A DNA stretch of 64,000 bases, taken from assembly GCF_008806775.1 (NCBI RefSeq), contig NZ_WAEM01000006.1, positions 124,001 through 188,000 of the forward strand, given 5' to 3'. Origin of the DNA: Flavobacterium luteum. Lineage in GTDB: Bacteria > Bacteroidota > Bacteroidia > Flavobacteriales > Flavobacteriaceae. The notes under the pieces were generated by a model. That model was not told where the DNA came from. It did no database searches and saw only the letters and a program-made list of their open reading frames with translations. Below are positions 1-64,000 of this stretch, piece by piece; position 1 is the stretch's first letter; each line of letters starts with the position of its first letter. The position numbers were made by a program, and so were the translations under genes.

Positions 1-935
1 AGACCTTTATAGTCGTGTGACCCTTTAATATAACTTACTCGAATCATAGCGGTAACACTCAAACCCATTGCTACCATAAAAGTAGTCGATGCTAAAACAA
101 GCGCTATTTGATTTGCTGCTTGACTATTTTTACCCAGCGAACCCGATAGCCATATAGCCACGGTAAACAAAGCTACTTCAAACAACATTTGCATGGCCGA
201 AGGCAATCCTAAATTGATGATTTTTTTAAGCATAGACTTACGAATTTCTTTGAAACTAAAATTCTTAAAATATCTTTTAAATTTTGAATTTTTTCTCAAT
301 AGAAAATGTAAAAAAACCACCATCATAATTCTTGAAATCACTGTACCTAAAGCTGCTCCCAAAATACCTAATTTTGGAAAAATCCAAATACCATAAATCA
401 AAACATAATTAAAAAAAATATGAACCACATTTGCCATAAATATAGCATACATCGAATATTTTGTTTGAGATAAACCATCGGCAAACTGCTTGTATCCTTG
501 AAAAATAATTACTGGAATTAATGAGAAAGCTACCCAATCGATATACGGAGCTGCTAAATCAGCAACTGCTTTGGGTTGGTGCATAAGGTACATGATTTGT
601 TTGGATAGCACTGTGAGAATAAACAAAGAAACACCCAAAACAATGCATAGTAACAATCCGTGATGAAAAGTAGTTCGAATTTTTTTATCGTCTTTTTCAG
701 CATCAGCCTCAGCTGTAAGCGGCGTAATGGCTGTAGAAAAACCAATTCCTATAGACATAGCAATAAAAATAAAGCTATTACCTAACGATACTGCCGCTAA
801 TTCGGTAGAACCTAAACTACCCACCATAAAATTATCGACAATTCCTATCATGGTGTGTCCCAACATTCCTAGAATTACGGGATAGGCTAACTTTAAATTA
901 TAGGAGAATTCTTTGGTGTATTGAGATAAATTCAC
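1..935 (-). CDS. MATE family efflux transporter (partial, C-terminus beyond left edge)
   Basis: This gene runs off the left edge. The visible 311 residues are the N-terminal two thirds of a MATE (NorM-like) multidrug/Na+ or H+ antiporter, a family of usually about 450 residues and 12 membrane helices. The start reads VNLSQYTKEFSYNLKLAYPV, followed by GMLGHTMIGIVDNFMVGSLG, the typical first helix of MATE proteins, and then repeated hydrophobic helices. A GTG codon at 935 is the best start. There is no in-frame ATG upstream, and a -7 box lies about 30 bases before it. It probably exports cationic compounds across the inner membrane; the substrate cannot be read from the sequence. The family call is firm. 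Confidence 0.88.
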   Translation of the reverse strand, partial: MNLSQYTKEFSYNLKLAYPVILGMLGHTMIGIVDNFMVGSLGSTELAAVSLGNSFIFIAMSIGIGFSTAITPLTAEADAEKDDKKIRTTFHHGLLLCIVLGVSLFILTVLSKQIMYLMHQPKAVADLAAPYIDWVAFSLIPVIIFQGYKQFADGLSQTKYSMYAIFMANVVHIFFNYVLIYGIWIFPKLGILGAALGTVISRIMMVVFLHFLLRKNSKFKRYFKNFSFKEIRKSMLKKIINLGLPSAMQMLFEVALFTVAIWLSGSLGKNSQAANQIALVLASTTFMVAMGLSVTAMIRVSYIKGSHDYKG

Positions 936-967
936 TTTGTTTTTTTTGAGTCCGAAGTTTCGGGACG

Positions 968-1000
968 CAAAGGTAAGTAGAAAGAGTACAATTGTATCAA
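968..1000 (-). promoter_or_regulatory. Promoter of the MATE gene
   Basis: On the minus strand the sequence TACCTTTG (968-975) matches the Bacteroidetes -7 consensus TAnnTTTG. A TTG-type -33 element lies 22 bases upstream (998-1000). The expected transcript start near 961 leaves a leader of about 26 bases before the GTG start, which supports that start. Confidence 0.55.
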
Positions 1001-1191
1001 TACTATTGTAAATATATAAGCTCACCCGTTTGAAACAAATAGTTTTTCATGAATGTTTTTTGTCAGGTTGATTAATCGCAATTCATCGGGACATTAGAAT
1101 TGATGGTTGCAATAATTATACCGAAAGATTAAAACTTGGAATTCTGTAAGAAACCATATTAATTATGTAACGTTTCGGCGATTTATAAATA

Positions 1192-1199
1192 TACATTTG
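1192..1199 (+). promoter_or_regulatory. -7 promoter box of the outer-membrane protein gene
   Basis: TACATTTG fits TAnnTTTG exactly and lies 45 bases before the ATG. The -33 element is not obvious; a TTTC at 1173-1176 is closer than usual. Confidence 0.45.
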
Positions 1200-1244
1200 C
1201 AAAGTTTAAAAAAATAATAAATCAAAATTTAAAAATTTACAATT

Positions 1245-1784
1245 ATGAGAATTTCAAAAAAAATCAAAGCCTTATTCGTATTTGCTATATTGTTTGCAAA
1301 TAATTTACAAGCACAAGATACAAAAGCAACAAACTATGATCAAGGATTCAAATTAGGTATAGGAATAAATGCAGGATATGTATTTCAAGACCCTTATGAT
1401 TTCGCACTTGGTGCAGATGCAAGGTTACAATATGATTTATCAAAAAGATATTCACTTACTTTAACAACTGGCTTCTCTAATCTATTTGTTAGTGGAAAAG
1501 ACAATGATTTAGGATTTATTCCAGCAAAAGCTGGTTTCAAAGCCTTCATTTGGAATGACCAATTTTATGTAATGGGAGAAATTGGAGCTGCATTTGCCGT
1601 TACCAATGATTATGATAAAACGTCTTTGATTTTAGCACCAAGTATAGGATATGCAACAAAATCTATCGACATCAGTTTACGTTACGAACATTACTCCGAC
1701 TTTCCAAAATTGAATAGTAACGGAACAGTTGGTGAAGGTGTCGGACAATTAGCCGTTCGTTTAGCATACGGTTTCAAATTATAA
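1245..1784 (+). CDS. Small outer-membrane beta-barrel protein
   Basis: This 179-residue protein has a clear signal peptide with a cleavage site after LQAQ (about residue 23). The mature part alternates hydrophobic and polar residues in short strands rich in glycine and aromatic residues (for example RLQYDLSKRYSLTLTTGFS) and ends in the phenylalanine/leucine-rich strand LAYGFKL. This is the pattern of a small 8-stranded outer-membrane barrel (OmpA/OmpW-like fold). No specific function is recognisable. It stands alone between a divergent MATE gene and a convergent ppk2, with its own -7 box and a strong terminator. Confidence 0.72.
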   Translation: MRISKKIKALFVFAILFANNLQAQDTKATNYDQGFKLGIGINAGYVFQDPYDFALGADARLQYDLSKRYSLTLTTGFSNLFVSGKDNDLGFIPAKAGFKAFIWNDQFYVMGEIGAAFAVTNDYDKTSLILAPSIGYATKSIDISLRYEHYSDFPKLNSNGTVGEGVGQLAVRLAYGFKL

Positions 1785-1807
1785 ATTTCACTTTATTGAA
1801 ATTAAAA

Positions 1808-1835
1808 AATGCGCTGAAATTCAGCGCATTTTTTT
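1808..1835. terminator. Bidirectional intrinsic terminator
   Basis: A perfect 10-bp stem, AATGCGCTGA / TCAGCGCATT, with a 3-base loop is flanked by A-rich sequence on the left and a T tract on the right. It can end both the plus-strand barrel gene and the minus-strand ppk2. Confidence 0.85.
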
Positions 1836-2712
1836 ATTCCTTTTTTAATTGTTCTTTATAGATTTCAAAATTTGCTTTAGATTTTTCGTCTAATTGAGGT
1901 TCTACAATATCGGTATGCTTTTGCATTTCTTCCCAAATAATTTTAGCCACAATATACCGTGCCATTTCTTTATCATCTGCAGGAACAATATACCAAGGAG
2001 CATTTTCATTTGAAGTCCTATTAATTGCTTCTTCATAATGCTTCATATACTCCTCCCAATGCTCACGCTCTTTTAAATCTCCTGCCGAAAATTTCCAATG
2101 ATGCTCTACTTCTTCTAAACGACGCAATAAGCGTTTGCGCTGCTCCTCTTTACTCATGTGAAAGTAAAACTTCAAAACAATAGTACCGTTTTGAGCTAAA
2201 TGGGTTTCAAAATTATTAATTTGTTCGAAACGATTTTCCCAGAATTCTGGTTTAATATCATCTACCGAAAGTATTCCAGGTAAGTTTTCATTCAAAATAT
2301 ATTCAGGATGAACACGTGTTACCAAAACATTTTCATAATGCGTTCTATTAAAAACTGCAAATTTCCCTTTCTCTGGTAAAGCCAAATAATGCCGCCATAA
2401 ATAATCATGCTCTAATTCTGTCGAATTGGGCGTTTTAAAACTATGCACCACAACACCTCTAGGGTTAAACTCCTTAAAAACTTCCCGAATCAAACTATCT
2501 TTCCCAGAAGTGTCCATGCCTTGCAAACAAATTAGCACGCCGTATTTATTGTGAGCATACATCACATCTTGCAATGCACTCAATTTAAGTTGCACTTTGT
2601 CTAACTTCTCCTCTTTGTCTTCATCACTAGAACCAATATGCAAGTTGGTAGAGATTTCGGAAAGCCGAATGGAATTTACCACTTTAAAATCATCAGGATT
2701 AATAGATTTCAT
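1834..2712 (-). CDS. ppk2: Polyphosphate kinase 2 family protein (class III-like polyphosphate:AMP/ADP phosphotransferase)
   Basis: PPK2 enzymes transfer phosphate from inorganic polyphosphate to nucleotides. This 292-residue cytoplasmic protein has the Walker A sequence GMDTSGKD at residues 65-72 and the Walker B/lid region FNRTHYENV at 121-129. The FNR(S/T)HYE form is typical of the class III subgroup, which phosphorylates AMP and ADP. Length and N-terminus fit the family. The gene is monocistronic, with a TAAATTTG -7 box at 2738-2745 and a shared terminator at the 3' end. The subclass is inferred from motif resemblance only. Confidence 0.87.
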   Translation of the reverse strand: MKSINPDDFKVVNSIRLSEISTNLHIGSSDEDKEEKLDKVQLKLSALQDVMYAHNKYGVLICLQGMDTSGKDSLIREVFKEFNPRGVVVHSFKTPNSTELEHDYLWRHYLALPEKGKFAVFNRTHYENVLVTRVHPEYILNENLPGILSVDDIKPEFWENRFEQINNFETHLAQNGTIVLKFYFHMSKEEQRKRLLRRLEEVEHHWKFSAGDLKEREHWEEYMKHYEEAINRTSNENAPWYIVPADDKEMARYIVAKIIWEEMQKHTDIVEPQLDEKSKANFEIYKEQLKKE

Positions 2713-2737
2713 AAAAAATATTTTATATTTAACACTT

Positions 2738-2745
2738 CAAATTTA
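2738..2745 (-). promoter_or_regulatory. -7 promoter box of ppk2
   Basis: TAAATTTG on the minus strand matches TAnnTTTG and lies 25 bases upstream of the ATG at 2712. A good -33 box is not visible. Confidence 0.4.
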
Positions 2746-2761
2746 ATCATTATTTGAAGCA

Positions 2762-2858
2762 TATTCCTGCTGTTCGCTATATCTTTTTGTTGGCTTGATT
2801 GCTTCGTTCCTCGCAAAACCAAGCCAACAAAAAGGATGCCGCTGCCATCAGGGCTAGG
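2762..2858. repeat. Stem-loop element with conserved-looking flanks (dispersed-repeat type)
   Basis: A perfect 15-bp inverted repeat (2783-2797 and 2820-2834, arm CTTTTTGTTGGCTTG) encloses a 22-base loop. It is bordered by CCTGCTGTTCGCTATATC on the left and GATGCCGCTGCCATCAGG on the right. The flanks are GC-richer than the neighbouring intergenic DNA. From memory, very similar 'CGCTATATC ... GATGCCGCT.CCATCAGGGCTAG' elements occur many times in flavobacterial genomes; this window holds one copy. There is no T tract after the stem, so it is not a simple terminator. Confidence 0.6.
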
Positions 2859-2881
2859 CTTTTGGTTTTCAAAATACTTTT

Positions 2882-3721
2882 ATGGAAAAATTTACACTTG
2901 AGTTACTGTATCAAATCATCGGAATTGGTTCGGCATCTGGACTGATCTACAAAGACAATACATTATTAGTGATAGGCGACAACAGTGGCTTTCTATACGA
3001 ATACACTATAAACTCTAAAAATTTAAAACGAATTCCACTTGTTGAAAACCCTTTAGAAAATACGCCTAAAAAAGACAAAAATGACTTTGAAGCCATTACC
3101 CGTTTTCAAGACCAAATATATGTTTTTGGTTCAGGATCTACCGAAAACAGGAACAAAATGATTCAAATTGATGCTACAACTAAGCAAGTTGTAAGCACTA
3201 CTAATCTGAAGGATTTATATCTAGCAATGCAAAATTTTGGCAAAATAAAATCAGAAGATTTTAATCTAGAAGGAGCAATTTATGATGGTGAACGTTGGTT
3301 TTTATTCAATCGTGGTAACGGAAGCAAAGCTAAAAATGTTGTTTTTACGATTCAGGGGAAAAACCTAACCAATGATTATACTATACTTTCAAACAATTTT
3401 AAATTACCAAAAATTAAAGGAGTTCCCACCAGTTTTACTGATGCAATTTTAGTAGATGATAAAATATATTTTTTGGCATCAGCTGAAGATACCACCTCAA
3501 CCTATGACGACGGAGATGTACTTGGTAGCATCATTGGTAGCATAGACATCAACACTATGAAAATTGATTTTACCAAAAAGATTAGCAAAACTCAAAAATT
3601 TGAAGGAATTACTTTGTATCAAAAATCAAAAAACCAAATAGAATTTCTTTTATGCGAAGATATTGACACCGAGGAATTGGTTTCAAGCATCTATAAATTG
3701 AAAATTGACATTAGCGAATAA
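2882..3721 (+). CDS. Beta-propeller-like protein of unknown function (possibly DUF6929)
   Basis: This 279-residue protein has no signal peptide or membrane helix. It is built of repeated beta-strand blocks such as GLIYKDNTLLVIGDNSGFLYEY, ITRFQDQIYVFGSGS and DAILVDDKIYFLASAE, with the motif DFEAIT near residue 71. These features suggest a beta-propeller, and they resemble the DUF6929 group by memory. The function is unknown. It starts just after the stem-loop element at 2762-2858 and converges on the ABC-F gene with only 27 bases between the stop codons and no obvious terminator. Confidence 0.6.
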   Translation: MEKFTLELLYQIIGIGSASGLIYKDNTLLVIGDNSGFLYEYTINSKNLKRIPLVENPLENTPKKDKNDFEAITRFQDQIYVFGSGSTENRNKMIQIDATTKQVVSTTNLKDLYLAMQNFGKIKSEDFNLEGAIYDGERWFLFNRGNGSKAKNVVFTIQGKNLTNDYTILSNNFKLPKIKGVPTSFTDAILVDDKIYFLASAEDTTSTYDDGDVLGSIIGSIDINTMKIDFTKKISKTQKFEGITLYQKSKNQIEFLLCEDIDTEELVSSIYKLKIDISE

Positions 3722-3748
3722 TAAAAGTTTTTTATTTAGAAATAATAA

Positions 3749-5383
3749 CTACTTCTCAATCTCTCTTAGACTTTCCATTTTTTTTTGTGCTAAGAAACCT
3801 GCTATATCTTCAAAATGCTCTTTAACACGTTTGTTCCCAAATTCGAAAACTTTAGTGGCCAGTCCGTCAAGAAAATCACGGTCGTGAGAAACTAATATTA
3901 GAGTTCCATCAAAATCACGCAAGGCATCTTTGATGATATCTTTAGTCTTCATATCCAAGTGATTCGAAGGTTCATCAAGAATTAATAAATTAACTGGTTC
4001 TAGCAATAATTTAATCATTGCTAAACGCGTTTTTTCACCACCAGAAAGCACTTTTACTTTTTTAGTTATATCATCGCCATGAAACATAAATGCTCCTAAA
4101 ATGTCTTTAATTTTCGTACGCACATCACCCACAGCGATATCATCTATGGTCGAGAAAATAGTTCCGTTTTCGTCTAAAAGTGAGGCTTGATTTTGAGCAA
4201 AATAACCAATTTGTGCGTTATGGCCAATCTCAACACTTCCACCATTGATATCAATTTCTTTCATGATGGCTTTAATCATTGTCGATTTTCCTTCACCATT
4301 TTTTCCTACAAACGCTACTTTATCACCACGTTCAATTACAATATTAGCATCTTTAAAAATCAAATGATCTCCGTAAGATTTTTCCAAATCTTTTACCACA
4401 ACAGGATATTGTCCTGAGCGAACAGCAGGTGGGAATTTTAATTTTAATGCCGATGTGTCTACTTCGTCTACTTCAACTAGTACCAGTTTTTCTAACATCT
4501 TAACGCGAGACTGCACGGCATCTGTCTTAGAAAAAGTACCCTTAAAACGATCAATAAAAGTTTGATTGTCAGCAATCATTCGCTGTTGCTCGTCGTATGC
4601 TTTTTGTTGGTGCATGCGACGGTCTTTTCGAAGTTCGAGATAGTGGGAGTATTTGGCTTTATAGTCGTAAATTCGACCCATTGTCACTTCAATAGTACGA
4701 TTGGTAATATTATCTACAAAGGCTCTATCGTGCGAAATGACTACCACCGCTTTCGCAGCATTAATCAAGAAATCTTCTAGCCATTGAATACTTTCAATGT
4801 CCATATGATTCGTTGGCTCATCAAGCAAAATCAAATCGGGTTTTTGCAAAAGAATTTTGGCTAACTCAATTCGCATTCTCCAACCTCCAGAAAACTCAGA
4901 TGTTTGACGCGCAAAATCTTCCCGAACAAAACCCAAACCAATTAGAATTTTTTCTATTTCGGCTTCATAATTTACTTCTTCAATGGCGTAGAATTTCTCA
5001 CTCAAATCAGAAACGCGCTCAATTAATTTCATGTAGGCGTCACTTTCATAATCGGTACGAATGGTTAATTGTTCATTGATTTCGTCAATTTCGGCTTTCA
5101 TTTTAAAGATTTCTCCAAAGGCTTTTGATGCTTCTTCAACAACCGTCGCACCGTCTTTAGTTAATAAATGTTGAGGCAAATAAGCAATAACCGCTTCTTT
5201 TGGCGCCGATATATTCCCTGTTGATGGTTTGCTTTGACCTGCAATAATTTTAAGAAGTGTCGATTTTCCTGCACCATTCTTGCCCATCAAGGCAATTTTA
5301 TCATTTTCGTTGATAGCAAAAGAAACATCGCTAAATAAAGTAGTTCCGCCAAATTGAACGGAGATATCGTTAACTGTAATCAT
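3749..5383 (-). CDS. ABC-F family ATP-binding protein (ribosome-associated type)
   Basis: This 544-residue soluble protein has two complete ABC ATPase domains and no membrane segment, as in the EttA/YbiT/Uup group that acts on translating ribosomes. Domain 1 has Walker A GKNGAGKST (34-42), signature SGGWRMR (165-171) and Walker B LILLDEPTNHMD (184-195). Domain 2 has GKNGEGKST, signature LSGGEKTR and LLILDEPSNHLD. A charged helical linker between them matches the P-site tRNA interaction motif region. The likely role is a translation factor. An antibiotic-resistance function is possible for ABC-F proteins, but nothing here points to it. Confidence 0.9.
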   Translation of the reverse strand: MITVNDISVQFGGTTLFSDVSFAINENDKIALMGKNGAGKSTLLKIIAGQSKPSTGNISAPKEAVIAYLPQHLLTKDGATVVEEASKAFGEIFKMKAEIDEINEQLTIRTDYESDAYMKLIERVSDLSEKFYAIEEVNYEAEIEKILIGLGFVREDFARQTSEFSGGWRMRIELAKILLQKPDLILLDEPTNHMDIESIQWLEDFLINAAKAVVVISHDRAFVDNITNRTIEVTMGRIYDYKAKYSHYLELRKDRRMHQQKAYDEQQRMIADNQTFIDRFKGTFSKTDAVQSRVKMLEKLVLVEVDEVDTSALKLKFPPAVRSGQYPVVVKDLEKSYGDHLIFKDANIVIERGDKVAFVGKNGEGKSTMIKAIMKEIDINGGSVEIGHNAQIGYFAQNQASLLDENGTIFSTIDDIAVGDVRTKIKDILGAFMFHGDDITKKVKVLSGGEKTRLAMIKLLLEPVNLLILDEPSNHLDMKTKDIIKDALRDFDGTLILVSHDRDFLDGLATKVFEFGNKRVKEHFEDIAGFLAQKKMESLREIEK

Positions 5384-5447
5384 TTATAGTATTGGACTTC
5401 TTAGATTGTTAGACTGCTTAGATTTTTTAGAACGGTGCAAATATAGA

Positions 5448-6251
5448 TTAATTTAAAATAAATCTCCTCACCACTTCAGCAACACCGTGATTATTATTTG
5501 AAGCTACAATTACATCTCCAAATTCAAGTAATTCAACTTCAGCATTATCCACCCAAACGCCTAATCCTGCATATTGTATCATTGTCAAATCATTTCCTGC
5601 ATTTCCTACAGCAATGATTTCACTTTGATGAATATTTAGTTTTTTAGCCAAAATTTGAATGGCAGCTCCTTTGTCAACTCCGTTAGGAGCAGCTTCCAGA
5701 AAAAAGGGTTTCGACATGCAAACACTCAAATCGGGCATTGCAGTTTTTAGCAAAGGTTCTACACTTTTAAGAAAGCTTGGTTCTTCTAATAAAAGGCATT
5801 TTACTGCCGATGTGGTTACTGCATCTTTAAAACTTGGCACAATAACCAATTCTAACCCCGTAATTGTACTTTCGATATCAATATATTCTGAATTCCTTTC
5901 GCTGATGATTTTGCCATCTAAATAAGTGATGATGTGCGTATTGTTTTGCTGACTGAAATCGTAAATGGAATGAATTTGTTCTTTAGTTAAAGCGTGTTCA
6001 AAAAGTATTTTATCCTCTTTTAAGTCGGTAATCGTTGAACCGTTAAAAGAAATAATATAGGAATTATTGATATCACATTGCAATTCTCTAGCATATTCAA
6101 TCATTGCTGATGTTGGCCTACCCGATGCTAAAACTACATAAACACCCATTTCCTGTGCTTTTAAAATCATTTCCTTATTCTCATTTGAAATATTATGGTC
6201 ATCAGTCAACAAAGTGTCGTCCATATCTACCACTAGCATTTTGTATTTCAT
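5448..6251 (-). CDS. Cof-type HAD-IIB family phosphatase
   Basis: This soluble hydrolase of about 267 residues belongs to the HAD superfamily, Cof/YidA subfamily, whose members dephosphorylate sugar phosphates or similar small molecules. Motif I is VVDMDDTLL near the N-terminus (nucleophile and acid/base aspartates), motif II is VVLASGRPT, the conserved lysine lies in GVDKGAA, and motif IV is VGNAGNDLTMI. A four-codon-longer GTG start at 6263 is possible. I prefer ATG at 6251, because MKYKMLVVDMDD gives the usual short N-terminus. It lies 30 bases downstream of the DUF2007 gene and may be co-transcribed. The substrate is unknown. Confidence 0.86.
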   Translation of the reverse strand: MKYKMLVVDMDDTLLTDDHNISNENKEMILKAQEMGVYVVLASGRPTSAMIEYARELQCDINNSYIISFNGSTITDLKEDKILFEHALTKEQIHSIYDFSQQNNTHIITYLDGKIISERNSEYIDIESTITGLELVIVPSFKDAVTTSAVKCLLLEEPSFLKSVEPLLKTAMPDLSVCMSKPFFLEAAPNGVDKGAAIQILAKKLNIHQSEIIAVGNAGNDLTMIQYAGLGVWVDNAEVELLEFGDVIVASNNNHGVAEVVRRFILN

Positions 6252-6281
6252 TCTGTTTACCACTTAAAATTGTATTCTAAC

Positions 6282-6497
6282 TTATATACTCATCCTAAAC
6301 TCCTCAATAACTGGGTTCGCCTTCCCAAAATCGGTTTCTTGAATAAATAATTCAACTGCTTTTGTGTTGGCTATACTAGGCAAAACATTCGATTGATTGT
6401 TGTTTCTAATCACTATTTCTAAACCTATTGATTCCAGTTTTTGTTGTAAGGCTTGCGCTAAAATTTCGCTTCCTGAAAACACTTTCATTAATCCCAT
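6282..6497 (-). CDS. DUF2007-type small protein (putative signal-transducing protein)
   Basis: This 71-residue protein has a ferredoxin-like alpha/beta pattern: KVFSGSEILAQALQQKLES, then a variable loop and a C-terminal strand VELFIQETDFGKANPVIEEF. It matches the DUF2007 family, whose members are found next to metabolic and signalling genes and have no proven function. The start may be ATG 6497 or the internal ATG three codons later (MKVFSG). It lies 18 bases after the DEAD-like gene and 30 bases before the phosphatase, so the three probably form one operon. Confidence 0.72.
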   Translation of the reverse strand: MGLMKVFSGSEILAQALQQKLESIGLEIVIRNNNQSNVLPSIANTKAVELFIQETDFGKANPVIEEFRMSI

Positions 6498-6515
6498 TTT
6501 TATATCTTTTACAAA

Positions 6516-7154
6516 TTAATCTTCTTCTATTTCTTCATCGTCATATTCCATGTCGAATAAAAAAGGTTCTACCAACATTTTTTCGGCCAAAACTTCTATG
6601 CGCTCCGTAAGTTGCTCCGAAAAAATAATGCGTTGCGTTTTGACAATACTATTAGAAATTCGCATGATTTTAGTTTCATGACGCTGTTTCAAAATAGGAT
6701 CTGCATCATCAAGAATGAACATCTTTAATCTATTGACATTATATCCCGCGGTGGTAAACATTTCATTCAATTTGTTTGGAGTTCCAATCAAAACATCAAT
6801 TCCAGTAGAAATATAATTTTTATCGTATTCCATATCGCCTTTGTCATGAACGCCATAGACACGCAAATTGGTTTCGCTTCCTAAATTTTCAAAAAGCTTT
6901 TCCATTTCTAAAACTTTAGCTTTATCTTCTACAATGATTAATGCACGAGGCGATTCTTCTCCTTCGGCAACTAATTGCTGAATAACATTGATTACAATTG
7001 TAGTTGATTTTCCGCTTCCTTTAGGAGAAATAATGATACAATCGGCTCCACTTTTTAAAGTTGAAAATGTTTCTTGTTGCAAATCATTGGCTTCTGTTAA
7101 ACCCGTTTCAATAAGTGCTTTTTGAAGATTTGAATTTATTTTCTTTAGTTTCAT
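6516..7154 (-). CDS. Single-domain DEAD-box-like RecA fold protein
   Basis: Only the first RecA-like domain of a DEAD-box RNA helicase is present (212 residues; full helicases have at least 350). Visible are a Q-motif-like glutamine (about 27-28), Walker A SPKGSGKST (43-51), motif Ib GTPNKL (124-129) and a motif II written DDAD (149-152) instead of DEAD. Motif III (SAT) is not recognisable, and the helicase C domain with motifs IV-VI is absent. The tail is acidic (EYDDEEIEED). The reading frame is intact up to a normal stop, so this looks like a maintained short protein. ATP binding is plausible. Unwinding alone is unlikely. Confidence 0.75.
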   Translation of the reverse strand: MKLKKINSNLQKALIETGLTEANDLQQETFSTLKSGADCIIISPKGSGKSTTIVINVIQQLVAEGEESPRALIIVEDKAKVLEMEKLFENLGSETNLRVYGVHDKGDMEYDKNYISTGIDVLIGTPNKLNEMFTTAGYNVNRLKMFILDDADPILKQRHETKIMRISNSIVKTQRIIFSEQLTERIEVLAEKMLVEPFLFDMEYDDEEIEED

Positions 7155-7160
7155 TTTCTA

Positions 7161-7193
7161 ATTTAGGATTTTAGATTTAGGATTTTAGATTTA
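7161..7193. repeat. AT-rich 14-bp tandem repeat
   Basis: ATTTAGGATTTTAG occurs twice in tandem (7161-7174, 7175-7188) followed by a partial third copy. It lies directly upstream of the ATG of the DEAD-like gene. Confidence 0.7.
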
Positions 7194-7205
7194 AAACCAA
7201 TAAAA

Positions 7206-7355
7206 TTATATATTATCACATTCACATTTTTCATAATTCCAACTTCCACTTCTATCTAAACAATTATCTATTTGAACTAATCGAAATACTTTAAACCCAA
7301 AAAACAATATTACAATCAATAGTATAAAAAATAAAATCTTCCTCTTTATTGTCAT
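7206..7355 (-). CDS. Small membrane-anchored protein with C-terminal cysteines (49 residues)
   Basis: Translating 7355 to 7206 on the minus strand gives an uninterrupted 49-codon frame. It has a basic start MTIKRKI, one strongly hydrophobic helix (about residues 7-24), a short linker, and a C-terminal motif CLDRSGSWNYEKCECD with three cysteines outside the membrane segment. The CLD.GG.WN-type ending recurs, as I remember, in short proteins of Proteobacteria and Bacteroidetes, which supports a real gene. It lies 22 bases after the sigma-54-type regulator gene and may be in its operon. The function is unknown. Confidence 0.65.
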   Translation of the reverse strand: MTIKRKILFFILLIVILFFGFKVFRLVQIDNCLDRSGSWNYEKCECDNI

Positions 7356-7377
7356 TCTAAATTTTATAAATTAAGAA

Positions 7378-8541
7378 TTACTTACTAGCGAAAAGTTGAA
7401 CATCATTTTCTGAAATTTCGTTACCACCCAAAATGATTAATCGTTCGACTACATTTCGCAATTCTCGTATATTTCCTGTCCAATCGTATTCTTGTAACAA
7501 TTTAATGGCTTGTTTAGAAAATGATTTAGGAACGATTCCTTGTTCTGTAGCAATTTTTTCGGTGAAATGTTCTATCAATAACGGAATATCGTCTCTTCTG
7601 TCATTTAATGCTGGAACTTTAATTAAAATCACAGCCAAACGATGGTACAAATCTTCACGGAATCGGCCTTCGGCTATTTCAACTTTCAAATCCTTGTTGG
7701 TTGCAGCAACTACTCGAACATCTACTTTGATATCTTTATCTGCTCCTACCCGAGTAATCATACTTTCTTGTAAAGCTCGCAACACTTTGGCCTGAGCCGA
7801 TAAGCTCATATCACCAATTTCATCTAGAAAGATTGTACCTTTATCTGCCGCTTCAAATTTTCCTGCTCGATCTCTAACTGCAGATGTAAAAGCACCTTTA
7901 ACATGTCCGAATAATTCGCTTTCAATTAGTTCAGATGGAATTGCTGCACAATTTACCTCTATTAACGGATGATTCGCTCTTTCACTCTTTTCATGCAATT
8001 GATGGGCAACAAGCTCTTTTCCTGTTCCGTTTGGTCCCGTAATTAAAACTCTAGCTTCGGTTTTAGCTACTTTTTCAATCATTACTTTAATGTGATTGAT
8101 AGCTTCGCTTTCGCCAATCATTTCGTAATTTTTACTGACTTTTTTCTTGAGAATTTTGTTCTCTACAACCAATTGTTTTTTGTCTAAAGCATTACGAACT
8201 GTATTCAATAACCGATTCAAATCTGGCGGTTTCGAAATATAGTCAAAAGCCCCAAGACGCATCGTTTGAATAGCCGTTTCCATATCACCATGACCAGAAA
8301 TCATCACCATTGGAATCTCAGGTTTGATTTTTTTTACGGCTTCGAGCAACTCTACTCCGTCCATTTTTGGCATTTTTATATCGCACAAAACGAGGTCGTA
8401 ATCGTTGTTTTTAATTTTTTCTAAACCTTGAATTCCATCTTCTGCATCTTCAACAATATACGTATCGCTTTCTTCAGAAAGTATTTTAGTTAATACCCTT
8501 CGGATAGCAGCTTCGTCTTCTATGATTAATATCTTACTCAT
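7378..8541 (-). CDS. NtrC-like sigma-54 interacting response regulator lacking the HTH domain
   Basis: The 387-residue protein has an N-terminal receiver domain with phospho-acceptor D54 ([12 protein letters not shown]) and conserved lysine in ISKPPD (104). A central AAA+ ATPase follows, with Walker A GPNGTGKE (169-176), the sigma-54 contact loop GAFTSA (216-221) and Walker B GTIFLDE (235-241). The chain stops about 25 residues after [15 protein letters not shown]. The usual C-terminal Fis-type DNA-binding helix-turn-helix is missing. The contact loop has serine where most family members have glycine (GAFTGA). No histidine kinase is adjacent. It probably activates sigma-54 promoters from solution, or through a partner. 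Confidence 0.86.
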
Positions 8542-8619
8542 ATTTTTGAGATTCTAAGTTGCAAAGGTATAAGGTACAAAGCTTTAATCTTAGCCATTTT
8601 AAACCTTTGTTACTGTAAA

Positions 8620-9927
8620 TTAATATTTTAGCCATCTATACAATTCTTTCCATGTTGGTTTTTTGCCATACATCAATATCCCTATTCTGTATATTTTTGA
8701 GGCAAACCATACAACAAAAAAGAAGGTTGCAAAAAGCAGCAGTACAGAAATGACTATTTGCCACAAAGGTACACCAAACGGTATTCTCATCATCATAACA
8801 ATTGGAGATGTTAATGGAATCATGGAAAATACTGTTGCAATAGTTCCGTGAGGATCATTCATTACGGTAAAAAATCCGATGTAAACCCCCAAGATTAAAG
8901 GCATAATGATAGGCAATAGAAATTGTTGCGAATCGGTTTCATTATCAACCGCTGCTCCAATAGAGGCGTAGAATGAACTGTATAAAAAGTAACCTCCAAT
9001 GAAATAAATAATGAATGAAATTAAGATGGTAGCAATTGGAAGATTCCATAACTCTTTAACATACATTTGAATATCGCTACCCATTGCACCCTGTGCTGTT
9101 CTCAATGCCTCCTGAGTTTGAGCCCCAGAAGTTGCTCCCACCTGAATTCCAAAAACAGCAGAAATGATAAACATAGCCGACATTCCAAGAATAGCCCATA
9201 TTAAAAACTGCGAAATTCCTGCTAATGAAGTGCCGATGATTTTTCCCATCATCAATTGAAATGGTTTTACAGATGAAATAATAACTTCAATGATACGAGA
9301 TGTTTTTTCCTCAATAACACTTCGCATTACCATATTTCCATAAATAATAATAAACATCATGATGAGATATCCAAATGCACCACCTATGCCGATTTTGATT
9401 TCGTTTAATCCTTTGAGAGCAGTTTCGCCAGAGGATTTGTTCAGTTTTATAGTAACATCGGCTTTAGCCTGATTAATTTTCAAAGTGTCTAAACCTTCTC
9501 TTTGAAAATTTTCTGCGGTTAACTTTTTGGCTATAGTTTGCTCTATTCCTTCAATAAACATTACACTAGGGCTATCATTGGATATGTATTGAATATTTTT
9601 TTGCAAAGAAACGGTATTAGTGTCATTAGGAATGACTAAAAGACCTTCGTAGCTATCATTCAAGATGCTGTCTTTTAACATTTTAACGTCTAAAACTGAC
9701 AAATCTAGATACCTATATTCTTCGTCGTTTTTAAACTCTTTCACAAATTTTCCAGTAGGATCGTGAATGGCGATGGTTTTCAAATCAGCTTTCATGGTGC
9801 TTAAATAACCCACAAAAATACCGATTGCTACAAACAGTAACGGGCTTAAAAAAGTCATTACAATAAATGACTTATTGCGAACCTTGGCAATAAATTCTCT
9901 TTTTATGATTAATAGTAATTTAGACAT
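8620..9927 (-). CDS. ABC transporter permease, NatB / ABC-2 type
   Basis: This 435-residue membrane protein has the ABC-2 exporter layout. There is one N-terminal helix (about 20-42), then an extracytoplasmic domain of about 150 residues, then five or six helices in the C-terminal half, including GGAFGYLIMMFIIIYGNMVM with the adjacent SVIEEKTSRIIEVIISS motif typical of NatB/YhaP proteins. It follows the matching ATPase gene by 87 bases and forms an exporter with it. NatAB exports Na+ in Bacillus; the substrate here is unknown. Confidence 0.85.
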   Translation of the reverse strand: MSKLLLIIKREFIAKVRNKSFIVMTFLSPLLFVAIGIFVGYLSTMKADLKTIAIHDPTGKFVKEFKNDEEYRYLDLSVLDVKMLKDSILNDSYEGLLVIPNDTNTVSLQKNIQYISNDSPSVMFIEGIEQTIAKKLTAENFQREGLDTLKINQAKADVTIKLNKSSGETALKGLNEIKIGIGGAFGYLIMMFIIIYGNMVMRSVIEEKTSRIIEVIISSVKPFQLMMGKIIGTSLAGISQFLIWAILGMSAMFIISAVFGIQVGATSGAQTQEALRTAQGAMGSDIQMYVKELWNLPIATILISFIIYFIGGYFLYSSFYASIGAAVDNETDSQQFLLPIIMPLILGVYIGFFTVMNDPHGTIATVFSMIPLTSPIVMMMRIPFGVPLWQIVISVLLLFATFFFVVWFASKIYRIGILMYGKKPTWKELYRWLKY

Positions 9928-9945
9928 TTTAAATTGTTAGATTAT

Positions 9946-10017
9946 TAGACTTCTTAAAAAGTTAGACAATTTCAGGTTTTTTAGGTTTTGAAAAAATCTA
10001 ACTTTCTAAGAAGTCTA
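9946..10017. repeat. Long inverted repeat between the ABC ATPase and permease genes
   Basis: Two 21-bp arms (9946-9966 and 9997-10017) are inverted copies with one mismatch, separated by 30 bases. The right arm overlaps the last three bases of the ATPase gene. In the transcript it would form a long hairpin between the two cistrons. Confidence 0.75.
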
Positions 10018-10935
10018 TTCTGTTACTGTTTTAATAAAAATATCGTTTACGCTTGGGATTTTTTCCATAAAATGAGTGACTTGCCCACGTTGAATTAAGG
10101 TATTCAATAACTCATTTGGTGTTGCAGTTCCAAGGTTGATTTCTAATTTTAATTCGTCATTTAACGATTTGAAATTGGTTGGGGAAAGTGTAAATTTTTG
10201 TGATAAATCGTACATCAACCCTTCAATATTGTCACTTAAAATTCCAACTTCATAGCTGTTGGTTCGGAATTGTTTTTTTACATCGGTCAATTTACCTTCA
10301 ATCAACTTATTCGATTTATGAATTAATGCAATATGGTCGCACATTTCTTCCACGCTTTCCATTCGATGAGTCGAAAAAATTACAGAAGTGCCTTGTTTGT
10401 TTAATTCGATGATTTCGTCTTTTATCAAATTAGCATTCACAGGATCAAATCCCGAGAAAGGCTCATCAAGAATAAGCAATTTAGGTTTGTGCAAAACAGT
10501 TACCACAAACTGAATTTTCTGTGCCATTCCTTTAGAAAGTTCTTGAATTTTTTTATTCCACCAACCTTGAATTTCTAGTCTGTCAAACCAATAATCCAAT
10601 TGTGTTTTGGCATCGTGTTTTGACAATCCTTTGAGTTGTGCCAAATACAAACATTGCTCGCCTACTTTCATCGATTTATACAAACCGCGCTCTTCTGGCA
10701 TGTAGCCAATGTATTGGACATCGTCAGGTTTTAGATTTTCGCCATCAAGAATTATTTCACCACTATCTGGTAAAGTAATTTGATTAATGATTCTAATTAA
10801 AGATGTTTTTCCTGCACCATTTGGACCTAAAAGCCCATAAATGCTTCCTTTGGGAATAGTAAGCGAAACTTCGTTAAGAGCAACGTAATCTCCATATTTC
10901 TTGAGGACATTGTTAACTTCAAGTATATTACTCAT
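10015..10935 (-). CDS. ABC transporter ATP-binding protein (NatA-like)
   Basis: The 306-residue protein has one ABC ATPase domain: Walker A GPNGAGKTS (37-45), signature LSKGMAQKIQ, Walker B LLILDEPFSGFDP and the switch histidine in FSTHRME. About 80 C-terminal residues form the extra domain (DUF4162-like) common in NatA-type exporters. It is the first gene of a two-gene unit with the permease downstream. The signature has K where the canonical LSGGQ has G, which is common in this subgroup. Confidence 0.9.
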   Translation of the reverse strand: MSNILEVNNVLKKYGDYVALNEVSLTIPKGSIYGLLGPNGAGKTSLIRIINQITLPDSGEIILDGENLKPDDVQYIGYMPEERGLYKSMKVGEQCLYLAQLKGLSKHDAKTQLDYWFDRLEIQGWWNKKIQELSKGMAQKIQFVVTVLHKPKLLILDEPFSGFDPVNANLIKDEIIELNKQGTSVIFSTHRMESVEEMCDHIALIHKSNKLIEGKLTDVKKQFRTNSYEVGILSDNIEGLMYDLSQKFTLSPTNFKSLNDELKLEINLGTATPNELLNTLIQRGQVTHFMEKIPSVNDIFIKTVTE

Positions 10936-11061
10936 AAATTTAAATGGATTTCAATAACAACGACAATTTTAAATTAATTTTTTTACCTCTGATTGATTTT
11001 AATATTGTCATTGTAGGTTGTAAAAGTACTGAATTAGTAGTTATGCGAAATGATTTGTTAC

Positions 11062-11095
11062 AAAAAACCCACCCTAATTATTACATAAGGATGGG
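11062..11095 (-). terminator. Terminator of the grpE-dnaJ operon
   Basis: On the minus strand CCCATCCT pairs with AGGGTGGG (one G-T pair) around a 12-base loop, followed by TTTTTTG. It lies 66 bases downstream of the dnaJ stop codon. Confidence 0.7.
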
Positions 11096-11160
11096 AAAAA
11101 AATTTATTTTAAAAATTACTAGTTGACAAGTAAAACTCAAATGCAATTAAATCTTTTAAC

Positions 11161-12273
11161 TTATGAGAACATATCTTTTACTTTCTCAAAAAAGGACTTA
11201 TCAGTTTTTTCTGGATGAGGAATAAAATTTTCGTCAGAAAGATTATTCTCGAAAAATTGTTTTTGATCTTTATTTAAAATCTTAGGAGTCCAAACATTTA
11301 CATGTACTAATAAATCGCCGTTTCCATAACCATTAATGTTTGGAATTCCTTTTCCTTTTAATCGTAAGATTTTACCTGATTGTATTCCTTCTTCTAATTT
11401 TATTCTCACTTTGCCGTTTACGGCTTCTATGTCTTTTGAAATTCCAAGAACAGCTTCAGAAAAACTAATGTATAAATCGTAATGTAAATTCTCGCCTTCA
11501 CGTTTCAGTAAGTCGTGTTCTAATTCTTCTATAGCTACAATTAAGTCGCCAGGAATGCCATTTCCTGGAGCATCATTTCCTTTATTAGAAACTTTTAGTT
11601 GCATACCATCAACAACACCCGCTGGAATTTTTATTGAAACCGTTTCTTCTTCCAAAAGCATTCCTTGAGAGTCAGCATTTGTAGGTTTCTTATCCAATAT
11701 TTGACCTGATCCACCACAAGTAGGACATGTTGATGCTGATTGCATACGACCTAAAATTGTATTCGTTACTCGCATCACTTGACCCTGACCGTTACAAGTT
11801 GAACATGTTTTATACGAAACGCCTTGTGCTTGAACTTTTCTTTTAACTTTTACTTTTTTCTCGACACCATTAGCAATTTCCTCTAAAGTCAGTTTTACTT
11901 TAATACGAAGATTACTGCCTTTCATTCGGCGTTGTCCTCCGCCTCCTCCAAATCCACCACCTCCAAAAGCACCTCCAAAAATATCTCCAAATTGACTGAA
12001 GATATCATCCATATTCATACCACCGCCACTATAACCGCCACCTCCGTCATTCTCAAAGGCTTGGTGACCGTATTGGTCGTATTTGGCTTTCTTTTGAGGA
12101 TCGCTTAAAATTTCGTAAGCTTCGGCTGCTGCTTTAAAACTTTCTTCGGCTGCAGCATTTCCTGGATTTTTGTCAGGATGAAATTCAATAGCCCTTTTTC
12201 TGTAGGCTTTTTTAATTTCAGCTTCCGTTGCATTTTTAGTAATACCTAATATTTCGTAAAAATCTTTTTTCAT
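11161..12273 (-). CDS. dnaJ: Chaperone protein DnaJ
   Basis: DnaJ delivers unfolded proteins to DnaK and stimulates its ATPase. This 370-residue protein has an N-terminal J domain with HPD at 32-34, a long Gly/Phe-rich linker (about 75-130), a central cysteine region and two C-terminal substrate-binding barrel domains. The cysteine region shows only two CxxCxGxG motifs (CSTCNGQG and CPTCGGSG), while canonical type I DnaJ has four, so only one zinc site is expected. The gene follows grpE by 50 bases in one operon. Confidence 0.93.
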   Translation of the reverse strand: MKKDFYEILGITKNATEAEIKKAYRKRAIEFHPDKNPGNAAAEESFKAAAEAYEILSDPQKKAKYDQYGHQAFENDGGGGYSGGGMNMDDIFSQFGDIFGGAFGGGGFGGGGGQRRMKGSNLRIKVKLTLEEIANGVEKKVKVKRKVQAQGVSYKTCSTCNGQGQVMRVTNTILGRMQSASTCPTCGGSGQILDKKPTNADSQGMLLEEETVSIKIPAGVVDGMQLKVSNKGNDAPGNGIPGDLIVAIEELEHDLLKREGENLHYDLYISFSEAVLGISKDIEAVNGKVRIKLEEGIQSGKILRLKGKGIPNINGYGNGDLLVHVNVWTPKILNKDQKQFFENNLSDENFIPHPEKTDKSFFEKVKDMFS

Positions 12274-12323
12274 GTTATAAATTATAAAAGAACGGTTTGA
12301 AACTTGTTCTAAAAATTGAACTA

Positions 12324-12902
12324 TTATTGTCCGATAACCACTTTTGGGAAACGGATAATTTTGTCGCCTAACTTATATCCTTTTTCTAAAACGTCTACAA
12401 TTTTTCCTTTAAAATTAGGAGATGGTGCAGGAATTTGTGTAATTGCCTCAGCAAAATCGGCATTAAATATATCCCCAGCTTTAATTTCAACCTCTTCTAA
12501 CCCTTTAGAATTTAAGGTATTCTTTAGCTTTTCGTAAATTAGCTCTACTCCTTTCAATAAAACATCATCTTCCGATTTTTTGATTTCCGTTAAAGCTCTA
12601 TCAAAATCGTCCATAACAGGCAACATAGCTTGCAACACCTCTTGATTGGCAGTCTTAAATAAATCTAAACGTTCTTTGGCAGTTCGTCTTTTATAATTTT
12701 CAAATTCAGCAAAAAGTCTCAAAAATTTGTCTTTTTCTTTGGCTAAATCTTGTGCTAGCTGCTCTTCTAATGGCAATTCTTCAACTATAAGTTGTTCTCC
12801 ATTAGCGTTCATTTCTAACGTAGCATCGTCTATTTCCTGATCTTGTTCTGTATTTTCAGTGGTCATTTTGCTTTTATTTTTGAATATATTTTTGAATTTC
12901 AT
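12324..12902 (-). CDS. grpE: Nucleotide exchange factor GrpE
   Basis: GrpE releases ADP from DnaK. The 192-residue protein has an acidic N-terminal tail, a long helical region (LAKEKDKFLRLFAEFENYKRR, a family hallmark) and a C-terminal small beta domain ending in GYKLGDKIIRFPKVVIG. The first ATG is at 12902; a second at 12866 (MTTENTEQ) is a good alternative. The promoter at 12917-12949 predicts transcription from about 12910, which leaves almost no leader for the first ATG. It is the first gene of grpE-dnaJ; dnaK is not in the window. Confidence 0.93.
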   Translation of the reverse strand: MKFKNIFKNKSKMTTENTEQDQEIDDATLEMNANGEQLIVEELPLEEQLAQDLAKEKDKFLRLFAEFENYKRRTAKERLDLFKTANQEVLQAMLPVMDDFDRALTEIKKSEDDVLLKGVELIYEKLKNTLNSKGLEEVEIKAGDIFNADFAEAITQIPAPSPNFKGKIVDVLEKGYKLGDKIIRFPKVVIGQ

Positions 12903-13204
12903 TGATTTCTGAGTAACAAAATTACTGCCATTTCTTATAAAATGTCAAATTGTCACTAATTTTTTGCTCCTTTTTAGGTTTTAGCTTTTCATACCGATAA
13001 ATATTAGTTTTACATAAATGTTTAAAAAATAAATAAAAATTTAATAAAATTTTATGACTATTTCGATTTCGTTTTTGTTAAGTTTGTGATAGTAAAAGGT
13101 TATTTACTACATATTGAATCTTAAGGTTAGCGTTAAGCTTCTAAATATTATTAATTCAAATTGGTTATATAAAAAAGCTTCGTTTAAAATAAGCGGAGCT
13201 TTTT
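12903..13204. other. Intergenic region upstream of grpE
   Basis: The region holds the grpE promoter at its left end and the terminator of the epimerase gene at its right end (13171-13206). The middle part (about 12960-13165) is plain AT-rich DNA in which I see no gene. Confidence 0.5.
12917..12955 (-). promoter_or_regulatory. grpE-dnaJ promoter with overlapping TGACA repeats
   Basis: On the minus strand TTTG (12949-12946) and TAATTTTG (12924-12917) are separated by 21 bases and match the Bacteroidetes -33/-7 consensus. Two TGACA words, 3 bases apart (12955-12951 and 12947-12943), overlap the -33 box and could bind a heat-shock regulator. TGGCA at 12930-12926 followed by TTG at 12919-12917 also resembles a sigma-54 -24/-12 pair, with one key base off. 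Confidence 0.6.
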
Positions 13205-13206
13205 TT
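13171..13206 (-). terminator. Terminator of the TIGR01777 epimerase gene
   Basis: Arms AAAAAGCTTCGTTTA and TAAGCGGAGCTTTTTT pair imperfectly around a short A-rich loop, with T tracts on both strands. The stem overlaps the stop codon of the minus-strand gene ending at 13205. Confidence 0.7.
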
Positions 13207-14110
13207 ATGCTAAGATATTTGTAAGTGCTTTTTCTGCTGTAGGAAATTTAAATTTAAATCCTTCATTAATAGCTTTTTGAGCACTCAGATTTTTATTAGT
13301 AAACAACAATTCGTGCATTTCACCAAGTATCAATTTCATTACAAATTTTGGAATGTTTGGCATGAACAATGGCTTTTCTAAAATAGTTGCAATTGTTTTT
13401 GTTAATGCTTCATTTGTTATTGGTTGTGGAGCTACTGCATTATAAACACCTTCCCAGGAATACTTCACCGCAAAAAAATACATTTCTGCCAAATCGTGTA
13501 AATGAATCCAGGATTGCATCTGCTTGCCGTCTCCAAAAGGAGAACCCAAACCTAGTTTTATAGGCTTTAGCATTTCTAATAATGCACCCCCTTTTTTAGC
13601 CAAAACAATACCCGTTCTTAGTTTGCAAACTTTAATGCCTAAACTTTTAAATTTATCCACACTTTCTTCCCATTTCATGACAACATTTCCTAAAAAACCA
13701 TCATCGATTTCAGTTGAATCTTCTGTATATATTTTAGAATAACTATTAGGATATATAGCTGTTCCTGATGCTGAAACTATTTGTTTTACTTGATTGGGAT
13801 TTTCTTTTAGAGCTTTGTATAATACATTTGAAGAAAAGATTCTACTTTCAATAATTTCTTGTTTGTATGATTTTGTCCATCGTTTTGCGATAGTAGCTCC
13901 CGCTAAATGAATAATAGCATCAACACCCATGAGACAATTTTCATCAATAATTCCTTGTTCTGGATTCCAAAAAAAACCTTTATAATTGGGTTGATTTTCA
14001 ATTTTATGCTTTGATGTGGTAAGATAGTGAATGGAAACTCCGTTTTGCAATAAAAGTGAAACTAATTCACTACCTATTAAACCAGTTGCGCCTGTGATTA
14101 AAATTCGCAT
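13205..14110 (-). CDS. TIGR01777 family NAD(P)-dependent epimerase/oxidoreductase
   Basis: This 301-residue protein is an atypical (extended) short-chain dehydrogenase like E. coli YfcH. The N-terminal dinucleotide site is ITGATGLIGSELV (5-17). HLAGATIAKRWT and the conserved SASGTAIYP block follow, with the catalytic tyrosine in AIYPNS, and the C-terminus has the short DUF1731-like domain. The physiological substrate of the family is not known. It is transcribed alone on the minus strand with a terminator overlapping its stop. Confidence 0.86.
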   Translation of the reverse strand: MRILITGATGLIGSELVSLLLQNGVSIHYLTTSKHKIENQPNYKGFFWNPEQGIIDENCLMGVDAIIHLAGATIAKRWTKSYKQEIIESRIFSSNVLYKALKENPNQVKQIVSASGTAIYPNSYSKIYTEDSTEIDDGFLGNVVMKWEESVDKFKSLGIKVCKLRTGIVLAKKGGALLEMLKPIKLGLGSPFGDGKQMQSWIHLHDLAEMYFFAVKYSWEGVYNAVAPQPITNEALTKTIATILEKPLFMPNIPKFVMKLILGEMHELLFTNKNLSAQKAINEGFKFKFPTAEKALTNILA

Positions 14111-14195
14111 GTTTTTATTACAAATTTAATACTCCTGTTTTAAATGCTTAATTAAATTAAGTTCGATTTAACTATTGTTCTTTTGAAAACTTAAA

Positions 14196-14648
14196 TTATT
14201 TAATTTTTATACTCCACTCAAAATCCATTTCGGAAACTTGCTCTCCTTTTTGGTTAGTCCCTATTGATTTCATCCAAAATGTTTGCCCTTCTCGTGTTGC
14301 AATTGTTTTTTGAATAGCTTGTTCTATTAGATGTCCATCATTACAAGTAAAAGCAATTTTACCTGTAGCTTTTTTTGAAAAGTTACTTTTGTTATTTGCA
14401 ACAAGCATTGAAATGTTTTTTTCGCTTTTCTTAATCTGTTTCATTACTAATGCTCCTGTTGAAAGTTCGGCTGCCATAGCTTGTACCGCAAAGTATAAAG
14501 AATTGAATGGGTTTTGATTAATCCATTGGTGTTTTACGGTAACTATACATTCCGTTTCCTTGATTTCTTTTACTCGGACTCCACAAAAAAAAGCAGATGG
14601 TAACTTGAAAAGCAAGAAAAGATTAATTTTTATAACTTCTAAATTCAT
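14196..14648 (-). CDS. DUF4442 hotdog-fold protein (thioesterase-like)
   Basis: The 150-residue protein shows the hotdog-fold pattern of DUF4442: a long helix region with NPFNSLYFAVQAMAAELSTG, preceded by a strand with CIVTVKHQWIN and followed by strands SMLVANNKSNFSKKATGKIAFTC. The family is related to PaaI-type acyl-CoA thioesterases, but the catalytic residues are not certain. There is no signal peptide. It stands 85 bases upstream (in transcription sense) of the epimerase gene and may share its transcript. Confidence 0.75.
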   Translation of the reverse strand: MNLEVIKINLFLLFKLPSAFFCGVRVKEIKETECIVTVKHQWINQNPFNSLYFAVQAMAAELSTGALVMKQIKKSEKNISMLVANNKSNFSKKATGKIAFTCNDGHLIEQAIQKTIATREGQTFWMKSIGTNQKGEQVSEMDFEWSIKIK

Positions 14649-14843
14649 AGTTTTACTATTTTTTATAAATATAATACAATTTAATTATAGAAGTGTAAAA
14701 GCATTCATCTAAACTTAAAAAACACTATTAAGTCATTTAAAATAGAAGATTTAACTATAATACATGAATTTCTAATTTTTTAAATATGTTAATATTTTGT
14801 TAATATATACTACTATGCGATACAAGATACTTTCTTTTAGACA

Positions 14844-14851
14844 TATATTTG
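14844..14851 (+). promoter_or_regulatory. -7 promoter box of the DUF4870/GIN cluster
   Basis: TATATTTG matches TAnnTTTG exactly, 29 bases before the ATG of the DUF4870 gene. No clear -33 TTTG is seen at the expected distance. Confidence 0.5.
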
Positions 14852-14879
14852 CATAAGAAATTACTATATACTTTTAATC

Positions 14880-15335
14880 ATGGAAGCAACTAACAATAAA
14901 AACACAGCAACACTACTTCACTTGAGTGCATTGAGTCAATATCTATTTCCGTTTGGAAATTTTATTTTCCCAATACTCATATGGTCTGCAACAAAAGAAA
15001 AATCAGAATATCTTGATGAGCAAGGAAAACAAGTCATCAATTTTCAATTGAGTTTGTTTGTATACTCTTTAATTTTAGCACTGATTGCTATTCCCATTTT
15101 ATTAATAACTGTTTTAAGAAACTTCTCAATCAAAGATTTTTCCAATCATAATGAATTTCCTTTTAAAAATATAAATATTGAAGATCTTAATGGAATGGCT
15201 GTATTTGGAATTCTAGCAGTTATAGTATTTTTTGCGCTTAAAGTTTTAGAGTTTTTCTTAATCATATTAGCATCTGTAAAAGCATCAAACGGAATGGGTT
15301 ATAATTACCCTATAACTATTCCTTTTTTAAAATAA
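14880..15335 (+). CDS. DUF4870 membrane protein
   Basis: This 151-residue inner-membrane protein begins with the DUF4870 signature LLHLSALSQYLFPFGNFIFP, followed by the polar stretch EYLDEQGKQVINFQLS, which is highly conserved in the family. Helices lie at about 22-38, 58-82 and 103-135. The function of the family is unknown. It is the first gene of the plus-strand GIN/PadR/PspC cluster, 117 bases before the first GIN gene, in keeping with a link to the cell envelope. Confidence 0.83.
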   Translation: MEATNNKNTATLLHLSALSQYLFPFGNFIFPILIWSATKEKSEYLDEQGKQVINFQLSLFVYSLILALIAIPILLITVLRNFSIKDFSNHNEFPFKNINIEDLNGMAVFGILAVIVFFALKVLEFFLIILASVKASNGMGYNYPITIPFLK

Positions 15336-15452
15336 AAATCTAAGAACTATGAATAATAAATTATCATCACTCAAGCTTCAGCGAACTGGCGAAGCAATCA
15401 AAAATCGAATCGTTAAATAAATCAAATCAATCATCAATCAAAAATCGAAATC

Positions 15453-16229
15453 ATGTTAAAAATTATCACAACACTAACTTTAATCCTAATTGGATTGGTA
15501 GCAAAAAGTCAAGAAGTAGAAAACAGAAAAGTATCTGATTTTTCTAAAGTAGAAGTGCAAAATGGAATTGAACTCATTTATACTGAAAATGATCAGTTTT
15601 CATTGCAGATAGAACTGCAAAACAATGCTTCAAAAAGCAATGTAGTAACCGAAGTAAAAGGCAAAAAGTTAAAAATTTATTTGCCTAAAGGCAATGATTG
15701 TAACAAAAGTAAAGGTTTAGTAAAAGTGTATTTGTCGAGTAAAAATGTTGCCTTTTTTAAAGCTAGTCTATACTCTAAAATTATTGTAACCAACCAAATT
15801 AGTACATTAAATAGTACAGTAGTTTTAAATTCTGAATCAGTTTTTAATGGAAACATAAAAAATGAAGGCAAAACCAAAATAGTTGGAGAAAGAGGAACCG
15901 TATTTAACGGTAAAATAGAAACTCAAATTCTTAAAGGAAATTTTAAAGACAATGCGAAAGCAAATATTACTGGAATGGCTATAAAAGCGAACTTACTAAC
16001 TAACGATACCGCTTTATGTAACGCAAAAAACTTTGTTGCCCGTTCGCTATCTATAACTGCTGAAGGAAACACTATAGTTTTAGTATATTCAGACTCTAAA
16101 ATTGTTGTGACCGTTGCAGATAAAGCAAAAGTTACTTATACTGGGTTGCCAGAAACCATTCAATTAAATGATGAAGCAGAATCGCTTTACAAGTTAAAAA
16201 GCAATCAAGCTTTATCTGTAAATTATTAA
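15453..16229 (+). CDS. Secreted GIN-domain (DUF2807) protein 1
   Basis: The 258-residue protein has a signal peptide (MLKIITTLTLILIGLVAKSQ) and then a head-GIN/DUF2807 fold. It starts with the hallmark VSDFSKVEVQNGIELIYTE and continues with short beta repeats of a right-handed solenoid (KNVAFFKASLYSKI, LNSTVVLNSESVFNG, KTKIVGERGTVFNG). GIN proteins of this sort are thought to be exported surface or periplasmic factors; none has a firm function. It precedes the padR gene by 59 bases. Confidence 0.82.
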   Translation: MLKIITTLTLILIGLVAKSQEVENRKVSDFSKVEVQNGIELIYTENDQFSLQIELQNNASKSNVVTEVKGKKLKIYLPKGNDCNKSKGLVKVYLSSKNVAFFKASLYSKIIVTNQISTLNSTVVLNSESVFNGNIKNEGKTKIVGERGTVFNGKIETQILKGNFKDNAKANITGMAIKANLLTNDTALCNAKNFVARSLSITAEGNTIVLVYSDSKIVVTVADKAKVTYTGLPETIQLNDEAESLYKLKSNQALSVNY

Positions 16230-16288
16230 AATTAAGCAATAATGAAATCTAAAAAACGAATTAAAATCCCAAAATAATAAAAGAAATT

Positions 16289-16618
16289 ATGAACATTGAA
16301 AACACAAAAGCCCAGATGCGTAAAGGTGTTCTCGAGTTTTGCATCCTTTCAGTATTAAAAGAAAAAGAAGCATACACTTCAGAAATATTAGAAACATTAA
16401 AAAACGCTAAATTGCTTGTGGTAGAGGGAACTGTTTATCCGCTATTAACAAGACTTAAAAACGACGGATTACTCAACTATCGTTGGGAAGAATCTACTTC
16501 GGGACCGCCAAGAAAATATTATGGACTAACTGAAATAGGGCAAACCTTTTTAAAAGAATTAGATAGTACTTGGACCGAATTGTCTGATGCTGTAAACATT
16601 ATAACAAACCAAAAATAA
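16289..16618 (+). CDS. PadR family transcriptional regulator
   Basis: This 109-residue winged-helix repressor has the PadR pattern: KGVLEFCILSVLKEKEAYTSEI (helices 1-2), LLVVEGTVYPLLTRLKNDGLL (recognition helix and wing start) and PPRKYYGLTEIG, followed by a short C-terminal dimerisation helix. It is the size of the short PadR-s2 subfamily. It lies 5 bases upstream of the pspC-like gene and probably controls this operon. The ligand is unknown. Confidence 0.92.
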   Translation: MNIENTKAQMRKGVLEFCILSVLKEKEAYTSEILETLKNAKLLVVEGTVYPLLTRLKNDGLLNYRWEESTSGPPRKYYGLTEIGQTFLKELDSTWTELSDAVNIITNQK

Positions 16619-16623
16619 AAGTC

Positions 16624-18354
16624 ATGAACAAAACTGTAAACATAAATTTGGGAGGAATGTTCTTTCATATTGACGAAGATGCATATCAAAAACTAACACG
16701 CTATTTTGAAGCTATCAAACGTTCTTTATCGAATGCAAATGGTGAAGATGAAATCATTAAAGATATTGAACTGCGTATTGCTGAATTAATAACAGAAAAA
16801 AATTCGAACGATAAACATGTAATTAATTTAAAAGTATTAGATGAAATTATCGCTGTTATGGGGCAACCGGAAGATTATAGAATTGATTCTGATGGGGAGG
16901 AGCAACAAAAAAATGATTACACAGGAACCAACAGAGTTACCAAAAAACTATATCGTGATAAAGACAAAGGTTCTATTGCTGGGGTTTGTACTGGTTTAGG
17001 TCATTATTTTGGAATAGAAGCTGTATGGATAAAAATTTTATTCTTAATATTAGCAACGACTAGTTTTGGAATCATAGCTTACATTATACTTTGGATTGTA
17101 ATGCCAGTAGCAATTACTACTTCTGAAAAACTCGAAATGACTGGTGAACCTATAACTATTTCTAACATTGAAAAAAAAGTTAGAGAAGAATATGATACAG
17201 TTTCAGATAAATTAAAAAATGCCGATTACAACAAAATGGGAAATCAAGTTAAAACTGGTTTCGGAAAATTTATATCAGAAATTGGTGATGTATTTCTAAG
17301 TATTTTTAAAATTTTTGCTAAAATTTTAGGGGTAATCATCATCATGTCAAGTTTAGCAATACTGGTAATACTTTTTATTGGAGTATTTACCATTGGCTCA
17401 ACCGCTTTTATTGAATTTCCTTGGCAAGATTTCGTAAATGCAGGTAATTTTTCAGATTATCCAATTTGGTCTTTTGGATTATTAATGTTTTTAGCTGTTG
17501 GTATTCCGTTTTTCTTTTTATTACTATTAGGGTTCAAGTTGTTGTCTCCAAGTGTAAAATCTATTGGAAACATAGCGAAGTATACTTTAATTGCACTTTG
17601 GTCAATTGCTATTGGGCTATTAATTAGTCTTGGTATCAAACAAGCATCAGAATTTGCAGAAGAGGGAAGAATTGTACAAAAACAATCTATCACTATAAAA
17701 CCAGCAGATACTTTGCTCATAAAATTTAAACATAATAATTACTTCGCTAAAGATGTTTTTGAGTATAACAATTTCATGATTACTGAAGATTCTACTGATA
17801 ACAAAGTGATTTACTCTAATCAAGTTCGTTTAAAAATTTTAAAAACAGATGAAAAAGTACCTTACCTTCAAATCGAAAAGCAAGCAAGAGGAAAATCATT
17901 ATCTGAAGCTAGAAAGACAGCCGATAAAATTAAATATGGATTTAAAATAATAGGTAACCAATTAATTTTAGACAACTATTTAATAACTGATTTTAAAAGT
18001 AAATACAGAGATCAAGAAGTACAAATCCTACTTTACTTGCCAGAAGGAACATTCTTTAAACCAGACAATAGTGTGAAAGAATATGATGATTCAGATGATT
18101 CATTCTTTAACTTGCATTTTAGTTCCGATGAATTTATTTATAAAATGGGAAGTTCACAAGTAAAATGTTTGAATTGCCCAAAAGAAGAAAACGAATGGAA
18201 TGATGTTGAAAACAGTGAAAACACTATATCTAAAAAAGACAGTATCACAACTACAACAGTAAATGTAAATGGTGAAAAAGTAATAATAAAACAAATTATT
18301 GGAAAAGAAGGATTAACAACAGACGTAAATGGTGTAATAATTAAAAAACAATAG
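16624..18354 (+). CDS. PspC-domain membrane protein with N-terminal helical signalling-like domain
   Basis: The 576-residue protein begins with a helical region (about 12-85) that ends in VLDEIIAVMGQPEDY. This resembles the HAAS/DUF1700-type domain found next to PadR regulators elsewhere. A PspC domain follows (107-163, KKLYRDKDKGSIAGVCTGLG plus a hydrophobic helix). Three further membrane helices lie at about 230-258, 283-308 and 322-342, and a C-terminal part of about 230 residues is probably extracytoplasmic. The role is presumably envelope-stress sensing with the adjacent PadR and GIN proteins. It is 5 bases from padR and 2 bases from the next gene. Confidence 0.85.
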   Translation: MNKTVNINLGGMFFHIDEDAYQKLTRYFEAIKRSLSNANGEDEIIKDIELRIAELITEKNSNDKHVINLKVLDEIIAVMGQPEDYRIDSDGEEQQKNDYTGTNRVTKKLYRDKDKGSIAGVCTGLGHYFGIEAVWIKILFLILATTSFGIIAYIILWIVMPVAITTSEKLEMTGEPITISNIEKKVREEYDTVSDKLKNADYNKMGNQVKTGFGKFISEIGDVFLSIFKIFAKILGVIIIMSSLAILVILFIGVFTIGSTAFIEFPWQDFVNAGNFSDYPIWSFGLLMFLAVGIPFFFLLLLGFKLLSPSVKSIGNIAKYTLIALWSIAIGLLISLGIKQASEFAEEGRIVQKQSITIKPADTLLIKFKHNNYFAKDVFEYNNFMITEDSTDNKVIYSNQVRLKILKTDEKVPYLQIEKQARGKSLSEARKTADKIKYGFKIIGNQLILDNYLITDFKSKYRDQEVQILLYLPEGTFFKPDNSVKEYDDSDDSFFNLHFSSDEFIYKMGSSQVKCLNCPKEENEWNDVENSENTISKKDSITTTTVNVNGEKVIIKQIIGKEGLTTDVNGVIIKKQ

Positions 18355-18356
18355 TA

Positions 18357-19097
18357 ATGATAAAAACAATATTATTTTTGACAAAACTTATAGTTACAGC
18401 ATTTATTGTATTATTATTCTCCTCCTGTAAATATGATATAAATTTAGGAAATAAAGAAACAGGAAACGGAAACATTACAACTCAAACAAGATTCGTTAAT
18501 AACGACTTTCAGAAAATCGAGGTTAGCTCTGGTATTGAAGTTATAATAGAACAAACTGATAATAAATCTATTTCAGTAGAAGCTGACGAGAATTTACAGA
18601 AAATTATAAGCACAACCGTTGAAAATGGTGTTCTAATTATAAAAACTAAAAAAGGATATAATGCTACGCAAACTCCAAAAGTAATTGTAAAAATACCTTC
18701 AATTTCAGGAATAAATGCATCAAGTGGATCAAAAATTAGTAGTGCAAATACTTTAATAACAAATGATATAAAAGTTGAAGCTGATAGCGGTAGTGAAATA
18801 AAGATAAATGTCGAAGCTGATGCAATTTCTTTAACAACTGAAAGCGGAGGTACTATTATTGCTAGCGGAAAAGCTTTAAAATTAGAAACTGACTCGTCTA
18901 GCGGAAGCCAAATTAATGCTGAGCAATTAATGGCAAACGACGTCCTTTCGGAATCTAGTAGCGGGAGCACCACAACTGTTTCTCCTATTCTAACATTAAC
19001 AGCAAATGCTTCAAGTGGAAGTAGCATTAACTATAACGGAACTCCTAAAAAAGTACAAAGTAAAACTAGTTCGGGAGGAAGTATAAGCAAAGAATAA
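18357..19097 (+). CDS. GIN-domain (DUF2807) lipoprotein 2
   Basis: The 246-residue protein has a lipoprotein signal peptide with lipobox FSSC (Cys24). The GIN fold follows, starting VNNDFQKIEVSSGIEVIIEQ, with a solenoid containing regular serine/glycine turns: INASSGSKISS, VEADSGSEIKI, TTESGGTIIAS, ETDSSSGSQINAE, SESSSGSTTTV. This regular spacing of about 20 residues marks the beta-solenoid rungs. It is co-transcribed with padR and the PspC gene (2-base gap). The location is probably an outer or inner membrane lipoprotein facing the periplasm or the surface. Confidence 0.86.
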   Translation: MIKTILFLTKLIVTAFIVLLFSSCKYDINLGNKETGNGNITTQTRFVNNDFQKIEVSSGIEVIIEQTDNKSISVEADENLQKIISTTVENGVLIIKTKKGYNATQTPKVIVKIPSISGINASSGSKISSANTLITNDIKVEADSGSEIKINVEADAISLTTESGGTIIASGKALKLETDSSSGSQINAEQLMANDVLSESSSGSTTTVSPILTLTANASSGSSINYNGTPKKVQSKTSSGGSISKE

Positions 19098-19116
19098 AAC
19101 TATATCTTTAATTTTT

Positions 19117-19148
19117 AAAATCATCTTCAAAAGGGATGATTTTTTTTT
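19117..19148 (+). terminator. Terminator of the padR-pspC-GIN operon
   Basis: AAAATCATC pairs with GATGATTTT around a 9-base loop, followed by a run of T residues. It lies 20 bases after the stop codon at 19097. Confidence 0.75.
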
Positions 19149-19155
19149 ATATTTG
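19148..19155 (+). promoter_or_regulatory. -7 promoter box of the third GIN gene
   Basis: TATATTTG lies right after the terminator T tract and 16 bases before the ATG at 19172. The third GIN gene can thus be transcribed separately from the upstream operon. Confidence 0.45.
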
Positions 19156-19171
19156 ATGAAAATATACAAAC

Positions 19172-20011
19172 ATGAAAAAAACGGTATTATTCTTAACTCT
19201 ATTTTTATTTAGTTATTCCGTATTTAGTCAAGACAAAGAAAAAATAAAAGGTTCAAAGATTGTCACCGTAGAACAGAAAGAGATAAATGAATTCGAAAAT
19301 CTTGAAGTAGAAGATAATATAGAAATATTTTTAATAAAAGGAGATAAATGTGCCTTAGAAATAGAAGCCGATGACAATCTTCATGACCTTATAGAAACCA
19401 GCTATAACGGCAATTCCTTACAAATTTCAAGTAAAAAAGAAGTTACTAGTGCAAAAAAATTTAGCGTTAGAGTAACCTATACAACTGGTTTTAAAATGTT
19501 AATTGCAAAAGACAATACAAACATAACTGCATTAGCCGAAATTAATTTAGATGATTTTACTTTTAAAAGCTTCGATGACTCTAAAATTTTTGCCTATGTA
19601 AAAACTAAGAATTTTACTTTGATGGCTAATGATAAATCAAAAATTGAGCTCAATCTAAAATCGGAACAAACTACTATTGAACTCAGTAAAAACGCCAAAC
19701 TTAAAGCCTTAATATCATCTAATCAATTGGTTTTTGATATGTACCAAAAAACAAATGCAAATGTTGAAGGCGATGTTAATAATTTAAAACTACGATTAGA
19801 CAACAATGCAGAATTTACAGGTAAAAATTTATCTTCAAAAAATGCTGAAATCACAACCGAAGGATATTCTAATTGCAGTATAATTGTAAGCACAAAAGCT
19901 ATAATTGATGCCTCAGGAAAATCGGAGATTAATTTGTATGGCACACAAAAAATCGAAATGAAGAATTTTATTGACAATGCCACTTTGAATAAAAAAACGT
20001 TAACAAAATAA
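19172..20011 (+). CDS. Secreted GIN-domain (DUF2807) protein 3
   Basis: The 279-residue protein has a signal peptide (MKKTVLFLTLFLFSYSVFSQ) and a GIN fold: INEFENLEVEDNIEIFLIKG, then ALEIEADDNLHDLIETSYNG and solenoid rungs rich in Asn, Lys and Asp. It is a paralogue of the two GIN proteins upstream (15453 and 18357) but is diverged and has no lipobox. It is separated from them by a terminator and a new -7 box, and its own strong terminator follows. Confidence 0.8.
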   Translation: MKKTVLFLTLFLFSYSVFSQDKEKIKGSKIVTVEQKEINEFENLEVEDNIEIFLIKGDKCALEIEADDNLHDLIETSYNGNSLQISSKKEVTSAKKFSVRVTYTTGFKMLIAKDNTNITALAEINLDDFTFKSFDDSKIFAYVKTKNFTLMANDKSKIELNLKSEQTTIELSKNAKLKALISSNQLVFDMYQKTNANVEGDVNNLKLRLDNNAEFTGKNLSSKNAEITTEGYSNCSIIVSTKAIIDASGKSEINLYGTQKIEMKNFIDNATLNKKTLTK

Positions 20012-20034
20012 AATCATAAGATTTATTTATAAAG

Positions 20035-20070
20035 AAAAGAGTTCCAATATTTTTGGAACTCTTTTCTTTT
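20035..20070. terminator. Bidirectional intrinsic terminator, GIN gene 3 / trxB
   Basis: A perfect 13-bp stem, AAAAGAGTTCCAA / TTGGAACTCTTTT, with a 5-base loop has T tracts on both strands. It separates the convergent GIN gene and trxB. Confidence 0.88.
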
Positions 20071-20086
20071 ATAATCTTGAATTTGA

Positions 20087-21031
20087 TTAAAGTGCAGCCA
20101 AATATCTTTCTGCATCTAAAGCAGCCATACAACCTGTTCCCGCAGCAGTAATTGCCTGACGATACACATGATCGGCAGCATCGCCGGCTACAAAAACACC
20201 AGCTACATTTGTTTTAGATGTTCCCGGAATATTAATAATATAGCCTGTTTCATCAAGAGTAAGATAATTAGCAAAAATATCCGTATTTGGTTTATGACCA
20301 ATGGCTACAAAGAAACCCGTTGCAGGAATTTCAAAAACTTCATTACTTGTTTTATTCAACGCTTTTACGGCTGTTACCACTTGCCCATCACCTAAAACTT
20401 CTACAGTATCATGATTCATTAAAATGGTAATGTTCTCTGTTTTACGAACGCGCTCTTCCATGATTTTTGAAGCTCTGAATTTTTCGCTACGCACCAACAT
20501 TGTTACTTTTTTGCATAATTTTGAAAGATAATGTGCTTCCTCACAAGCCGAATCTCCAGCACCAACAATAACTACTTCTTGGTTTCTGTAGAAAAAACCA
20601 TCGCAAACCGCACAGGCAGAAACGCCTCCACCCATTTTTAAATAATGCTGCTCTGATTCAAGTCCTAAATATTTAGCAGTTGCACCAGTAGAAATAATTA
20701 CTGTTTCACAATGCAACTCTTTAGTATCGTTAATCCAAACTTTATGTAAATTACCTGAAAAATCAACTTTTGTAGCCCAACCATCACGTACATCGGTTCC
20801 AAAACGTTCCGCTTGTTTTTGCAATTGCACCATCATTTCTGGCCCCGTAACTCCATCAACATAACCAGGAAAATTCTCTACTTCATTAGTAGTTGTCAAT
20901 TGTCCGCCTGGCTGAGTCCCTTGGTACAAAACAGGATTCATATTTGCTCTTGCTGCATAAATTGCTGCTGTATAACCCGCCGGTCCGGAACCTATAATTA
21001 AGCATTTTATTTTTTCTATTGTATCAGACAT
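20087..21031 (-). CDS. trxB: Thioredoxin-disulfide reductase
   Basis: TrxB uses NADPH and FAD to reduce thioredoxin in the cytoplasm. The 314-residue protein has the FAD site GSGPAGYTAAIYAAR (15-29), the redox motif CAVC at 140-143, the NADPH site GAGDSA (157-162) and the C-terminal FAD motif GVFVAGDAAD. Length and motif order match low-molecular-weight bacterial TrxB. It is transcribed alone, between a terminator and its own -7 box. Confidence 0.96.
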   Translation of the reverse strand: MSDTIEKIKCLIIGSGPAGYTAAIYAARANMNPVLYQGTQPGGQLTTTNEVENFPGYVDGVTGPEMMVQLQKQAERFGTDVRDGWATKVDFSGNLHKVWINDTKELHCETVIISTGATAKYLGLESEQHYLKMGGGVSACAVCDGFFYRNQEVVIVGAGDSACEEAHYLSKLCKKVTMLVRSEKFRASKIMEERVRKTENITILMNHDTVEVLGDGQVVTAVKALNKTSNEVFEIPATGFFVAIGHKPNTDIFANYLTLDETGYIINIPGTSKTNVAGVFVAGDAADHVYRQAITAAGTGCMAALDAERYLAAL

Positions 21032-21061
21032 AATTGTATTTTAAAATCAATTTTGAGATTG

Positions 21062-21069
21062 CAAATGTA
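21062..21069 (-). promoter_or_regulatory. -7 promoter box of trxB
   Basis: TACATTTG on the minus strand fits TAnnTTTG, about 31 bases upstream of the ATG. A TTTG at 21098-21095 is 25 bases away, slightly beyond normal spacing. Confidence 0.45.
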
Positions 21070-21149
21070 AACTATATTCTAAAAATTTCGTGCTCAAATA
21101 AATCCTAATTTACTATCTTAAAATAAATTTTATTTATTTATATAAATCT

Positions 21150-21179
21150 TTTGAAGAGAAAAATTAAACATTATATTTG
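21150..21179 (+). promoter_or_regulatory. Promoter of tRNA-Pro
   Basis: TTTG (21150-21153), an 18-base spacer and TATATTTG (21172-21179) form a near-perfect Bacteroidetes promoter, ending 10 bases before the mature tRNA. Confidence 0.75.
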
Positions 21180-21189
21180 CATTCGATTT

Positions 21190-21264
21190 CGGGGTGTAGC
21201 GTAGCTCGGTTATCGCGCCTGCTTTGGGAGCAGGAGGCCGCAGGTTCGAATCCTGCCACCCCGA
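21190..21264 (+). tRNA. tRNA-Pro (anticodon UGG)
   Basis: A complete cloverleaf can be drawn: acceptor CGGGGTG/CACCCCG, D arm GCG...CGC, anticodon stem CCTGC/GCAGG with loop TTTGGGA (anticodon TGG), a 5-base variable loop, T arm GCAGG TTCGAAT CCTGC and discriminator A. The CCA end is not encoded. It has its own promoter and terminator. Confidence 0.97.
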
Positions 21265-21268
21265 CAGA

Positions 21269-21296
21269 AGCGAAACAGAAATGTTTCGCTTTTTTT
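21269..21296 (+). terminator. Terminator after tRNA-Pro
   Basis: AGCGAAACA / TGTTTCGCT stem with GAAA loop followed by seven T residues, starting 5 bases after the tRNA. Confidence 0.92.
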
Positions 21297-21351
21297 ATGC
21301 CAGTTTCAAAAAAACATTTACAAAAACAAAATTCACTCCCAATTAAATTCC

Positions 21352-21359
21352 TATTTTTG
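21352..21359 (+). promoter_or_regulatory. -7 promoter box of the udk operon
   Basis: TATTTTTG fits TAnnTTTG and lies 28 bases before the udk ATG. The -33 element is unclear. Confidence 0.4.
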
Positions 21360-21387
21360 TAATTAACTAATACAACACAACTAATAT

Positions 21388-21996
21388 ATGCTAATTATTG
21401 GAATTGCTGGCGGAACTGGTAGCGGAAAAACTACTGTAGTTCACCAAATTATGAATGAATTACCAGAAACTGAGGTTGGTATTATTTCACAAGATTCATA
21501 TTACAAAGAAACTCAGAATCTTAATTTTGACGAACGTGCCTTAATCAATTTTGATCATCCTAGAGCTATTGATTTTGAATTACTCGTAACTCATCTCAAA
21601 GAATTAAAAGAAGGAAATACTATTAATCAACCAGTATATTCGTTTTTAAAACACAATAGAACCGATGATACTATACTCACGCATCCTCGAAAAGTTATGA
21701 TTGTTGAGGGGATTCTAATCTTAGCAAATCCTGAATTAAGAGATTTATTTGATGTGAAAATTTTTGTTCATGCCGATTCTGATGAAAGATTAATTAGACG
21801 ATTAAAACGTGATATTGCCGAGCGTGGTCGTGACATGGAAGAGGTTTTAAATCGATACCAAACAACTTTAAAACCGATGCACCAACAATTTATTGAACCT
21901 ACTAAAGCATTTGCAGATATTATTATTCCAAACGATAAATACAATACCGTTGCCATAGATGTTGTTCGAGCAGTAATTAATCAAAGGATATTATAA
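21388..21996 (+). CDS. udk: Uridine kinase
   Basis: Uridine kinase phosphorylates uridine and cytidine with ATP or GTP in pyrimidine salvage. The 202-residue protein has Walker A GGTGSGKTT (8-16), the nucleoside-binding stretch ISQDSYYKE, NFDHPRAIDFELL and the lid region RLKRDIAERGRD, all diagnostic of Udk. It starts a run of plus-strand genes with an FtsB-like protein 33 bases downstream. Confidence 0.95.
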   Translation: MLIIGIAGGTGSGKTTVVHQIMNELPETEVGIISQDSYYKETQNLNFDERALINFDHPRAIDFELLVTHLKELKEGNTINQPVYSFLKHNRTDDTILTHPRKVMIVEGILILANPELRDLFDVKIFVHADSDERLIRRLKRDIAERGRDMEEVLNRYQTTLKPMHQQFIEPTKAFADIIIPNDKYNTVAIDVVRAVINQRIL

Positions 21997-22029
21997 TTTT
22001 TTTATATATTTATAGTAATTTAAACTGAA

Positions 22030-22362
22030 ATGGCAAACCCTTATAAAGAAACTGCTTGGTTCAAATTTTTAAGTAACAAATACGTGTGGGTATTGTTGTT
22101 TTTTTGTACTTGGATGCTGTTCCTAGACAATTATTCTTATTTTGATCATCGAATTTTAGATACTGAAATTAATGATTTAGAAAACAATAAAAAATACTAT
22201 CAAGAAGAAATAAAGAAAGACCAAGAGCACATCAAATTACTCAAGAATCCAGATCAGATAGAAAAATATGCTCGAGAAAAGTACTATATGAAAAAAGATA
22301 GTGAGGATATTTATATCATTGAATTTGACGGAGATACTATTCGAAAAGAAGGAGAATTATAA
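22030..22362 (+). CDS. FtsB/DivIC-type septum formation initiator
   Basis: The 110-residue protein has a short cytoplasmic start, one membrane helix (about 20-36, YVWVLLFFCTWMLFLDN), a coiled coil (about 45-78, EINDLENNKKYYQEEIKKDQ) and a C-terminal part with KYAREKYYMKKDSEDIYIIEF, the conserved end of FtsB/DivIC proteins. These proteins link to FtsL and FtsQ in the divisome. It sits between udk and mutA, a plausible operon. Confidence 0.88.
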   Translation: MANPYKETAWFKFLSNKYVWVLLFFCTWMLFLDNYSYFDHRILDTEINDLENNKKYYQEEIKKDQEHIKLLKNPDQIEKYAREKYYMKKDSEDIYIIEFDGDTIRKEGEL

Positions 22363-22413
22363 CAAGAAAATCGATATTCTATTTAGGAAACAGAAGCTAT
22401 AAATAAACATACA

Positions 22414-23778
22414 ATGTCAAAAAATTTATTTAAAGATTTTAACTTCGTTTCCTCCAAAAAATGGAAACAACAAATACAGTTTGAGCTTAAAGGAGCCGAT
22501 TATAATGAAACTCTCATTTGGAATTCGCCTGAAGGAATTAAAGTAAAACCATTTTATCATAACGACGATACTGATGCCTATCTTTCTATAAATACGAATG
22601 CTTCAATGTTTTTAATTTGTCAAAACATATTTGTTTATGATGTAGAAAAATCAATTCAAAGAGCTAAAGAAAGTATAGAGCGTGGTGCCGAAAGTATTCT
22701 ATTTACAATTGAAGAAGAGAGAACAGATATAAAAAAATTACTCGAAAGCCTTTCTTTAGATACAATTACAATTTACTTTAATCTTAAATTTCTATCAATC
22801 GATTTCATAAAAAAAATTGAATTAATAGCCAAAGAAAAAAAAGCCACTGTATTCCTAAATCTTGATCCTATTGGGCAATTAGCCAAAGATGGAAATTGGT
22901 TTGCAACCTCAGAAAAAGATAACTTCGTAACTTTAAATTTGCTTTCTAAAACTATAAGTACTTGCTCAATTTTAAGTATTAATAGTAGTTTGTATCAAAA
23001 TGCAGGTGCAAATATGGTGCAACAAATTGCCTATAGTTTGGCTCAAGCCAATGAATATTTCAATAGAATTACAACAATAAACCAACCCATGGTTTTTCAA
23101 GTTTCAGTTGGAACTAATTACTTTTTCGAAATTGCTAAACTTAGAACTTTACGAACACTTTTTAACTTGATTGCAAAAGAATACAACCACCATTTTGATT
23201 GTCATATACTGGTTACGCCAACAAAAAGAAATAAAACAGTATACGATTATAACGTAAATTTATTACGAACCACAACCGAATGCATGTCGGCAATACTTGG
23301 TGGAGCTAACGCAATTGCGAACCTGCCCTATGATGCATTGTACCATAAAGACAATGAATTTGGCGATAGAATTGCTCGAAATCAATTGTTAATTCTCAAA
23401 CACGAAAGTTATTTCGACAAAGTCAATAATCCGGCTGACGGAAGTTATTACATCGAAAGTTTAACCCAACAATTAGCAGAAAAATCATTAGTATTATTTA
23501 AAGATATTGAAGCTAATGGAGGTTTTCTAAAACAACTAAACGATGGAATTATTAAAAGAAAAATTCAAGAAAGTGCTGATAAGGAACAAGAATTATTCGA
23601 CTCTGGTAAAGAGATTTTATTGGGAACGAATAAATATCCAAACAAGGATGACAAAATGAAACACGATTTAGAACTGTTTCCTTTTGTAAAAAACAAGCCC
23701 AGAAAAACTTTGATAACACCAATAATCGAAAAAAGATTAGCTGAGAAAATAGAACAGGAAAGATTGGAAAAAGAATAA
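22414..23778 (+). CDS. mutA: Methylmalonyl-CoA mutase small subunit
   Basis: This 454-residue protein corresponds to the non-catalytic alpha/small subunit of heterodimeric methylmalonyl-CoA mutase. It shares the TIM-barrel blocks of the large subunit (for example [20 protein letters not shown] near residue 340) but lacks the C-terminal B12 domain. It begins [19 protein letters not shown], a common start in this group. It lies 8 bases upstream of mutB, so the two subunits are made together. The pathway interconverts methylmalonyl-CoA and succinyl-CoA. Confidence 0.92.
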
Positions 23779-23786
23779 TTCATAAA

Positions 23787-25916
23787 ATGAGAAAAAATCT
23801 TCAACATATCACTCTAAAATCAGAAGTCAAAAATCAGAAGTTAGAAGTTTCTAGAAAAGATAACTTTCTAACTGCAGAAAATATTGAGCTAAAAGCTACC
23901 TATACTAACGAAGATATCGAAAATCTCGAACATCTTGGTTTTGGTGCAGGATTTGCTCCCAACTTACGCGGTCCGTATGCAACGATGTATGTCAGAAGAC
24001 CATGGACAATTAGGCAATATGCTGGATTTTCGACTGCTGAAGAAAGTAATGCTTTTTACCGACGAAATCTTGCTTCGGGACAAAAAGGATTGTCTATAGC
24101 TTTCGATTTGCCTACACATAGAGGCTATGACTCTGATCACGAACGCGTTGTGGGGGATGTAGGAAAAGCAGGAGTTGCTATCGATACTGTTGAAGATATG
24201 AAAGTGTTGTTCAATCAAATTCCGTTAGAAGAAATGTCGGTTTCCATGACGATGAACGGAGCCGTTTTACCAATTATGGCATTTTATATTGTGGCTGCCG
24301 AAGAACAAGGCGTTCCACCCGAGCAACTTTCTGGAACAATCCAAAATGATATTTTAAAGGAATTTATGGTGCGGAATACCTATATCTACCCGCCTACTCC
24401 TTCTATGAAAATCATTGCCGATATTTTTGAATATACGAGTAAAAAAATGCCGAAATTCAATTCGATTTCAATTTCAGGCTATCACATGCAAGAAGCTGGA
24501 GCAACAGCCGATATAGAAATTGCCTATACACTTGCAGATGGTTTAGAATATATAAAAACAGGGTTGTCTACAGGAATGAAAATTGATGAGTTTGCCCCTC
24601 GCCTATCTTTTTTTTGGGGAATCGGAATGAACCATTTTATGGAAATTGCAAAAATGAGAGCCGCTAGAATGATTTGGGCAAAATTGGTACAACAATTCCA
24701 TCCAAAAGACGAAAAATCATTAGTCCTCAGGACACATTGCCAAACATCGGGTTGGAGCTTGACCGAGCAAGATCCTTTTAATAACGTAGCAAGAACAACA
24801 ATTGAAGCCATGGCGGCTGCTTTTGGTGGGACTCAATCTTTACATACCAATGCACTAGATGAAGCAATTGCTTTACCAACAGATTTCTCGGCACGAATTG
24901 CAAGAAATACCCAGATATTTTTGCAAGAAGAAACCAAAATCACTAAAACAGTCGATCCTTGGGCGGGTAGTTATTATGTAGAAAGCCTAACTGCTGAAAT
25001 TGCAGAAAAAGCTTGGGCATTAATTGTAGAAGTAGAAGAATTAGGCGGAATGACAAAAGCTATTGAAGCAGGAATTCCGAAATTGCGAATTGAAGAAGCT
25101 GCTGCACGAAAACAAGCACGAATTGACAGTAGCCAAGATGTAATTGTAGGTGTCAACAAATACCGATTAGAAAAAGAAGATCCATTACATATTCTTGATG
25201 TTGATAATCAAATGGTTCGAAAACAACAAATTGAACAATTAGAGCGTATAAAAGCAACTAGAAATAAAGAAAAAGTAGAAAACTCACTTGAAAAATTAAC
25301 TCTTTGTGCACAAAATCAAGAAGGCAGTTTATTAGAATTAGCAGTCGATGCAGCAAGAAATAGAGCCACTCTAGGCGAAATTAGCGATGCGCTTGAAACC
25401 GTTTTTGGCAGATATAAAGCACAAATTAAAACCTTTAGTGGCGTGTATAGTAAAGAAATTAAAGACGATAAAAGCTTTGAAAAAGCGAAACTTTTAGCAG
25501 ACAAATTTGCCAAAAAAGAGGGGCGTCGACCACGAATAATGATTGCTAAAATGGGGCAAGACGGTCACGACCGTGGCGCTAAAGTTGTCGCTACAGGCTA
25601 TGCCGATGTTGGTTTTGATGTAGATATTGGTCCATTATTTCAAACACCTTTCGAAGCTGCAAAACAAGCTGTAGAAAACGACGTTCACATTCTAGGGGTT
25701 TCCTCACTAGCTGCTGGACACAAAACGCTTGTTCCTCAAGTCATTGAAGAACTTAAAAAATTTGGTCGTCAAGATATTATGGTAATTGTTGGTGGAGTTA
25801 TACCTCATCAAGATTATCAATTTTTATTTGATGCTGGTGCTGCGGCTGTTTTTGGGCCTGGAACTAAGATAAGCGAAGCTGCAATACGAATTTTAGAGAT
25901 CTTGATTGGAGAATAA
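23787..25916 (+). CDS. mutB: Methylmalonyl-CoA mutase large (catalytic) subunit
   Basis: The 709-residue enzyme has the N-terminal substrate-binding TIM barrel ([20 protein letters not shown], with the tyrosine and arginine that contact CoA ester; [10 protein letters not shown]) and a C-terminal cobalamin domain with [11 protein letters not shown], whose histidine at about 593 ligates cobalt. The DxHxxG motif is intact. It catalyses adenosylcobalamin-dependent isomerisation of methylmalonyl-CoA. No meaB-type chaperone or epimerase gene lies next to it. Confidence 0.96.
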
Positions 25917-26091
25917 TAGTCACTAAAAAGAAACGGACTGTACTTTCATTATTTATCGTTTTATAAATTAATAATTTTTGCTTGAAATTTTTATTTTTAT
26001 TTTATTAATTTAGTACGCTTTTATGTTAATTCCTTTATGATTTGCAACAATAACAAATACAAAATTTAAAAATATCTAAAAGCAATTCCAA

Positions 26092-26769
26092 ATGAGAGTA
26101 GTTGGCTACATCAATGAAAAAAAAGAAAATACATTTGCCAACCCTGTTTATTCGAACAGAAGTGGCGAATATTTTTTACACGTTCTTGACTTAGCCTACA
26201 ACATAATTAATTTTGTAAAAACCGACATTAAAGAAGATACTTTTAAAAAAATCTATCTCTCTAAAAAATTCGAAATCAATGCTAAAGGAGCACTAGTATT
26301 TATAGGAAAAGAATACTATATCAAATACGACAGTTCCGAAAATGCGATTGAAGAAGTTATCCACTACATCAATGATGTGCTTCCTGTAAACGAATCTAAA
26401 CCGCTAGTAACAGAAGCCAATACATTAAAAAAGAGCATTCTGTCCGATAAATTTATTGTCAATAATTTCGAGGTGAATATCAATCCTCAAAAAGAACAAT
26501 TCATTTTAACTTTCGATTTTCCTTCGCCAACTAAAGATACCAAATCTGAAATTCCTTCAAAAAATGGAGCAAATGTCCTTTCAAAACAAGTAAAACAAGA
26601 TCAAACTACTGATGCTGCCTATGCTAGTATTTTAGAATATCTCACTCGGGTTAATTTGAATGTGGAACTAACTCTAAAATTAAGAGCTAATGAAAGACGA
26701 AGCAAATTAAAAACACTCAATTATCAATTCAAGTTAAGTAAAAACAGTTCTAAAAAATCCAATTCTTAA
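26092..26769 (+). CDS. Protein of unknown function
   Basis: I do not recognise this 225-residue protein. It has no signal peptide or membrane helix. The first half is a mixed alpha/beta region (MRVVGYINEKKENTFANPVY), followed by a lysine- and serine-rich linker (about 140-165) and a C-terminal region LNVELTLKLRANERRSKLK ending in SKKSNS. The composition is basic. It lies alone, 175 bases after mutB, and converges on the T9SS gene with only 5 bases between the two stop codons. The reading frame and codon use look like those of the neighbours, so I take it as real. Confidence 0.6.
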   Translation: MRVVGYINEKKENTFANPVYSNRSGEYFLHVLDLAYNIINFVKTDIKEDTFKKIYLSKKFEINAKGALVFIGKEYYIKYDSSENAIEEVIHYINDVLPVNESKPLVTEANTLKKSILSDKFIVNNFEVNINPQKEQFILTFDFPSPTKDTKSEIPSKNGANVLSKQVKQDQTTDAAYASILEYLTRVNLNVELTLKLRANERRSKLKTLNYQFKLSKNSSKKSNS

Positions 26770-26774
26770 TAAGT

Positions 26775-28739
26775 TTACTCCTTCACAAACTTCCCAACAG
26801 CGCTTCCTTTATCTGAAGTTAATTTAATAAAATAATTTCCTGTTTTTAAATTGGAAACATCCACTTGTTTTGTTTGCTGTGCATTTGGAATAACGAGAAT
26901 TTGTTGTCCTAGTGTATTGTAAATACTAATTGAAGAAACCACAATGTTTTTCTTAACATCAATATTCAATACTTGTTTTGCAGGATTTGGATAAAGGTTA
27001 AAGAAAGTCGAAAACTCAAAATCATTTGTACCTAAACTCTGCAATACTGAGGTAGTTGCTGTATTTGTTATAATTGGAAAATTGTAATCAAAATAAATAC
27101 TAGCGGTATTACTGAAAGAATCTCCAACGACCAAGCTTGGTTTTGTTTTGATTTTGAAAACCATATAGCCATCATTGGTTGCATCATCAAATGGCAGATT
27201 GATGTTCTCGAAGATAAACTCTACTTTGTTGGTTTCTGAAATTTTAGTTACAAAAGGATGACTTCCTTGGGTTACCACGAGTGAATTAATATCAAATTTT
27301 GAAGTATCAATAATATCTTTAACGACAACATTCTCAGCCTCAGCAGTTCCTTTATTTTCAAAACGAATAATGTAATGCACATATTTTCCCACAGCACTTG
27401 GAGCAATGGTTGCGCCCTCTAAACACGTTTTATCATTTGGGTCAAATGAATTAACTACCGTTTGATTCAATGTAAAACTATTGTCGGCTGGGGTTTCATC
27501 GGGTGAAGCACTTGTTATTCTAGCAATATATTCTAATACATCTCCGCCGTTTACAGCTGGAGTTTCAAGTGGTGAGTTGACATTAACTTTAACTTCTATT
27601 TCTCTGGTTTCAAATGGTTTTAAATCAGTAAAATTCCAAGACAAATTAGTAGTACTTTGACTAGTAGCAATTGGATTTGCTATAACAAAATCTAAAACAG
27701 CATCATCAAAAGTAAGATTTACGGAACCTGTTTGAGTTTGATTGCCTTTATTTTTGTAAACTATTTTATAAGAAGCATCAAAACCTGGTCTTGCTCTATT
27801 TATGGATAAAACGGTAACTTCTAAATCAGGATGAACACCATTTGATGTAATACAAAAATCCTGAGTAAACGGACTCGCTTGTTTTGGAAAAGTTACTACT
27901 GTTTTATTGGGAGAAATACTAAAATAACTAGAATCTTCAAGAATTGGAGTTATAGTTTTTGTACCCGCTTGAACAGGAATAAAATAATTTCCAGTTGCAT
28001 TAGCTATCATACTACCCGTGATGGTTCCGTCGGAAATGGTGAATTTCAAATTAGGAAAAACTATATCCGAAGCATCGCAACCGTTGTTATTACTGTCAAA
28101 TTTTTGACTCCCTTGAATAGTATAAAAAGTTCCTCCTGGATCAAAAGAACAATATGTATTAACATGGCAATTAGTATAACCATATTCAAGAATCATATTC
28201 CGTACATCTGGTAACTGTTTATCATTTGCGCATACATATAATAAATTCATATTTTTTGAAAAATCTAAAAAAGACACATTAATATTTGTATTTTTAATAG
28301 ACAAGCTTGTTAAATTATTATCATCACACATCAATGAATTAAGTTTCTTTTGATTACTTAAATCTAATGAAGTAAGTTGATTAGAAGAACAATATAAACC
28401 TTGAAGATTTACTAATGCAGAAACATCTAAAGAACTGATTTGATTGGAATAACAGTAAAAATGAGCTAAATTAATAAAACTCGATATTCCTTCCACGGAT
28501 TTGATATCCAACATTCTAATATTCAAAGCCCAAACATTTTCAGCTTCACTTATCTGAATTTCTCCATCATTATTGGCATCAATCTTAAAATATTTTTCCG
28601 ATAAATCTCTGGCAATTTGACCACCTGAATCTGATAATAATAAGGCCTCTTTAAAATTAGCATCAGGAATATTTACAATCTGTGCTTTTACCCCGCTAAA
28701 AAAGAATAACCCCACTACTAAAAAGTATACTTTTCTCAT
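26775..28739 (-). CDS. T9SS-exported leucine-rich-repeat protein with C-terminal sorting domain
   Basis: The 654-residue protein has a signal peptide (about 1-19). A dockerin-like acidic stretch FKIDANNDGEIQISEAE and short leucine-rich repeats follow (about 70-150: SFINLAHFYCYSNQISSLD, LVNLQGLYCSSNQLTSLD). Then come a beta-rich middle part with conserved FDPNDKTCLEG and IIRFENKGTAEAENVVVKD (DUF11/DUF7619-like repeat domain) and a C-terminal type IX sorting domain (about 580-654) with FNLYPNPAKQVLNI and LKTGNYFIKL. It is exported by the gliding-associated T9SS to the surface or medium. An array of near-palindromes lies upstream of it. Confidence 0.87.
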   Translation of the reverse strand: MRKVYFLVVGLFFFSGVKAQIVNIPDANFKEALLLSDSGGQIARDLSEKYFKIDANNDGEIQISEAENVWALNIRMLDIKSVEGISSFINLAHFYCYSNQISSLDVSALVNLQGLYCSSNQLTSLDLSNQKKLNSLMCDDNNLTSLSIKNTNINVSFLDFSKNMNLLYVCANDKQLPDVRNMILEYGYTNCHVNTYCSFDPGGTFYTIQGSQKFDSNNNGCDASDIVFPNLKFTISDGTITGSMIANATGNYFIPVQAGTKTITPILEDSSYFSISPNKTVVTFPKQASPFTQDFCITSNGVHPDLEVTVLSINRARPGFDASYKIVYKNKGNQTQTGSVNLTFDDAVLDFVIANPIATSQSTTNLSWNFTDLKPFETREIEVKVNVNSPLETPAVNGGDVLEYIARITSASPDETPADNSFTLNQTVVNSFDPNDKTCLEGATIAPSAVGKYVHYIIRFENKGTAEAENVVVKDIIDTSKFDINSLVVTQGSHPFVTKISETNKVEFIFENINLPFDDATNDGYMVFKIKTKPSLVVGDSFSNTASIYFDYNFPIITNTATTSVLQSLGTNDFEFSTFFNLYPNPAKQVLNIDVKKNIVVSSISIYNTLGQQILVIPNAQQTKQVDVSNLKTGNYFIKLTSDKGSAVGKFVKE

Positions 28740-28756
28740 AAAAATAGTTTAAAGCG

Positions 28757-28764
28757 TAAATGTA
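28757..28764 (-). promoter_or_regulatory. Possible -7 box of the T9SS protein gene
   Basis: TACATTTA on the minus strand is one base off TAnnTTTG and lies 18 bases upstream of the ATG at 28739. It would place the array 28850-29013 at about -100 to -260. Confidence 0.35.
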
Positions 28765-28849
28765 TAAAAATTAAGAAAGGAGTTCAGGGTTTCTTCTTAA
28801 AAAATCTTTCCCAACTCCATCAATCACAATATATTTTTCCATGCTAATA

Positions 28850-29013
28850 ACGTCAAGTTTGACGTCAAGGACGTGAAATTTGGCATCGCTGACGTCAAAC
28901 TTGACGTTGCTGACGTAAAACTTGGCGTTGTAGTACGTAAAATTTCACGTCCTTGACGTAAAACTTTGCGTTCCTGACGTAAAACTTGACGTTCCCGACG
29001 TCAAAGTTGGCGT
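28850..29013. repeat. Array of eight 16-bp near-palindromes with 21-bp period
   Basis: Eight units of 16 bp start at 28850, 28871, 28892, 28913, 28935, 28956, 28977 and 28998, each followed by a 5-base linker (6 after the fourth). The best units are ACGTCAAACTTGACGT and ACGTCAAGTTTGACGT, perfect palindromes of 7-bp arms around two bases; the others have one to three changes. Position 13 alternates strictly A, G, A, G through all eight units. The array is GC-richer than its surroundings. A period of 21 bp equals two helical turns, so equivalent bases face the same side of the DNA. Confidence 0.9.
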
Positions 29014-29240
29014 TCAGAGCAGTATTCATAGGAAAAGTTGGTGAATAAAAATCGTTTGCAAATTGATTTTCATGGCAAAATGCGAACAAAAACAGATTTA
29101 AAAACTCTAAATCAGTGTCAATTAGTGTTGCTACAAAACGAATCCGTTTTACTTAACTATCGGCAGACAAGTCGCTATCCAAAATTAACTGGTAGTTTTA
29201 TAAAAAAACTTTACTTTTATACTTTCAAAAAACCTGATTG

Positions 29241-30368
29241 ATGTCTAAACTTCCAAATATAAGTACTAGTATTTTTACTACTATGTCGCAAATGGCAAAC
29301 GAATACCGAGCCATTAATCTCTCACAGGGATTTCCTAATTTTCCTGTAGATCAAAAATTAAAAGACATCGTTATCAAATGGACGCAGGAAGAAATACATC
29401 AATATTTGCCCATGGCTGGCTATCCGCCTTTGTTGGAGAAAATTGCAAAACTCACTCAGGATTCCTATCAACGAAAAGTGAATCCTAGCACCGAAATTTT
29501 AATTACTGCTGGTGCTACGCAAGGCATTTTTGCTGCCATTCAAGCCTTAGTCTATGCCAATGACGAAGTGATTATTTTAGACCCAAGTTATGACAGCTAC
29601 GAATCGACTATTTTGTTATGCAATGCTAAGCCTATTCGAATTGCTTTAAATGAGGATTTTACACCCAATTGGGAAGCCATCGCAAATAGAATGAACAGCA
29701 AAACCCGAATGATTGTGACCAATAATCCGCACAATCCTACTGGCAAAATCTGGTCAGAACAGGATTATATTCAACTCGAAAAACTACTCGATTTATACCC
29801 AAATGTCATTTTACTTTCAGACGAAGTCTATGAATACATTACATTCGAAAACAAACACATTTCTATACATCAGCGCGAGAAACTTTGGCATCGAAGCGTG
29901 AGTGTTTCCTCTTTTGGGAAATCGTTTCACATTACGGGCTGGAAAATTGGCTATCTCATTGCAACAGAACAATTAATGATAGAAATTAAAAAGGTACATC
30001 AATTCCTCGTTTTCAGTGTCAACAGTATTGCTCAATATGCGGTTAACGATTATATTGATGTGGTGAAAGTTTCTGAATTGGGCGGTTTTTACCAACAAAA
30101 ACGAGATTTTTTCAGAAGTCTGATGCAAGAAACTAAATTCGAATTATTTCCCTGCGAAGGCACTTATTTTCAGGTTGCTTCCTATGGGCATTTCTCTAAC
30201 GAAAATGACTTAGACTTTGCTAAAAAACTAGTGACCGATTTTGGTGTGGCAACTATTCCGCTATCTCCTTTCTATGCAGGTGGCAAAGACGTAAAATGCA
30301 TCCGATTTTGCTTTGCAAAAGACGATGAAACTTTGATAAAAGCAGCAGAACGATTGTTGAAGATATAA
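29241..30368 (+). CDS. Pyridoxal-phosphate aminotransferase, YbdL/methionine aminotransferase type
   Basis: This 375-residue fold-type I aminotransferase has NLSQGFPNFP near the N-terminus, TAGATQGIFAAI (cofactor phosphate loop), NNPHNPTGKIW (carboxylate/PLP contact), DEVYEYITF and the Schiff-base lysine in SSFGKSFHITGWKIGY (about residue 227). E. coli YbdL, which prefers methionine and aromatic amino acids, is the closest relative by motif. The ATG at 29241 is preferred over a TTG one codon earlier. The assignment to the family is firm, the substrate less so. Confidence 0.87.
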   Translation: MSKLPNISTSIFTTMSQMANEYRAINLSQGFPNFPVDQKLKDIVIKWTQEEIHQYLPMAGYPPLLEKIAKLTQDSYQRKVNPSTEILITAGATQGIFAAIQALVYANDEVIILDPSYDSYESTILLCNAKPIRIALNEDFTPNWEAIANRMNSKTRMIVTNNPHNPTGKIWSEQDYIQLEKLLDLYPNVILLSDEVYEYITFENKHISIHQREKLWHRSVSVSSFGKSFHITGWKIGYLIATEQLMIEIKKVHQFLVFSVNSIAQYAVNDYIDVVKVSELGGFYQQKRDFFRSLMQETKFELFPCEGTYFQVASYGHFSNENDLDFAKKLVTDFGVATIPLSPFYAGGKDVKCIRFCFAKDDETLIKAAERLLKI

Positions 30369-30388
30369 ATTCTCAACAACTTCAATTA

Positions 30389-30425
30389 GAGAAATCTTAA
30401 ATCGAACTTCTCCGATTTAGTTTCT
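30389..30425 (+). terminator. Possible terminator after the aminotransferase gene
   Basis: TAAATCG / CGATTTA with flanking AGAAA / TTTCT forms a bulged hairpin about 20 bases after the stop codon. It has no proper T tract, so it may only be an RNA 3' stabiliser. Confidence 0.35.
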
Positions 30426-30634
30426 TATATAATTAAAAAAAAGGTTTACATGTTTTTTTGTTTTTGGAACACTTAACATATATAACACTTACCTTAGTAA
30501 TATTCTGTTCAAATAAAACCTTTTTGATAAAAAATAGTTGTATTTCTATGAACAAAATATCAATCACAATTCATGAATAAAACCACTATAAATTCATTTT
30601 TTAGTACAAACTATATTCAACACCAAACATCAAG

Positions 30635-33013
30635 ATGAGTAGCAATTCAAAATTCAAAAATAGATTTGATTCTTTACTAGAAGGTGTACAAATCCTTGAT
30701 TTTAAATGGAAATATATTTATGTCAATAATGCTTTGGTAAAAATTAGTAGCTATTCTAAAAAGGAATTGATTGGAAAAACCTTAATGGAAAAATACCCTA
30801 ATATTGAGCAAACCAATTTATTTAAAGTCTTGAATCGATGCATGATAAATAGAATTGGTGAACGAATTGATAACGATTTTATTTTTCCGAATGGTACTGT
30901 TGGTAATTTTGAACTTAGTATTCAACCTATACCTGAAGGAATTTTAATACTTTCTATAAATCGAAGTGAACAACAAAAAACATTTGAAAAACTGTTAAAA
31001 ATAAAAGATTTATATGCCTTTATTAGTCAGATTAATGAGAAAATTTTACGTCTAAATGACAGAAGTGCTCTTTTCAGTAATTCCTGTCATATTGCTGTTG
31101 AATTTGGGAAATTTAAAACGGCTTGGATTGGTCTTTTTGATCAAGACAATAAAACGATTTCTATGATACAACATTACGGGCTCCCCGAGGAGATTACTCA
31201 TTTATTTAAAAACTTAAATATTGAAGTAAACAGTCCGCATGATCAAATATTGAAAACAGAATCGTATTTCATTTGTAATGATATTTATAATGAATCCGAA
31301 CTTTTAAAATGGGTACCTTTTGCAAAAAAATACGGAATACATTCTGCTATTATACTCCCTTTTAGAAAATCGGGTAAAATAATTGGAACCTTAAATCTTT
31401 ATTCAGAAAAAATCGAATTTTCTGATAACGAGGAAATTGCTTTGTTTATTGAAGTTGCAACTGATATCTCGTTTGCAATTGATTTATTTGAAAAAGCAAA
31501 AAAACACAAAGAAACCGAAGAACTTGTACTAAAAAACGAGAGGCTTTTCAGAGCCTTGATAGAAAAAAGTACTGATGTAAAAACACTCTCCGATCAAAAC
31601 GGTAAACTAATCTATGCTAGCTCATCAATAACCAAAGTGTTGGGTTATAAATTAGAAGAATTTCTAGATATTTCTATTTTTAATTTAGTTCATCCTGATG
31701 AACTTGATTGTTTTCTTGAAAAAAGAAAAGAGATTGAATCTGTATCTGGAAAATATTTCGATTTTGAACAAAGATTTCTGCACAAAAATGGCAATTGGAT
31801 TTGGTGTGAAGGAACAGTAACCAATATGATAGAAGAAAAAAACGTGAATGCATTTGTAGGCAACTTCAGAGACATTACTGAAAAAAAGAAAGCCGAAAAA
31901 GACCTTCTTAAAAGCGAAAACTTTAGTCGTAACATTTTAAATTCCTTAAGCTCACATATAGCTGTTATAAATCACTCTGGAACAATTATAGCGGTCAATG
32001 AAGCTTGGAATCGGTTTGCATTAGTAAATGGAGAAACTACTCTAGAAAATACAAGCATAGGCAGTAATTACTTAGATGTTTGTAAAAAATCAACAATTGA
32101 AGGTGATGAGATTGCCCCGAAAGTTTTAATAGGACTCCAAAAAGTAATGACAAAAAAAAAGGATGTTTTTTATCTTGAATATCCTTGTCACATGGATACA
32201 AAAGAAGAAATTTGGTTTGCACTACTTGCCGTACCATTTGATGGAGAAGAGGATTTAGTTGTAATAGCACATCAAGATATTTCGCAACGAAAAATTAACG
32301 AAGATGAATTAATTAAAAATAATGAAATACTCTCAAAAACAAACTTAGAACTAGATCGCTTTGTGTATAGTGTGTCACATGATTTACGTTCGCCACTCAC
32401 CTCTATTTTAGGATTACTCGGCTTTATTGAAGAAGAAAGTAAAGAGGAAGACACCTTGGAACATACATCTATGATTCGAAATAGCGTTAATCGTCTCGAT
32501 GAATACATCAAAAATATTCTAATTTATTCGAGAAATAACCGCATGGAATTAGACATTAAAAAAATTCCAGTTCAAAAAATTATAGAAGAAATTTTTAAAG
32601 AATTCAAAAATATAAAAAGCTCTGAAAAAATCAGTTACGAAGTAAACATTAAAGAATTAGTGCCTTTTTATTCTGATAAACAAAGCCTTAACACTATTTT
32701 AGAGAATCTTATTTCAAATGCTATAAAATTTCAAAATACAGAACAACCAAATAAATTTATCAAAATAACTGGAACAATAGATAAAGAATATTTACATCTT
32801 CTAATAGCAGATAACAGAATTGGAATTGCAAAACAACATCATAATAAAATTTTTGATATGTTTTTCCGATTATCTGGCAAAGTTGACGGTACAGGAATTG
32901 GACTTTATATCGTTAAGGAAATTATTAAAAAATTAAAAGGTACTATAGAAGTTAGTTCTAAACAAAGAATTGGTACTTCTTTTAGCATTATATTAAAAAA
33001 TTTAAAACCATGA
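30635..33013 (+). CDS. PAS/GAF sensor histidine kinase
   Basis: The 792-residue cytoplasmic kinase has no membrane helix. Domains in order are PAS (about 8-110), GAF (about 130-285), PAS with PAC (about 297-415), a further PAS (about 430-555), HisKA with phospho-accepting His in VYSVSHDLRSPL (about 580) and HATPase_c (about 670-790). The N box is ILENLISNAIKF and the G2 region GTGIGLYIVKEI is good. The G1 box reads DNRIGI where DNGxGI is usual. The gene overlaps the next one by four bases (ATGA), so kinase and receiver are a translationally coupled pair. Confidence 0.9.
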   Translation: MSSNSKFKNRFDSLLEGVQILDFKWKYIYVNNALVKISSYSKKELIGKTLMEKYPNIEQTNLFKVLNRCMINRIGERIDNDFIFPNGTVGNFELSIQPIPEGILILSINRSEQQKTFEKLLKIKDLYAFISQINEKILRLNDRSALFSNSCHIAVEFGKFKTAWIGLFDQDNKTISMIQHYGLPEEITHLFKNLNIEVNSPHDQILKTESYFICNDIYNESELLKWVPFAKKYGIHSAIILPFRKSGKIIGTLNLYSEKIEFSDNEEIALFIEVATDISFAIDLFEKAKKHKETEELVLKNERLFRALIEKSTDVKTLSDQNGKLIYASSSITKVLGYKLEEFLDISIFNLVHPDELDCFLEKRKEIESVSGKYFDFEQRFLHKNGNWIWCEGTVTNMIEEKNVNAFVGNFRDITEKKKAEKDLLKSENFSRNILNSLSSHIAVINHSGTIIAVNEAWNRFALVNGETTLENTSIGSNYLDVCKKSTIEGDEIAPKVLIGLQKVMTKKKDVFYLEYPCHMDTKEEIWFALLAVPFDGEEDLVVIAHQDISQRKINEDELIKNNEILSKTNLELDRFVYSVSHDLRSPLTSILGLLGFIEEESKEEDTLEHTSMIRNSVNRLDEYIKNILIYSRNNRMELDIKKIPVQKIIEEIFKEFKNIKSSEKISYEVNIKELVPFYSDKQSLNTILENLISNAIKFQNTEQPNKFIKITGTIDKEYLHLLIADNRIGIAKQHHNKIFDMFFRLSGKVDGTGIGLYIVKEIIKKLKGTIEVSSKQRIGTSFSIILKNLKP

Positions 33014-33420
33014 TAGAGTTATTACAACAAAAAATTGGCATAATAATGATTATTGACGATAACAATATCGATCGATATATTGGTTCTAGATTAATTATCA
33101 AAAATAATTTTGCAAATAAATTACTACAATATGATAATGCAGTTAATGCATTACACTATTTACAAGACAACCAAAACAACATCGATTTATTGCCTAATAT
33201 TATTTTTTTAGACATTTACATGCCCATGATGTCTGGATTTGAATTTATGGAAGCATTTAATACATTACCTCAGTTTGTAAAAAAATACTGCAAAGTATTT
33301 ATTATCTCTTCTACGATAGACGATTCTGATATTTCGAGGGTTCATGTCGATCCGAATATATTTGGATTTCTGGAAAAACCAATTACAAAAGAGTTTCTTG
33401 AAAAAATAACTACTATATAA
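33010..33420 (+). CDS. Single-domain response regulator
   Basis: The 136-residue protein is a lone receiver domain: acidic pocket MIIDDNNIDR (14-22), phospho-acceptor D68 in IIFLDIYMPMMSG, switch Ser/Thr in FIISSTIDD and conserved lysine in FLEKPI. There is no output domain. It overlaps the kinase gene by four bases and is the likely direct target of that kinase, acting through protein-protein contacts. Such stand-alone receivers with the DIYMP motif are common in Bacteroidetes. Confidence 0.92.
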   Translation: MIELLQQKIGIIMIIDDNNIDRYIGSRLIIKNNFANKLLQYDNAVNALHYLQDNQNNIDLLPNIIFLDIYMPMMSGFEFMEAFNTLPQFVKKYCKVFIISSTIDDSDISRVHVDPNIFGFLEKPITKEFLEKITTI

Positions 33421-33570
33421 TACTTTAGCTATCATTTAGTTATTAGTAATCCTTTTTTACATTGCAATGAAAATGGAGAAGGACTACAAAAATATCGAAT
33501 TAACATAGTTTTTTAATAAACGCGCACAGCATATATTTTAATTATATTTACGTTTATAAAAAAATAAACT

Positions 33571-34449
33571 ATGAATTTTTCAACAAAAATGCTTCGTGAT
33601 GATGCTCTAAAAGGCAAAGTAATAGTAGTAACAGGTGGCGGAAGCGGCTTGGGCAAAGCCATGACTCAATATTTTCTCGAATTGGGTGCCAAAGTAGCCA
33701 TTACTTCCCGTGATTTAGAAAAACTAAAAAACACGGCTATAGAACTAGAAACCCAAACTGGCGGAACGTGTCTAGCTGTTCAATGCGATGTCCGCCATTA
33801 TGATCAGGTGGAAAATATGCTACAAGAAGTGCTAAAGGCTTTCGGAAAAGTAGACGTTTTATTAAACAATGCTGCAGGCAATTTCATTTCGCCTACCGAA
33901 AGATTATCTGCCAATGCTTTTGATACTGTAATTGATATAGTTTTAAAAGGTTCTAAAAACTGTACGCTGGCTTTCGGAAAACACTGGATTGATAGCAAAC
34001 AAGCAACTTCTACAATCTTAAATATAGTAACAACGTATGCCTTTACAGGTTCAGCGTATGTTGTTCCGAGCGCTACTGCAAAAGCCGGAGTTCTAGCCAT
34101 GACGAGAAGTTTAGCGGTAGAATGGGCAAAATACGGCATTCGGTCTAATGCTATTGCACCAGGCCCATTTCCTACAAAAGGCGCTTGGGACAGATTGTTA
34201 CCAGGTGATTTGGCTAAAAAATTCGACACTTCAAAACGAGTTCCACTACAACGCAACGGAGAACATCAGGAATTAGCGAATTTGGCTGCTTATTTGGTTT
34301 CTGACTTTTCGGCGTATATCAACGGAGAAGTAGTAGTTATTGATGGTGGCGAATGGCTAAAAGGCGCTGGTCAGTTCAATCAACTAGATGCCATTCCTGA
34401 AGAAATGTGGGATATGCTGGAAGCAATGATTAAGGCGAAGAAGAAGTAG
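33571..34449 (+). CDS. SDR family oxidoreductase, 2,4-dienoyl-CoA reductase-like
   Basis: The 292-residue protein has the classical Rossmann motif VTGGGSGLGKAM (20-31), NNAAGNF and the late block AVEWAKYGIRSNAIAPGP. The usual YxxxK catalytic motif is not at its normal place; SATAKAG is there instead, as in the peroxisomal/bacterial 2,4-dienoyl-CoA reductase group (PTKGAWDRL supports this). The probable role is reduction of unsaturated fatty acyl-CoA in beta-oxidation with NADPH. It is a single gene. Confidence 0.85.
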   Translation: MNFSTKMLRDDALKGKVIVVTGGGSGLGKAMTQYFLELGAKVAITSRDLEKLKNTAIELETQTGGTCLAVQCDVRHYDQVENMLQEVLKAFGKVDVLLNNAAGNFISPTERLSANAFDTVIDIVLKGSKNCTLAFGKHWIDSKQATSTILNIVTTYAFTGSAYVVPSATAKAGVLAMTRSLAVEWAKYGIRSNAIAPGPFPTKGAWDRLLPGDLAKKFDTSKRVPLQRNGEHQELANLAAYLVSDFSAYINGEVVVIDGGEWLKGAGQFNQLDAIPEEMWDMLEAMIKAKKK

Positions 34450-34549
34450 TTATTCCTTGAGCGATAGCTTTTTAACTTTTGTTAACAAATAAGCCTTGAA
34501 AAAACCATAATAAATTGTATTTTTACCGCTTATAATTCGAAAAAAATAA

Positions 34550-35314
34550 ATGGGTAAAATCATTGCTATTGCCAATCAAAAAGGAGGTGTTGGAAAAACA
34601 ACCACTTCGGTAAATCTGGCGGCATCATTAGGCGTTTTAGAAAAAAAAGTGTTACTTATTGATGCAGACCCGCAAGCGAATGCGAGTTCAGGTCTTGGGA
34701 TTGACATTGAAAACATTGCTATTGGAACCTATCAAATAGTAGAACATAGTAATCGTCCTGAAGAAGCTATAATTAAATGTACCGCTCCAAATGTGGATAT
34801 CATTCCAGCCCATATCGATCTTGTTGCCATAGAAATTGAATTGGTTGACAAGGAAAATAGAGAGTATATGCTAAAGGAAGCATTGGCTAGCGTCAAAGAC
34901 AACTACGATTATATTTTGATTGATTGTGCTCCTTCTTTAGGCTTACTAACTTTGAATGCACTTACAGCAGCTGACTCCGTAATTATTCCTATTCAATGTG
35001 AATACTATGCGCTAGAAGGTTTAGGGAAATTATTGAATACCATAAAAAGTGTTCAAAAAATTCACAATCCTGATTTAGATATTGAAGGCTTGTTACTAAC
35101 CATGTTCGATTCTAGATTGCGATTGTCTAATCAGGTGGTAGAAGAAGTACAAAAGCACTTCAACGATATGGTTTTCAATACTATTATACAACGAAATGTA
35201 AAATTAAGTGAAGCACCAAGTTATGGCGAAAGCATTATAAATTATGATGCTACGAGCAAAGGAGCGACAAATTATTTGCACTTAGCCCAAGAAATTATTC
35301 AGAAAAACAGTTAA
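34550..35314 (+). CDS. parA: Chromosome partitioning ATPase ParA (Soj)
   Basis: The 254-residue protein is a deviant Walker ATPase: IANQKGGVGKTTTSVNLAA (6-24), DADPQANASSG (switch) and YDYILIDCAPSLGLLT. It is the chromosomal Soj type (short, no N-terminal HTH). With ParB it moves the origin region. parB follows by 8 bases. A promoter is likely in 34450-34549, but no clear -7 box is seen. Confidence 0.96.
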   Translation: MGKIIAIANQKGGVGKTTTSVNLAASLGVLEKKVLLIDADPQANASSGLGIDIENIAIGTYQIVEHSNRPEEAIIKCTAPNVDIIPAHIDLVAIEIELVDKENREYMLKEALASVKDNYDYILIDCAPSLGLLTLNALTAADSVIIPIQCEYYALEGLGKLLNTIKSVQKIHNPDLDIEGLLLTMFDSRLRLSNQVVEEVQKHFNDMVFNTIIQRNVKLSEAPSYGESIINYDATSKGATNYLHLAQEIIQKNS

Positions 35315-35322
35315 TAGGTTTT

Positions 35323-36222
35323 ATGACACAAGCAGTAAAAAAACAAGCGTTAGGCAGAGGGTTATCGGCATTATTGAAAGACCCAGACAATAATATACAG
35401 TCGGTTGACGATAAAAATGCTGATAAAGTGGTGGGCAATATAATTGAGCTTGATATTGATTCTATTGAAATAAATCCATTCCAACCCAGAAGTAATTTTA
35501 ATGAAGAATCGCTAAGAGAATTGGCTACTTCTATTCGAGAATTAGGGGTGATTCAACCAATAACTGTTAGAAAAACCGATTTCAATCAATACCAATTAAT
35601 TTCTGGAGAACGAAGATTGCGTGCTTCAAAATTATCAGGATTAACTACAATTCCTGCTTATATCAGAATTGCAAATGATAATGAATCGCTAATTATGGCT
35701 TTGGTTGAAAACATTCAACGTCATGATTTAGACCCCATAGAAATTGCTCTTTCTTATCAACGATTAATTGATGAAATTCAGCTAACTCAAGAACAGATGA
35801 GTGATCGTGTGGGCAAAAAACGGTCTACTATCGCTAATTATTTGCGTCTTTTAAAATTAGATCCTATTATTCAAACGGGCATTCGCGACGGATTCATTAC
35901 TATGGGTCATGGTCGTGCGATTATTAATATTGATGATTTAGATATTCAGACTGATATTTATCAAAAAATAGTAAGTGATAATCTATCTGTACGTGAAACG
36001 GAAGCCCTTGTAAAAACGTATCAAGAAAGTTTAAAACCAACTCCAGCAAAAATCGTAAAAGGAAATTCATTTGAAGTAGAAGAAAATGAAAAGAAAGCCA
36101 TTTCGACTTATTTTGGAACAAAAGTAGAGGTTAAAGTTGCTGGAAACGGCAAAGGGAAAATTACTATCCCTTTTCATTCAGAAGAAGATTTTAAAAGAAT
36201 TATTAAATTGATAAAAGGGTAG
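35323..36222 (+). CDS. parB: ParB/Spo0J chromosome partitioning protein
   Basis: The 299-residue protein has the conserved start KKQALGRGLSALLKD, the ParB/CTPase domain with NPFQPRSNF and SGERRLRASKL, the central HTH with MSDRVGKKRSTIANYLRLLKL, and a C-terminal dimerisation domain ending GKGKITIPFHSEEDFKRI. ParB loads on parS sites (consensus around CACGTG) and slides as a CTP-dependent clamp. I found no good parS site in the window. Its stop codon overlaps the GTG of the next gene by one base. Confidence 0.95.
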   Translation: MTQAVKKQALGRGLSALLKDPDNNIQSVDDKNADKVVGNIIELDIDSIEINPFQPRSNFNEESLRELATSIRELGVIQPITVRKTDFNQYQLISGERRLRASKLSGLTTIPAYIRIANDNESLIMALVENIQRHDLDPIEIALSYQRLIDEIQLTQEQMSDRVGKKRSTIANYLRLLKLDPIIQTGIRDGFITMGHGRAIINIDDLDIQTDIYQKIVSDNLSVRETEALVKTYQESLKPTPAKIVKGNSFEVEENEKKAISTYFGTKVEVKVAGNGKGKITIPFHSEEDFKRIIKLIKG

Positions 36223-36782
36223 TGTTTAAAAATACAATCATAATACTCCTCTTATTATTTGGTAGTTGCTTGGTTGATGCTCAAGTGCTCCCTAAAGCTA
36301 TTCTTCAATCTAAAGACACAGTAAAAAGCAAAGAAATCAATCCATTATCTCCTGCAAAGGCCGCTTTTTTCTCGGCTGTTTTACCTGGTTTGGGTCAAGC
36401 CTATAACAAAAAATATTGGAAAATTCCTCTGGTTTACGGTGCCATGGGGACAAGTTTATACTATTATTCCGTAAATAATAAAAAGTATCATGATTTTCGT
36501 GACGCTTACAAAAGTAGATTGGCTGGGTTTACGAACGACAAATACCAATATCTTGATGATTCCCGTTTAATTACGGCACAACGATTTTATCAACGCAATA
36601 GAGACATGTCCTTATTGTTAACCGCTGCATTTTATATTTTGAATATTGTAGATGCTAATATAGATGCACATTTACTGCAATTTAATGTAAATGACAATTT
36701 AACCTTGAATCCAAAAATAGAACAAAACGATATAAATTTTAGGACTACTTTTGGTCTTGCCTTAAATATGACATTCAAATGA
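36222..36782 (+). CDS. DUF5683 exported/membrane protein
   Basis: The 186-residue protein starts with GTG, which shares its first base with the parB stop. It has a signal peptide-like start ending in SCLVDAQ (about residue 21). The family block SPAKAAFFSAVLPGLGQAYNKKYWKIPLVYGAMG follows, and a second hydrophobic segment lies at about 123-141 (MSLLLTAAFYILNIVDANIDAHL). These two blocks are the DUF5683 hallmark. The function is unknown, but its place between parB and dapB is shared by many Bacteroidetes, as I recall. Confidence 0.83.
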   Translation: MFKNTIIILLLLFGSCLVDAQVLPKAILQSKDTVKSKEINPLSPAKAAFFSAVLPGLGQAYNKKYWKIPLVYGAMGTSLYYYSVNNKKYHDFRDAYKSRLAGFTNDKYQYLDDSRLITAQRFYQRNRDMSLLLTAAFYILNIVDANIDAHLLQFNVNDNLTLNPKIEQNDINFRTTFGLALNMTFK

Positions 36783-37483
36783 AAATAGCACTTTTGGGAT
36801 ACGGAAAAATGGGACAAACCATAGAACGAATTGCTCTAGAAAGAGGTCACGAAATTGTTCTGAAAAAAGACGAATTCAATACTTACGAAGGACTTTCAGC
36901 TGCTGATGTTGCTATAGATTTTAGTATTCCGAGTGTAGCTGTCGAAAACATATCGAGTTGTTTTTATGCTAATGTACCTGTAATTTCAGGAACAACTGGT
37001 TGGCTAGAACATTATGATGAAATGGTAGCACTATGCAAATCAAAAGACGGGGCATTTATATCGAGTTCTAACTTTAGTTTAGGAGTAAATCTATTTTTTG
37101 AGCTTAATGATTATTTGGCAAAAATGATGGCTAAATTTGATAGCTATAGAGTAGAGATGGAAGAAATTCATCATATTCAAAAGCTAGATGCTCCAAGCGG
37201 AACTGCAATTTCTTTAGCAAAAGGGGTAATTGCCAATAGTACTTATACCAATTGGACATTAAACGAGCCAAAATCAGATGAAATTCCTATAGATGCTCTT
37301 CGTATTGATGATGTTCCTGGAACGCATACTGTAAGCTATATTTCTGAGATTGATACTATAGATATTAAGCACACTGCACATAATCGTGACGGATTTGCCC
37401 TTGGCGCAGTAATCGCTGCCGAATGGATTATTGGCAAAAAAGGAATTTTTAACATGAAAGATGTTTTAAATTTAAAAAATTAA
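36779..37483 (+). CDS. dapB: 4-Hydroxy-tetrahydrodipicolinate reductase
   Basis: DapB reduces hydroxy-tetrahydrodipicolinate with NAD(P)H in lysine and diaminopimelate synthesis, the latter needed for peptidoglycan. The 234-residue protein has the nucleotide motif GYGKMGQTI (7-15), the catalytic block EIHHIQKLDAPSGTA with His-His and Lys, and GTHTVSYISEIDTIDIKHTAHNR. It is somewhat shorter than the E. coli enzyme (273), as usual for Bacteroidetes. It overlaps the DUF5683 gene by four bases. Confidence 0.95.
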   Translation: MKIALLGYGKMGQTIERIALERGHEIVLKKDEFNTYEGLSAADVAIDFSIPSVAVENISSCFYANVPVISGTTGWLEHYDEMVALCKSKDGAFISSSNFSLGVNLFFELNDYLAKMMAKFDSYRVEMEEIHHIQKLDAPSGTAISLAKGVIANSTYTNWTLNEPKSDEIPIDALRIDDVPGTHTVSYISEIDTIDIKHTAHNRDGFALGAVIAAEWIIGKKGIFNMKDVLNLKN

Positions 37484-37557
37484 GTAATTTGTTAATTTTG
37501 TTATAAAACAGTAACAAAACTGTAATAATCAATTCTAATTAAAAAAATAAAATAGTT

Positions 37558-39099
37558 ATGACACTAACTCAATGGTTCGTATTTTTTGTAATTGTACAAA
37601 TAGTTCACTTTGCAGGAACATGGAAATTATATGAAGCTGCTGGAAGAAAACGTTGGGAAGCATTAGTACCAATTTATAATGCTATTGTATTGATGAAAAT
37701 CATAAATAGACCTACTTGGTGGACTATTTTGTTATTTGTACCCGTTATCAATCTCATTATGTTTCCAGTGGTTTGGGTCGAAACTTTGAGAAGTTTTGGC
37801 AAAAACACGACTTTAGATACTGTTCTAGGAATTGCAACATTGGGCTTATATATTTATTATTTAAATTATACTCAAGAGCTTAATTATATTTCAGATAGAA
37901 GTTTAATACCCACAAACAAAACTGCTGACACTATTAGTTCATTATTATTTGCTATTGTAGTAGCAACAATTGTTCATACCTATGTAATGCAACCGTACAC
38001 AATTCCTACTTCATCATTAGAAAAATCGTTGTTAGTGGGTGATTTCTTATTTGTGAGTAAATTTCATTATGGAGCACGAACGCCAATGACAGCAGTTGCT
38101 TTACCAATGGTTCATGATACCATTCCGTTGTTACATAAAAAATCCTATTTAAGTTGGCCTCAGCTTCCTTATTTTAGATTTCCAGGCTTGCAAAAAATAG
38201 AGCGAAATGATATAGTAGTTTTCAACTGGCCTGTTGACACTGTTTATAAATTTTTTGATACCTCTAAAAGAAAAGCAGACAAACCTATTGACAAAAAATC
38301 GAACTACGTAAAAAGATGTCAAGGAATTGCAGGTGATACTTTACAAATAAAAGACGGGATAGTATATATTAATGGTAAACAACTCGTATTACCGCAACGA
38401 GCTAAGCCACAATATTCGTATACTGTAACAACCAACGGTTCAGGATTTGACCCAAACTATCTTTTAAGTGAATTGCAAATAACTGATGGTATTTATCAAA
38501 CTGCTCAAAATACGTTTCTTTTTTCTGCTTTAACAGAAGAAACAGCAGAGCGTTTAAAAAACAATCCAGGCGTAACATCTATTATTAGAAATATTTCTAA
38601 AGAAGGAGAACCAGCTGTTTTTCCGCAAATAAATAACAATTGGAATAAAGATAATTATGGACCCATTTACATACCTCAAGAAGGAAAAACAATTGCTTTA
38701 AATTCTGAAAACTTACCATTATACAAAAGAATCATTACAGAATATGAAGGAAATGATTTAAAAATAAATGGTAACGAAATTAGAATTAACGGTAAAGTAG
38801 CAACGAATTATACCTTTAAACAAAACTATTATTGGATGATGGGAGACAATCGTCACAATTCTGAAGACAGTCGTTACTGGGGATATGTGCCTCAAAATCA
38901 CATTGTTGGAAAACCAGTTTTTATTTGGATGAGTTTAGATTCTAACGGCAAAGGGCTTAATAAAGTAAGATGGGAACGCTTGTTTACTACTGTTGGTGGT
39001 GAAGGACAGCCGTATTCTTATTTTAAATTCTTTTTAATGGCTCTAGCTGCATATTTTGGAATTACATTTTTCATGAATAAGAAAAAGGAAAACAGTTAA
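37558..39099 (+). CDS. lepB: Signal peptidase I with N-terminal membrane extension
   Basis: The 513-residue protein is a Ser/Lys type I signal peptidase. N-terminal hydrophobic segments (about 5-20, 55-75, 88-103, 125-143) anchor it. The catalytic serine is probably S153 in IPTSSLEKSLL; the usual methionine after the serine is leucine. The catalytic lysine is K252 in YVKRCQGIAGDTL. Box E is MGDNRHNSEDSRYWG. A large insertion separates the serine and lysine boxes, and another lies before box E. A last membrane helix (FFLMALAAYFGITFF) lies near the C-terminus. It is 74 bases after dapB. Confidence 0.93.
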   Translation: MTLTQWFVFFVIVQIVHFAGTWKLYEAAGRKRWEALVPIYNAIVLMKIINRPTWWTILLFVPVINLIMFPVVWVETLRSFGKNTTLDTVLGIATLGLYIYYLNYTQELNYISDRSLIPTNKTADTISSLLFAIVVATIVHTYVMQPYTIPTSSLEKSLLVGDFLFVSKFHYGARTPMTAVALPMVHDTIPLLHKKSYLSWPQLPYFRFPGLQKIERNDIVVFNWPVDTVYKFFDTSKRKADKPIDKKSNYVKRCQGIAGDTLQIKDGIVYINGKQLVLPQRAKPQYSYTVTTNGSGFDPNYLLSELQITDGIYQTAQNTFLFSALTEETAERLKNNPGVTSIIRNISKEGEPAVFPQINNNWNKDNYGPIYIPQEGKTIALNSENLPLYKRIITEYEGNDLKINGNEIRINGKVATNYTFKQNYYWMMGDNRHNSEDSRYWGYVPQNHIVGKPVFIWMSLDSNGKGLNKVRWERLFTTVGGEGQPYSYFKFFLMALAAYFGITFFMNKKKENS

Positions 39100-39144
39100 A
39101 AAAGAAGTTTAAAGTGGTTATTAGAAAGCTTAAGCTAAAAATAC

Positions 39145-39756
39145 ATGAACATTCTTATCTATCCAAGTTACTTTCCAACAATTAGTCATTATGTAGCGAT
39201 GGCTCAAGCAGATAGTATTACTTTTGAAACTGAAGACAATTTTCAGAAACAAACCAATAGGAATAGAACCTATATTTACAGTCCTAACGGTATTCAACTA
39301 TTGAATATTCCTATTAAACATTCAAAAGAAAGACATCAAAAGACGAAAGAGGTGCGTTTAGAAACTGCTTTCGACTGGCAAAAACAGCACTTCAAATCCT
39401 TAGAAGCTGCCTATAGAACATCGCCTTTTTTTGAATATTTTGAAGATGAACTCACTCCTGTTTTCAACAAAAAACATACTTTTTTAGTGGATTTAAATTT
39501 TGAGACTATGGAAATAGTCTCAAAATGTTTGAGATTGAAATTAGAATTTAATAATACTAAAGAATACTTTCACGAAGTTCCAGATTATACTGATTTTAGA
39601 TTTTTAATAAACGGAAAGAAAGAAACTAAGATATTCGAAAACTACACTCAAGTTTTTGGAGAAAAACATGGTTTTATCAATAATCTGAGTATTTTAGATT
39701 TGATGTTTAATGAAGGTAAGTTTGCTTTAGATTATTTAAAAAATCAGAAGTTGTAA
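39145..39756 (+). CDS. WbqC-like protein
   Basis: The 203-residue protein carries the start of the WbqC family, IYPSYFPTISHYVAMAQADS, followed by QKQTNRNRTYIYSPNGIQLLNIPI and the late block NNLSILDLMFNEG. Some WbqC proteins occur in O-antigen clusters; no biochemical role is established. It lies 45 bases after lepB and ends just before the convergent EEP gene. In this group it follows lepB rather than sugar genes, so a link to protein export is possible but not shown. Confidence 0.85.
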   Translation: MNILIYPSYFPTISHYVAMAQADSITFETEDNFQKQTNRNRTYIYSPNGIQLLNIPIKHSKERHQKTKEVRLETAFDWQKQHFKSLEAAYRTSPFFEYFEDELTPVFNKKHTFLVDLNFETMEIVSKCLRLKLEFNNTKEYFHEVPDYTDFRFLINGKKETKIFENYTQVFGEKHGFINNLSILDLMFNEGKFALDYLKNQKL

Positions 39757-39758
39757 TT

Positions 39759-40805
39759 TCATTCCATAGACAATCGCGCCATTACTGGATAATGATCAGA
39801 GTTTTCGAATTTAGAGAAATTTTCAAAGCTTTTTACTTTAATAGTAGGATCTGTTAAAATATAATCAATTCGAACAGGGTAATATTTAAAATTATAGGTT
39901 TTCCCGAAACCAACACCAGATTCTTCGAAAGCATCATTCAGGTTACCTTTAACACTTCTATAAACATACGAAAAAGCACTGTTATTCAAATCGCCACAAA
40001 TAATAATTGGATAGCTACACTCTTTTTTATGATCTCTGATAATCTCGGCTTGCTGTTGTTGTTGCCTAAAAGCAATACTAATTCTATTGACTAATTTTTG
40101 CGATTTTTGTTTATTCATTTCATTAATATTCTCAGATATTTCGTTTACATCAGGTGAAATCTTAATTGACTGCAATTGCATATTATAAATTCGAATAATA
40201 TCTTTTCCTTTCTTTATGTCGGCAAAAATAGCATTGTTATTAGACTTTGGGAAAACTAAATTTCCTTGATTTAAAATTGGAAATCTTGAAAATATAGCAA
40301 GTCCAGTTCGTATTTTATCGCCTTGCATAAAAATGTAACGATGGGGATAAACCCTTAAATCAATATTAGCAGTTTCAGAATATTCTTGAATACATAATAT
40401 ATCCGGATCTTTATCGTTAAAGAAAGTTTTTATTTCTTGCTTTACATCTTTGTCGCTAATCCAATCAAACAAGTTAAACAGTCGCACATTATAACTCATT
40501 ACTACAAAATCATTTTCGTTTTCTGAAAATTCTTTCGTTGAAAACTTATAAAATTTATTGATAAATGTAATTCCTATTAGTAAAACCATTCCTGAGATAA
40601 ACATTCTCTTTCTAAATTGAATGAACCAATACAGAAAAAAAAGTCCATTTAATATTAAAAAGAAGGGTAAGACAAGAGTTAAAACCGATAAAAGAGGAAA
40701 TGTTTTTGGCGCCAAAAAAGGTAAAACGTATGCAACAAAAGTGATTACAGTTACTACTATATTTAGAAAAAACATTATTTTATTAAACCATGAAAGACGT
40801 TTCAT
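39759..40805 (-). CDS. Membrane-anchored endonuclease/exonuclease/phosphatase family protein
   Basis: The 348-residue protein has two or three N-terminal membrane helices (about 8-85) and an EEP hydrolase domain from about residue 100. It shows SYNVRLFNLF, the metal ligand in DILCIQEYSE, ICGDLNNSAFS and the C-terminal SDHYPVMARL. These are the four key motifs of the Mg-dependent DNase I-like fold. The substrate is unknown (nuclease, or phosphodiesterase acting on lipids). The catalytic domain probably faces the periplasm. It is preceded by the rhomboid genes on the same strand with a gap of 76 bases. Confidence 0.87.
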   Translation of the reverse strand: MKRLSWFNKIMFFLNIVVTVITFVAYVLPFLAPKTFPLLSVLTLVLPFFLILNGLFFLYWFIQFRKRMFISGMVLLIGITFINKFYKFSTKEFSENENDFVVMSYNVRLFNLFDWISDKDVKQEIKTFFNDKDPDILCIQEYSETANIDLRVYPHRYIFMQGDKIRTGLAIFSRFPILNQGNLVFPKSNNNAIFADIKKGKDIIRIYNMQLQSIKISPDVNEISENINEMNKQKSQKLVNRISIAFRQQQQQAEIIRDHKKECSYPIIICGDLNNSAFSYVYRSVKGNLNDAFEESGVGFGKTYNFKYYPVRIDYILTDPTIKVKSFENFSKFENSDHYPVMARLSME

Positions 40806-40881
40806 TCTATGTTCTGTTTTGGTTTTTGAAATATAATTTTTGATTTAGTATACAAACTTCAACAAAAAACTATAAATCCTG

Positions 40882-41751
40882 CTATTTCCCAGCTTTAAAA
40901 AGAAATTCTTTTTCTTCTTTAGTTAAACTATCATAACCCGATTGACTAATTTTATCTAAAATCTCATCAATTTGTTGTTGCGTTTTATCTTTAATTACAA
41001 TTTTAGGGACAGTTTTTTCATAACGAGGAGCATAGTTTCTGTGTACTTTCTTAAATGGAGTTGCTGTCTTTGGATTAGTCAAATTGGATAATTTATCTAA
41101 AACAAATGAGACTGTTTTACTCAAATCTGTCCCAGTAAGCAACAATTTAACATAAGCAAAACCAAAAAAAGCTCCAGCCAAATGAGCAATATGGCCACCT
41201 GTATTTTCAGCTAAAATTTGAATTAAATCGAGAACTAAAATGACAAATGCAAATTGCCAAAGTTTTACGTTACCTATTAAAAGCAATCTTAAATTCATAA
41301 AAGGCGAATAAGTAGCAGTTGCGATTAAAATTGCCATTATTGATCCAGATGCACCTACAAGAATGGAATTTTGCCCTAATCCAAAAATAAAATAACTGGC
41401 AACAAATACTATTCCAGCAAATATAGCACTAAGCACATATAAACCTAGAAACTGTTTTTGAGAAAAAAAGGTTAGAAAAATTCTTCCCGTAAAATTCAAA
41501 ACCATCATGTTAAAAAACAAATGAAAAAAACCGCCATGAAAAAAAGAATAGGTCAAAAAAGTCCATGGCCGAGTTAATGCAATCGAAGGATTGGAAGACA
41601 ATGAGATCCAACTAGGGAAATCAAATCCACCTGACTTAAATTGATAGAAAAAAAGAATCGAAACTAAAAAAGCACCAATATTCCAGTAGATGAGTTTTTG
41701 TTCAAAACCACCCATTTTATATTGCATTTTTAAATCGTCAAGAATATTCAT
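40882..41751 (-). CDS. Rhomboid family intramembrane serine protease 1 (with C-terminal tail)
   Basis: The 289-residue protein has six membrane helices. The catalytic serine is S136 in GASGSIMAIL, the histidine lies in GGHIAHLAGAFFGF (about 190), and HGGFFHLFFNMMVL provides the oxyanion/L1 loop region. After about residue 210 comes a soluble basic tail with KTQQQIDEILDKISQSGYDSLTKEEKEFLF, a motif known in Bacteroidetes rhomboids (DUF6576-like). It lies 18 bases after the second rhomboid gene and is probably co-transcribed with mutL. Confidence 0.9.
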   Translation of the reverse strand: MNILDDLKMQYKMGGFEQKLIYWNIGAFLVSILFFYQFKSGGFDFPSWISLSSNPSIALTRPWTFLTYSFFHGGFFHLFFNMMVLNFTGRIFLTFFSQKQFLGLYVLSAIFAGIVFVASYFIFGLGQNSILVGASGSIMAILIATATYSPFMNLRLLLIGNVKLWQFAFVILVLDLIQILAENTGGHIAHLAGAFFGFAYVKLLLTGTDLSKTVSFVLDKLSNLTNPKTATPFKKVHRNYAPRYEKTVPKIVIKDKTQQQIDEILDKISQSGYDSLTKEEKEFLFKAGK

Positions 41752-41769
41752 TTTTTTAATTTTAGGATA

Positions 41770-42519
41770 TTAATCCCAACGGTTTTTGTTAAACTGATTT
41801 TTCTTCCAATACCACATCATCAAAAAGCCTACTAATGCTCCACCTATATGTGCAAAATGTGCTATTCCGCTAGCTCCTCCAAAAATAGATTTTCCTGAAA
41901 CTCCTAAAAACAAATCGACTACTAACAATCCCGGAACAAAATATCTTGCTTTAATAGGAACAGGAATAAACAATAATGCTAATTCAGCATTAGGAAACAT
42001 AAATGCAAAAGCGACTAATAACCCATAAATTGCTCCAGAAGCCCCTACAGCTGGTGAAGCAAAAGAACCTGCAAATCTATCAATGCCAGAAGCTCCTAGA
42101 ACATCAGTCCATTGAGTATCAATTTTTCCTTCATTTAATAAAGTATAAATATCTGTTTTATTAAATCCAGCTTGTAACAGTGTATTCAATCCGTCATGAA
42201 AAAGAAAATAATTCACTCCAGTGTGCAACAAAGCAGCTCCTAATCCGCAAGATATATAGAAAAATAAAAACTTTTTTCCTCCCCAAAAATGCTCTAAAGC
42301 TGACCCAAAAGAATACAAAGCAAACATATTAAAAGCAATATGTGCAATTCCTCCGTGCATAAACATGTGAGTAAGTGGTTGCCAGCCTTGAAACTTATCA
42401 TTCTCAAAAAAGAATAATGATAAATAATTATACGTTTCATCACCTACGATTTGGCTGCCTATGAAAAATATAATATTAATTATCAGTAACTGCTTTACTG
42501 TTGGTGTGATGTTCATCAT
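41770..42519 (-). CDS. Rhomboid family intramembrane serine protease 2
   Basis: The 249-residue protein has the catalytic serine S161 in GASGAIYGLL, the histidine in FAHIGGALVGFLMM (about 228) and the loop MHGGIAHIAFNMFALYSFG. An insertion of about 45 residues (about 105-150, LFHDGLNTLLQAGFNKTDIY) separates helix 3 from the serine helix. It overlaps the mutL stop by four bases and is followed by a second rhomboid gene, so two different intramembrane proteases are made from one transcript. Confidence 0.9.
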   Translation of the reverse strand: MMNITPTVKQLLIINIIFFIGSQIVGDETYNYLSLFFFENDKFQGWQPLTHMFMHGGIAHIAFNMFALYSFGSALEHFWGGKKFLFFYISCGLGAALLHTGVNYFLFHDGLNTLLQAGFNKTDIYTLLNEGKIDTQWTDVLGASGIDRFAGSFASPAVGASGAIYGLLVAFAFMFPNAELALLFIPVPIKARYFVPGLLVVDLFLGVSGKSIFGGASGIAHFAHIGGALVGFLMMWYWKKNQFNKNRWD

Positions 42520-44375
42520 AATGCAAATTTATTATCTAAATCTTCCACACGCATGGTGATGAAAGTAGGTTTTTGAAAAGGTGAAACATTAGGATCCTTA
42601 CATGCAAAAAGTCCATTAACTAAATTTTCCTGTTCCTTTTCTGTTAAATAGGTTCCCGTTTTTACCGCTAAACTTCGTGCCATCGATTTGGCAATAGTAT
42701 CATTCTGGCTGAAACTACTTTCTGGAATTCCATCTTGTAAATCGCTCAATAATTGCTCTAAAACTAATGTTACCTCACTTTCGGTTATATTTACAGGTAA
42801 ACCCGAAATAACAACGCTATCCTTATTGGTTTCTTCAAAAATAAAACCCGTATTTACTAAGGCCAATTGCAATTCGGCAATCAATGCTATTTCATTGGTA
42901 GAAAAATACAAATGCAATGGAAACAACAATTGCTGGCTTGAAGCCTTATGTAATGTCATATTTGTTAGAAATTGTTCATACAAAACCCTCTGATGGGCCC
43001 TATGCTGATTGACAATTACCATTCCTGATTTGATGGGATTCACAATGTATTTTTTGTGAATTTGATAGGTTTTATTTACCACTTTCTCAACGTCATTTTC
43101 ATCAAAAAGAAACGATTTTACTTCTTCTCCTTCAAAATGCATTCCTTCATTTTCAATAATCGTTTCCGTTTCCTGTTTTAAACCAATGTAAAGACTTTCC
43201 CAATTAATTACTTCTAGTTTACGAGTTTCGTATGAATTGGTATTGAATTGCTTATTAGTTGAAGCTTCAGAAAACGGATTGTAATTCCCATTCACCTGAA
43301 TCGTTGGAGTAGAACCTTCTAAATTTTTATAATGATAAGGCGTATCTAAATTAGCATCTCTATCAAAATCTAAAACTGGTGCAATGTTAAACTGCCCCAA
43401 GCTGTGTTTCACCGCCGATCGCAAAATGGCATACAAAGCATGTTCATCATCAAACTTGATTTCGGTTTTTGTGGGGTGAATATTAATATCAATCGTGTTA
43501 GGTGGCACTTGCAAGTATAAAAAATAACTAGGTTGTGCTCCGTCTTTGAGTAAACCTTCATAAGCTCCCATAATAGCATGGTGCAAATACCCACTTTTTA
43601 TAAACCGATCATTCACAAAAAAAAACTGTTCACCCCTACTCTTCTTGGCAAATTCTGGCTTGCTTACAAATCCTTTTATTTCAACAATCTCGGTTTCTTC
43701 CTGAACGGGAACCAATTTTTCATTGGTTTTTCCTGAAAATATATTTACAATGCGCTGTCTGAAATTCGATGGAGGCAAATTAAACATCTCGCTTCCGTTG
43801 TGGTAAAAAGTAAAATGAATATTGGCATGAGCCAAAGCCACACGCTGAAACTCATCTACAATATGGCGGTATTCTACCACTTCCGATTTTAGGAAATTGC
43901 GTCGCGCTGGAATATTAAAAAACAAATTCTTAACCGAAAAAGAAGTGCCTTTAGGCAAAACTGCCACATCTTGCGACACAAATTTACTTCCTTCAATAAT
44001 GATGTGCGTACCTAATTCTTCTTGGTCTTGCTTGGTTTTCATCTCCACATGTGCAATTGCTGCAATCGAAGCCAAAGCCTCACCACGAAATCCTTTAGTA
44101 TGCAAAGAAAACAAGTCTTCTGCCTGACGAATTTTGGAAGTGGCGTGACGCTCAAAACACAAACGAGCATCTGTAACGCTCATTCCTAAACCATTATCAA
44201 TGACTTGTACCAATGATTTTCCGGCATCTTTTATGATTAGTTTAATGTCTGTTGCTCTAGCATCAACAGCATTTTCCAATAATTCCTTCACTACAGATGC
44301 AGGTCGTTGCACGACTTCACCCGCAGCAATTTGGTTGGCAACATGATCTGGAAGTAATTGAATTATACTCGACAT
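42516..44375 (-). CDS. mutL: DNA mismatch repair protein MutL
   Basis: The 619-residue protein has the N-terminal GHKL ATPase: IAAGEVVQRPASVVKELLENAVDA (ATP motif I), DNGLGM and RHATSKI, with GFRGEALASI. The C-terminal dimerisation domain is present. The endonuclease site expected as DQHAxxExxxxE reads NQHRAHQRVLYE, and the C-terminal CPHGRP motif reads SPFQKP, so metal-dependent nicking looks lost. It starts an operon with the two rhomboid genes. Confidence 0.95.
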   Translation of the reverse strand: MSSIIQLLPDHVANQIAAGEVVQRPASVVKELLENAVDARATDIKLIIKDAGKSLVQVIDNGLGMSVTDARLCFERHATSKIRQAEDLFSLHTKGFRGEALASIAAIAHVEMKTKQDQEELGTHIIIEGSKFVSQDVAVLPKGTSFSVKNLFFNIPARRNFLKSEVVEYRHIVDEFQRVALAHANIHFTFYHNGSEMFNLPPSNFRQRIVNIFSGKTNEKLVPVQEETEIVEIKGFVSKPEFAKKSRGEQFFFVNDRFIKSGYLHHAIMGAYEGLLKDGAQPSYFLYLQVPPNTIDINIHPTKTEIKFDDEHALYAILRSAVKHSLGQFNIAPVLDFDRDANLDTPYHYKNLEGSTPTIQVNGNYNPFSEASTNKQFNTNSYETRKLEVINWESLYIGLKQETETIIENEGMHFEGEEVKSFLFDENDVEKVVNKTYQIHKKYIVNPIKSGMVIVNQHRAHQRVLYEQFLTNMTLHKASSQQLLFPLHLYFSTNEIALIAELQLALVNTGFIFEETNKDSVVISGLPVNITESEVTLVLEQLLSDLQDGIPESSFSQNDTIAKSMARSLAVKTGTYLTEKEQENLVNGLFACKDPNVSPFQKPTFITMRVEDLDNKFAL

Positions 44376-44427
44376 TCGTTTGGTTTGTGGTTTTTTTTTG
44401 TGGTTTGTTGTTAAACCTACAAGTTTA

Positions 44428-44435
44428 CAAATTTA
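44428..44435 (-). promoter_or_regulatory. -7 promoter box of mutL
   Basis: TAAATTTG on the minus strand fits TAnnTTTG, 53 bases before the mutL ATG. TTTG at 44464-44461 is 25 bases upstream of it, slightly long. Confidence 0.45.
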
Positions 44436-44483
44436 AGTAATTTCTGTTGGGTTTTATAGTCAAATTAATCATAAAAACAGATA

Positions 44484-44513
44484 AACCTATATTGTTAAAG
44501 AACAATATAGGTT
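44484..44513 (-). terminator. Terminator-like hairpin after ribH
   Basis: A perfect 13-bp stem, AACCTATATTGTT / AACAATATAGGTT, with a 4-base loop lies 23 bases after the ribH stop. The T tract is interrupted (TTTATCTGTTTTTAT), so termination may be partial. Confidence 0.65.
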
Positions 44514-44535
44514 ATTAAAGTTATTACTATACTTT

Positions 44536-45108
44536 TTATTCCTTCAATTCCAGTGGCCCATTCTCAATTTGCAATTGTCCAGAAGCCAATAAATGAGTAC
44601 TATCAAATGGATGCTTTAGTGAAGCTTGTTGTCTCAAATATGCCATTTTAATAGCGGCTATTGCAGCTTCGGTTCCTTTGTTTCCGTGTGCTCCTCCACT
44701 TCTATCTATAGATTGCTGTTCAGAATTATCTGTGAGTAAACAAAAAATAACTGCTACATCCGATAAAACATTTAAATCTTTAACACCTTGAGTAACGCCT
44801 TCACAAACAAACTCAAAATGTTGTGTTTCCCCTTTTATAATACAACCAATGGTGATTACCACGTCAGGTTTTTGGGTTTCAATCATTTTCTTGGCACCAT
44901 ATATCAACTCAAAACTTCCTGGCACATTCCAACGAATGATGTTTTTATGCAAAGCGCCACAGTCAGTCAATGCCTCTATTGCACCTTTGTATAAGCCTTC
45001 TGTGATGTGGTCATTCCACTCAGAAACAACAATCCCAAACCGAAAGTCTTTCGCGTTTGGGATTGTATCTTTATTATAATTTGATAAATTTTTATTAGCA
45101 GTAGCCAT
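44536..45108 (-). CDS. ribH: 6,7-Dimethyl-8-ribityllumazine synthase
   Basis: RibH makes lumazine from ribityl-aminouracil and dihydroxybutanone phosphate in riboflavin synthesis. The 190-residue protein has FGIVVSEWNDHIT, VPGSFELIYGAKKM, GCIIKGETQHFEFVCEGV (with the catalytic histidine) and VIFCLLTDNSEQQ. It is longer than the usual 155 residues by an N-terminal stretch and a C-terminal tail, as is common in Flavobacteria. No other riboflavin gene is adjacent. It follows the TPR gene on the minus strand by 95 bases. Confidence 0.95.
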   Translation of the reverse strand: MATANKNLSNYNKDTIPNAKDFRFGIVVSEWNDHITEGLYKGAIEALTDCGALHKNIIRWNVPGSFELIYGAKKMIETQKPDVVITIGCIIKGETQHFEFVCEGVTQGVKDLNVLSDVAVIFCLLTDNSEQQSIDRSGGAHGNKGTEAAIAAIKMAYLRQQASLKHPFDSTHLLASGQLQIENGPLELKE

Positions 45109-45115
45109 CGTATTT

Positions 45116-45140
45116 TTAGATTTAAGAATTTAGATTTAAT
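45116..45140. repeat. AT-rich short direct repeat upstream of ribH
   Basis: TTTAGATTTAAGAA is followed directly by TTTAGATTTAA, a partial second copy. It lies just before the ribH start codon. Confidence 0.5.
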
Positions 45141-45203
45141 ATTTAAATCCGTAATTCAAAGATAAGAAAATCTTAATTCAAAAATATTGAAATCTGCACT
45201 ATT

Positions 45204-45986
45204 TTACTGCACTAAACCTATTAAAGCGTCTATATTTGAAGCTTCGGGAGAATTTTCGTATTTTTCTTTAATTTCAGTAAAATATTTCAAAGCATCCGCT
45301 TTATTTCCAAGAGCCAAACTGGTTTGACCTGCTTTTAATAAATAACGTGGCGTTGTAAAATCATTAGGATTCATTTCCGATGCTTTGATATAATTTTCTA
45401 AAGCTTCTTTTTCTTGCTTTTTTTGCGAAAAGGCATCACCTATAGCTCCAACAGCTAAAACACTTAAAATAGCATCGTCTGATTTGAATTTCTCTAAAGA
45501 AGTAATAGCTTCATCATATTTACCTATATTTAAATAAGAAATTCCTGCATAATAATTGGCTAGATTTCCTGCATCAGTACCTGAATATTTTTCGGCAATA
45601 TCTTTAAAACCAAATTTTCCTTCAGCTCCTTTCAAAGCAAGATTAAACAAAGAATCACTTTTAGTTCCATCAACTGCTTTTTGGAAATTTTGTTGTGCTT
45701 CAAACATTTCGTTTGCTGCAGCTTCTTCATTAGGTTGAGCAACAAATTTTTGGTACAATAAATAACTTACTGTTACTAAAGCTATAGCAGCAACAATTCC
45801 GAAAATATATTTTTGGTTTTTGGCTACAAATTCCTCGGTTTTAGATGCGGTTTCATCTAAAGAATTAAAAACGCCAGCTGTAGTACTATCCTTTTCATCA
45901 ACATTTACATCTTCAATAAAATTATTGTCTAATTTTTCTTCTTTTTCTTTTGGAGTTTTATAACCTCTTTTATTGTACGTTGCCAT
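45204..45986 (-). CDS. Membrane-anchored tetratricopeptide repeat protein (YfgM-like layout)
   Basis: The 260-residue protein has a charged cytoplasmic start, one membrane helix (about 60-80, YIFGIVAAIALVTVSYLLYQ) and a periplasmic part of tetratricopeptide repeats (ANYYAGISYLNIGKYDEAITSLEKF; ALENYIKASEMNPNDFTTPRYLLKAGQTSLALGNKADALKYF). The layout is that of YfgM, a partner of the Sec machinery and of periplasmic chaperones. The name is by resemblance in architecture. It is divergent from recF, with a TATTTTTG -7 box at 46008-46015. Confidence 0.8.
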   Translation of the reverse strand: MATYNKRGYKTPKEKEEKLDNNFIEDVNVDEKDSTTAGVFNSLDETASKTEEFVAKNQKYIFGIVAAIALVTVSYLLYQKFVAQPNEEAAANEMFEAQQNFQKAVDGTKSDSLFNLALKGAEGKFGFKDIAEKYSGTDAGNLANYYAGISYLNIGKYDEAITSLEKFKSDDAILSVLAVGAIGDAFSQKKQEKEALENYIKASEMNPNDFTTPRYLLKAGQTSLALGNKADALKYFTEIKEKYENSPEASNIDALIGLVQ

Positions 45987-46007
45987 TTATTTTAAATTAG
46001 TGAACGG

Positions 46008-46015
46008 CAAAAATA
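46008..46015 (-). promoter_or_regulatory. -7 promoter box of the TPR gene
   Basis: TATTTTTG on the minus strand fits TAnnTTTG and lies 21 bases before the ATG at 45986. Confidence 0.4.
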
Positions 46016-46064
46016 AAATTTTTATTCATATTTAAAAGCCATTTTTATCGATATTTTTCAATAA

Positions 46065-46098
46065 TTTGCACTCGCTTAAAAAAAATAGTATAAATTTT
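46065..46098 (+). promoter_or_regulatory. Possible recF promoter
   Basis: TTTG (46065-46068), a 22-base spacer and TAAATTTT (46091-46098, one base off consensus) lie 31 bases before the recF ATG. Confidence 0.4.
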
Positions 46099-46129
46099 TC
46101 AAAGTTCTCACTATCAGCAAGCATTGTCG

Positions 46130-47209
46130 ATGTATTTAAAAGCCATTTCCCTATATAATTATAAAAATTTTTCTGAAGCTAATTTCGATTTTGACACTAA
46201 AATTAATTGTTTTGTGGGCAAAAATGGCATTGGAAAGACGAATATACTTGATGCTATCTATCATCTATCGTATGGAAAAAGTTATTTTAATCCGTTAGCT
46301 GTTCAAAATATTAAACATGGTGAAGAGTTTTTTGTCATTGAGGGTTCATTCGAAAAAAGCGAACGTAATGAACAAATTATTTGTAGTCTAAAGAGAAATC
46401 ATAAAAAAATCCTGAAACGTAATGGCAAACCATATGAAAAATTCTCTGATCATATTGGTTTTATTCCATTGGTAATTATTTCTCCAGCCGATAGCGACTT
46501 GATTGTAGATGGAAGCGAAACAAGGCGAAAATTTATTGACAGTGTCATTTCGCAATTGGATGCTAACTATCTTCATGAACTCATTCTGTATCAAAAAATA
46601 ATCCTGCAACGCAACGCTTTGTTAAAGTATTTTGCTTTGAATCACGTTTTTGAAAATGACACGCTCTCGATATATAATGAGCAATTAAATGCTTTGGGAC
46701 AGCCTATTTTTGAAAAGAGAAAACAATTTCTAGAAGATTTTATTCCTATTTTTAATAAACACCATCAAGCCATAACTGGTTCAGAAGAATCGGTGCAATT
46801 GGTTTATGAAAGTCAGTTATTCGATAAAGATTTGTTGACACTTTTACAAGAAAACATCAATAAAGATAGAGCTTTACATTATACTTCTGTTGGGGTACAT
46901 AAAGACGATTTATCTTTTGAAATTGATCATTATCCAATTAAGAAATTTGGTTCTCAAGGACAACAAAAATCGTTTTTAATTGCTTTGAAGTTAGCGCAGT
47001 TTGAATTCGTAAAAAAACAATCTGGTGTAAAACCCATTCTTTTATTTGATGATATTTTTGATAAACTAGATGAAACTAGAGTAGAGAAAATCATAGAAAT
47101 GGTAAATGATGATGTTTTTGGACAATTATTTATTTCTGACACCCATCCTGAACGGACAGAAAATATTGTAAAATCGACACTTCAGAGTTATAAAATATTT
47201 AACTTATAA
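46130..47209 (+). CDS. recF: DNA replication/repair protein RecF
   Basis: RecF helps load RecA at gaps with RecO and RecR. The 359-residue SMC-like ATPase has Walker [11 protein letters not shown] (29-38), the family stretch NFRxY-like [10 protein letters not shown], the signature region [18 protein letters not shown] and Walker [15 protein letters not shown]. The ATG at 46130 ([10 protein letters not shown]) is preferred to a TTG two codons upstream. In this genome recF is not next to dnaA or dnaN. It is divergent from the TPR gene, and a rhodanese-thioredoxin gene follows by 43 bases. Confidence 0.94.
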
Positions 47210-47252
47210 TACCATTTGAATTCGTAATTTAGCTGTTCATTAAATACCACAA

Positions 47253-47951
47253 ATGAAATTATATCTTTTATCCTTAATATTCATCTGTTTATTAACTGTT
47301 AACTGTAAAGGACAAGTTACTAATAAGACAGAAACTATTCCGCCGACTGTTTTCGCCCAAAAAATAAAAGCAACTTCAAACGCTCTCATTCTTGATGTGA
47401 GAACTCCCGCAGAATTTTCTAACCAACATATAGACAATGCTGTAAACGCGGATTGGAACGGTGATGATTTTACTATTAAAGTTCAAAAATTTGACAAAAC
47501 CAAACCTATTTTTATATACTGCATGAGCGGTGGAAGAAGTAAAAAAGCAGCCGCAAAACTAGAAGAATTAGGTTTCTCTAAAATCTATGATTTAGAAGGA
47601 GGAATTTTAAAATGGAATTCAGCAGGAATGGATATTCCTAGCGATAAAATCATTGGTGTTAGTTCAAAAGAATACGAAGAATTATTACTCCCTGATAAAA
47701 AAGTACTTGTCAATTTTTATGCAGAATGGTGTGCGCCATGCAAAAAAATGGCTCCATACATTAAAAAAATGCAAGATGAAATGACTGATAAAGTTAGGAT
47801 TGTCAGGCTAAATGCTGATGAAAATAAAACTATACTCAAAGAACTAAAAATTGATGAACTTCCTACCCTAATACTTTACGAAAATAAAGAAATCAAATGG
47901 AAACATTCAGGATTTATCAGTGAAGAAGATTTGAAAAAACAATTGAAATAA
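47253..47951 (+). CDS. Rhodanese-thioredoxin fusion, putative lipoprotein
   Basis: The 232-residue protein has a signal peptide with a possible lipobox ending at Cys18 (LTVNC). A rhodanese domain follows (about 32-127) with catalytic Cys90 in YCMSGGRS, then a thioredoxin domain (about 135-232) with WCAPC (Cys160, Cys163) and the cis-proline in DELPTL. Both active sites are intact. It probably works in the periplasm on sulfur or thiol transfer, using the thioredoxin part to reduce the persulfide on the rhodanese cysteine; this role is inferred. It is 7 bases upstream of the DUF2461 gene. Confidence 0.88.
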   Translation: MKLYLLSLIFICLLTVNCKGQVTNKTETIPPTVFAQKIKATSNALILDVRTPAEFSNQHIDNAVNADWNGDDFTIKVQKFDKTKPIFIYCMSGGRSKKAAAKLEELGFSKIYDLEGGILKWNSAGMDIPSDKIIGVSSKEYEELLLPDKKVLVNFYAEWCAPCKKMAPYIKKMQDEMTDKVRIVRLNADENKTILKELKIDELPTLILYENKEIKWKHSGFISEEDLKKQLK

Positions 47952-47958
47952 TTTTTTT

Positions 47959-48630
47959 ATGCTTTCAAAAAAATCAATACAATTTCTCGACGATTTAAAA
48001 GCAAATAACAACCGAGAATGGTTTTTAGCCAATAAAAAACGCTATGAAGAATACAAACTGGATTACCATCAATTGATAGGTGCTTTTCTTGAAGTAATGA
48101 AGCCAAAAGATGCTTCTTTAGAAATGTTAGAAATCAAAAATTGTACTTTTCGAATTAACCGAGACATTCGTTTTTCTAAAGACAAATCCCCTTATAAAAG
48201 CCACATGGGCATTTGGATGAACACCAATTCTAGTGGTATAAATGCTCCAGGATATTATATTCACATAGAAAAAGGAAAGAGTTTTGTTGCTGGCGGATTG
48301 TATTCGCCTGAAGCATCTGATTTGAAAAAAATCCGTAAGGAAATTGCATTCTTTTATGAAGATTTAGAGGAAATCGTTACTGATGCAACCTTTAAAAAAT
48401 TTTATACTGGGTTGGATCGAAATGAAACTAATGCGCTAAAAAATGCTCCGAAAGATTTTGAAAAAGACCATCCAGCAATTGAATTTTTAAAACTAAAAAG
48501 TTTTACAGTGTCAACAAAAATTGATGATTCGGAATTGATTGACAAAAATTTTGTTGCTACAACTGTCGAAAAACTTATAGCATTAAAACCTCTGATTGAT
48601 TTTTTAAATCGCGGATTAGCATCGGAATGA
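47959..48630 (+). CDS. DUF2461 domain-containing protein (TIGR02453)
   Basis: The 223-residue protein carries the family motifs FLDDLKANNNREWFLANKKRYEE near the N-terminus, RINRDIRFSKDKSPYKSHMGIWM in the middle and AGGLYSPEASDLKKIRKEI. No enzyme activity is known for the family. There is no signal peptide or membrane helix. It lies between the rhodanese-thioredoxin gene (7-base gap) and a glycosyltransferase gene (15-base gap), so one transcript is likely. Confidence 0.88.
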   Translation: MLSKKSIQFLDDLKANNNREWFLANKKRYEEYKLDYHQLIGAFLEVMKPKDASLEMLEIKNCTFRINRDIRFSKDKSPYKSHMGIWMNTNSSGINAPGYYIHIEKGKSFVAGGLYSPEASDLKKIRKEIAFFYEDLEEIVTDATFKKFYTGLDRNETNALKNAPKDFEKDHPAIEFLKLKSFTVSTKIDDSELIDKNFVATTVEKLIALKPLIDFLNRGLASE

Positions 48631-48645
48631 ATCTTATCAGAGGAT

Positions 48646-49710
48646 ATGAAAAAAAAGAAAATACTTTTTCTTGGAGAAACCTATCGGCAAGATGCGATTA
48701 TTTGGATGAATGGACTAAAAGAATTTGGCGATTTCGAAATTATAACATGGGAATTGAAAACTCCTAGTTATGGGACTATAAACAAAATAAAAAGAATTTT
48801 AGAATATACTAGCGCTTTTTCTAAAATTAAAACACTTGTAAAGTTTCATAAACCCGATATGATTATTGCTGAAAGAACAACGAGTTACGGTTTTCTAGCA
48901 GCTTTATCTGGAGTTCAACCTATTGTTATTGCTCAACAAGGCATAACTGATTTATGGCCAACAACTTCTATTTTATTTCCAATTAAAAAAAGAATTCAAG
49001 ATTATGCGTTCAAAAAAGCAAGTTTAATTCATGCTTGGGGATCTGTAATGACTCCTGCGATGAAGAAAGCTAAAGTAGATATGCGTAAAGTTTTAATTTT
49101 ATCTAAAGGTATTGATTTAAACGTTTTTGAGAATAAAAATAAAATAAATTCCAATATAATCCGTGCAATTGTAACCCGATCATTATCTCCTGAATACGGA
49201 CACGATATTGTTTTAAAAGCATTTGAAATCCTTCATAAAAAAGGATTTGATTTTCAGCTTACGATTGTTGGAGACGGTTTGAAATTGAACTTCTTAAAAG
49301 AATTAGCAAAAAAATTAAATATCGAAACTAAAATTAATTTTACGGGCAGAATTTCAAATTCTGAATTAGCTAAAATACTACAAAAATCTAATTTTTACAT
49401 CAGCATGCCAGTAACCGAGGGGGTTTCCACATCTCTATTTGAAGCTATGGCTACAAATTGTTACCCTATTGTAACTGATATTCCAGGAAATCAATACTGG
49501 ATAAACCATCGAGAAAACGGACAATTAATTACCATTGATAATTTTGAAATGTTAGCCTCAGAAATTATTTGGGCAATTGAAAATCCAACATATAGAGCTC
49601 AAGCTATCCAAAAAAACAGAACATTTGTTGAACAAAATGCCAATTATAAAGTAAATATGAAGATTATTGCAGACCGATACCATGAATTAATTAACACTAC
49701 TAAAAACTAG
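48646..49710 (+). CDS. Glycosyltransferase family 4 protein
   Basis: The 354-residue protein is a GT-B-fold glycosyltransferase. The C-terminal half has the nucleotide-sugar binding region TIVGDGLKLNFLKELAKKL, FTGRISNSELAKILQKS and the donor-site MPVTEGVSTSLFEAMATNCYPIVTDIPGN, with the conserved E-x7-E pattern of retaining GT4 enzymes. The N-terminal acceptor half is unspecific. With an asparagine synthase 5 bases downstream it recalls small surface-polysaccharide clusters, but no flippase or polymerase is nearby. The acceptor is unknown. Confidence 0.87.
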   Translation: MKKKKILFLGETYRQDAIIWMNGLKEFGDFEIITWELKTPSYGTINKIKRILEYTSAFSKIKTLVKFHKPDMIIAERTTSYGFLAALSGVQPIVIAQQGITDLWPTTSILFPIKKRIQDYAFKKASLIHAWGSVMTPAMKKAKVDMRKVLILSKGIDLNVFENKNKINSNIIRAIVTRSLSPEYGHDIVLKAFEILHKKGFDFQLTIVGDGLKLNFLKELAKKLNIETKINFTGRISNSELAKILQKSNFYISMPVTEGVSTSLFEAMATNCYPIVTDIPGNQYWINHRENGQLITIDNFEMLASEIIWAIENPTYRAQAIQKNRTFVEQNANYKVNMKIIADRYHELINTTKN

Positions 49711-49715
49711 GAATT

Positions 49716-51587
49716 ATGTGTGGAATTAATGGAATCTTACATTTGCAATCGCAAAAAAAAGTAGATGAACGCATCCTCACCAAAATGCGTGATGCATTAG
49801 AACATCGGGGTCCGGATGATAAAGGTATATTCATCGACAATAATATTGGTTTAGGTCATAGAAGACTTTCTATTCTTGATGTTTCTTCTAAAGGACACCA
49901 ACCTTTTCTTTCTGATGACGGAAGATATAGTTTGGTATATAATGGTGAAATATATAATTTCAAAGATTTTTATCCAGAACTAAAATGCAATGGATTTGAC
50001 ATAAAAACCAACTCCGATACGGAGGTTTTGATGAAATTGTTCCAATTATATGGGCTTAAAATGCTAAATCGATTAAACGGGATGTTTGCGTTTGCAATTT
50101 GGGATAAAAAAGAAAAAAAACTGACATTGGTTCGTGACCGAATGGGTGTAAAACCTTTGTATTACTCGTTTTATAATGAATCATTGTATTTCGCATCAGA
50201 ACAAAAAGCATTATTTACTGCTGGTGTTCCTCTAAAAATAGCTCAAGAAGGATTAGGTGAATACGTTTTCAATCGATTTGTAGCTGGAGAAAACACTTTA
50301 TATGAAAATGTAAAAAAAGTATTGCCTGGTGATAGTATGACTATTATAGAAAGCGGGAAAATTTTTACTGAAAAATGGTGGGATTTGCAAATAGAAATCA
50401 ATAATCATGATAAAATTAAAAATCCTCTAGAATGGTTTAAAACTACTTTCGATGATGCTGTGCGATTACGAATGGTTAGTGATGTGCCAGTTGGTGTTTT
50501 ATTAAGTGGGGGATTAGATTCTTCCTCTATTCTTGCATCTTTGCATCAGCAAAAATTTAAAGGCTTACAGACATTTAATATTGGTTTTAAAGAAGTAGAA
50601 CATGATGAATCCTATTTGGCAAAAATGTTGTCAAAAAAATTCGATTATGGTTTCCGTACGATGCAATTGGAAAACAACTTACTTTATGAGAAGTTAATTA
50701 CTTCTACATACTTTCAGGATGAACCTATTATGCATTTAAGCGAACCGCACCTTTTAGCAGTTTCGCAAATGGCAAAACCAGCTGTAAAAGTATTACTTTC
50801 GGGAGAGGGTGCAGATGAAATGATGGGAGGTTATGTAAGATATAAAGCATTGAAGTATCCTTCACTTTTAAATTCGATTGCTACCATTGGTAATTTAGAT
50901 TTATTTTCTAAAAAACCAAGATTTGAAAAATTAATTAGGTATTCAAAAATCAAGAGTAATGAAGACTTAGTAGTTTTTAATAGTTCAAATATTTTCAGGG
51001 AAGATATTATAAAAAACTTTGGTATAAATAGTTTGCCAAAAAACGAATACAGAAAGGAAATATATGAAGATGCAAAAATATTATATCCAAATAATTTAAA
51101 AAGACAAGCACTTTATTTTGACCAACACACCTATTTGTGTTCCCTTTTAGATAGAAATGATCGATGTACTATGGGTGCTTCTATTGAGTGCAGAGAACCC
51201 TTTTTAGATCCAAGATTGTTAGCAGGATTAGGTTCTTTAGACGATAATTGGTTGTTTAAAGGCAAAAAAGGAAAGTTTATTCTAAAAACAGCAATGAAAG
51301 AAAAATTACCTGACGAAATTTTAAATTTTAGAAAGGTAGGGTTGAGCGTGCCGTGGGGCGATTATATTATTAAAAGTCCCGCATTTAAAGATGAATTAGA
51401 ATCTTTCTCAAGAAGTGATATGTTTCAAATGCCTTATTTTGAAAATATTAACGCAAAAAAACTAGTTCAAAATTTGCAAAAAGGAGATGCAAAAATGATT
51501 CCATACATTATGCCATTATTTATGATGCATATTTGGATCAAGAATTATGTTGAAAAATTTTCAGAAATTTCAGATATAATAAAATAA
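49716..51587 (+). CDS. asnB: Asparagine synthase (glutamine-hydrolysing) family protein
   Basis: The 623-residue protein has the N-terminal glutaminase with nucleophile Cys2 (MCGINGILH), HRGPDDKG and YNGEIYN, and a C-terminal synthetase with the pyrophosphatase loop LLSGGLDSSSI (about 262-272) and SGEGADEMMGGY. It could make asparagine. The link to glycosyltransferase genes leaves open that it amidates a sugar or peptide of the cell envelope, as some polysaccharide-cluster members do. It lies 5 bases after the GT4 gene. Confidence 0.88.
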   Translation: MCGINGILHLQSQKKVDERILTKMRDALEHRGPDDKGIFIDNNIGLGHRRLSILDVSSKGHQPFLSDDGRYSLVYNGEIYNFKDFYPELKCNGFDIKTNSDTEVLMKLFQLYGLKMLNRLNGMFAFAIWDKKEKKLTLVRDRMGVKPLYYSFYNESLYFASEQKALFTAGVPLKIAQEGLGEYVFNRFVAGENTLYENVKKVLPGDSMTIIESGKIFTEKWWDLQIEINNHDKIKNPLEWFKTTFDDAVRLRMVSDVPVGVLLSGGLDSSSILASLHQQKFKGLQTFNIGFKEVEHDESYLAKMLSKKFDYGFRTMQLENNLLYEKLITSTYFQDEPIMHLSEPHLLAVSQMAKPAVKVLLSGEGADEMMGGYVRYKALKYPSLLNSIATIGNLDLFSKKPRFEKLIRYSKIKSNEDLVVFNSSNIFREDIIKNFGINSLPKNEYRKEIYEDAKILYPNNLKRQALYFDQHTYLCSLLDRNDRCTMGASIECREPFLDPRLLAGLGSLDDNWLFKGKKGKFILKTAMKEKLPDEILNFRKVGLSVPWGDYIIKSPAFKDELESFSRSDMFQMPYFENINAKKLVQNLQKGDAKMIPYIMPLFMMHIWIKNYVEKFSEISDIIK

Positions 51588-51638
51588 TAGATTCAAAATT
51601 ATTGCTGTAAATTTGAAATTTCAACAGCATTACTTTTT

Positions 51639-52652
51639 ATGAAAATTCACGCTAATTTCTCTTTAAAAAACTACAATACTTTTGGCATTGAAGCCAAAGC
51701 AAAGCAGTTTGTAGCTGTTCATTCTATTTCAGAGCTAAAAACCATATTAAAACAACATGCTAACGATACCAAATTTATTTTAGGTGGGGGAAGTAACATG
51801 CTTTTAACAAAAAATATAGATGCTCTTGTAATTCACATTGATTTAAAGGGAAAAAAAATTATTAAAGAAGATACTGATTTTGTTTGGGTTGAAAGCCAAG
51901 CGGGAGAAAACTGGCACGAATTTGTGCTTTGGACGCTGGATAACGATTTTGGAGGATTAGAAAACATGTCGCTAATTCCTGGAAATGTAGGAACTACTCC
52001 AGTACAAAATATTGGAGCATACGGTACTGAAATTAAAGATACATTTGTTTCTTGCGAAGCGTTGAAAATTTCAAATCAGGAATTAAAAACCTTTTATTTA
52101 CAAGATTGTCATTTTGGCTATCGAGAAAGTATTTTTAAGAATGAAGTCAAAAACCAATATATAATTACATCAGTAGTTTTTAAACTCACTAAACAGAATC
52201 ATAAAATTAATATTTCTTATGGTGATATTGTAAGCGAATTAGCAAAAAACCATATTATAAATCCCACTCTAAAAGAGGTAAGCAATGCCGTTATTGCTAT
52301 TCGAAAAAGCAAATTACCCGATCCGAAAGAATTAGGAAATAGTGGCAGTTTCTTTAAAAACCCAATTCTTTTAAAAACCGATTTCGAAAAAATTCATCAA
52401 CAATTTCCTGAAATGAAATACTTTGAAATCTCTGAAACTGAAGTCAAAGTTCCAGCTGGTTGGCTTATTGAACAAGCTGGTTTTAAAGGAAAGCGTTTTG
52501 GTGACGCAGGCATTCACAAAAACCAAGCATTAGTTTTGGTTAATTATGGAAACGCGACTGGACAAGAAATATTAGATATTTCAAAGAATATTCAAGAAAC
52601 GATTTTTCAAAAATTTGGCATTCATATTGAAGCGGAAGTGAATGTAATTTAG
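51639..52652 (+). CDS. murB: UDP-N-acetylenolpyruvoylglucosamine reductase (type I)
   Basis: MurB reduces UDP-GlcNAc-enolpyruvate with NADPH and FAD to give UDP-MurNAc for peptidoglycan. The 337-residue protein has the FAD loop LGGGSNMLLT, IPGNVGTTPVQNIGAYG, the active-site FGYRESIFK (type I YRES) and LGNSGSFFKNPI with the catalytic serine. The C-terminal AGWLIEQAGFKGKRFGDAGIHKNQALVLVN fits. It lies 51 bases after asnB on the same strand. Confidence 0.95.
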   Translation: MKIHANFSLKNYNTFGIEAKAKQFVAVHSISELKTILKQHANDTKFILGGGSNMLLTKNIDALVIHIDLKGKKIIKEDTDFVWVESQAGENWHEFVLWTLDNDFGGLENMSLIPGNVGTTPVQNIGAYGTEIKDTFVSCEALKISNQELKTFYLQDCHFGYRESIFKNEVKNQYIITSVVFKLTKQNHKINISYGDIVSELAKNHIINPTLKEVSNAVIAIRKSKLPDPKELGNSGSFFKNPILLKTDFEKIHQQFPEMKYFEISETEVKVPAGWLIEQAGFKGKRFGDAGIHKNQALVLVNYGNATGQEILDISKNIQETIFQKFGIHIEAEVNVI

Positions 52653-52670
52653 ACCTCCTATTCTCAGTAA

Positions 52671-52708
52671 ATAATTCACAATTTATAATTCATAATTCAT
52701 AATTGAAT
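52671..52708. repeat. AT-rich tandem repeat (AATTCATAATTCATAATT type)
   Basis: ATAATTCA-like words recur four times between murB and the GT2 gene, just upstream of a -7 box. Confidence 0.6.
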
Positions 52709-52711
52709 TTG

Positions 52712-52719
52712 TACCTTTG
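52712..52719 (+). promoter_or_regulatory. -7 promoter box of the GT2/sigma factor pair
   Basis: TACCTTTG fits TAnnTTTG and is followed by C as in many flavobacterial promoters; it lies 30 bases before the ATG at 52749. The -33 region is occupied by the AT-rich repeat. Confidence 0.55.
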
Positions 52720-52748
52720 CACTCGATTTTAAAAGACAATTTGCTTCT

Positions 52749-53855
52749 ATGTTGACTATTACATTTTATATATTTATTGCTATTGTTGCAATCCAATTTA
52801 TTTACTATATAATTGTTTTTGGTAAATTTGCGTATGCCAAATCAGCTATAAGCAATCCAAAAAGAATTCCTATTTCGGTTGTGGTTTGCGCTAAGAATGA
52901 GGCCGAAAATGTAGCAAAATTTGTTCCCATTTTAGCTGAGCAAGATTATCCCGATTTTGAAATTGTTTTAATTGACGACGCTTCAAGTGATGAAACTTTA
53001 GATCTTTTTGAAGCTTTTGAAAAACAATATTCAAATATCCGATTGGTAAAAGTAAAGAACAATGAAGCCTTTTGGGGTAACAAAAAATTTGCTTTAACTT
53101 TAGGAATAAAAGCAGCAAAAAACCAATATTTATTATTTACAGATGCCGATTGTTATCCTATTTCAAAAGATTGGATTTCAATAATGAGTTCTCAATTTAC
53201 TCCCGAAAAAACAATTGTTTTAGGCTATGGAGCTTATGAAAAAATATCACGGTCGTTTTTAAATAAAATCATACGATTTGAAACCATGCTTACCGCTGTA
53301 CAGTATTTTTCATGGGCAAAAATAGGCCATCCATATATGGGAGTTGGAAGGAATTTAGCTTATAAAAAAGAAGAGTTTTTTAATGTCAATGGATTTATAG
53401 ATCACATGAAAATTCGTTCAGGTGATGACGATCTATTTATAAATCAAGCAGCAACTAGAAAAAATACAACTATTTGTTTCGATCAAAATAGCTTTACCTA
53501 TTCACTTCCTAAAACCTCTTTCAAGGAATGGTTTGCACAAAAAAGAAGACACATTTCTACAGCCACATTTTATAAACCTTTCGATCGCTTACAATTAGCA
53601 GTTTTTTATATTTCGCAATTATTATTTATTGTATTTTCTGTGATTTTACTTGCATTCCTTCACCAATGGATTATTGTGTTATGTTTAATAGGCTTTCGCT
53701 ATCTATTTACTTGGATTACTCTTGGTTTTTCCTCAGCAAAACTCAAAGAAAAAGATGTTATGTATTGGTTTCCTATTATAGAAATTATACTCGTTTTTAC
53801 ACAGTTTAACATAATGATTACTACTGTTTTCTCAAAACCTGTGCATTGGAAATAA
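52749..53855 (+). CDS. Membrane glycosyltransferase family 2 protein
   Basis: The 368-residue protein has an N-terminal membrane helix (about 2-26), a GT-A domain with ISVVVCAKNEAENV, VLIDDASSDET (nucleotide-binding aspartates), LLFTDADC (DxD) and the Q/RxxRW-like FAQKRRHIST, and three C-terminal membrane helices. This is the layout of processive or lipid-linked GT2 enzymes. The product is not predictable. Its end overlaps the sigma-factor start by 10 bases, so the two are translated together. Confidence 0.87.
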   Translation: MLTITFYIFIAIVAIQFIYYIIVFGKFAYAKSAISNPKRIPISVVVCAKNEAENVAKFVPILAEQDYPDFEIVLIDDASSDETLDLFEAFEKQYSNIRLVKVKNNEAFWGNKKFALTLGIKAAKNQYLLFTDADCYPISKDWISIMSSQFTPEKTIVLGYGAYEKISRSFLNKIIRFETMLTAVQYFSWAKIGHPYMGVGRNLAYKKEEFFNVNGFIDHMKIRSGDDDLFINQAATRKNTTICFDQNSFTYSLPKTSFKEWFAQKRRHISTATFYKPFDRLQLAVFYISQLLFIVFSVILLAFLHQWIIVLCLIGFRYLFTWITLGFSSAKLKEKDVMYWFPIIEIILVFTQFNIMITTVFSKPVHWK

Positions 53856-54397
53856 AAAAACACATAGAGAAGGCAAAAAAAGGCGATCAGGTTGCCTTCA
53901 CTTTTCTGTTGGATTTTTATTGGAATGAAGTGTATGGTTTTATGTTAAAACGAACCGAAAACGAAACTGATGCCGAAGATATTACCATAGAAACATTCTC
54001 TAAAGCTTTTGATAAAATAGCTACTTACAATCCTGAATTTCAATTCAATACCTGGCTAATTGCCATAGCTAAAAATGTCCATATCGATTTGCTTCGAAAA
54101 AAAAAATCGTCTCTTTTCATAGAGATCACTGACGAAGAAGACAATCAGGCTTATAATATAGCCGACACTACTCCATCAGCAGAAGACGAATTAATAACCG
54201 AACAAAATTTGTCACAGCTGTTACAATACATTAAAGAATTAAAACCACATTATCAAGAAGTGATTCAACTGCGTTATTTTCAAGAACTCAGTTATCAGGA
54301 AATATCAGAACAACTACAGGAACCATTAAGCAATATAAAAATCAAATTGCTACGTGCTAAAAAATTATTGGCTGAAATCATTCAGAACAAACGTTAA
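53846..54397 (+). CDS. RNA polymerase sigma factor, ECF-like sigma-70 family
   Basis: The 183-residue protein has region 2 (about 10-80; EVYGFMLKRTENETDAEDITIETFSKAFDK, FQFNTWLIAIAKNVHIDLLRKK) and region 4 (about 128-180; ELKPHYQEVIQLRYFQELSYQEISEQL, LSNIKIKLLRAKKLL). Regions 1 and 3 are absent, as in ECF sigma factors. The start is TTG at 53846, inside the GT2 gene; no ATG lies near. No anti-sigma gene follows it, so regulation may be transcriptional. Confidence 0.91.
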   Translation: MEIKKHIEKAKKGDQVAFTFLLDFYWNEVYGFMLKRTENETDAEDITIETFSKAFDKIATYNPEFQFNTWLIAIAKNVHIDLLRKKKSSLFIEITDEEDNQAYNIADTTPSAEDELITEQNLSQLLQYIKELKPHYQEVIQLRYFQELSYQEISEQLQEPLSNIKIKLLRAKKLLAEIIQNKR

Positions 54398-54472
54398 TTA
54401 TTTTTTATAAACTTAAAAACAGAAAATATTAGTTTCAGGTTCTTTTTAAATTACTTTTTAAAAGGATTTTAA

Positions 54473-54480
54473 TATATTTG
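54473..54480 (+). promoter_or_regulatory. -7 promoter box of the MFS gene
   Basis: TATATTTG matches TAnnTTTG. The predicted transcript starts near 54487, so translation must begin at the ATG at 54499 and not at the TTG at 54478, which lies inside the box. Confidence 0.55.
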
Positions 54481-54498
54481 AAGAAACCTTATCTAATC

Positions 54499-55743
54499 AT
54501 GCTCCACTTTACTTTTAAAGAAAAACTCAAACACCTTTTCGGATTTCCCGTTATTGTAGCAGCTTTAGGCTACTTTGTTGATGTATATGACCTATTGCTT
54601 TTTGGAATTGTTCGTGTTCCTAGCTTAAATGATATGGGTTTAAATGCTGACATTGCAGGAACGATTATATTAAATTTTCAAATGGTAGGATTGCTGTTGG
54701 GAGGCATTATTTGGGGTGTTTTAGGAGATAAAAAAGGGCGCTTATCTGTACTTTTTGGTTCAATACTTGTCTATTCATTGGCAAATATTGCCTGTGGTTT
54801 TTTACCTCAAATGCATTTTGCTGATAAAGTTACGATTTATGCAGCGTTACGGTTTATTGCAGGTGTAGGACTTGCAGGAGAATTAGGAGCCGGTATCACC
54901 TTAGTATCCGAAAGCTTACCCAAAGAACTTAGAGCCATAGGAACATCAATTGTTGCAGCATTTGGAGTCCTAGGGGCTGTAGTAGCGCAACTTACAGTAG
55001 AACTTGCTGGAAGTTGGACTTTAGCCTATTTTATTGGAGGCGGATTAGGATTGGTGCTTTTATTGCTACGTGTAGGTGTTTTTGAAAGTGGATTGTATAA
55101 AAACCTAGAGAAAGAATCCAACATTTCTAAGGGGAATTTTTTCTCCTTTTTTTCAAATAAAAAACGTTTCTTAAAATATATAAATTGTATTGCTATTGGC
55201 TTACCTATTTGGTTTTGCATCGGAATTCTAGTGCTCATGAGCAATCAATTTGCAATTGCACTTGGAATTACAACTATAAATCCTGGCAAGGCAATCATGT
55301 GGTGTTATATTGGCTGTTCTATTGGTGATTTTACTAGTGGCTTTATTTCTCACGCTTTACAATCCCGAAAAAAAACTATTCTATATATGGTGTTTTTTAC
55401 AATTATTGGAGTGGCTTTATTGCTTTTTGGAGCTGCTAAATCAGAAAATAGCTATTATTTTCTTTGCCTATGGATAGGAATAGGAACTGGCTTTTGGGCA
55501 ATGTTTATTACCATTGCAGCCGAACAGTTTGGTACAAATATCCGCAGTACTGCAGCAACAACAATACCTAATATGGTTCGAGGATTAGTTCCAGTAATGC
55601 TATTGGGTTTTGATTTTTTTAAAGCCGATTATGGCGTAATTACATCAGCAACAATTGTAGCCGTAATCGTTTTTGGATTTAGTATTTATGCCACAATAAC
55701 TATAGATGAAACTCATAATAGAGATATGGATTTTGTAGAGTAA
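54499..55743 (+). CDS. MFS transporter (sugar/metabolite:proton symporter type)
   Basis: The 414-residue protein has about 12 membrane helices. The inter-helix 2/3 motif is GVLGDKKGRLSVL (classical MFS motif GxxxDRxGR), and GELGAGITLVSESLPKELR in helix 4-5 resembles the sugar/sialic-acid/shikimate symporter subfamily. A central cytoplasmic loop divides the two halves. The substrate is not clear. The start is set by the -7 box. It is a single gene between the sigma factor and lipA. Confidence 0.88.
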   Translation: MLHFTFKEKLKHLFGFPVIVAALGYFVDVYDLLLFGIVRVPSLNDMGLNADIAGTIILNFQMVGLLLGGIIWGVLGDKKGRLSVLFGSILVYSLANIACGFLPQMHFADKVTIYAALRFIAGVGLAGELGAGITLVSESLPKELRAIGTSIVAAFGVLGAVVAQLTVELAGSWTLAYFIGGGLGLVLLLLRVGVFESGLYKNLEKESNISKGNFFSFFSNKKRFLKYINCIAIGLPIWFCIGILVLMSNQFAIALGITTINPGKAIMWCYIGCSIGDFTSGFISHALQSRKKTILYMVFFTIIGVALLLFGAAKSENSYYFLCLWIGIGTGFWAMFITIAAEQFGTNIRSTAATTIPNMVRGLVPVMLLGFDFFKADYGVITSATIVAVIVFGFSIYATITIDETHNRDMDFVE

Positions 55744-55982
55744 ATATAACTATCATTCATTAAAATAATTCTACTTTATTTTAATAAAAATATAAATCAA
55801 TTACAACCATTAATAAATTTTAGTTAATTAAGATTTTTAATATCCTTAACAAGCCTCAACTATCTTAATGGTTTAAAAAATAACAGTAACATTCTCAATA
55901 CAACTTTTTAAACTGATTTAACATGTCCTAAAAAAATCATAAAACCGAAATAAGCTTTCATCATTCTTCTATCAACTTTACT

Positions 55983-55990
55983 TATCTTTG
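55983..55990 (+). promoter_or_regulatory. -7 promoter box of lipA-gap
   Basis: TATCTTTG fits TAnnTTTG and is followed by C; it lies 20 bases before the ATG at 56011. A TTTC at 55956-55959 may serve as -33. Confidence 0.55.
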
Positions 55991-56010
55991 CAATTCAAAA
56001 AATTGTGACT

Positions 56011-56880
56011 ATGGAAACTGTTTTAGACAATACATTACCAGTAGCAAAACCAAAATGGCTGAAGGTAAAACTACCTATTGGTCAAAAATATACTGAACTT
56101 CGTGGTCTTGTAGATAAATACAGTTTAAATACTATTTGCACCTCAGGAAGCTGTCCAAATATGGGTGAGTGTTGGGGAGAAGGCACGGCAACATTTATGA
56201 TTTTAGGCAATGTTTGTACACGCTCATGTGGCTTTTGTGGAGTAAAAACAGGAAGGCCAGAAACAGTAGATTGGGATGAACCTGAAAAAGTAGCACGCTC
56301 TATCAAAATAATGAACATCAAACATGCTGTTGTAACAAGTGTTGATAGAGACGATTTGAAAGATGGCGGTTCTATAATTTGGATTGAAACCGTGAAAGCC
56401 ATTCGAAGAATGAATCCAAATACAACTTTAGAAACGTTGATTCCCGATTTTCAAGGTATCGAGAGAAATATTGACCGAATTGTAGAGGCCAATCCCGAAG
56501 TGGTTTCGCATAATGTAGAAACCGTAAGAAGATTGACACGTGAAGTCCGCATTCAAGCCAAATACGACAGAAGTTTAGAAGTTTTGCGCTATTTAAAAGA
56601 AAAAGGCATTAACAGAACCAAGTCTGGAATTATGCTAGGACTAGGTGAAACTGAAGAAGAAGTAATTCAGACTTTACATGATTTGCGTAAGGCAAATGTA
56701 GATGTGGTAACCATAGGTCAGTACTTACAACCCAGCAAAAAACATTTACCTGTAAAAGAATACATTACACCAGACCAATTTGCAAAATATGAAAAAATAG
56801 GATTGGAATTGGGTTTCCGACATGTGGAAAGCGGTGCTTTAGTTCGCTCCTCATATAAAGCGGCAAAACATATATTATAA
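56011..56880 (+). CDS. lipA: Lipoyl synthase
   Basis: LipA inserts two sulfur atoms into octanoyl groups on lipoyl domains. The 289-residue radical SAM enzyme has the auxiliary cluster ligands Cys43, Cys48 and Cys54 ([15 protein letters not shown]), the radical SAM motif CTRSCGFC (Cys69, Cys73, Cys76) and the C-terminal RSSY (VRSSYKA), which also ligates the auxiliary cluster. ATG 56011 is chosen over GTG two codons upstream. gap follows 6 bases later. Confidence 0.96.
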
Positions 56881-56886
56881 AAAACA

Positions 56887-57885
56887 TTGAAAACAAGAAT
56901 TGCCATAAATGGTTTTGGAAGAATTGGAAGAAATTTATTTCGATTGCTTTTAAATCATCCAACAATCGAAGTTATTGCTATAAATGATATCGCTGATAAC
57001 CGAACGATGTCACATTTAATAAAATATGACAGCATTCACGGAGTTTTGCCTTTAGATTGTTCCTACGATGACACTTCTATTTGGGTTGGCGGCAAGCAAT
57101 ATCTATTTTTTCACGAAAAAAATATTTCAAATCTCGATTGGAAAACAATCAATATTGATGTTGTAGTAGAATCTACTGGAAAGTACAAAACTTTTGATGA
57201 CCTCAACGCTCATGTATTGGCTGGAGCCAAAAAAGTTATCCTTTCTGCTCCATCAGAAGTAGATGCAATAAAAACAGTGGTTTTAGGAGTTAACGAAACT
57301 ATTCTTGACGGAACGGAAACAATCATTTCTAACGCAAGTTGTACTACAAATAATGCTGCGCCAATGATTAAAGTCATTAGCGAATTGTGTGGAATTGAAC
57401 AAGCGTATATTACTACTGTCCATTCCTACACTACAGACCAAAGTCTACACGATCAGCCTCATAAAGATTTGCGAAGAGCTAGAGGAGCAAGTCAATCGAT
57501 TGTTCCAACTACTACAGGAGCTGCAAAAGCATTAACAAAAATATTTCCTGAATTTGACGGTAAATTTGGAGGAAGTGGCATCCGTGTCCCTGTTCCTGAT
57601 GGCTCACTTACTGACATAACTTGCTATGTAAAACACGAAGTTTCTATTGCTGAAATTAACGCTGCTTTTAAAAAAGCATCTGAAAATGAATTAAAAGGCA
57701 TTTTAGCATATACTCAAGATCCGATAGTATCTGTAGATATTATAGGAAACACACATTCTTGTTTGTTTGACTCTCAATTAACATCTGTTATTGGTAAAAT
57801 GGTTAAAGTAATTGGTTGGTATGATAACGAAATTGGATATTCTTCTAGAATTATTGACTTAATAAATCTAACGATAAAGAAATAA
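56887..57885 (+). CDS. gap: Glyceraldehyde-3-phosphate dehydrogenase, type I
   Basis: The 332-residue enzyme oxidises glyceraldehyde-3-phosphate with NAD(P)+. It has the Rossmann motif INGFGRIGRN (7-16), the catalytic Cys152 in SNASCTTNNAAP, the base His179 in TTVHSYTTDQ and the C-terminal WYDNEIGYSSRI. The cofactor-discriminating residue in AINDIADN is compatible with NAD. The start is TTG, 6 bases after the lipA stop; no ATG is near. A second gap gene elsewhere is common in these bacteria, so a gluconeogenic role is possible but not shown. Confidence 0.95.
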   Translation: MKTRIAINGFGRIGRNLFRLLLNHPTIEVIAINDIADNRTMSHLIKYDSIHGVLPLDCSYDDTSIWVGGKQYLFFHEKNISNLDWKTINIDVVVESTGKYKTFDDLNAHVLAGAKKVILSAPSEVDAIKTVVLGVNETILDGTETIISNASCTTNNAAPMIKVISELCGIEQAYITTVHSYTTDQSLHDQPHKDLRRARGASQSIVPTTTGAAKALTKIFPEFDGKFGGSGIRVPVPDGSLTDITCYVKHEVSIAEINAAFKKASENELKGILAYTQDPIVSVDIIGNTHSCLFDSQLTSVIGKMVKVIGWYDNEIGYSSRIIDLINLTIKK

Positions 57886-57927
57886 TTTCATATATTTAAA
57901 CCCTTGAAAAACAATTTATAAACGTTC

Positions 57928-60108
57928 ATGAGGTATTATTTTATTTATTTTTTATTGTTCAGCACTATAGTATCCGCTCAGAGGCAAAAGAAAAAAGCCA
58001 TTGAAGTAGATAGTGTTTCTTATTACATTGAATTATCTAACTTTAATGTAAAAGTAAATAATTATAAATCATCTTTAGATTTTGCTCAAAAAGCTATTGA
58101 CTTTGCTGTAAATAAAAAAGACAATAAACAAGAGGCTAGATCTTACGCAGTACTTGCATCATTGTATTTTGATTTAAAAAAATATGATGACGCCATAGAA
58201 TCCTATACCAAAAGTTTATCTTTTTACAATTTAATAGCACCTTCAAGCGAGCAAGCATACTCTTATTATAAATTAGGATTGTGTTATATGGAAAAAGGAG
58301 AATTTCTTAAAGCAGAAACCTATTTTAACAATGCTCAAAAAATTTATTCTGACATTAAAATTCCTGATGCTATTGAATTATTAAATCTACAAAAAGGAAT
58401 TGTTTATAGTGCCAAAGGGAAATACAAATTGGCGACTCCTATATTTGATCAAATTATTGCCAAACCAGATTATCTAGATGTTTTTAAAACAAAAGCGGAA
58501 GCTTTGTTTCAACTTGGTACTATAGAGTTAAAAAATAATAGAAAAAATTTAGCATTAAATTATCTCAATCGCGCCTATGAATTGAATGCTAAAGATAAAA
58601 ATATTGAACAAAAGTCTAAAATTTTACTTTCCTTAAGTGTAGTTCACGAAAAATTACTAGACATTTTTAAATCTCATAAATATTTGAAAGAGCATTTAAG
58701 TATGAAGGATAGTATTGCTGCTATCAACACCAAGAAAATTGGCACCGAAGATTATGCCAATTTCAAAGAAACTGAAAGAATGAAAACCATTGAGCAAATG
58801 GACAAAGAATACAAAGAGCAACAAAAAGCTAATAAAGTTGCAAAATTAATAAGCACTCTTGCCATTGCTTTAATTATAATTTTATCATTATTAAGCATCT
58901 CATTATATAAGAATAACAACATAAAGAAGAAATCTAATCTATTGTTGAAAGAAAAAAATGCTGAACTACAACTAGCTAAGGATAAAGCAGAGAAGGCTTC
59001 AAAGGCTAGAGCCGAATTTCTTTCTACAGTAAGCCATGAATTAAGAACTCCATTGAATGCTATAAATGGAATTACTCATTTATTATTAGAAGAAAATCCT
59101 AAAGAATCTCAGATGAACTATTTAACTTCTTTGAAATTTTCAGGAAATTACTTACTCACATTTATTAATGAAATATTAGAAATAAATAGAATTGAATCTA
59201 GTGCAATAGAAACTGAAAACCTTAATTTTAATTTAAAACTTTTATTAGGCAATATTCAAAATTCATTAAAAGAATTAGCTTCTATTAACAATAACACTTT
59301 TTCTGTTGAAATTGACGAAAATATCCCCGATTTTTTAATTGGCGATCCTACTAAATTGTCTCAAATTTTTCTGAATTTGATTAATAATGCTTTAAAATTT
59401 ACAAAAAATGGAGAAGTAAAAGTTATCCTTAACTCTACAGAAACCAATGAAGAATTTACAGCAATTCACTTTGAAGTTATAGATACCGGAATAGGGATTC
59501 CTGAAGAAAAAATAGAGTCTGTTTTTGATAGTTTCTCTCAAGGATCAATTGAAATTAATCGCAAATATGGAGGTACTGGCTTAGGATTAACAATTGTAAA
59601 AAAATTAGTTCATTTGCTTGGCGGAAAAATTAAAGTGGAAAGCAAAGTAGGCAAAGGTTCTTCTTTTAAATTTGATTTGAGTTTTAAAATTGGAACTGAT
59701 GAAAAAATTGTTGAAAAAGTTGCCGACTACGACGAGTCTATTCTTTATGATAAAAAAGTATTACTGATTGAAGACAATAAAATCAATCAGATGATTACCA
59801 AAAAAATGGTAGAAAATAAACGCATGTCTTGCGAGGTTATTGACAATGGAGAAGATGCTATAGAAGCTGTAAAAAACAATAAATACGATTTAGTATTAAT
59901 GGATGTTCATTTACCTGGAATAAACGGAACGATTGCTACACAAACCATACGAACATTTGATAAAAAAACTTTAATTATAGCATTAACTGCTATTTCATTA
60001 AATGAAAACAGAGAAATGCTTTTATCCTATGGTATGAATGATGTTATTACGAAACCGTTTAATCCAGAAGAGTTTTATAAAATTATAGCACAAAATCTTG
60101 CTATTTAA
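57928..60108 (+). CDS. TPR hybrid sensor histidine kinase/response regulator
   Basis: The 726-residue protein has a signal peptide (about 1-17, ending VSAQ) and a periplasmic TPR region of about 220 residues (AVLASLYFDLKKYDDAIESYTKS; YKLGLCYMEKGEFLKAETYFNNA). One membrane helix (about 303-325) and a short coiled coil follow. HisKA has His370 in FLSTVSHELRTPLNAI. HATPase_c has NLINNALKFTKNG, DTGIGIPE and GGTGLGL. A C-terminal receiver (about 605-722) has phospho-acceptor Asp in LVLMDVHLPG (about 658) and the lysine in ITKPFN. It has no transcriptional output domain, so a downstream phosphotransfer protein is needed. Confidence 0.92.
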   Translation: MRYYFIYFLLFSTIVSAQRQKKKAIEVDSVSYYIELSNFNVKVNNYKSSLDFAQKAIDFAVNKKDNKQEARSYAVLASLYFDLKKYDDAIESYTKSLSFYNLIAPSSEQAYSYYKLGLCYMEKGEFLKAETYFNNAQKIYSDIKIPDAIELLNLQKGIVYSAKGKYKLATPIFDQIIAKPDYLDVFKTKAEALFQLGTIELKNNRKNLALNYLNRAYELNAKDKNIEQKSKILLSLSVVHEKLLDIFKSHKYLKEHLSMKDSIAAINTKKIGTEDYANFKETERMKTIEQMDKEYKEQQKANKVAKLISTLAIALIIILSLLSISLYKNNNIKKKSNLLLKEKNAELQLAKDKAEKASKARAEFLSTVSHELRTPLNAINGITHLLLEENPKESQMNYLTSLKFSGNYLLTFINEILEINRIESSAIETENLNFNLKLLLGNIQNSLKELASINNNTFSVEIDENIPDFLIGDPTKLSQIFLNLINNALKFTKNGEVKVILNSTETNEEFTAIHFEVIDTGIGIPEEKIESVFDSFSQGSIEINRKYGGTGLGLTIVKKLVHLLGGKIKVESKVGKGSSFKFDLSFKIGTDEKIVEKVADYDESILYDKKVLLIEDNKINQMITKKMVENKRMSCEVIDNGEDAIEAVKNNKYDLVLMDVHLPGINGTIATQTIRTFDKKTLIIALTAISLNENREMLLSYGMNDVITKPFNPEEFYKIIAQNLAI

Positions 60109-60112
60109 TCTA

Positions 60113-60925
60113 TTAGTATTGTTTTATAAGTTCTTTAATTAGGTTTCTAACGTGTGGTTCAGCTTTTTTTGCAGCCTCTAAAACTTCTGCGTGACTTACT
60201 GTTTCAATATTATCTTCATTACCCATATCGGTTATTACAGAAAGTCCAAACGTTTCCATTTCCATATGGCGAGCAACTATTACTTCTGGAACGGTAGACA
60301 TTCCTACACAGTCGGCTCCCAGTATTTTTACCATTTTATACTCGGCTAAAGTTTCAAAAGTTGGTCCTTGTAATCCTAAATAAATTCCATCATGTACAGT
60401 TATTGATAAAGCTTTAGCAATTTCTTTTGCTTTAAGAATCATATTCAAGCTGTATGGGTCACTCATGTTTACAAATCGAGGTCCAAATCGTTCGTCATTT
60501 TTACCATTCAAAGGATGTTCTGGCATCATATTAATGTGGTCTTTAATTAATACGATTGAACCTACTTCATAATTATCATTTACACCACCTGAAGCATTAG
60601 ATACAATTAATTTTTCGACACCTAAATATTTCATTACTCTAACAGGAAAAGTAACTTCTTTCATATCATAGCCTTCATAAAAATGGAATCTTCCTTGCAT
60701 GGCCATCACTTTTTTGTCTCCAATAGTTCCAAAAACTAATGCGCCTTTATGGCCTTGTACTGTAGAAACTGGAAAATTAGGAATGTCAGAATAAGGTAAT
60801 GTATACTCTATTTCAATATCATCTGTAAAGCCTCCTAAACCTGAACCTAGAATTACACCATATTCTGGAGAGAACTGTGTTTGAGATTGTATATAACTAA
60901 CTGTTTCTTGTACTTTTTCCCACAT
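60113..60925 (-). CDS. punA: Purine nucleoside phosphorylase (trimeric type)
   Basis: The enzyme splits purine ribonucleosides with phosphate in purine salvage. The 270-residue protein has the phosphate loop GVILGSGLGGF (19-29), the family stretches PNFPVSTVQGHKG and QGRFHFYEGYD, SNASGGVN and GADCVGMSTVPEVIVARH, all typical of trimeric PNP. It converges on the hybrid kinase gene with only 4 bases between the stops. Upstream lies a promoter-like -7 box at 60985. Confidence 0.94.
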   Translation of the reverse strand: MWEKVQETVSYIQSQTQFSPEYGVILGSGLGGFTDDIEIEYTLPYSDIPNFPVSTVQGHKGALVFGTIGDKKVMAMQGRFHFYEGYDMKEVTFPVRVMKYLGVEKLIVSNASGGVNDNYEVGSIVLIKDHINMMPEHPLNGKNDERFGPRFVNMSDPYSLNMILKAKEIAKALSITVHDGIYLGLQGPTFETLAEYKMVKILGADCVGMSTVPEVIVARHMEMETFGLSVITDMGNEDNIETVSHAEVLEAAKKAEPHVRNLIKELIKQY

Positions 60926-60984
60926 ATGACTTTTTTTATTTAATTATTATTTCTCCTAACTGAAAGTATTGTTCAATTAGTTTT

Positions 60985-60992
60985 CAAAAGTA
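60985..60992 (-). promoter_or_regulatory. -7 promoter box of punA
   Basis: TACTTTTG on the minus strand fits TAnnTTTG, 59 bases before the ATG at 60925. Confidence 0.45.
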
Positions 60993-61172
60993 GAAATTAT
61001 AAAATAAAATTAAGCCGATTTTTGTAAAAAGAATAAGCGCAACCCTTAAATACTTAATATAGTACAACAAACTTGCTATTTATTTGCTATATTTAGTAAT
61101 ATATTCAAAGCTATTGTGAAACTTTTTATTTGTAAAGAAAGAATTTATTTTGGATGTACGTGTACAATCTAT

Positions 61173-62240
61173 TTATTCCTCTTCAGCTAGGAATTTGTAA
61201 TTAGTGATATCAAAACTACAATTGTTTTTAAGGAAAGAGCTATTTGTAGTTACCCAGTTATTAATTAAAGTATTTTTTTTTGTATTTACTTCATATAAAG
61301 TGTCATAAAAATTATTTTTTAAAGAATTATAAGTTCGAACTTGTTTGTTGTAATCATCTGCAGGAATAAAAGAGTTATCTACTACCATTTTACATTTTAA
61401 AATTTGAAACTGTTCAGAAAATTGAAAAAAATTAATTGTAATTGGTAATAAAGTAATATCCTGATACAAGAAAAAATTTGAAAATAAAATATTAGCAGAA
61501 TTTAAAGTTTCATCTATAAACTGATCTCTATAAAGCTTAGTTTTTTGTAAAGATTCATTGCAAATTTCAACAATTTTATTTTTACAAATTTGAATATTTG
61601 GTATATCTCTATTGGTTATTGCAAACATCAACTTTTCATCTAAAACATTTATTTTATAAAAAATTAAATTTTGATACGTATTATATTCATAAATATTCAG
61701 TCCTGAATAAAACTTTATAGGAATATTATATTGTTCACCAAATTCTTTTTTTACCATTTCATAATTTCTAAATTTCTGATATAATTTTTCAATATCTAAT
61801 TCTTTAAGTCTAAAATTTTCTGTAATATCTTCAATACTTAATAAACTTTGGCTTTTATAATCGTTAAAATCACTAGTTTCAGAAGTCATAAAAACAGATA
61901 CTGCTGTATTTAATTCCATCATAGCATCTCTTAAACGCGTATCATTTTTAAATCCTTTATCATGTGTTGCTAAAACTTCATTTAATTTTACAAGTTTATC
62001 AACAAGTTCAGTTGAAGATTTATTTACTCTATTTTCAGGAGATATTAATGCAATAGTTTTAGAATATTCCATCATTGATGCATTGATAAAAGTTTCGTTT
62101 CTTCCAAAATCATTTACGTAAGCAACAGCATTCCTATAATTTTGAGAATTACTAAAAGTTATTTGAAAAAATAATACAAAAGTTAATGCTAACTTTTGAA
62201 AATTCAAATCGACTAAAAATAATTTTAGCTTCATAATCAT
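61173..62240 (-). CDS. Secreted protein of unknown function (possibly LIC11966-like)
   Basis: I do not recognise this 355-residue protein with certainty. A signal peptide (about residues 16-33, LALTFVLFFQITFSNSQ) begins it. The mature part is almost wholly helical with many Asn, Lys, Phe and Tyr residues, and contains IENxxx-type stretches and two close cysteines (CKNKIVEIC). The pattern suggests a long helical bundle and recalls the LIC11966 surface-protein group, but this is weak. It is strongly AT-rich. It lies between punA and lpxK, and its own -7 box (62272) suggests separate expression. Confidence 0.65.
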   Translation of the reverse strand: MIMKLKLFLVDLNFQKLALTFVLFFQITFSNSQNYRNAVAYVNDFGRNETFINASMMEYSKTIALISPENRVNKSSTELVDKLVKLNEVLATHDKGFKNDTRLRDAMMELNTAVSVFMTSETSDFNDYKSQSLLSIEDITENFRLKELDIEKLYQKFRNYEMVKKEFGEQYNIPIKFYSGLNIYEYNTYQNLIFYKINVLDEKLMFAITNRDIPNIQICKNKIVEICNESLQKTKLYRDQFIDETLNSANILFSNFFLYQDITLLPITINFFQFSEQFQILKCKMVVDNSFIPADDYNKQVRTYNSLKNNFYDTLYEVNTKKNTLINNWVTTNSSFLKNNCSFDITNYKFLAEEE

Positions 62241-62271
62241 GCTTTTTAAAATAAGTTGTGAAATATTGATT

Positions 62272-62279
62272 CAAAAGTA
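62272..62279 (-). promoter_or_regulatory. -7 promoter box of the secreted orphan gene
   Basis: TACTTTTG on the minus strand fits TAnnTTTG, about 32 bases before the ATG. Confidence 0.45.
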
Positions 62280-62471
62280 AAAAAACAATATCTATAAAAA
62301 TAATTTTTTGACGTTTAAATACTCTTTTTATCGATGAAATACATCTTTTTTATATATAAATAAGTTTTTTATTACAAATTTTAGAGTAAAAACAAACAAT
62401 TTAAGAGGATTATAGCTCAACTTATTATCTGTTTATAATAATTTTGATGTTTAGTAAAACAATAAAATAGT

Positions 62472-63482
62472 TTAGATTGTGATTTTTAAATAATCACTAA
62501 TGATAGAATCGAAAGTAGTTTTATTAGAAATAAAAGAAGTTTTTATAGGTAAGTAAAAGAGCTGATTAATAGGAATACAGTCTTTTAACCGTACATAATC
62601 TTTTTCTGTAGTTATAATTAAAGAATCTTTTGCTATATTTTTTATAGTTAAAATATCTGAAGCCGTAAAATGATGATGATCTGGAAAAGTTAAGGATATA
62701 TCATTTTGATTTTTTAAAAAATCGAAAAAAGATTTCGGCTTGGCTATTCCTGCAATAAGTAATTTATATAAATCCTTAATTTCATTAACTTTCTTTGATT
62801 CGTTTGAAGAGAAAATACAATCATCATATTCAATACAACTAAAAAATAATGGAACAGTTGAATCTAATTTTTCTTTAATCTCATTTTGTTCAAAATCTGT
62901 AATAGCTTTAGGGCATTTCGTTACAATAATACAATCGGCTCTTTTGGCACCACTCCTACTTTCTCTTAAATTACCTGTAGGCAAAATATAATCATCACAA
63001 AATAAATCATCATAGGAGGTTAAAAGAATATAAAATCCAGCTTTTACTTTGCGATGCTGAAAAGCATCATCAAGCAAAATAATATTTGGCTTATTTGGTA
63101 AAGAAAGCAATTGTTCAATTCCGTTTTTTCTATCCGCATCTACAGCAACCTGAATATTAGGAAATTTTTTATAAAACTGATACGGCTCATCTCCAAGAAT
63201 AGCGGCAGTAGAAGTGTCATCTGCCAAAACAAATCCTTCTGATTTTCTTTTGTAACCTCGACTTAATGTGGCTATTTTATAATTAGCTGAAAGCAATCGA
63301 ATTAAATATTCTATTTGCGGAGTTTTACCCGTTCCTCCAACACTTAAGTTTCCCACAGCTATTATAGGCAAATCGAATGAATAAGATTTTAAAAAACCTT
63401 TATCATAAAGAAAATTTCGGAATTGCGCAATCCAACCGTATAAAACAGCAAAGGGAAATAGTATTTTTCGCAATAAAATCAT
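62472..63482 (-). CDS. lpxK: Tetraacyldisaccharide 4'-kinase
   Basis: LpxK phosphorylates the 4' position of the lipid A disaccharide at the inner membrane. The protein has the N-terminal amphipathic/membrane part (MILLRKILFPFAVLYGWIAQ), a P-loop IAVGNLSVGGTGKTP (about 42-56), DDAFQHRKVK with the catalytic aspartate, LLPTGNLRESRSGAKRAD and late ITTEKDYVRL. The ATG at 63482 gives the usual 336-residue length. A longer frame begins at 63536 but adds an atypical 18-residue N-terminus and would run into the start region of the divergent gene. It is divergent from the partial gene at the right end. Confidence 0.94.
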   Translation of the reverse strand: MILLRKILFPFAVLYGWIAQFRNFLYDKGFLKSYSFDLPIIAVGNLSVGGTGKTPQIEYLIRLLSANYKIATLSRGYKRKSEGFVLADDTSTAAILGDEPYQFYKKFPNIQVAVDADRKNGIEQLLSLPNKPNIILLDDAFQHRKVKAGFYILLTSYDDLFCDDYILPTGNLRESRSGAKRADCIIVTKCPKAITDFEQNEIKEKLDSTVPLFFSCIEYDDCIFSSNESKKVNEIKDLYKLLIAGIAKPKSFFDFLKNQNDISLTFPDHHHFTASDILTIKNIAKDSLIITTEKDYVRLKDCIPINQLFYLPIKTSFISNKTTFDSIISDYLKITI

Positions 63483-63502
63483 TTTACGAAAGTATAATAT
63501 TT

Positions 63503-63510
63503 TATCTTTG
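63503..63510 (+). promoter_or_regulatory. -7 promoter box of the right-edge exported protein gene
   Basis: TATCTTTG fits TAnnTTTG and lies 47 bases before the ATG at 63558. Confidence 0.4.
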
Positions 63511-63557
63511 AAAGAAAAAATAATTTGAATCACCATAATTGATTTACTCTAATTAAA

Positions 63558-64000
63558 ATGAAACGTACTAATTTTAAATTGATACTACTTATTGTTTTTT
63601 TCTATCAATTTTCTTTTGCACAAGAAAATCAAAATCCATTGGTGCTACAAACAATTTTAGAAACCTATTACAAAAACGAAAAGCCTGTTTATAAAGGTAG
63701 AAGCCAATTATTGTATTTGTATTGTAACCAGGCAAACAACAACGAAGAATTAATTGAAGCTATAAAAGATCAAAAATTGCCAAAAGATTTTTTTAATGAA
63801 ATTAGAGCTAAAATAAACACTGATCTTGCAGAAAGAGATTGGTCAAACGAATTAAATTATATTTATACATTAGAAAAAAATACACTAAAAACAAAAATAA
63901 ATACTTGTGTTACGTTAGAAAAATATCAAGAAATATCAAAAAAATTAAATTTGAATAATCAACGTTTAATGATTATAAGTAAACCATTTTACTTTTCTAA
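63558..64000 (+). CDS. Exported protein of unknown function (partial, C-terminus beyond right edge)
   Basis: The frame is open from ATG 63558 to the window end (147 codons). It has a signal peptide with cleavage probably after SFAQ (about residue 22). The mature part begins ENQNPLVLQTILETYYKNEK and has LLYLYCNQANNNEELIEAIK, INTDLAERDWSNELNYIYT and late KINTCVTLEKYQEISKKLNL. I do not recognise a family. It is divergent from lpxK and rich in Asn, Lys and Leu. Confidence 0.65.
   Translation, partial: MKRTNFKLILLIVFFYQFSFAQENQNPLVLQTILETYYKNEKPVYKGRSQLLYLYCNQANNNEELIEAIKDQKLPKDFFNEIRAKINTDLAERDWSNELNYIYTLEKNTLKTKINTCVTLEKYQEISKKLNLNNQRLMIISKPFYFS

Follow-up and report, generated by a model that had tools for sequence, protein, structure and literature searches.

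What is a row of eight short palindromes doing between a gene for an LRR protein with a T9SS sorting tail and a divergent aminotransferase-like gene of Flavobacterium luteum, and does it serve that T9SS gene, as the original prediction had it? The row, hereafter array E, lies within the window (the whole stretch of DNA analysed, 64,000 nucleotides long), where it was confirmed at the position given in Table 1. Its eight near-palindromic units of 16 bp start at positions 28850, 28871, 28892, 28913, 28935, 28956, 28977 and 28998 and follow one another at steps of 21, 21, 21, 22, 21, 21 and 21 bp, i.e. a period of 21 with one 22-bp step, which sets the dyads two helical turns apart as predicted. 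The expected single 6-bp linker is also present. In order, the units contain 7, 5, 7, 5, 7, 6, 6 and 6 complementary pairs out of 8; at least 5 pairs occur in 924 of 20,000 random 16-mers drawn from the window. The unit pattern, with up to two mismatches allowed, matches the window 23 times against 11.2 expected (shuffle maximum 20, n=100 shuffles), and the 21-bp tandem at array E is also called by TRF. At position 13 the eight units carry A,G,A,G,A,G,A,G in turn.

Table 1. Positions of array E and its surroundings in the window, and of the four other arrays of the F. luteum genome (contig coordinates).
Feature	Position	Strand	Remark
LRR protein with T9SS sorting tail	26775..28739	-	Por_Secre_tail E 3.2e-15
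Left flank common to E, B and C (5' region of paralogous T9SS genes)	28740..28849	.	
Array E: eight 16-bp near-palindromic units and seven linkers	28850..29013	.	six linkers of 5 bp, one of 6 bp
Sole 6-bp linker of array E (TGTAGT)	28929..28934	.	
Right flank common to E, B and C	29014..29480	.	includes ~240 bp of the aminotransferase-like gene
Aminotransferase-like gene, divergent neighbour	29241..30368	+	name from reading of the translation
Array A	C3:30780-30943		
Array B	C11:674090-674253		
Array C	C11:681357-681478		
Array D	C11:747614-747819		

Clustering of the pattern matches yields five arrays in the genome, and A, B, C and D carry a 6-bp linker in mid-array just as E does. The A/G alternation, which had been described as strict, persists in E and in the six units of C; B interrupts it (AGAGAAAG), and A and D do not show it. 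The 42-bp higher-order step that had been proposed along with it is borne out, with periods of 42–43 recurring at other arrays and copy C being copy B minus exactly two units, with one substitution. The arrays have spread within the genome by segmental duplication. Because both flanks of E are present in B and C, these three represent a single locus copied along with paralogous T9SS genes. The arrays of E and B are identical at 147 of 164 positions, intermediate between their flank identities of 85.5% and 93.3%, and conservation of array E is not above that of its own flanks. A and D have in common a left flank of ~135 bp that is 97% identical, and their arrays are 81.7% identical. Array A follows, at a distance of 77 bp, a gene whose product, a protein of ~163 residues, is unannotated, and array D lies inside an open frame (L021:7624-8010) that continues into a LuxR-type helix-turn-helix fragment. 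Read on the opposite strand, the first linker of E (CAAGG, window 28866-28870) becomes that of B (CCTTG, L020:7107-7111), the outcome expected of an inversion or of a template switch from one palindrome arm to the other.

The placement of array E was described correctly: it lies 111–274 bp upstream of the ATG of the T9SS-tailed LRR gene, and on its other side the divergent aminotransferase-like frame starts at 29238/29241. An operator array of the T9SS gene would fit the distance of ~110 bp to the start found in E, B and C alike, but these three derive from one ancestral locus, from which their positions upstream of T9SS genes were inherited, and other arrays follow genes or terminators or occupy the space between convergent genes. 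Nor does the supposed promoter link extend to A and D or to arrays found in other genomes, which have mixed intergenic contexts; these mixed contexts also led to the rejection of a terminator or promoter role assigned by position. Beside the aminotransferase gene of 20 relatives no array signal was found, a weak null since the T9SS gene does not adjoin it in those relatives either. We regard the operator reading as very improbable. A dedicated T9SS operator is not supported, and the local reading is corrected accordingly: the window array provides no evidence for such an operator. Taken as a whole, the original prediction is partly supported; the main finding, a link with a gene of no known family that lies elsewhere in the genome, was out of its reach. 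The locus L020 (G000:C11:667000-686000) contains a row of paralogous LRR/T9SS-tail genes, two of them preceded by a duplicate of the array together with part of the aminotransferase-like gene.

Arrays of this type also occur in other genomes. A two-unit pattern has matches in 12 of 299 Flavobacterium genomes, and among named genomes an array-end pattern matched F. hydrocarbonoxydans GA093 and F. dankookense; three other array-end matches (Proteus, Cohnella and an uncultured bacterium) contain no four-unit chain. A covariance model built on three units found arrays in 31 of the 299 Flavobacterium genomes, a count that includes at least one simple-sequence match (G199), in 7 of 346 genomes of the order, one of them outside the genus, and in 3 of 247 genomes of the phylum, all Flavobacterium. 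The arrays of F. hydrocarbonoxydans (L045, L046, L047, L048, L067, L072) often end beside a GAGTTTACACAAAAT-like motif, which we take to resemble the end of an insertion sequence, and paired arrays of this species have a spacer of ~59 bp in common.

One protein recurs among the neighbours of the newly found arrays, and in F. luteum it is the product of the 163-residue gene beside A, located at L019:7024-7512 on the minus strand. No other gene is a common neighbour in more than 4 of 30 gene loci. The partner gene was found in 35 of the 299 Flavobacterium genomes, one of which, G179, has four copies of it. In a sample of the phylum, 13 of the 218 genomes carry the gene, and they represent 8 of 110 genera. 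Gene and array occur together in 21 genomes against 3.6 expected (35 genomes with the gene and 31 with the array, of 299; Fisher 6.7e-16), a figure that ignores relatedness and is inflated by related genomes. Ten of the 31 array genomes gave no partner gene in the genus-wide gene search. When these ten and three found later were searched with a profile, 5 of 13 matched, strongly in G436 and G437 and weakly in G016, G138 and G280; three of the original ten have a weak match.

The linkage is also seen from the gene side, where 43 of 47 gene loci were examined (two in G043, a broken copy in G153 and a distant copy in G068 were excluded). Palindrome chains of period 21/22 with a score above 4.2 are present at 30 of the 43 loci, and none of 96 control flanks, taken beside the dtd and aminotransferase genes of relatives, has one; chains at other periods are found at 1–11 of the 43. 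As this score favours palindromes, TRF, which is blind to them, was run to avoid such selection. Repeats of period 20–23, 42–44 or 63–65 within 900 bp were found at 34 of 43 gene loci versus 0 of 48 control loci, in counts made by hand with several rows per locus. At 24 of these 34 loci the consensus is palindromic at P<=0.05 in one row or more; the remaining 9 of the 43 have no repeat of period ~21, 42–43 or 63–65. At the same place beside the gene stand unrelated unit sequences, or dialects, and several gene-linked arrays were missed by the sequence searches because their units differ from those of the window. Among distant homologue loci scanned whole, 11 of 15 have a repeat. This number includes 9 of 13 outside the genus; there TRF was applied, without controls, to 13 of the 15 outside-genus loci that the profile and phylum searches had yielded, each over its whole length of ~3.4 kb. 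The period is the firmer trait outside the genus, since the palindromic consensus is significant in one of these nine repeats. The clearest distant locus, G741, has 25 units and a chain score of 27.0 against a null maximum of 3.9. For 7 of the 27 loci in this distant chain scan the gene frame was located automatically, with one error (G421); the other 20 have a whole-locus score without shuffles. The gene and the array are linked, the period is conserved and the units are replaced between lineages; the window array is an orphan, a dispersed array half of this gene-linked family.

A neutral minisatellite, in which functionless palindromic tandems arise and are kept uniform through slippage and template switching at hairpins, would explain the two-unit difference between B and C, the reverse-complementary first linkers of E and B, the A and D arrays changing faster than their flank, and an array E conserved no better than its surroundings. 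Shifts of copy number by whole units are indeed what minisatellites and VNTRs display. However, the presence of repeats at 34 of 43 gene loci and at none of the 48 controls, together with the fixed period, requires a partner-specific cause, and, unlike minisatellites, these arrays have a preferred genomic partner and hold their period over unrelated sequences. We find a purely neutral origin decidedly unlikely.

How unit sequences vary is informative about what is being maintained. The further apart two partner proteins are, the further apart their dialects tend to be (26 modules; r 0.32, reached in 1 of 5000 permutations), though this Mantel figure is inflated by related genomes. Paralogous partner genes of one genome (G013a, G013b) have separate dialects, and unrelated dialects accompany proteins that are 84% identical (G002 or G248 versus G014a), which makes a reading of the sequence by the partner protein doubtful. 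The dialect differs between genomes, yet dyad partners change together: in a 53-row alignment, whose rows are related, 60 two-sided cells were counted, and its shuffles gave 39.0 +- 4.3. The spacing and often the twofold symmetry persist and the letters do not, a pattern more in line with phased dyads or shape than with a single conserved site. In our estimate the chances are even that this is an undescribed, Bacteroidota-wide module of a small protein and a neighbouring array in which a two-turn ruler is kept while the letters are rewritten, with a dialect per gene copy and scattered offshoot arrays.

The symmetry itself may have a mutational source. In the same 53-row alignment, pairing across the linker also exceeds that of shuffles (41 versus 29.8 +- 3.7), so the symmetry may stem from template switching and not from binding; such an excess is expected if the half-sites of an array have one dialect in common. 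Out of 7 possible pairs, the mean is 5.36 within units (n=225), 5.17 across 6-base linkers (n=47), 4.91 across 5-base linkers (n=150) and 5.12 between unrelated halves of the same array (n=1362). The evidence on a hairpin across the linker points both ways: the 5-base value falls below that of unrelated halves, but the alignment beats its shuffles.

A structured RNA had been named as an alternative. The predicted folding of array E is indeed much stronger than that of its shuffles (z -8.1), a result to be expected of any array of palindromes. Mispairs on the gene strand of 31 arrays amount to 96 G.T versus 104 A.C, with no strand preference. A G.U polarity that appeared in single arrays (9:0, 14 to 2) disappeared when all 31 were read in the orientation of the gene. 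A foldback rod was suggested by the predicted fold of E, which pairs linker 1 with linker 5, but linker pairing is not general: 0 of 57 arrays exceed shuffled linker order at p<0.05. A protein-coding array (21 bp equal seven codons, and some arrays have open frames) was rejected because steps of 22, 43 and 64–65 bp break the frame. Strand-blind mispairs and linkers that pair no more than by chance favour duplex DNA over folded RNA.

The layout of the module bears on the same issue. The array is downstream of the gene in 25 of 31 modules and upstream in 6 (G124, G011a, G246, G089b and G009 are weak modules among the 31). A terminator-like hairpin with a T-run separates the stop codon from the array in 14 of 22 downstream modules, as judged by eye; seven others begin near the stop without a hairpin and one is unclear. 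In clade II (G061, G010a, G278, G232) the array precedes the gene, and the four clear upstream arrays end 60–117 bp before the start codon. Type III toxin-antitoxin loci such as ToxIN and CptIN have longer repeats and an array upstream of the gene. A comparable RNA–protein pair, with transcribed tandem hairpins bound or processed by the protein, would be in keeping with a small protein gene adjoining its cognate repeat array, with the upstream array of clade II and with the strong predicted folding. Against it, the array is mostly downstream and often past a terminator-like hairpin, neither the mispairs nor the linkers carry an RNA signal, and the partner protein matches no toxin family, including the ToxN/CptN/TenpN group, and the arrays no Rfam family. 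We consider such a pair distinctly unlikely.

The partner protein offers few clues. None of the 21 members scanned passed a curated threshold of Pfam or NCBIfam, searches of PHROGs and PADLOC returned nothing convincing, and no relative was found by sequence in the PDB; the best recurring hint is DUF6730, seen in 8 of the 21 members (best E 3.7e-4). Neither phages, nor 72,556 plasmids, nor viral contigs contain a match, and several copies reside on single-contig genomes of 3.5–5.4 Mb. A phage or plasmid origin was rejected on these grounds, the array-side search having covered one dialect.

The explanation that we tentatively prefer, although we place it somewhat short of an even chance, is a chromosomal protein–array module in which the array is probably a docking platform of duplex DNA and the linked protein is part of the complex, a role that we infer. 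Such a module would have two parts, a gene for a protein of ~160 residues of no known family and an adjoining array of 21–22-bp units, most of them near-palindromic. The array would act as duplex DNA, and dyads two helical turns apart could each receive one protein dimer on the same face of the helix. The linked protein, or a factor that it serves, may assemble on the array in a phased-dimer arrangement, by analogy with iteron or centromere arrays. Arrays away from the gene, e.g. that of the window, would be offshoots, and selection on these was not detected.

The iterons found at plasmid origins, like the centromere arrays of plasmids, consist of tandem sites about two helical turns apart beside the gene for a partner protein. 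The arrangement here is similar to that of iteron origins in its phased tandem sites of period 21–22 and its adjoining partner gene. It differs in that the arrays are chromosomal, with no match in the plasmid set, their units are mostly palindromic and replaced in sequence between close relatives, and the partner has no match to a Rep (Pfam, NCBIfam, PHROG) or Par family. In contrast to CRISPR, the linkers are 5–6 bp long and there are no long unique spacers.

REP elements and REPIN–RAYT systems (REPtrons), including CGTC-REPs, are likewise short intergenic palindromes of species-specific sequence, and a RAYT gene is likewise flanked by its own repeats, as described in PMC3733652, according to which CGTC-tagged REPs have no known transposase. 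An intragenomic element of this kind, in which non-autonomous repeats are multiplied or moved with the help of the linked protein (which would act like a RAYT, though it is none), would agree with a single- or low-copy gene that has a linked array and, at other places in the same genome, further arrays whose dialect is similar, and with the F. hydrocarbonoxydans composites, whose spacer and flank motif recur at different places. It is unlikely nonetheless. The partner protein matches no transposase family in the 21 members compared with Pfam and NCBIfam and is not a Y1 (HUH) tyrosine transposase, the F. luteum copies moved with their flanks as segmental duplications, and, unlike REPs, the arrays are tandem, with a fixed step of 21–22 bp, and few, five in F. 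luteum.

REP/RAYT, iteron or centromere, and type III toxin-antitoxin systems are the closest to the preferred protein–array module, and none agrees with it in every defining feature tested. No named repeat class among those tested accommodates a spacing that is conserved without its sequence and is linked to a single family of unannotated proteins. If the module is real, it would represent a new kind of partnership between protein and nucleic acid in bacterial chromosomes. The original prediction knew of no named element of this type, and neither array nor gene was found under any name in the literature searched, mostly outside subscription journals and including passages of PMC3733652 and PMC12306157.

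Two further features were observed near these loci. Four clade II genes (L060, L235, L236, L237) share a TGGCAY-N5-TTTGTA-like sequence 49–52 bp before the start, which presumably resembles a sigma-54 promoter; it was rejected as a general feature. A Flavo-1 RNA (Rfam), absent from the remaining array loci scanned, is located at window 2759-2859 on the minus strand (72 bits), and a further copy lies close to a gene-linked array of G179 (L214:2255-2332).
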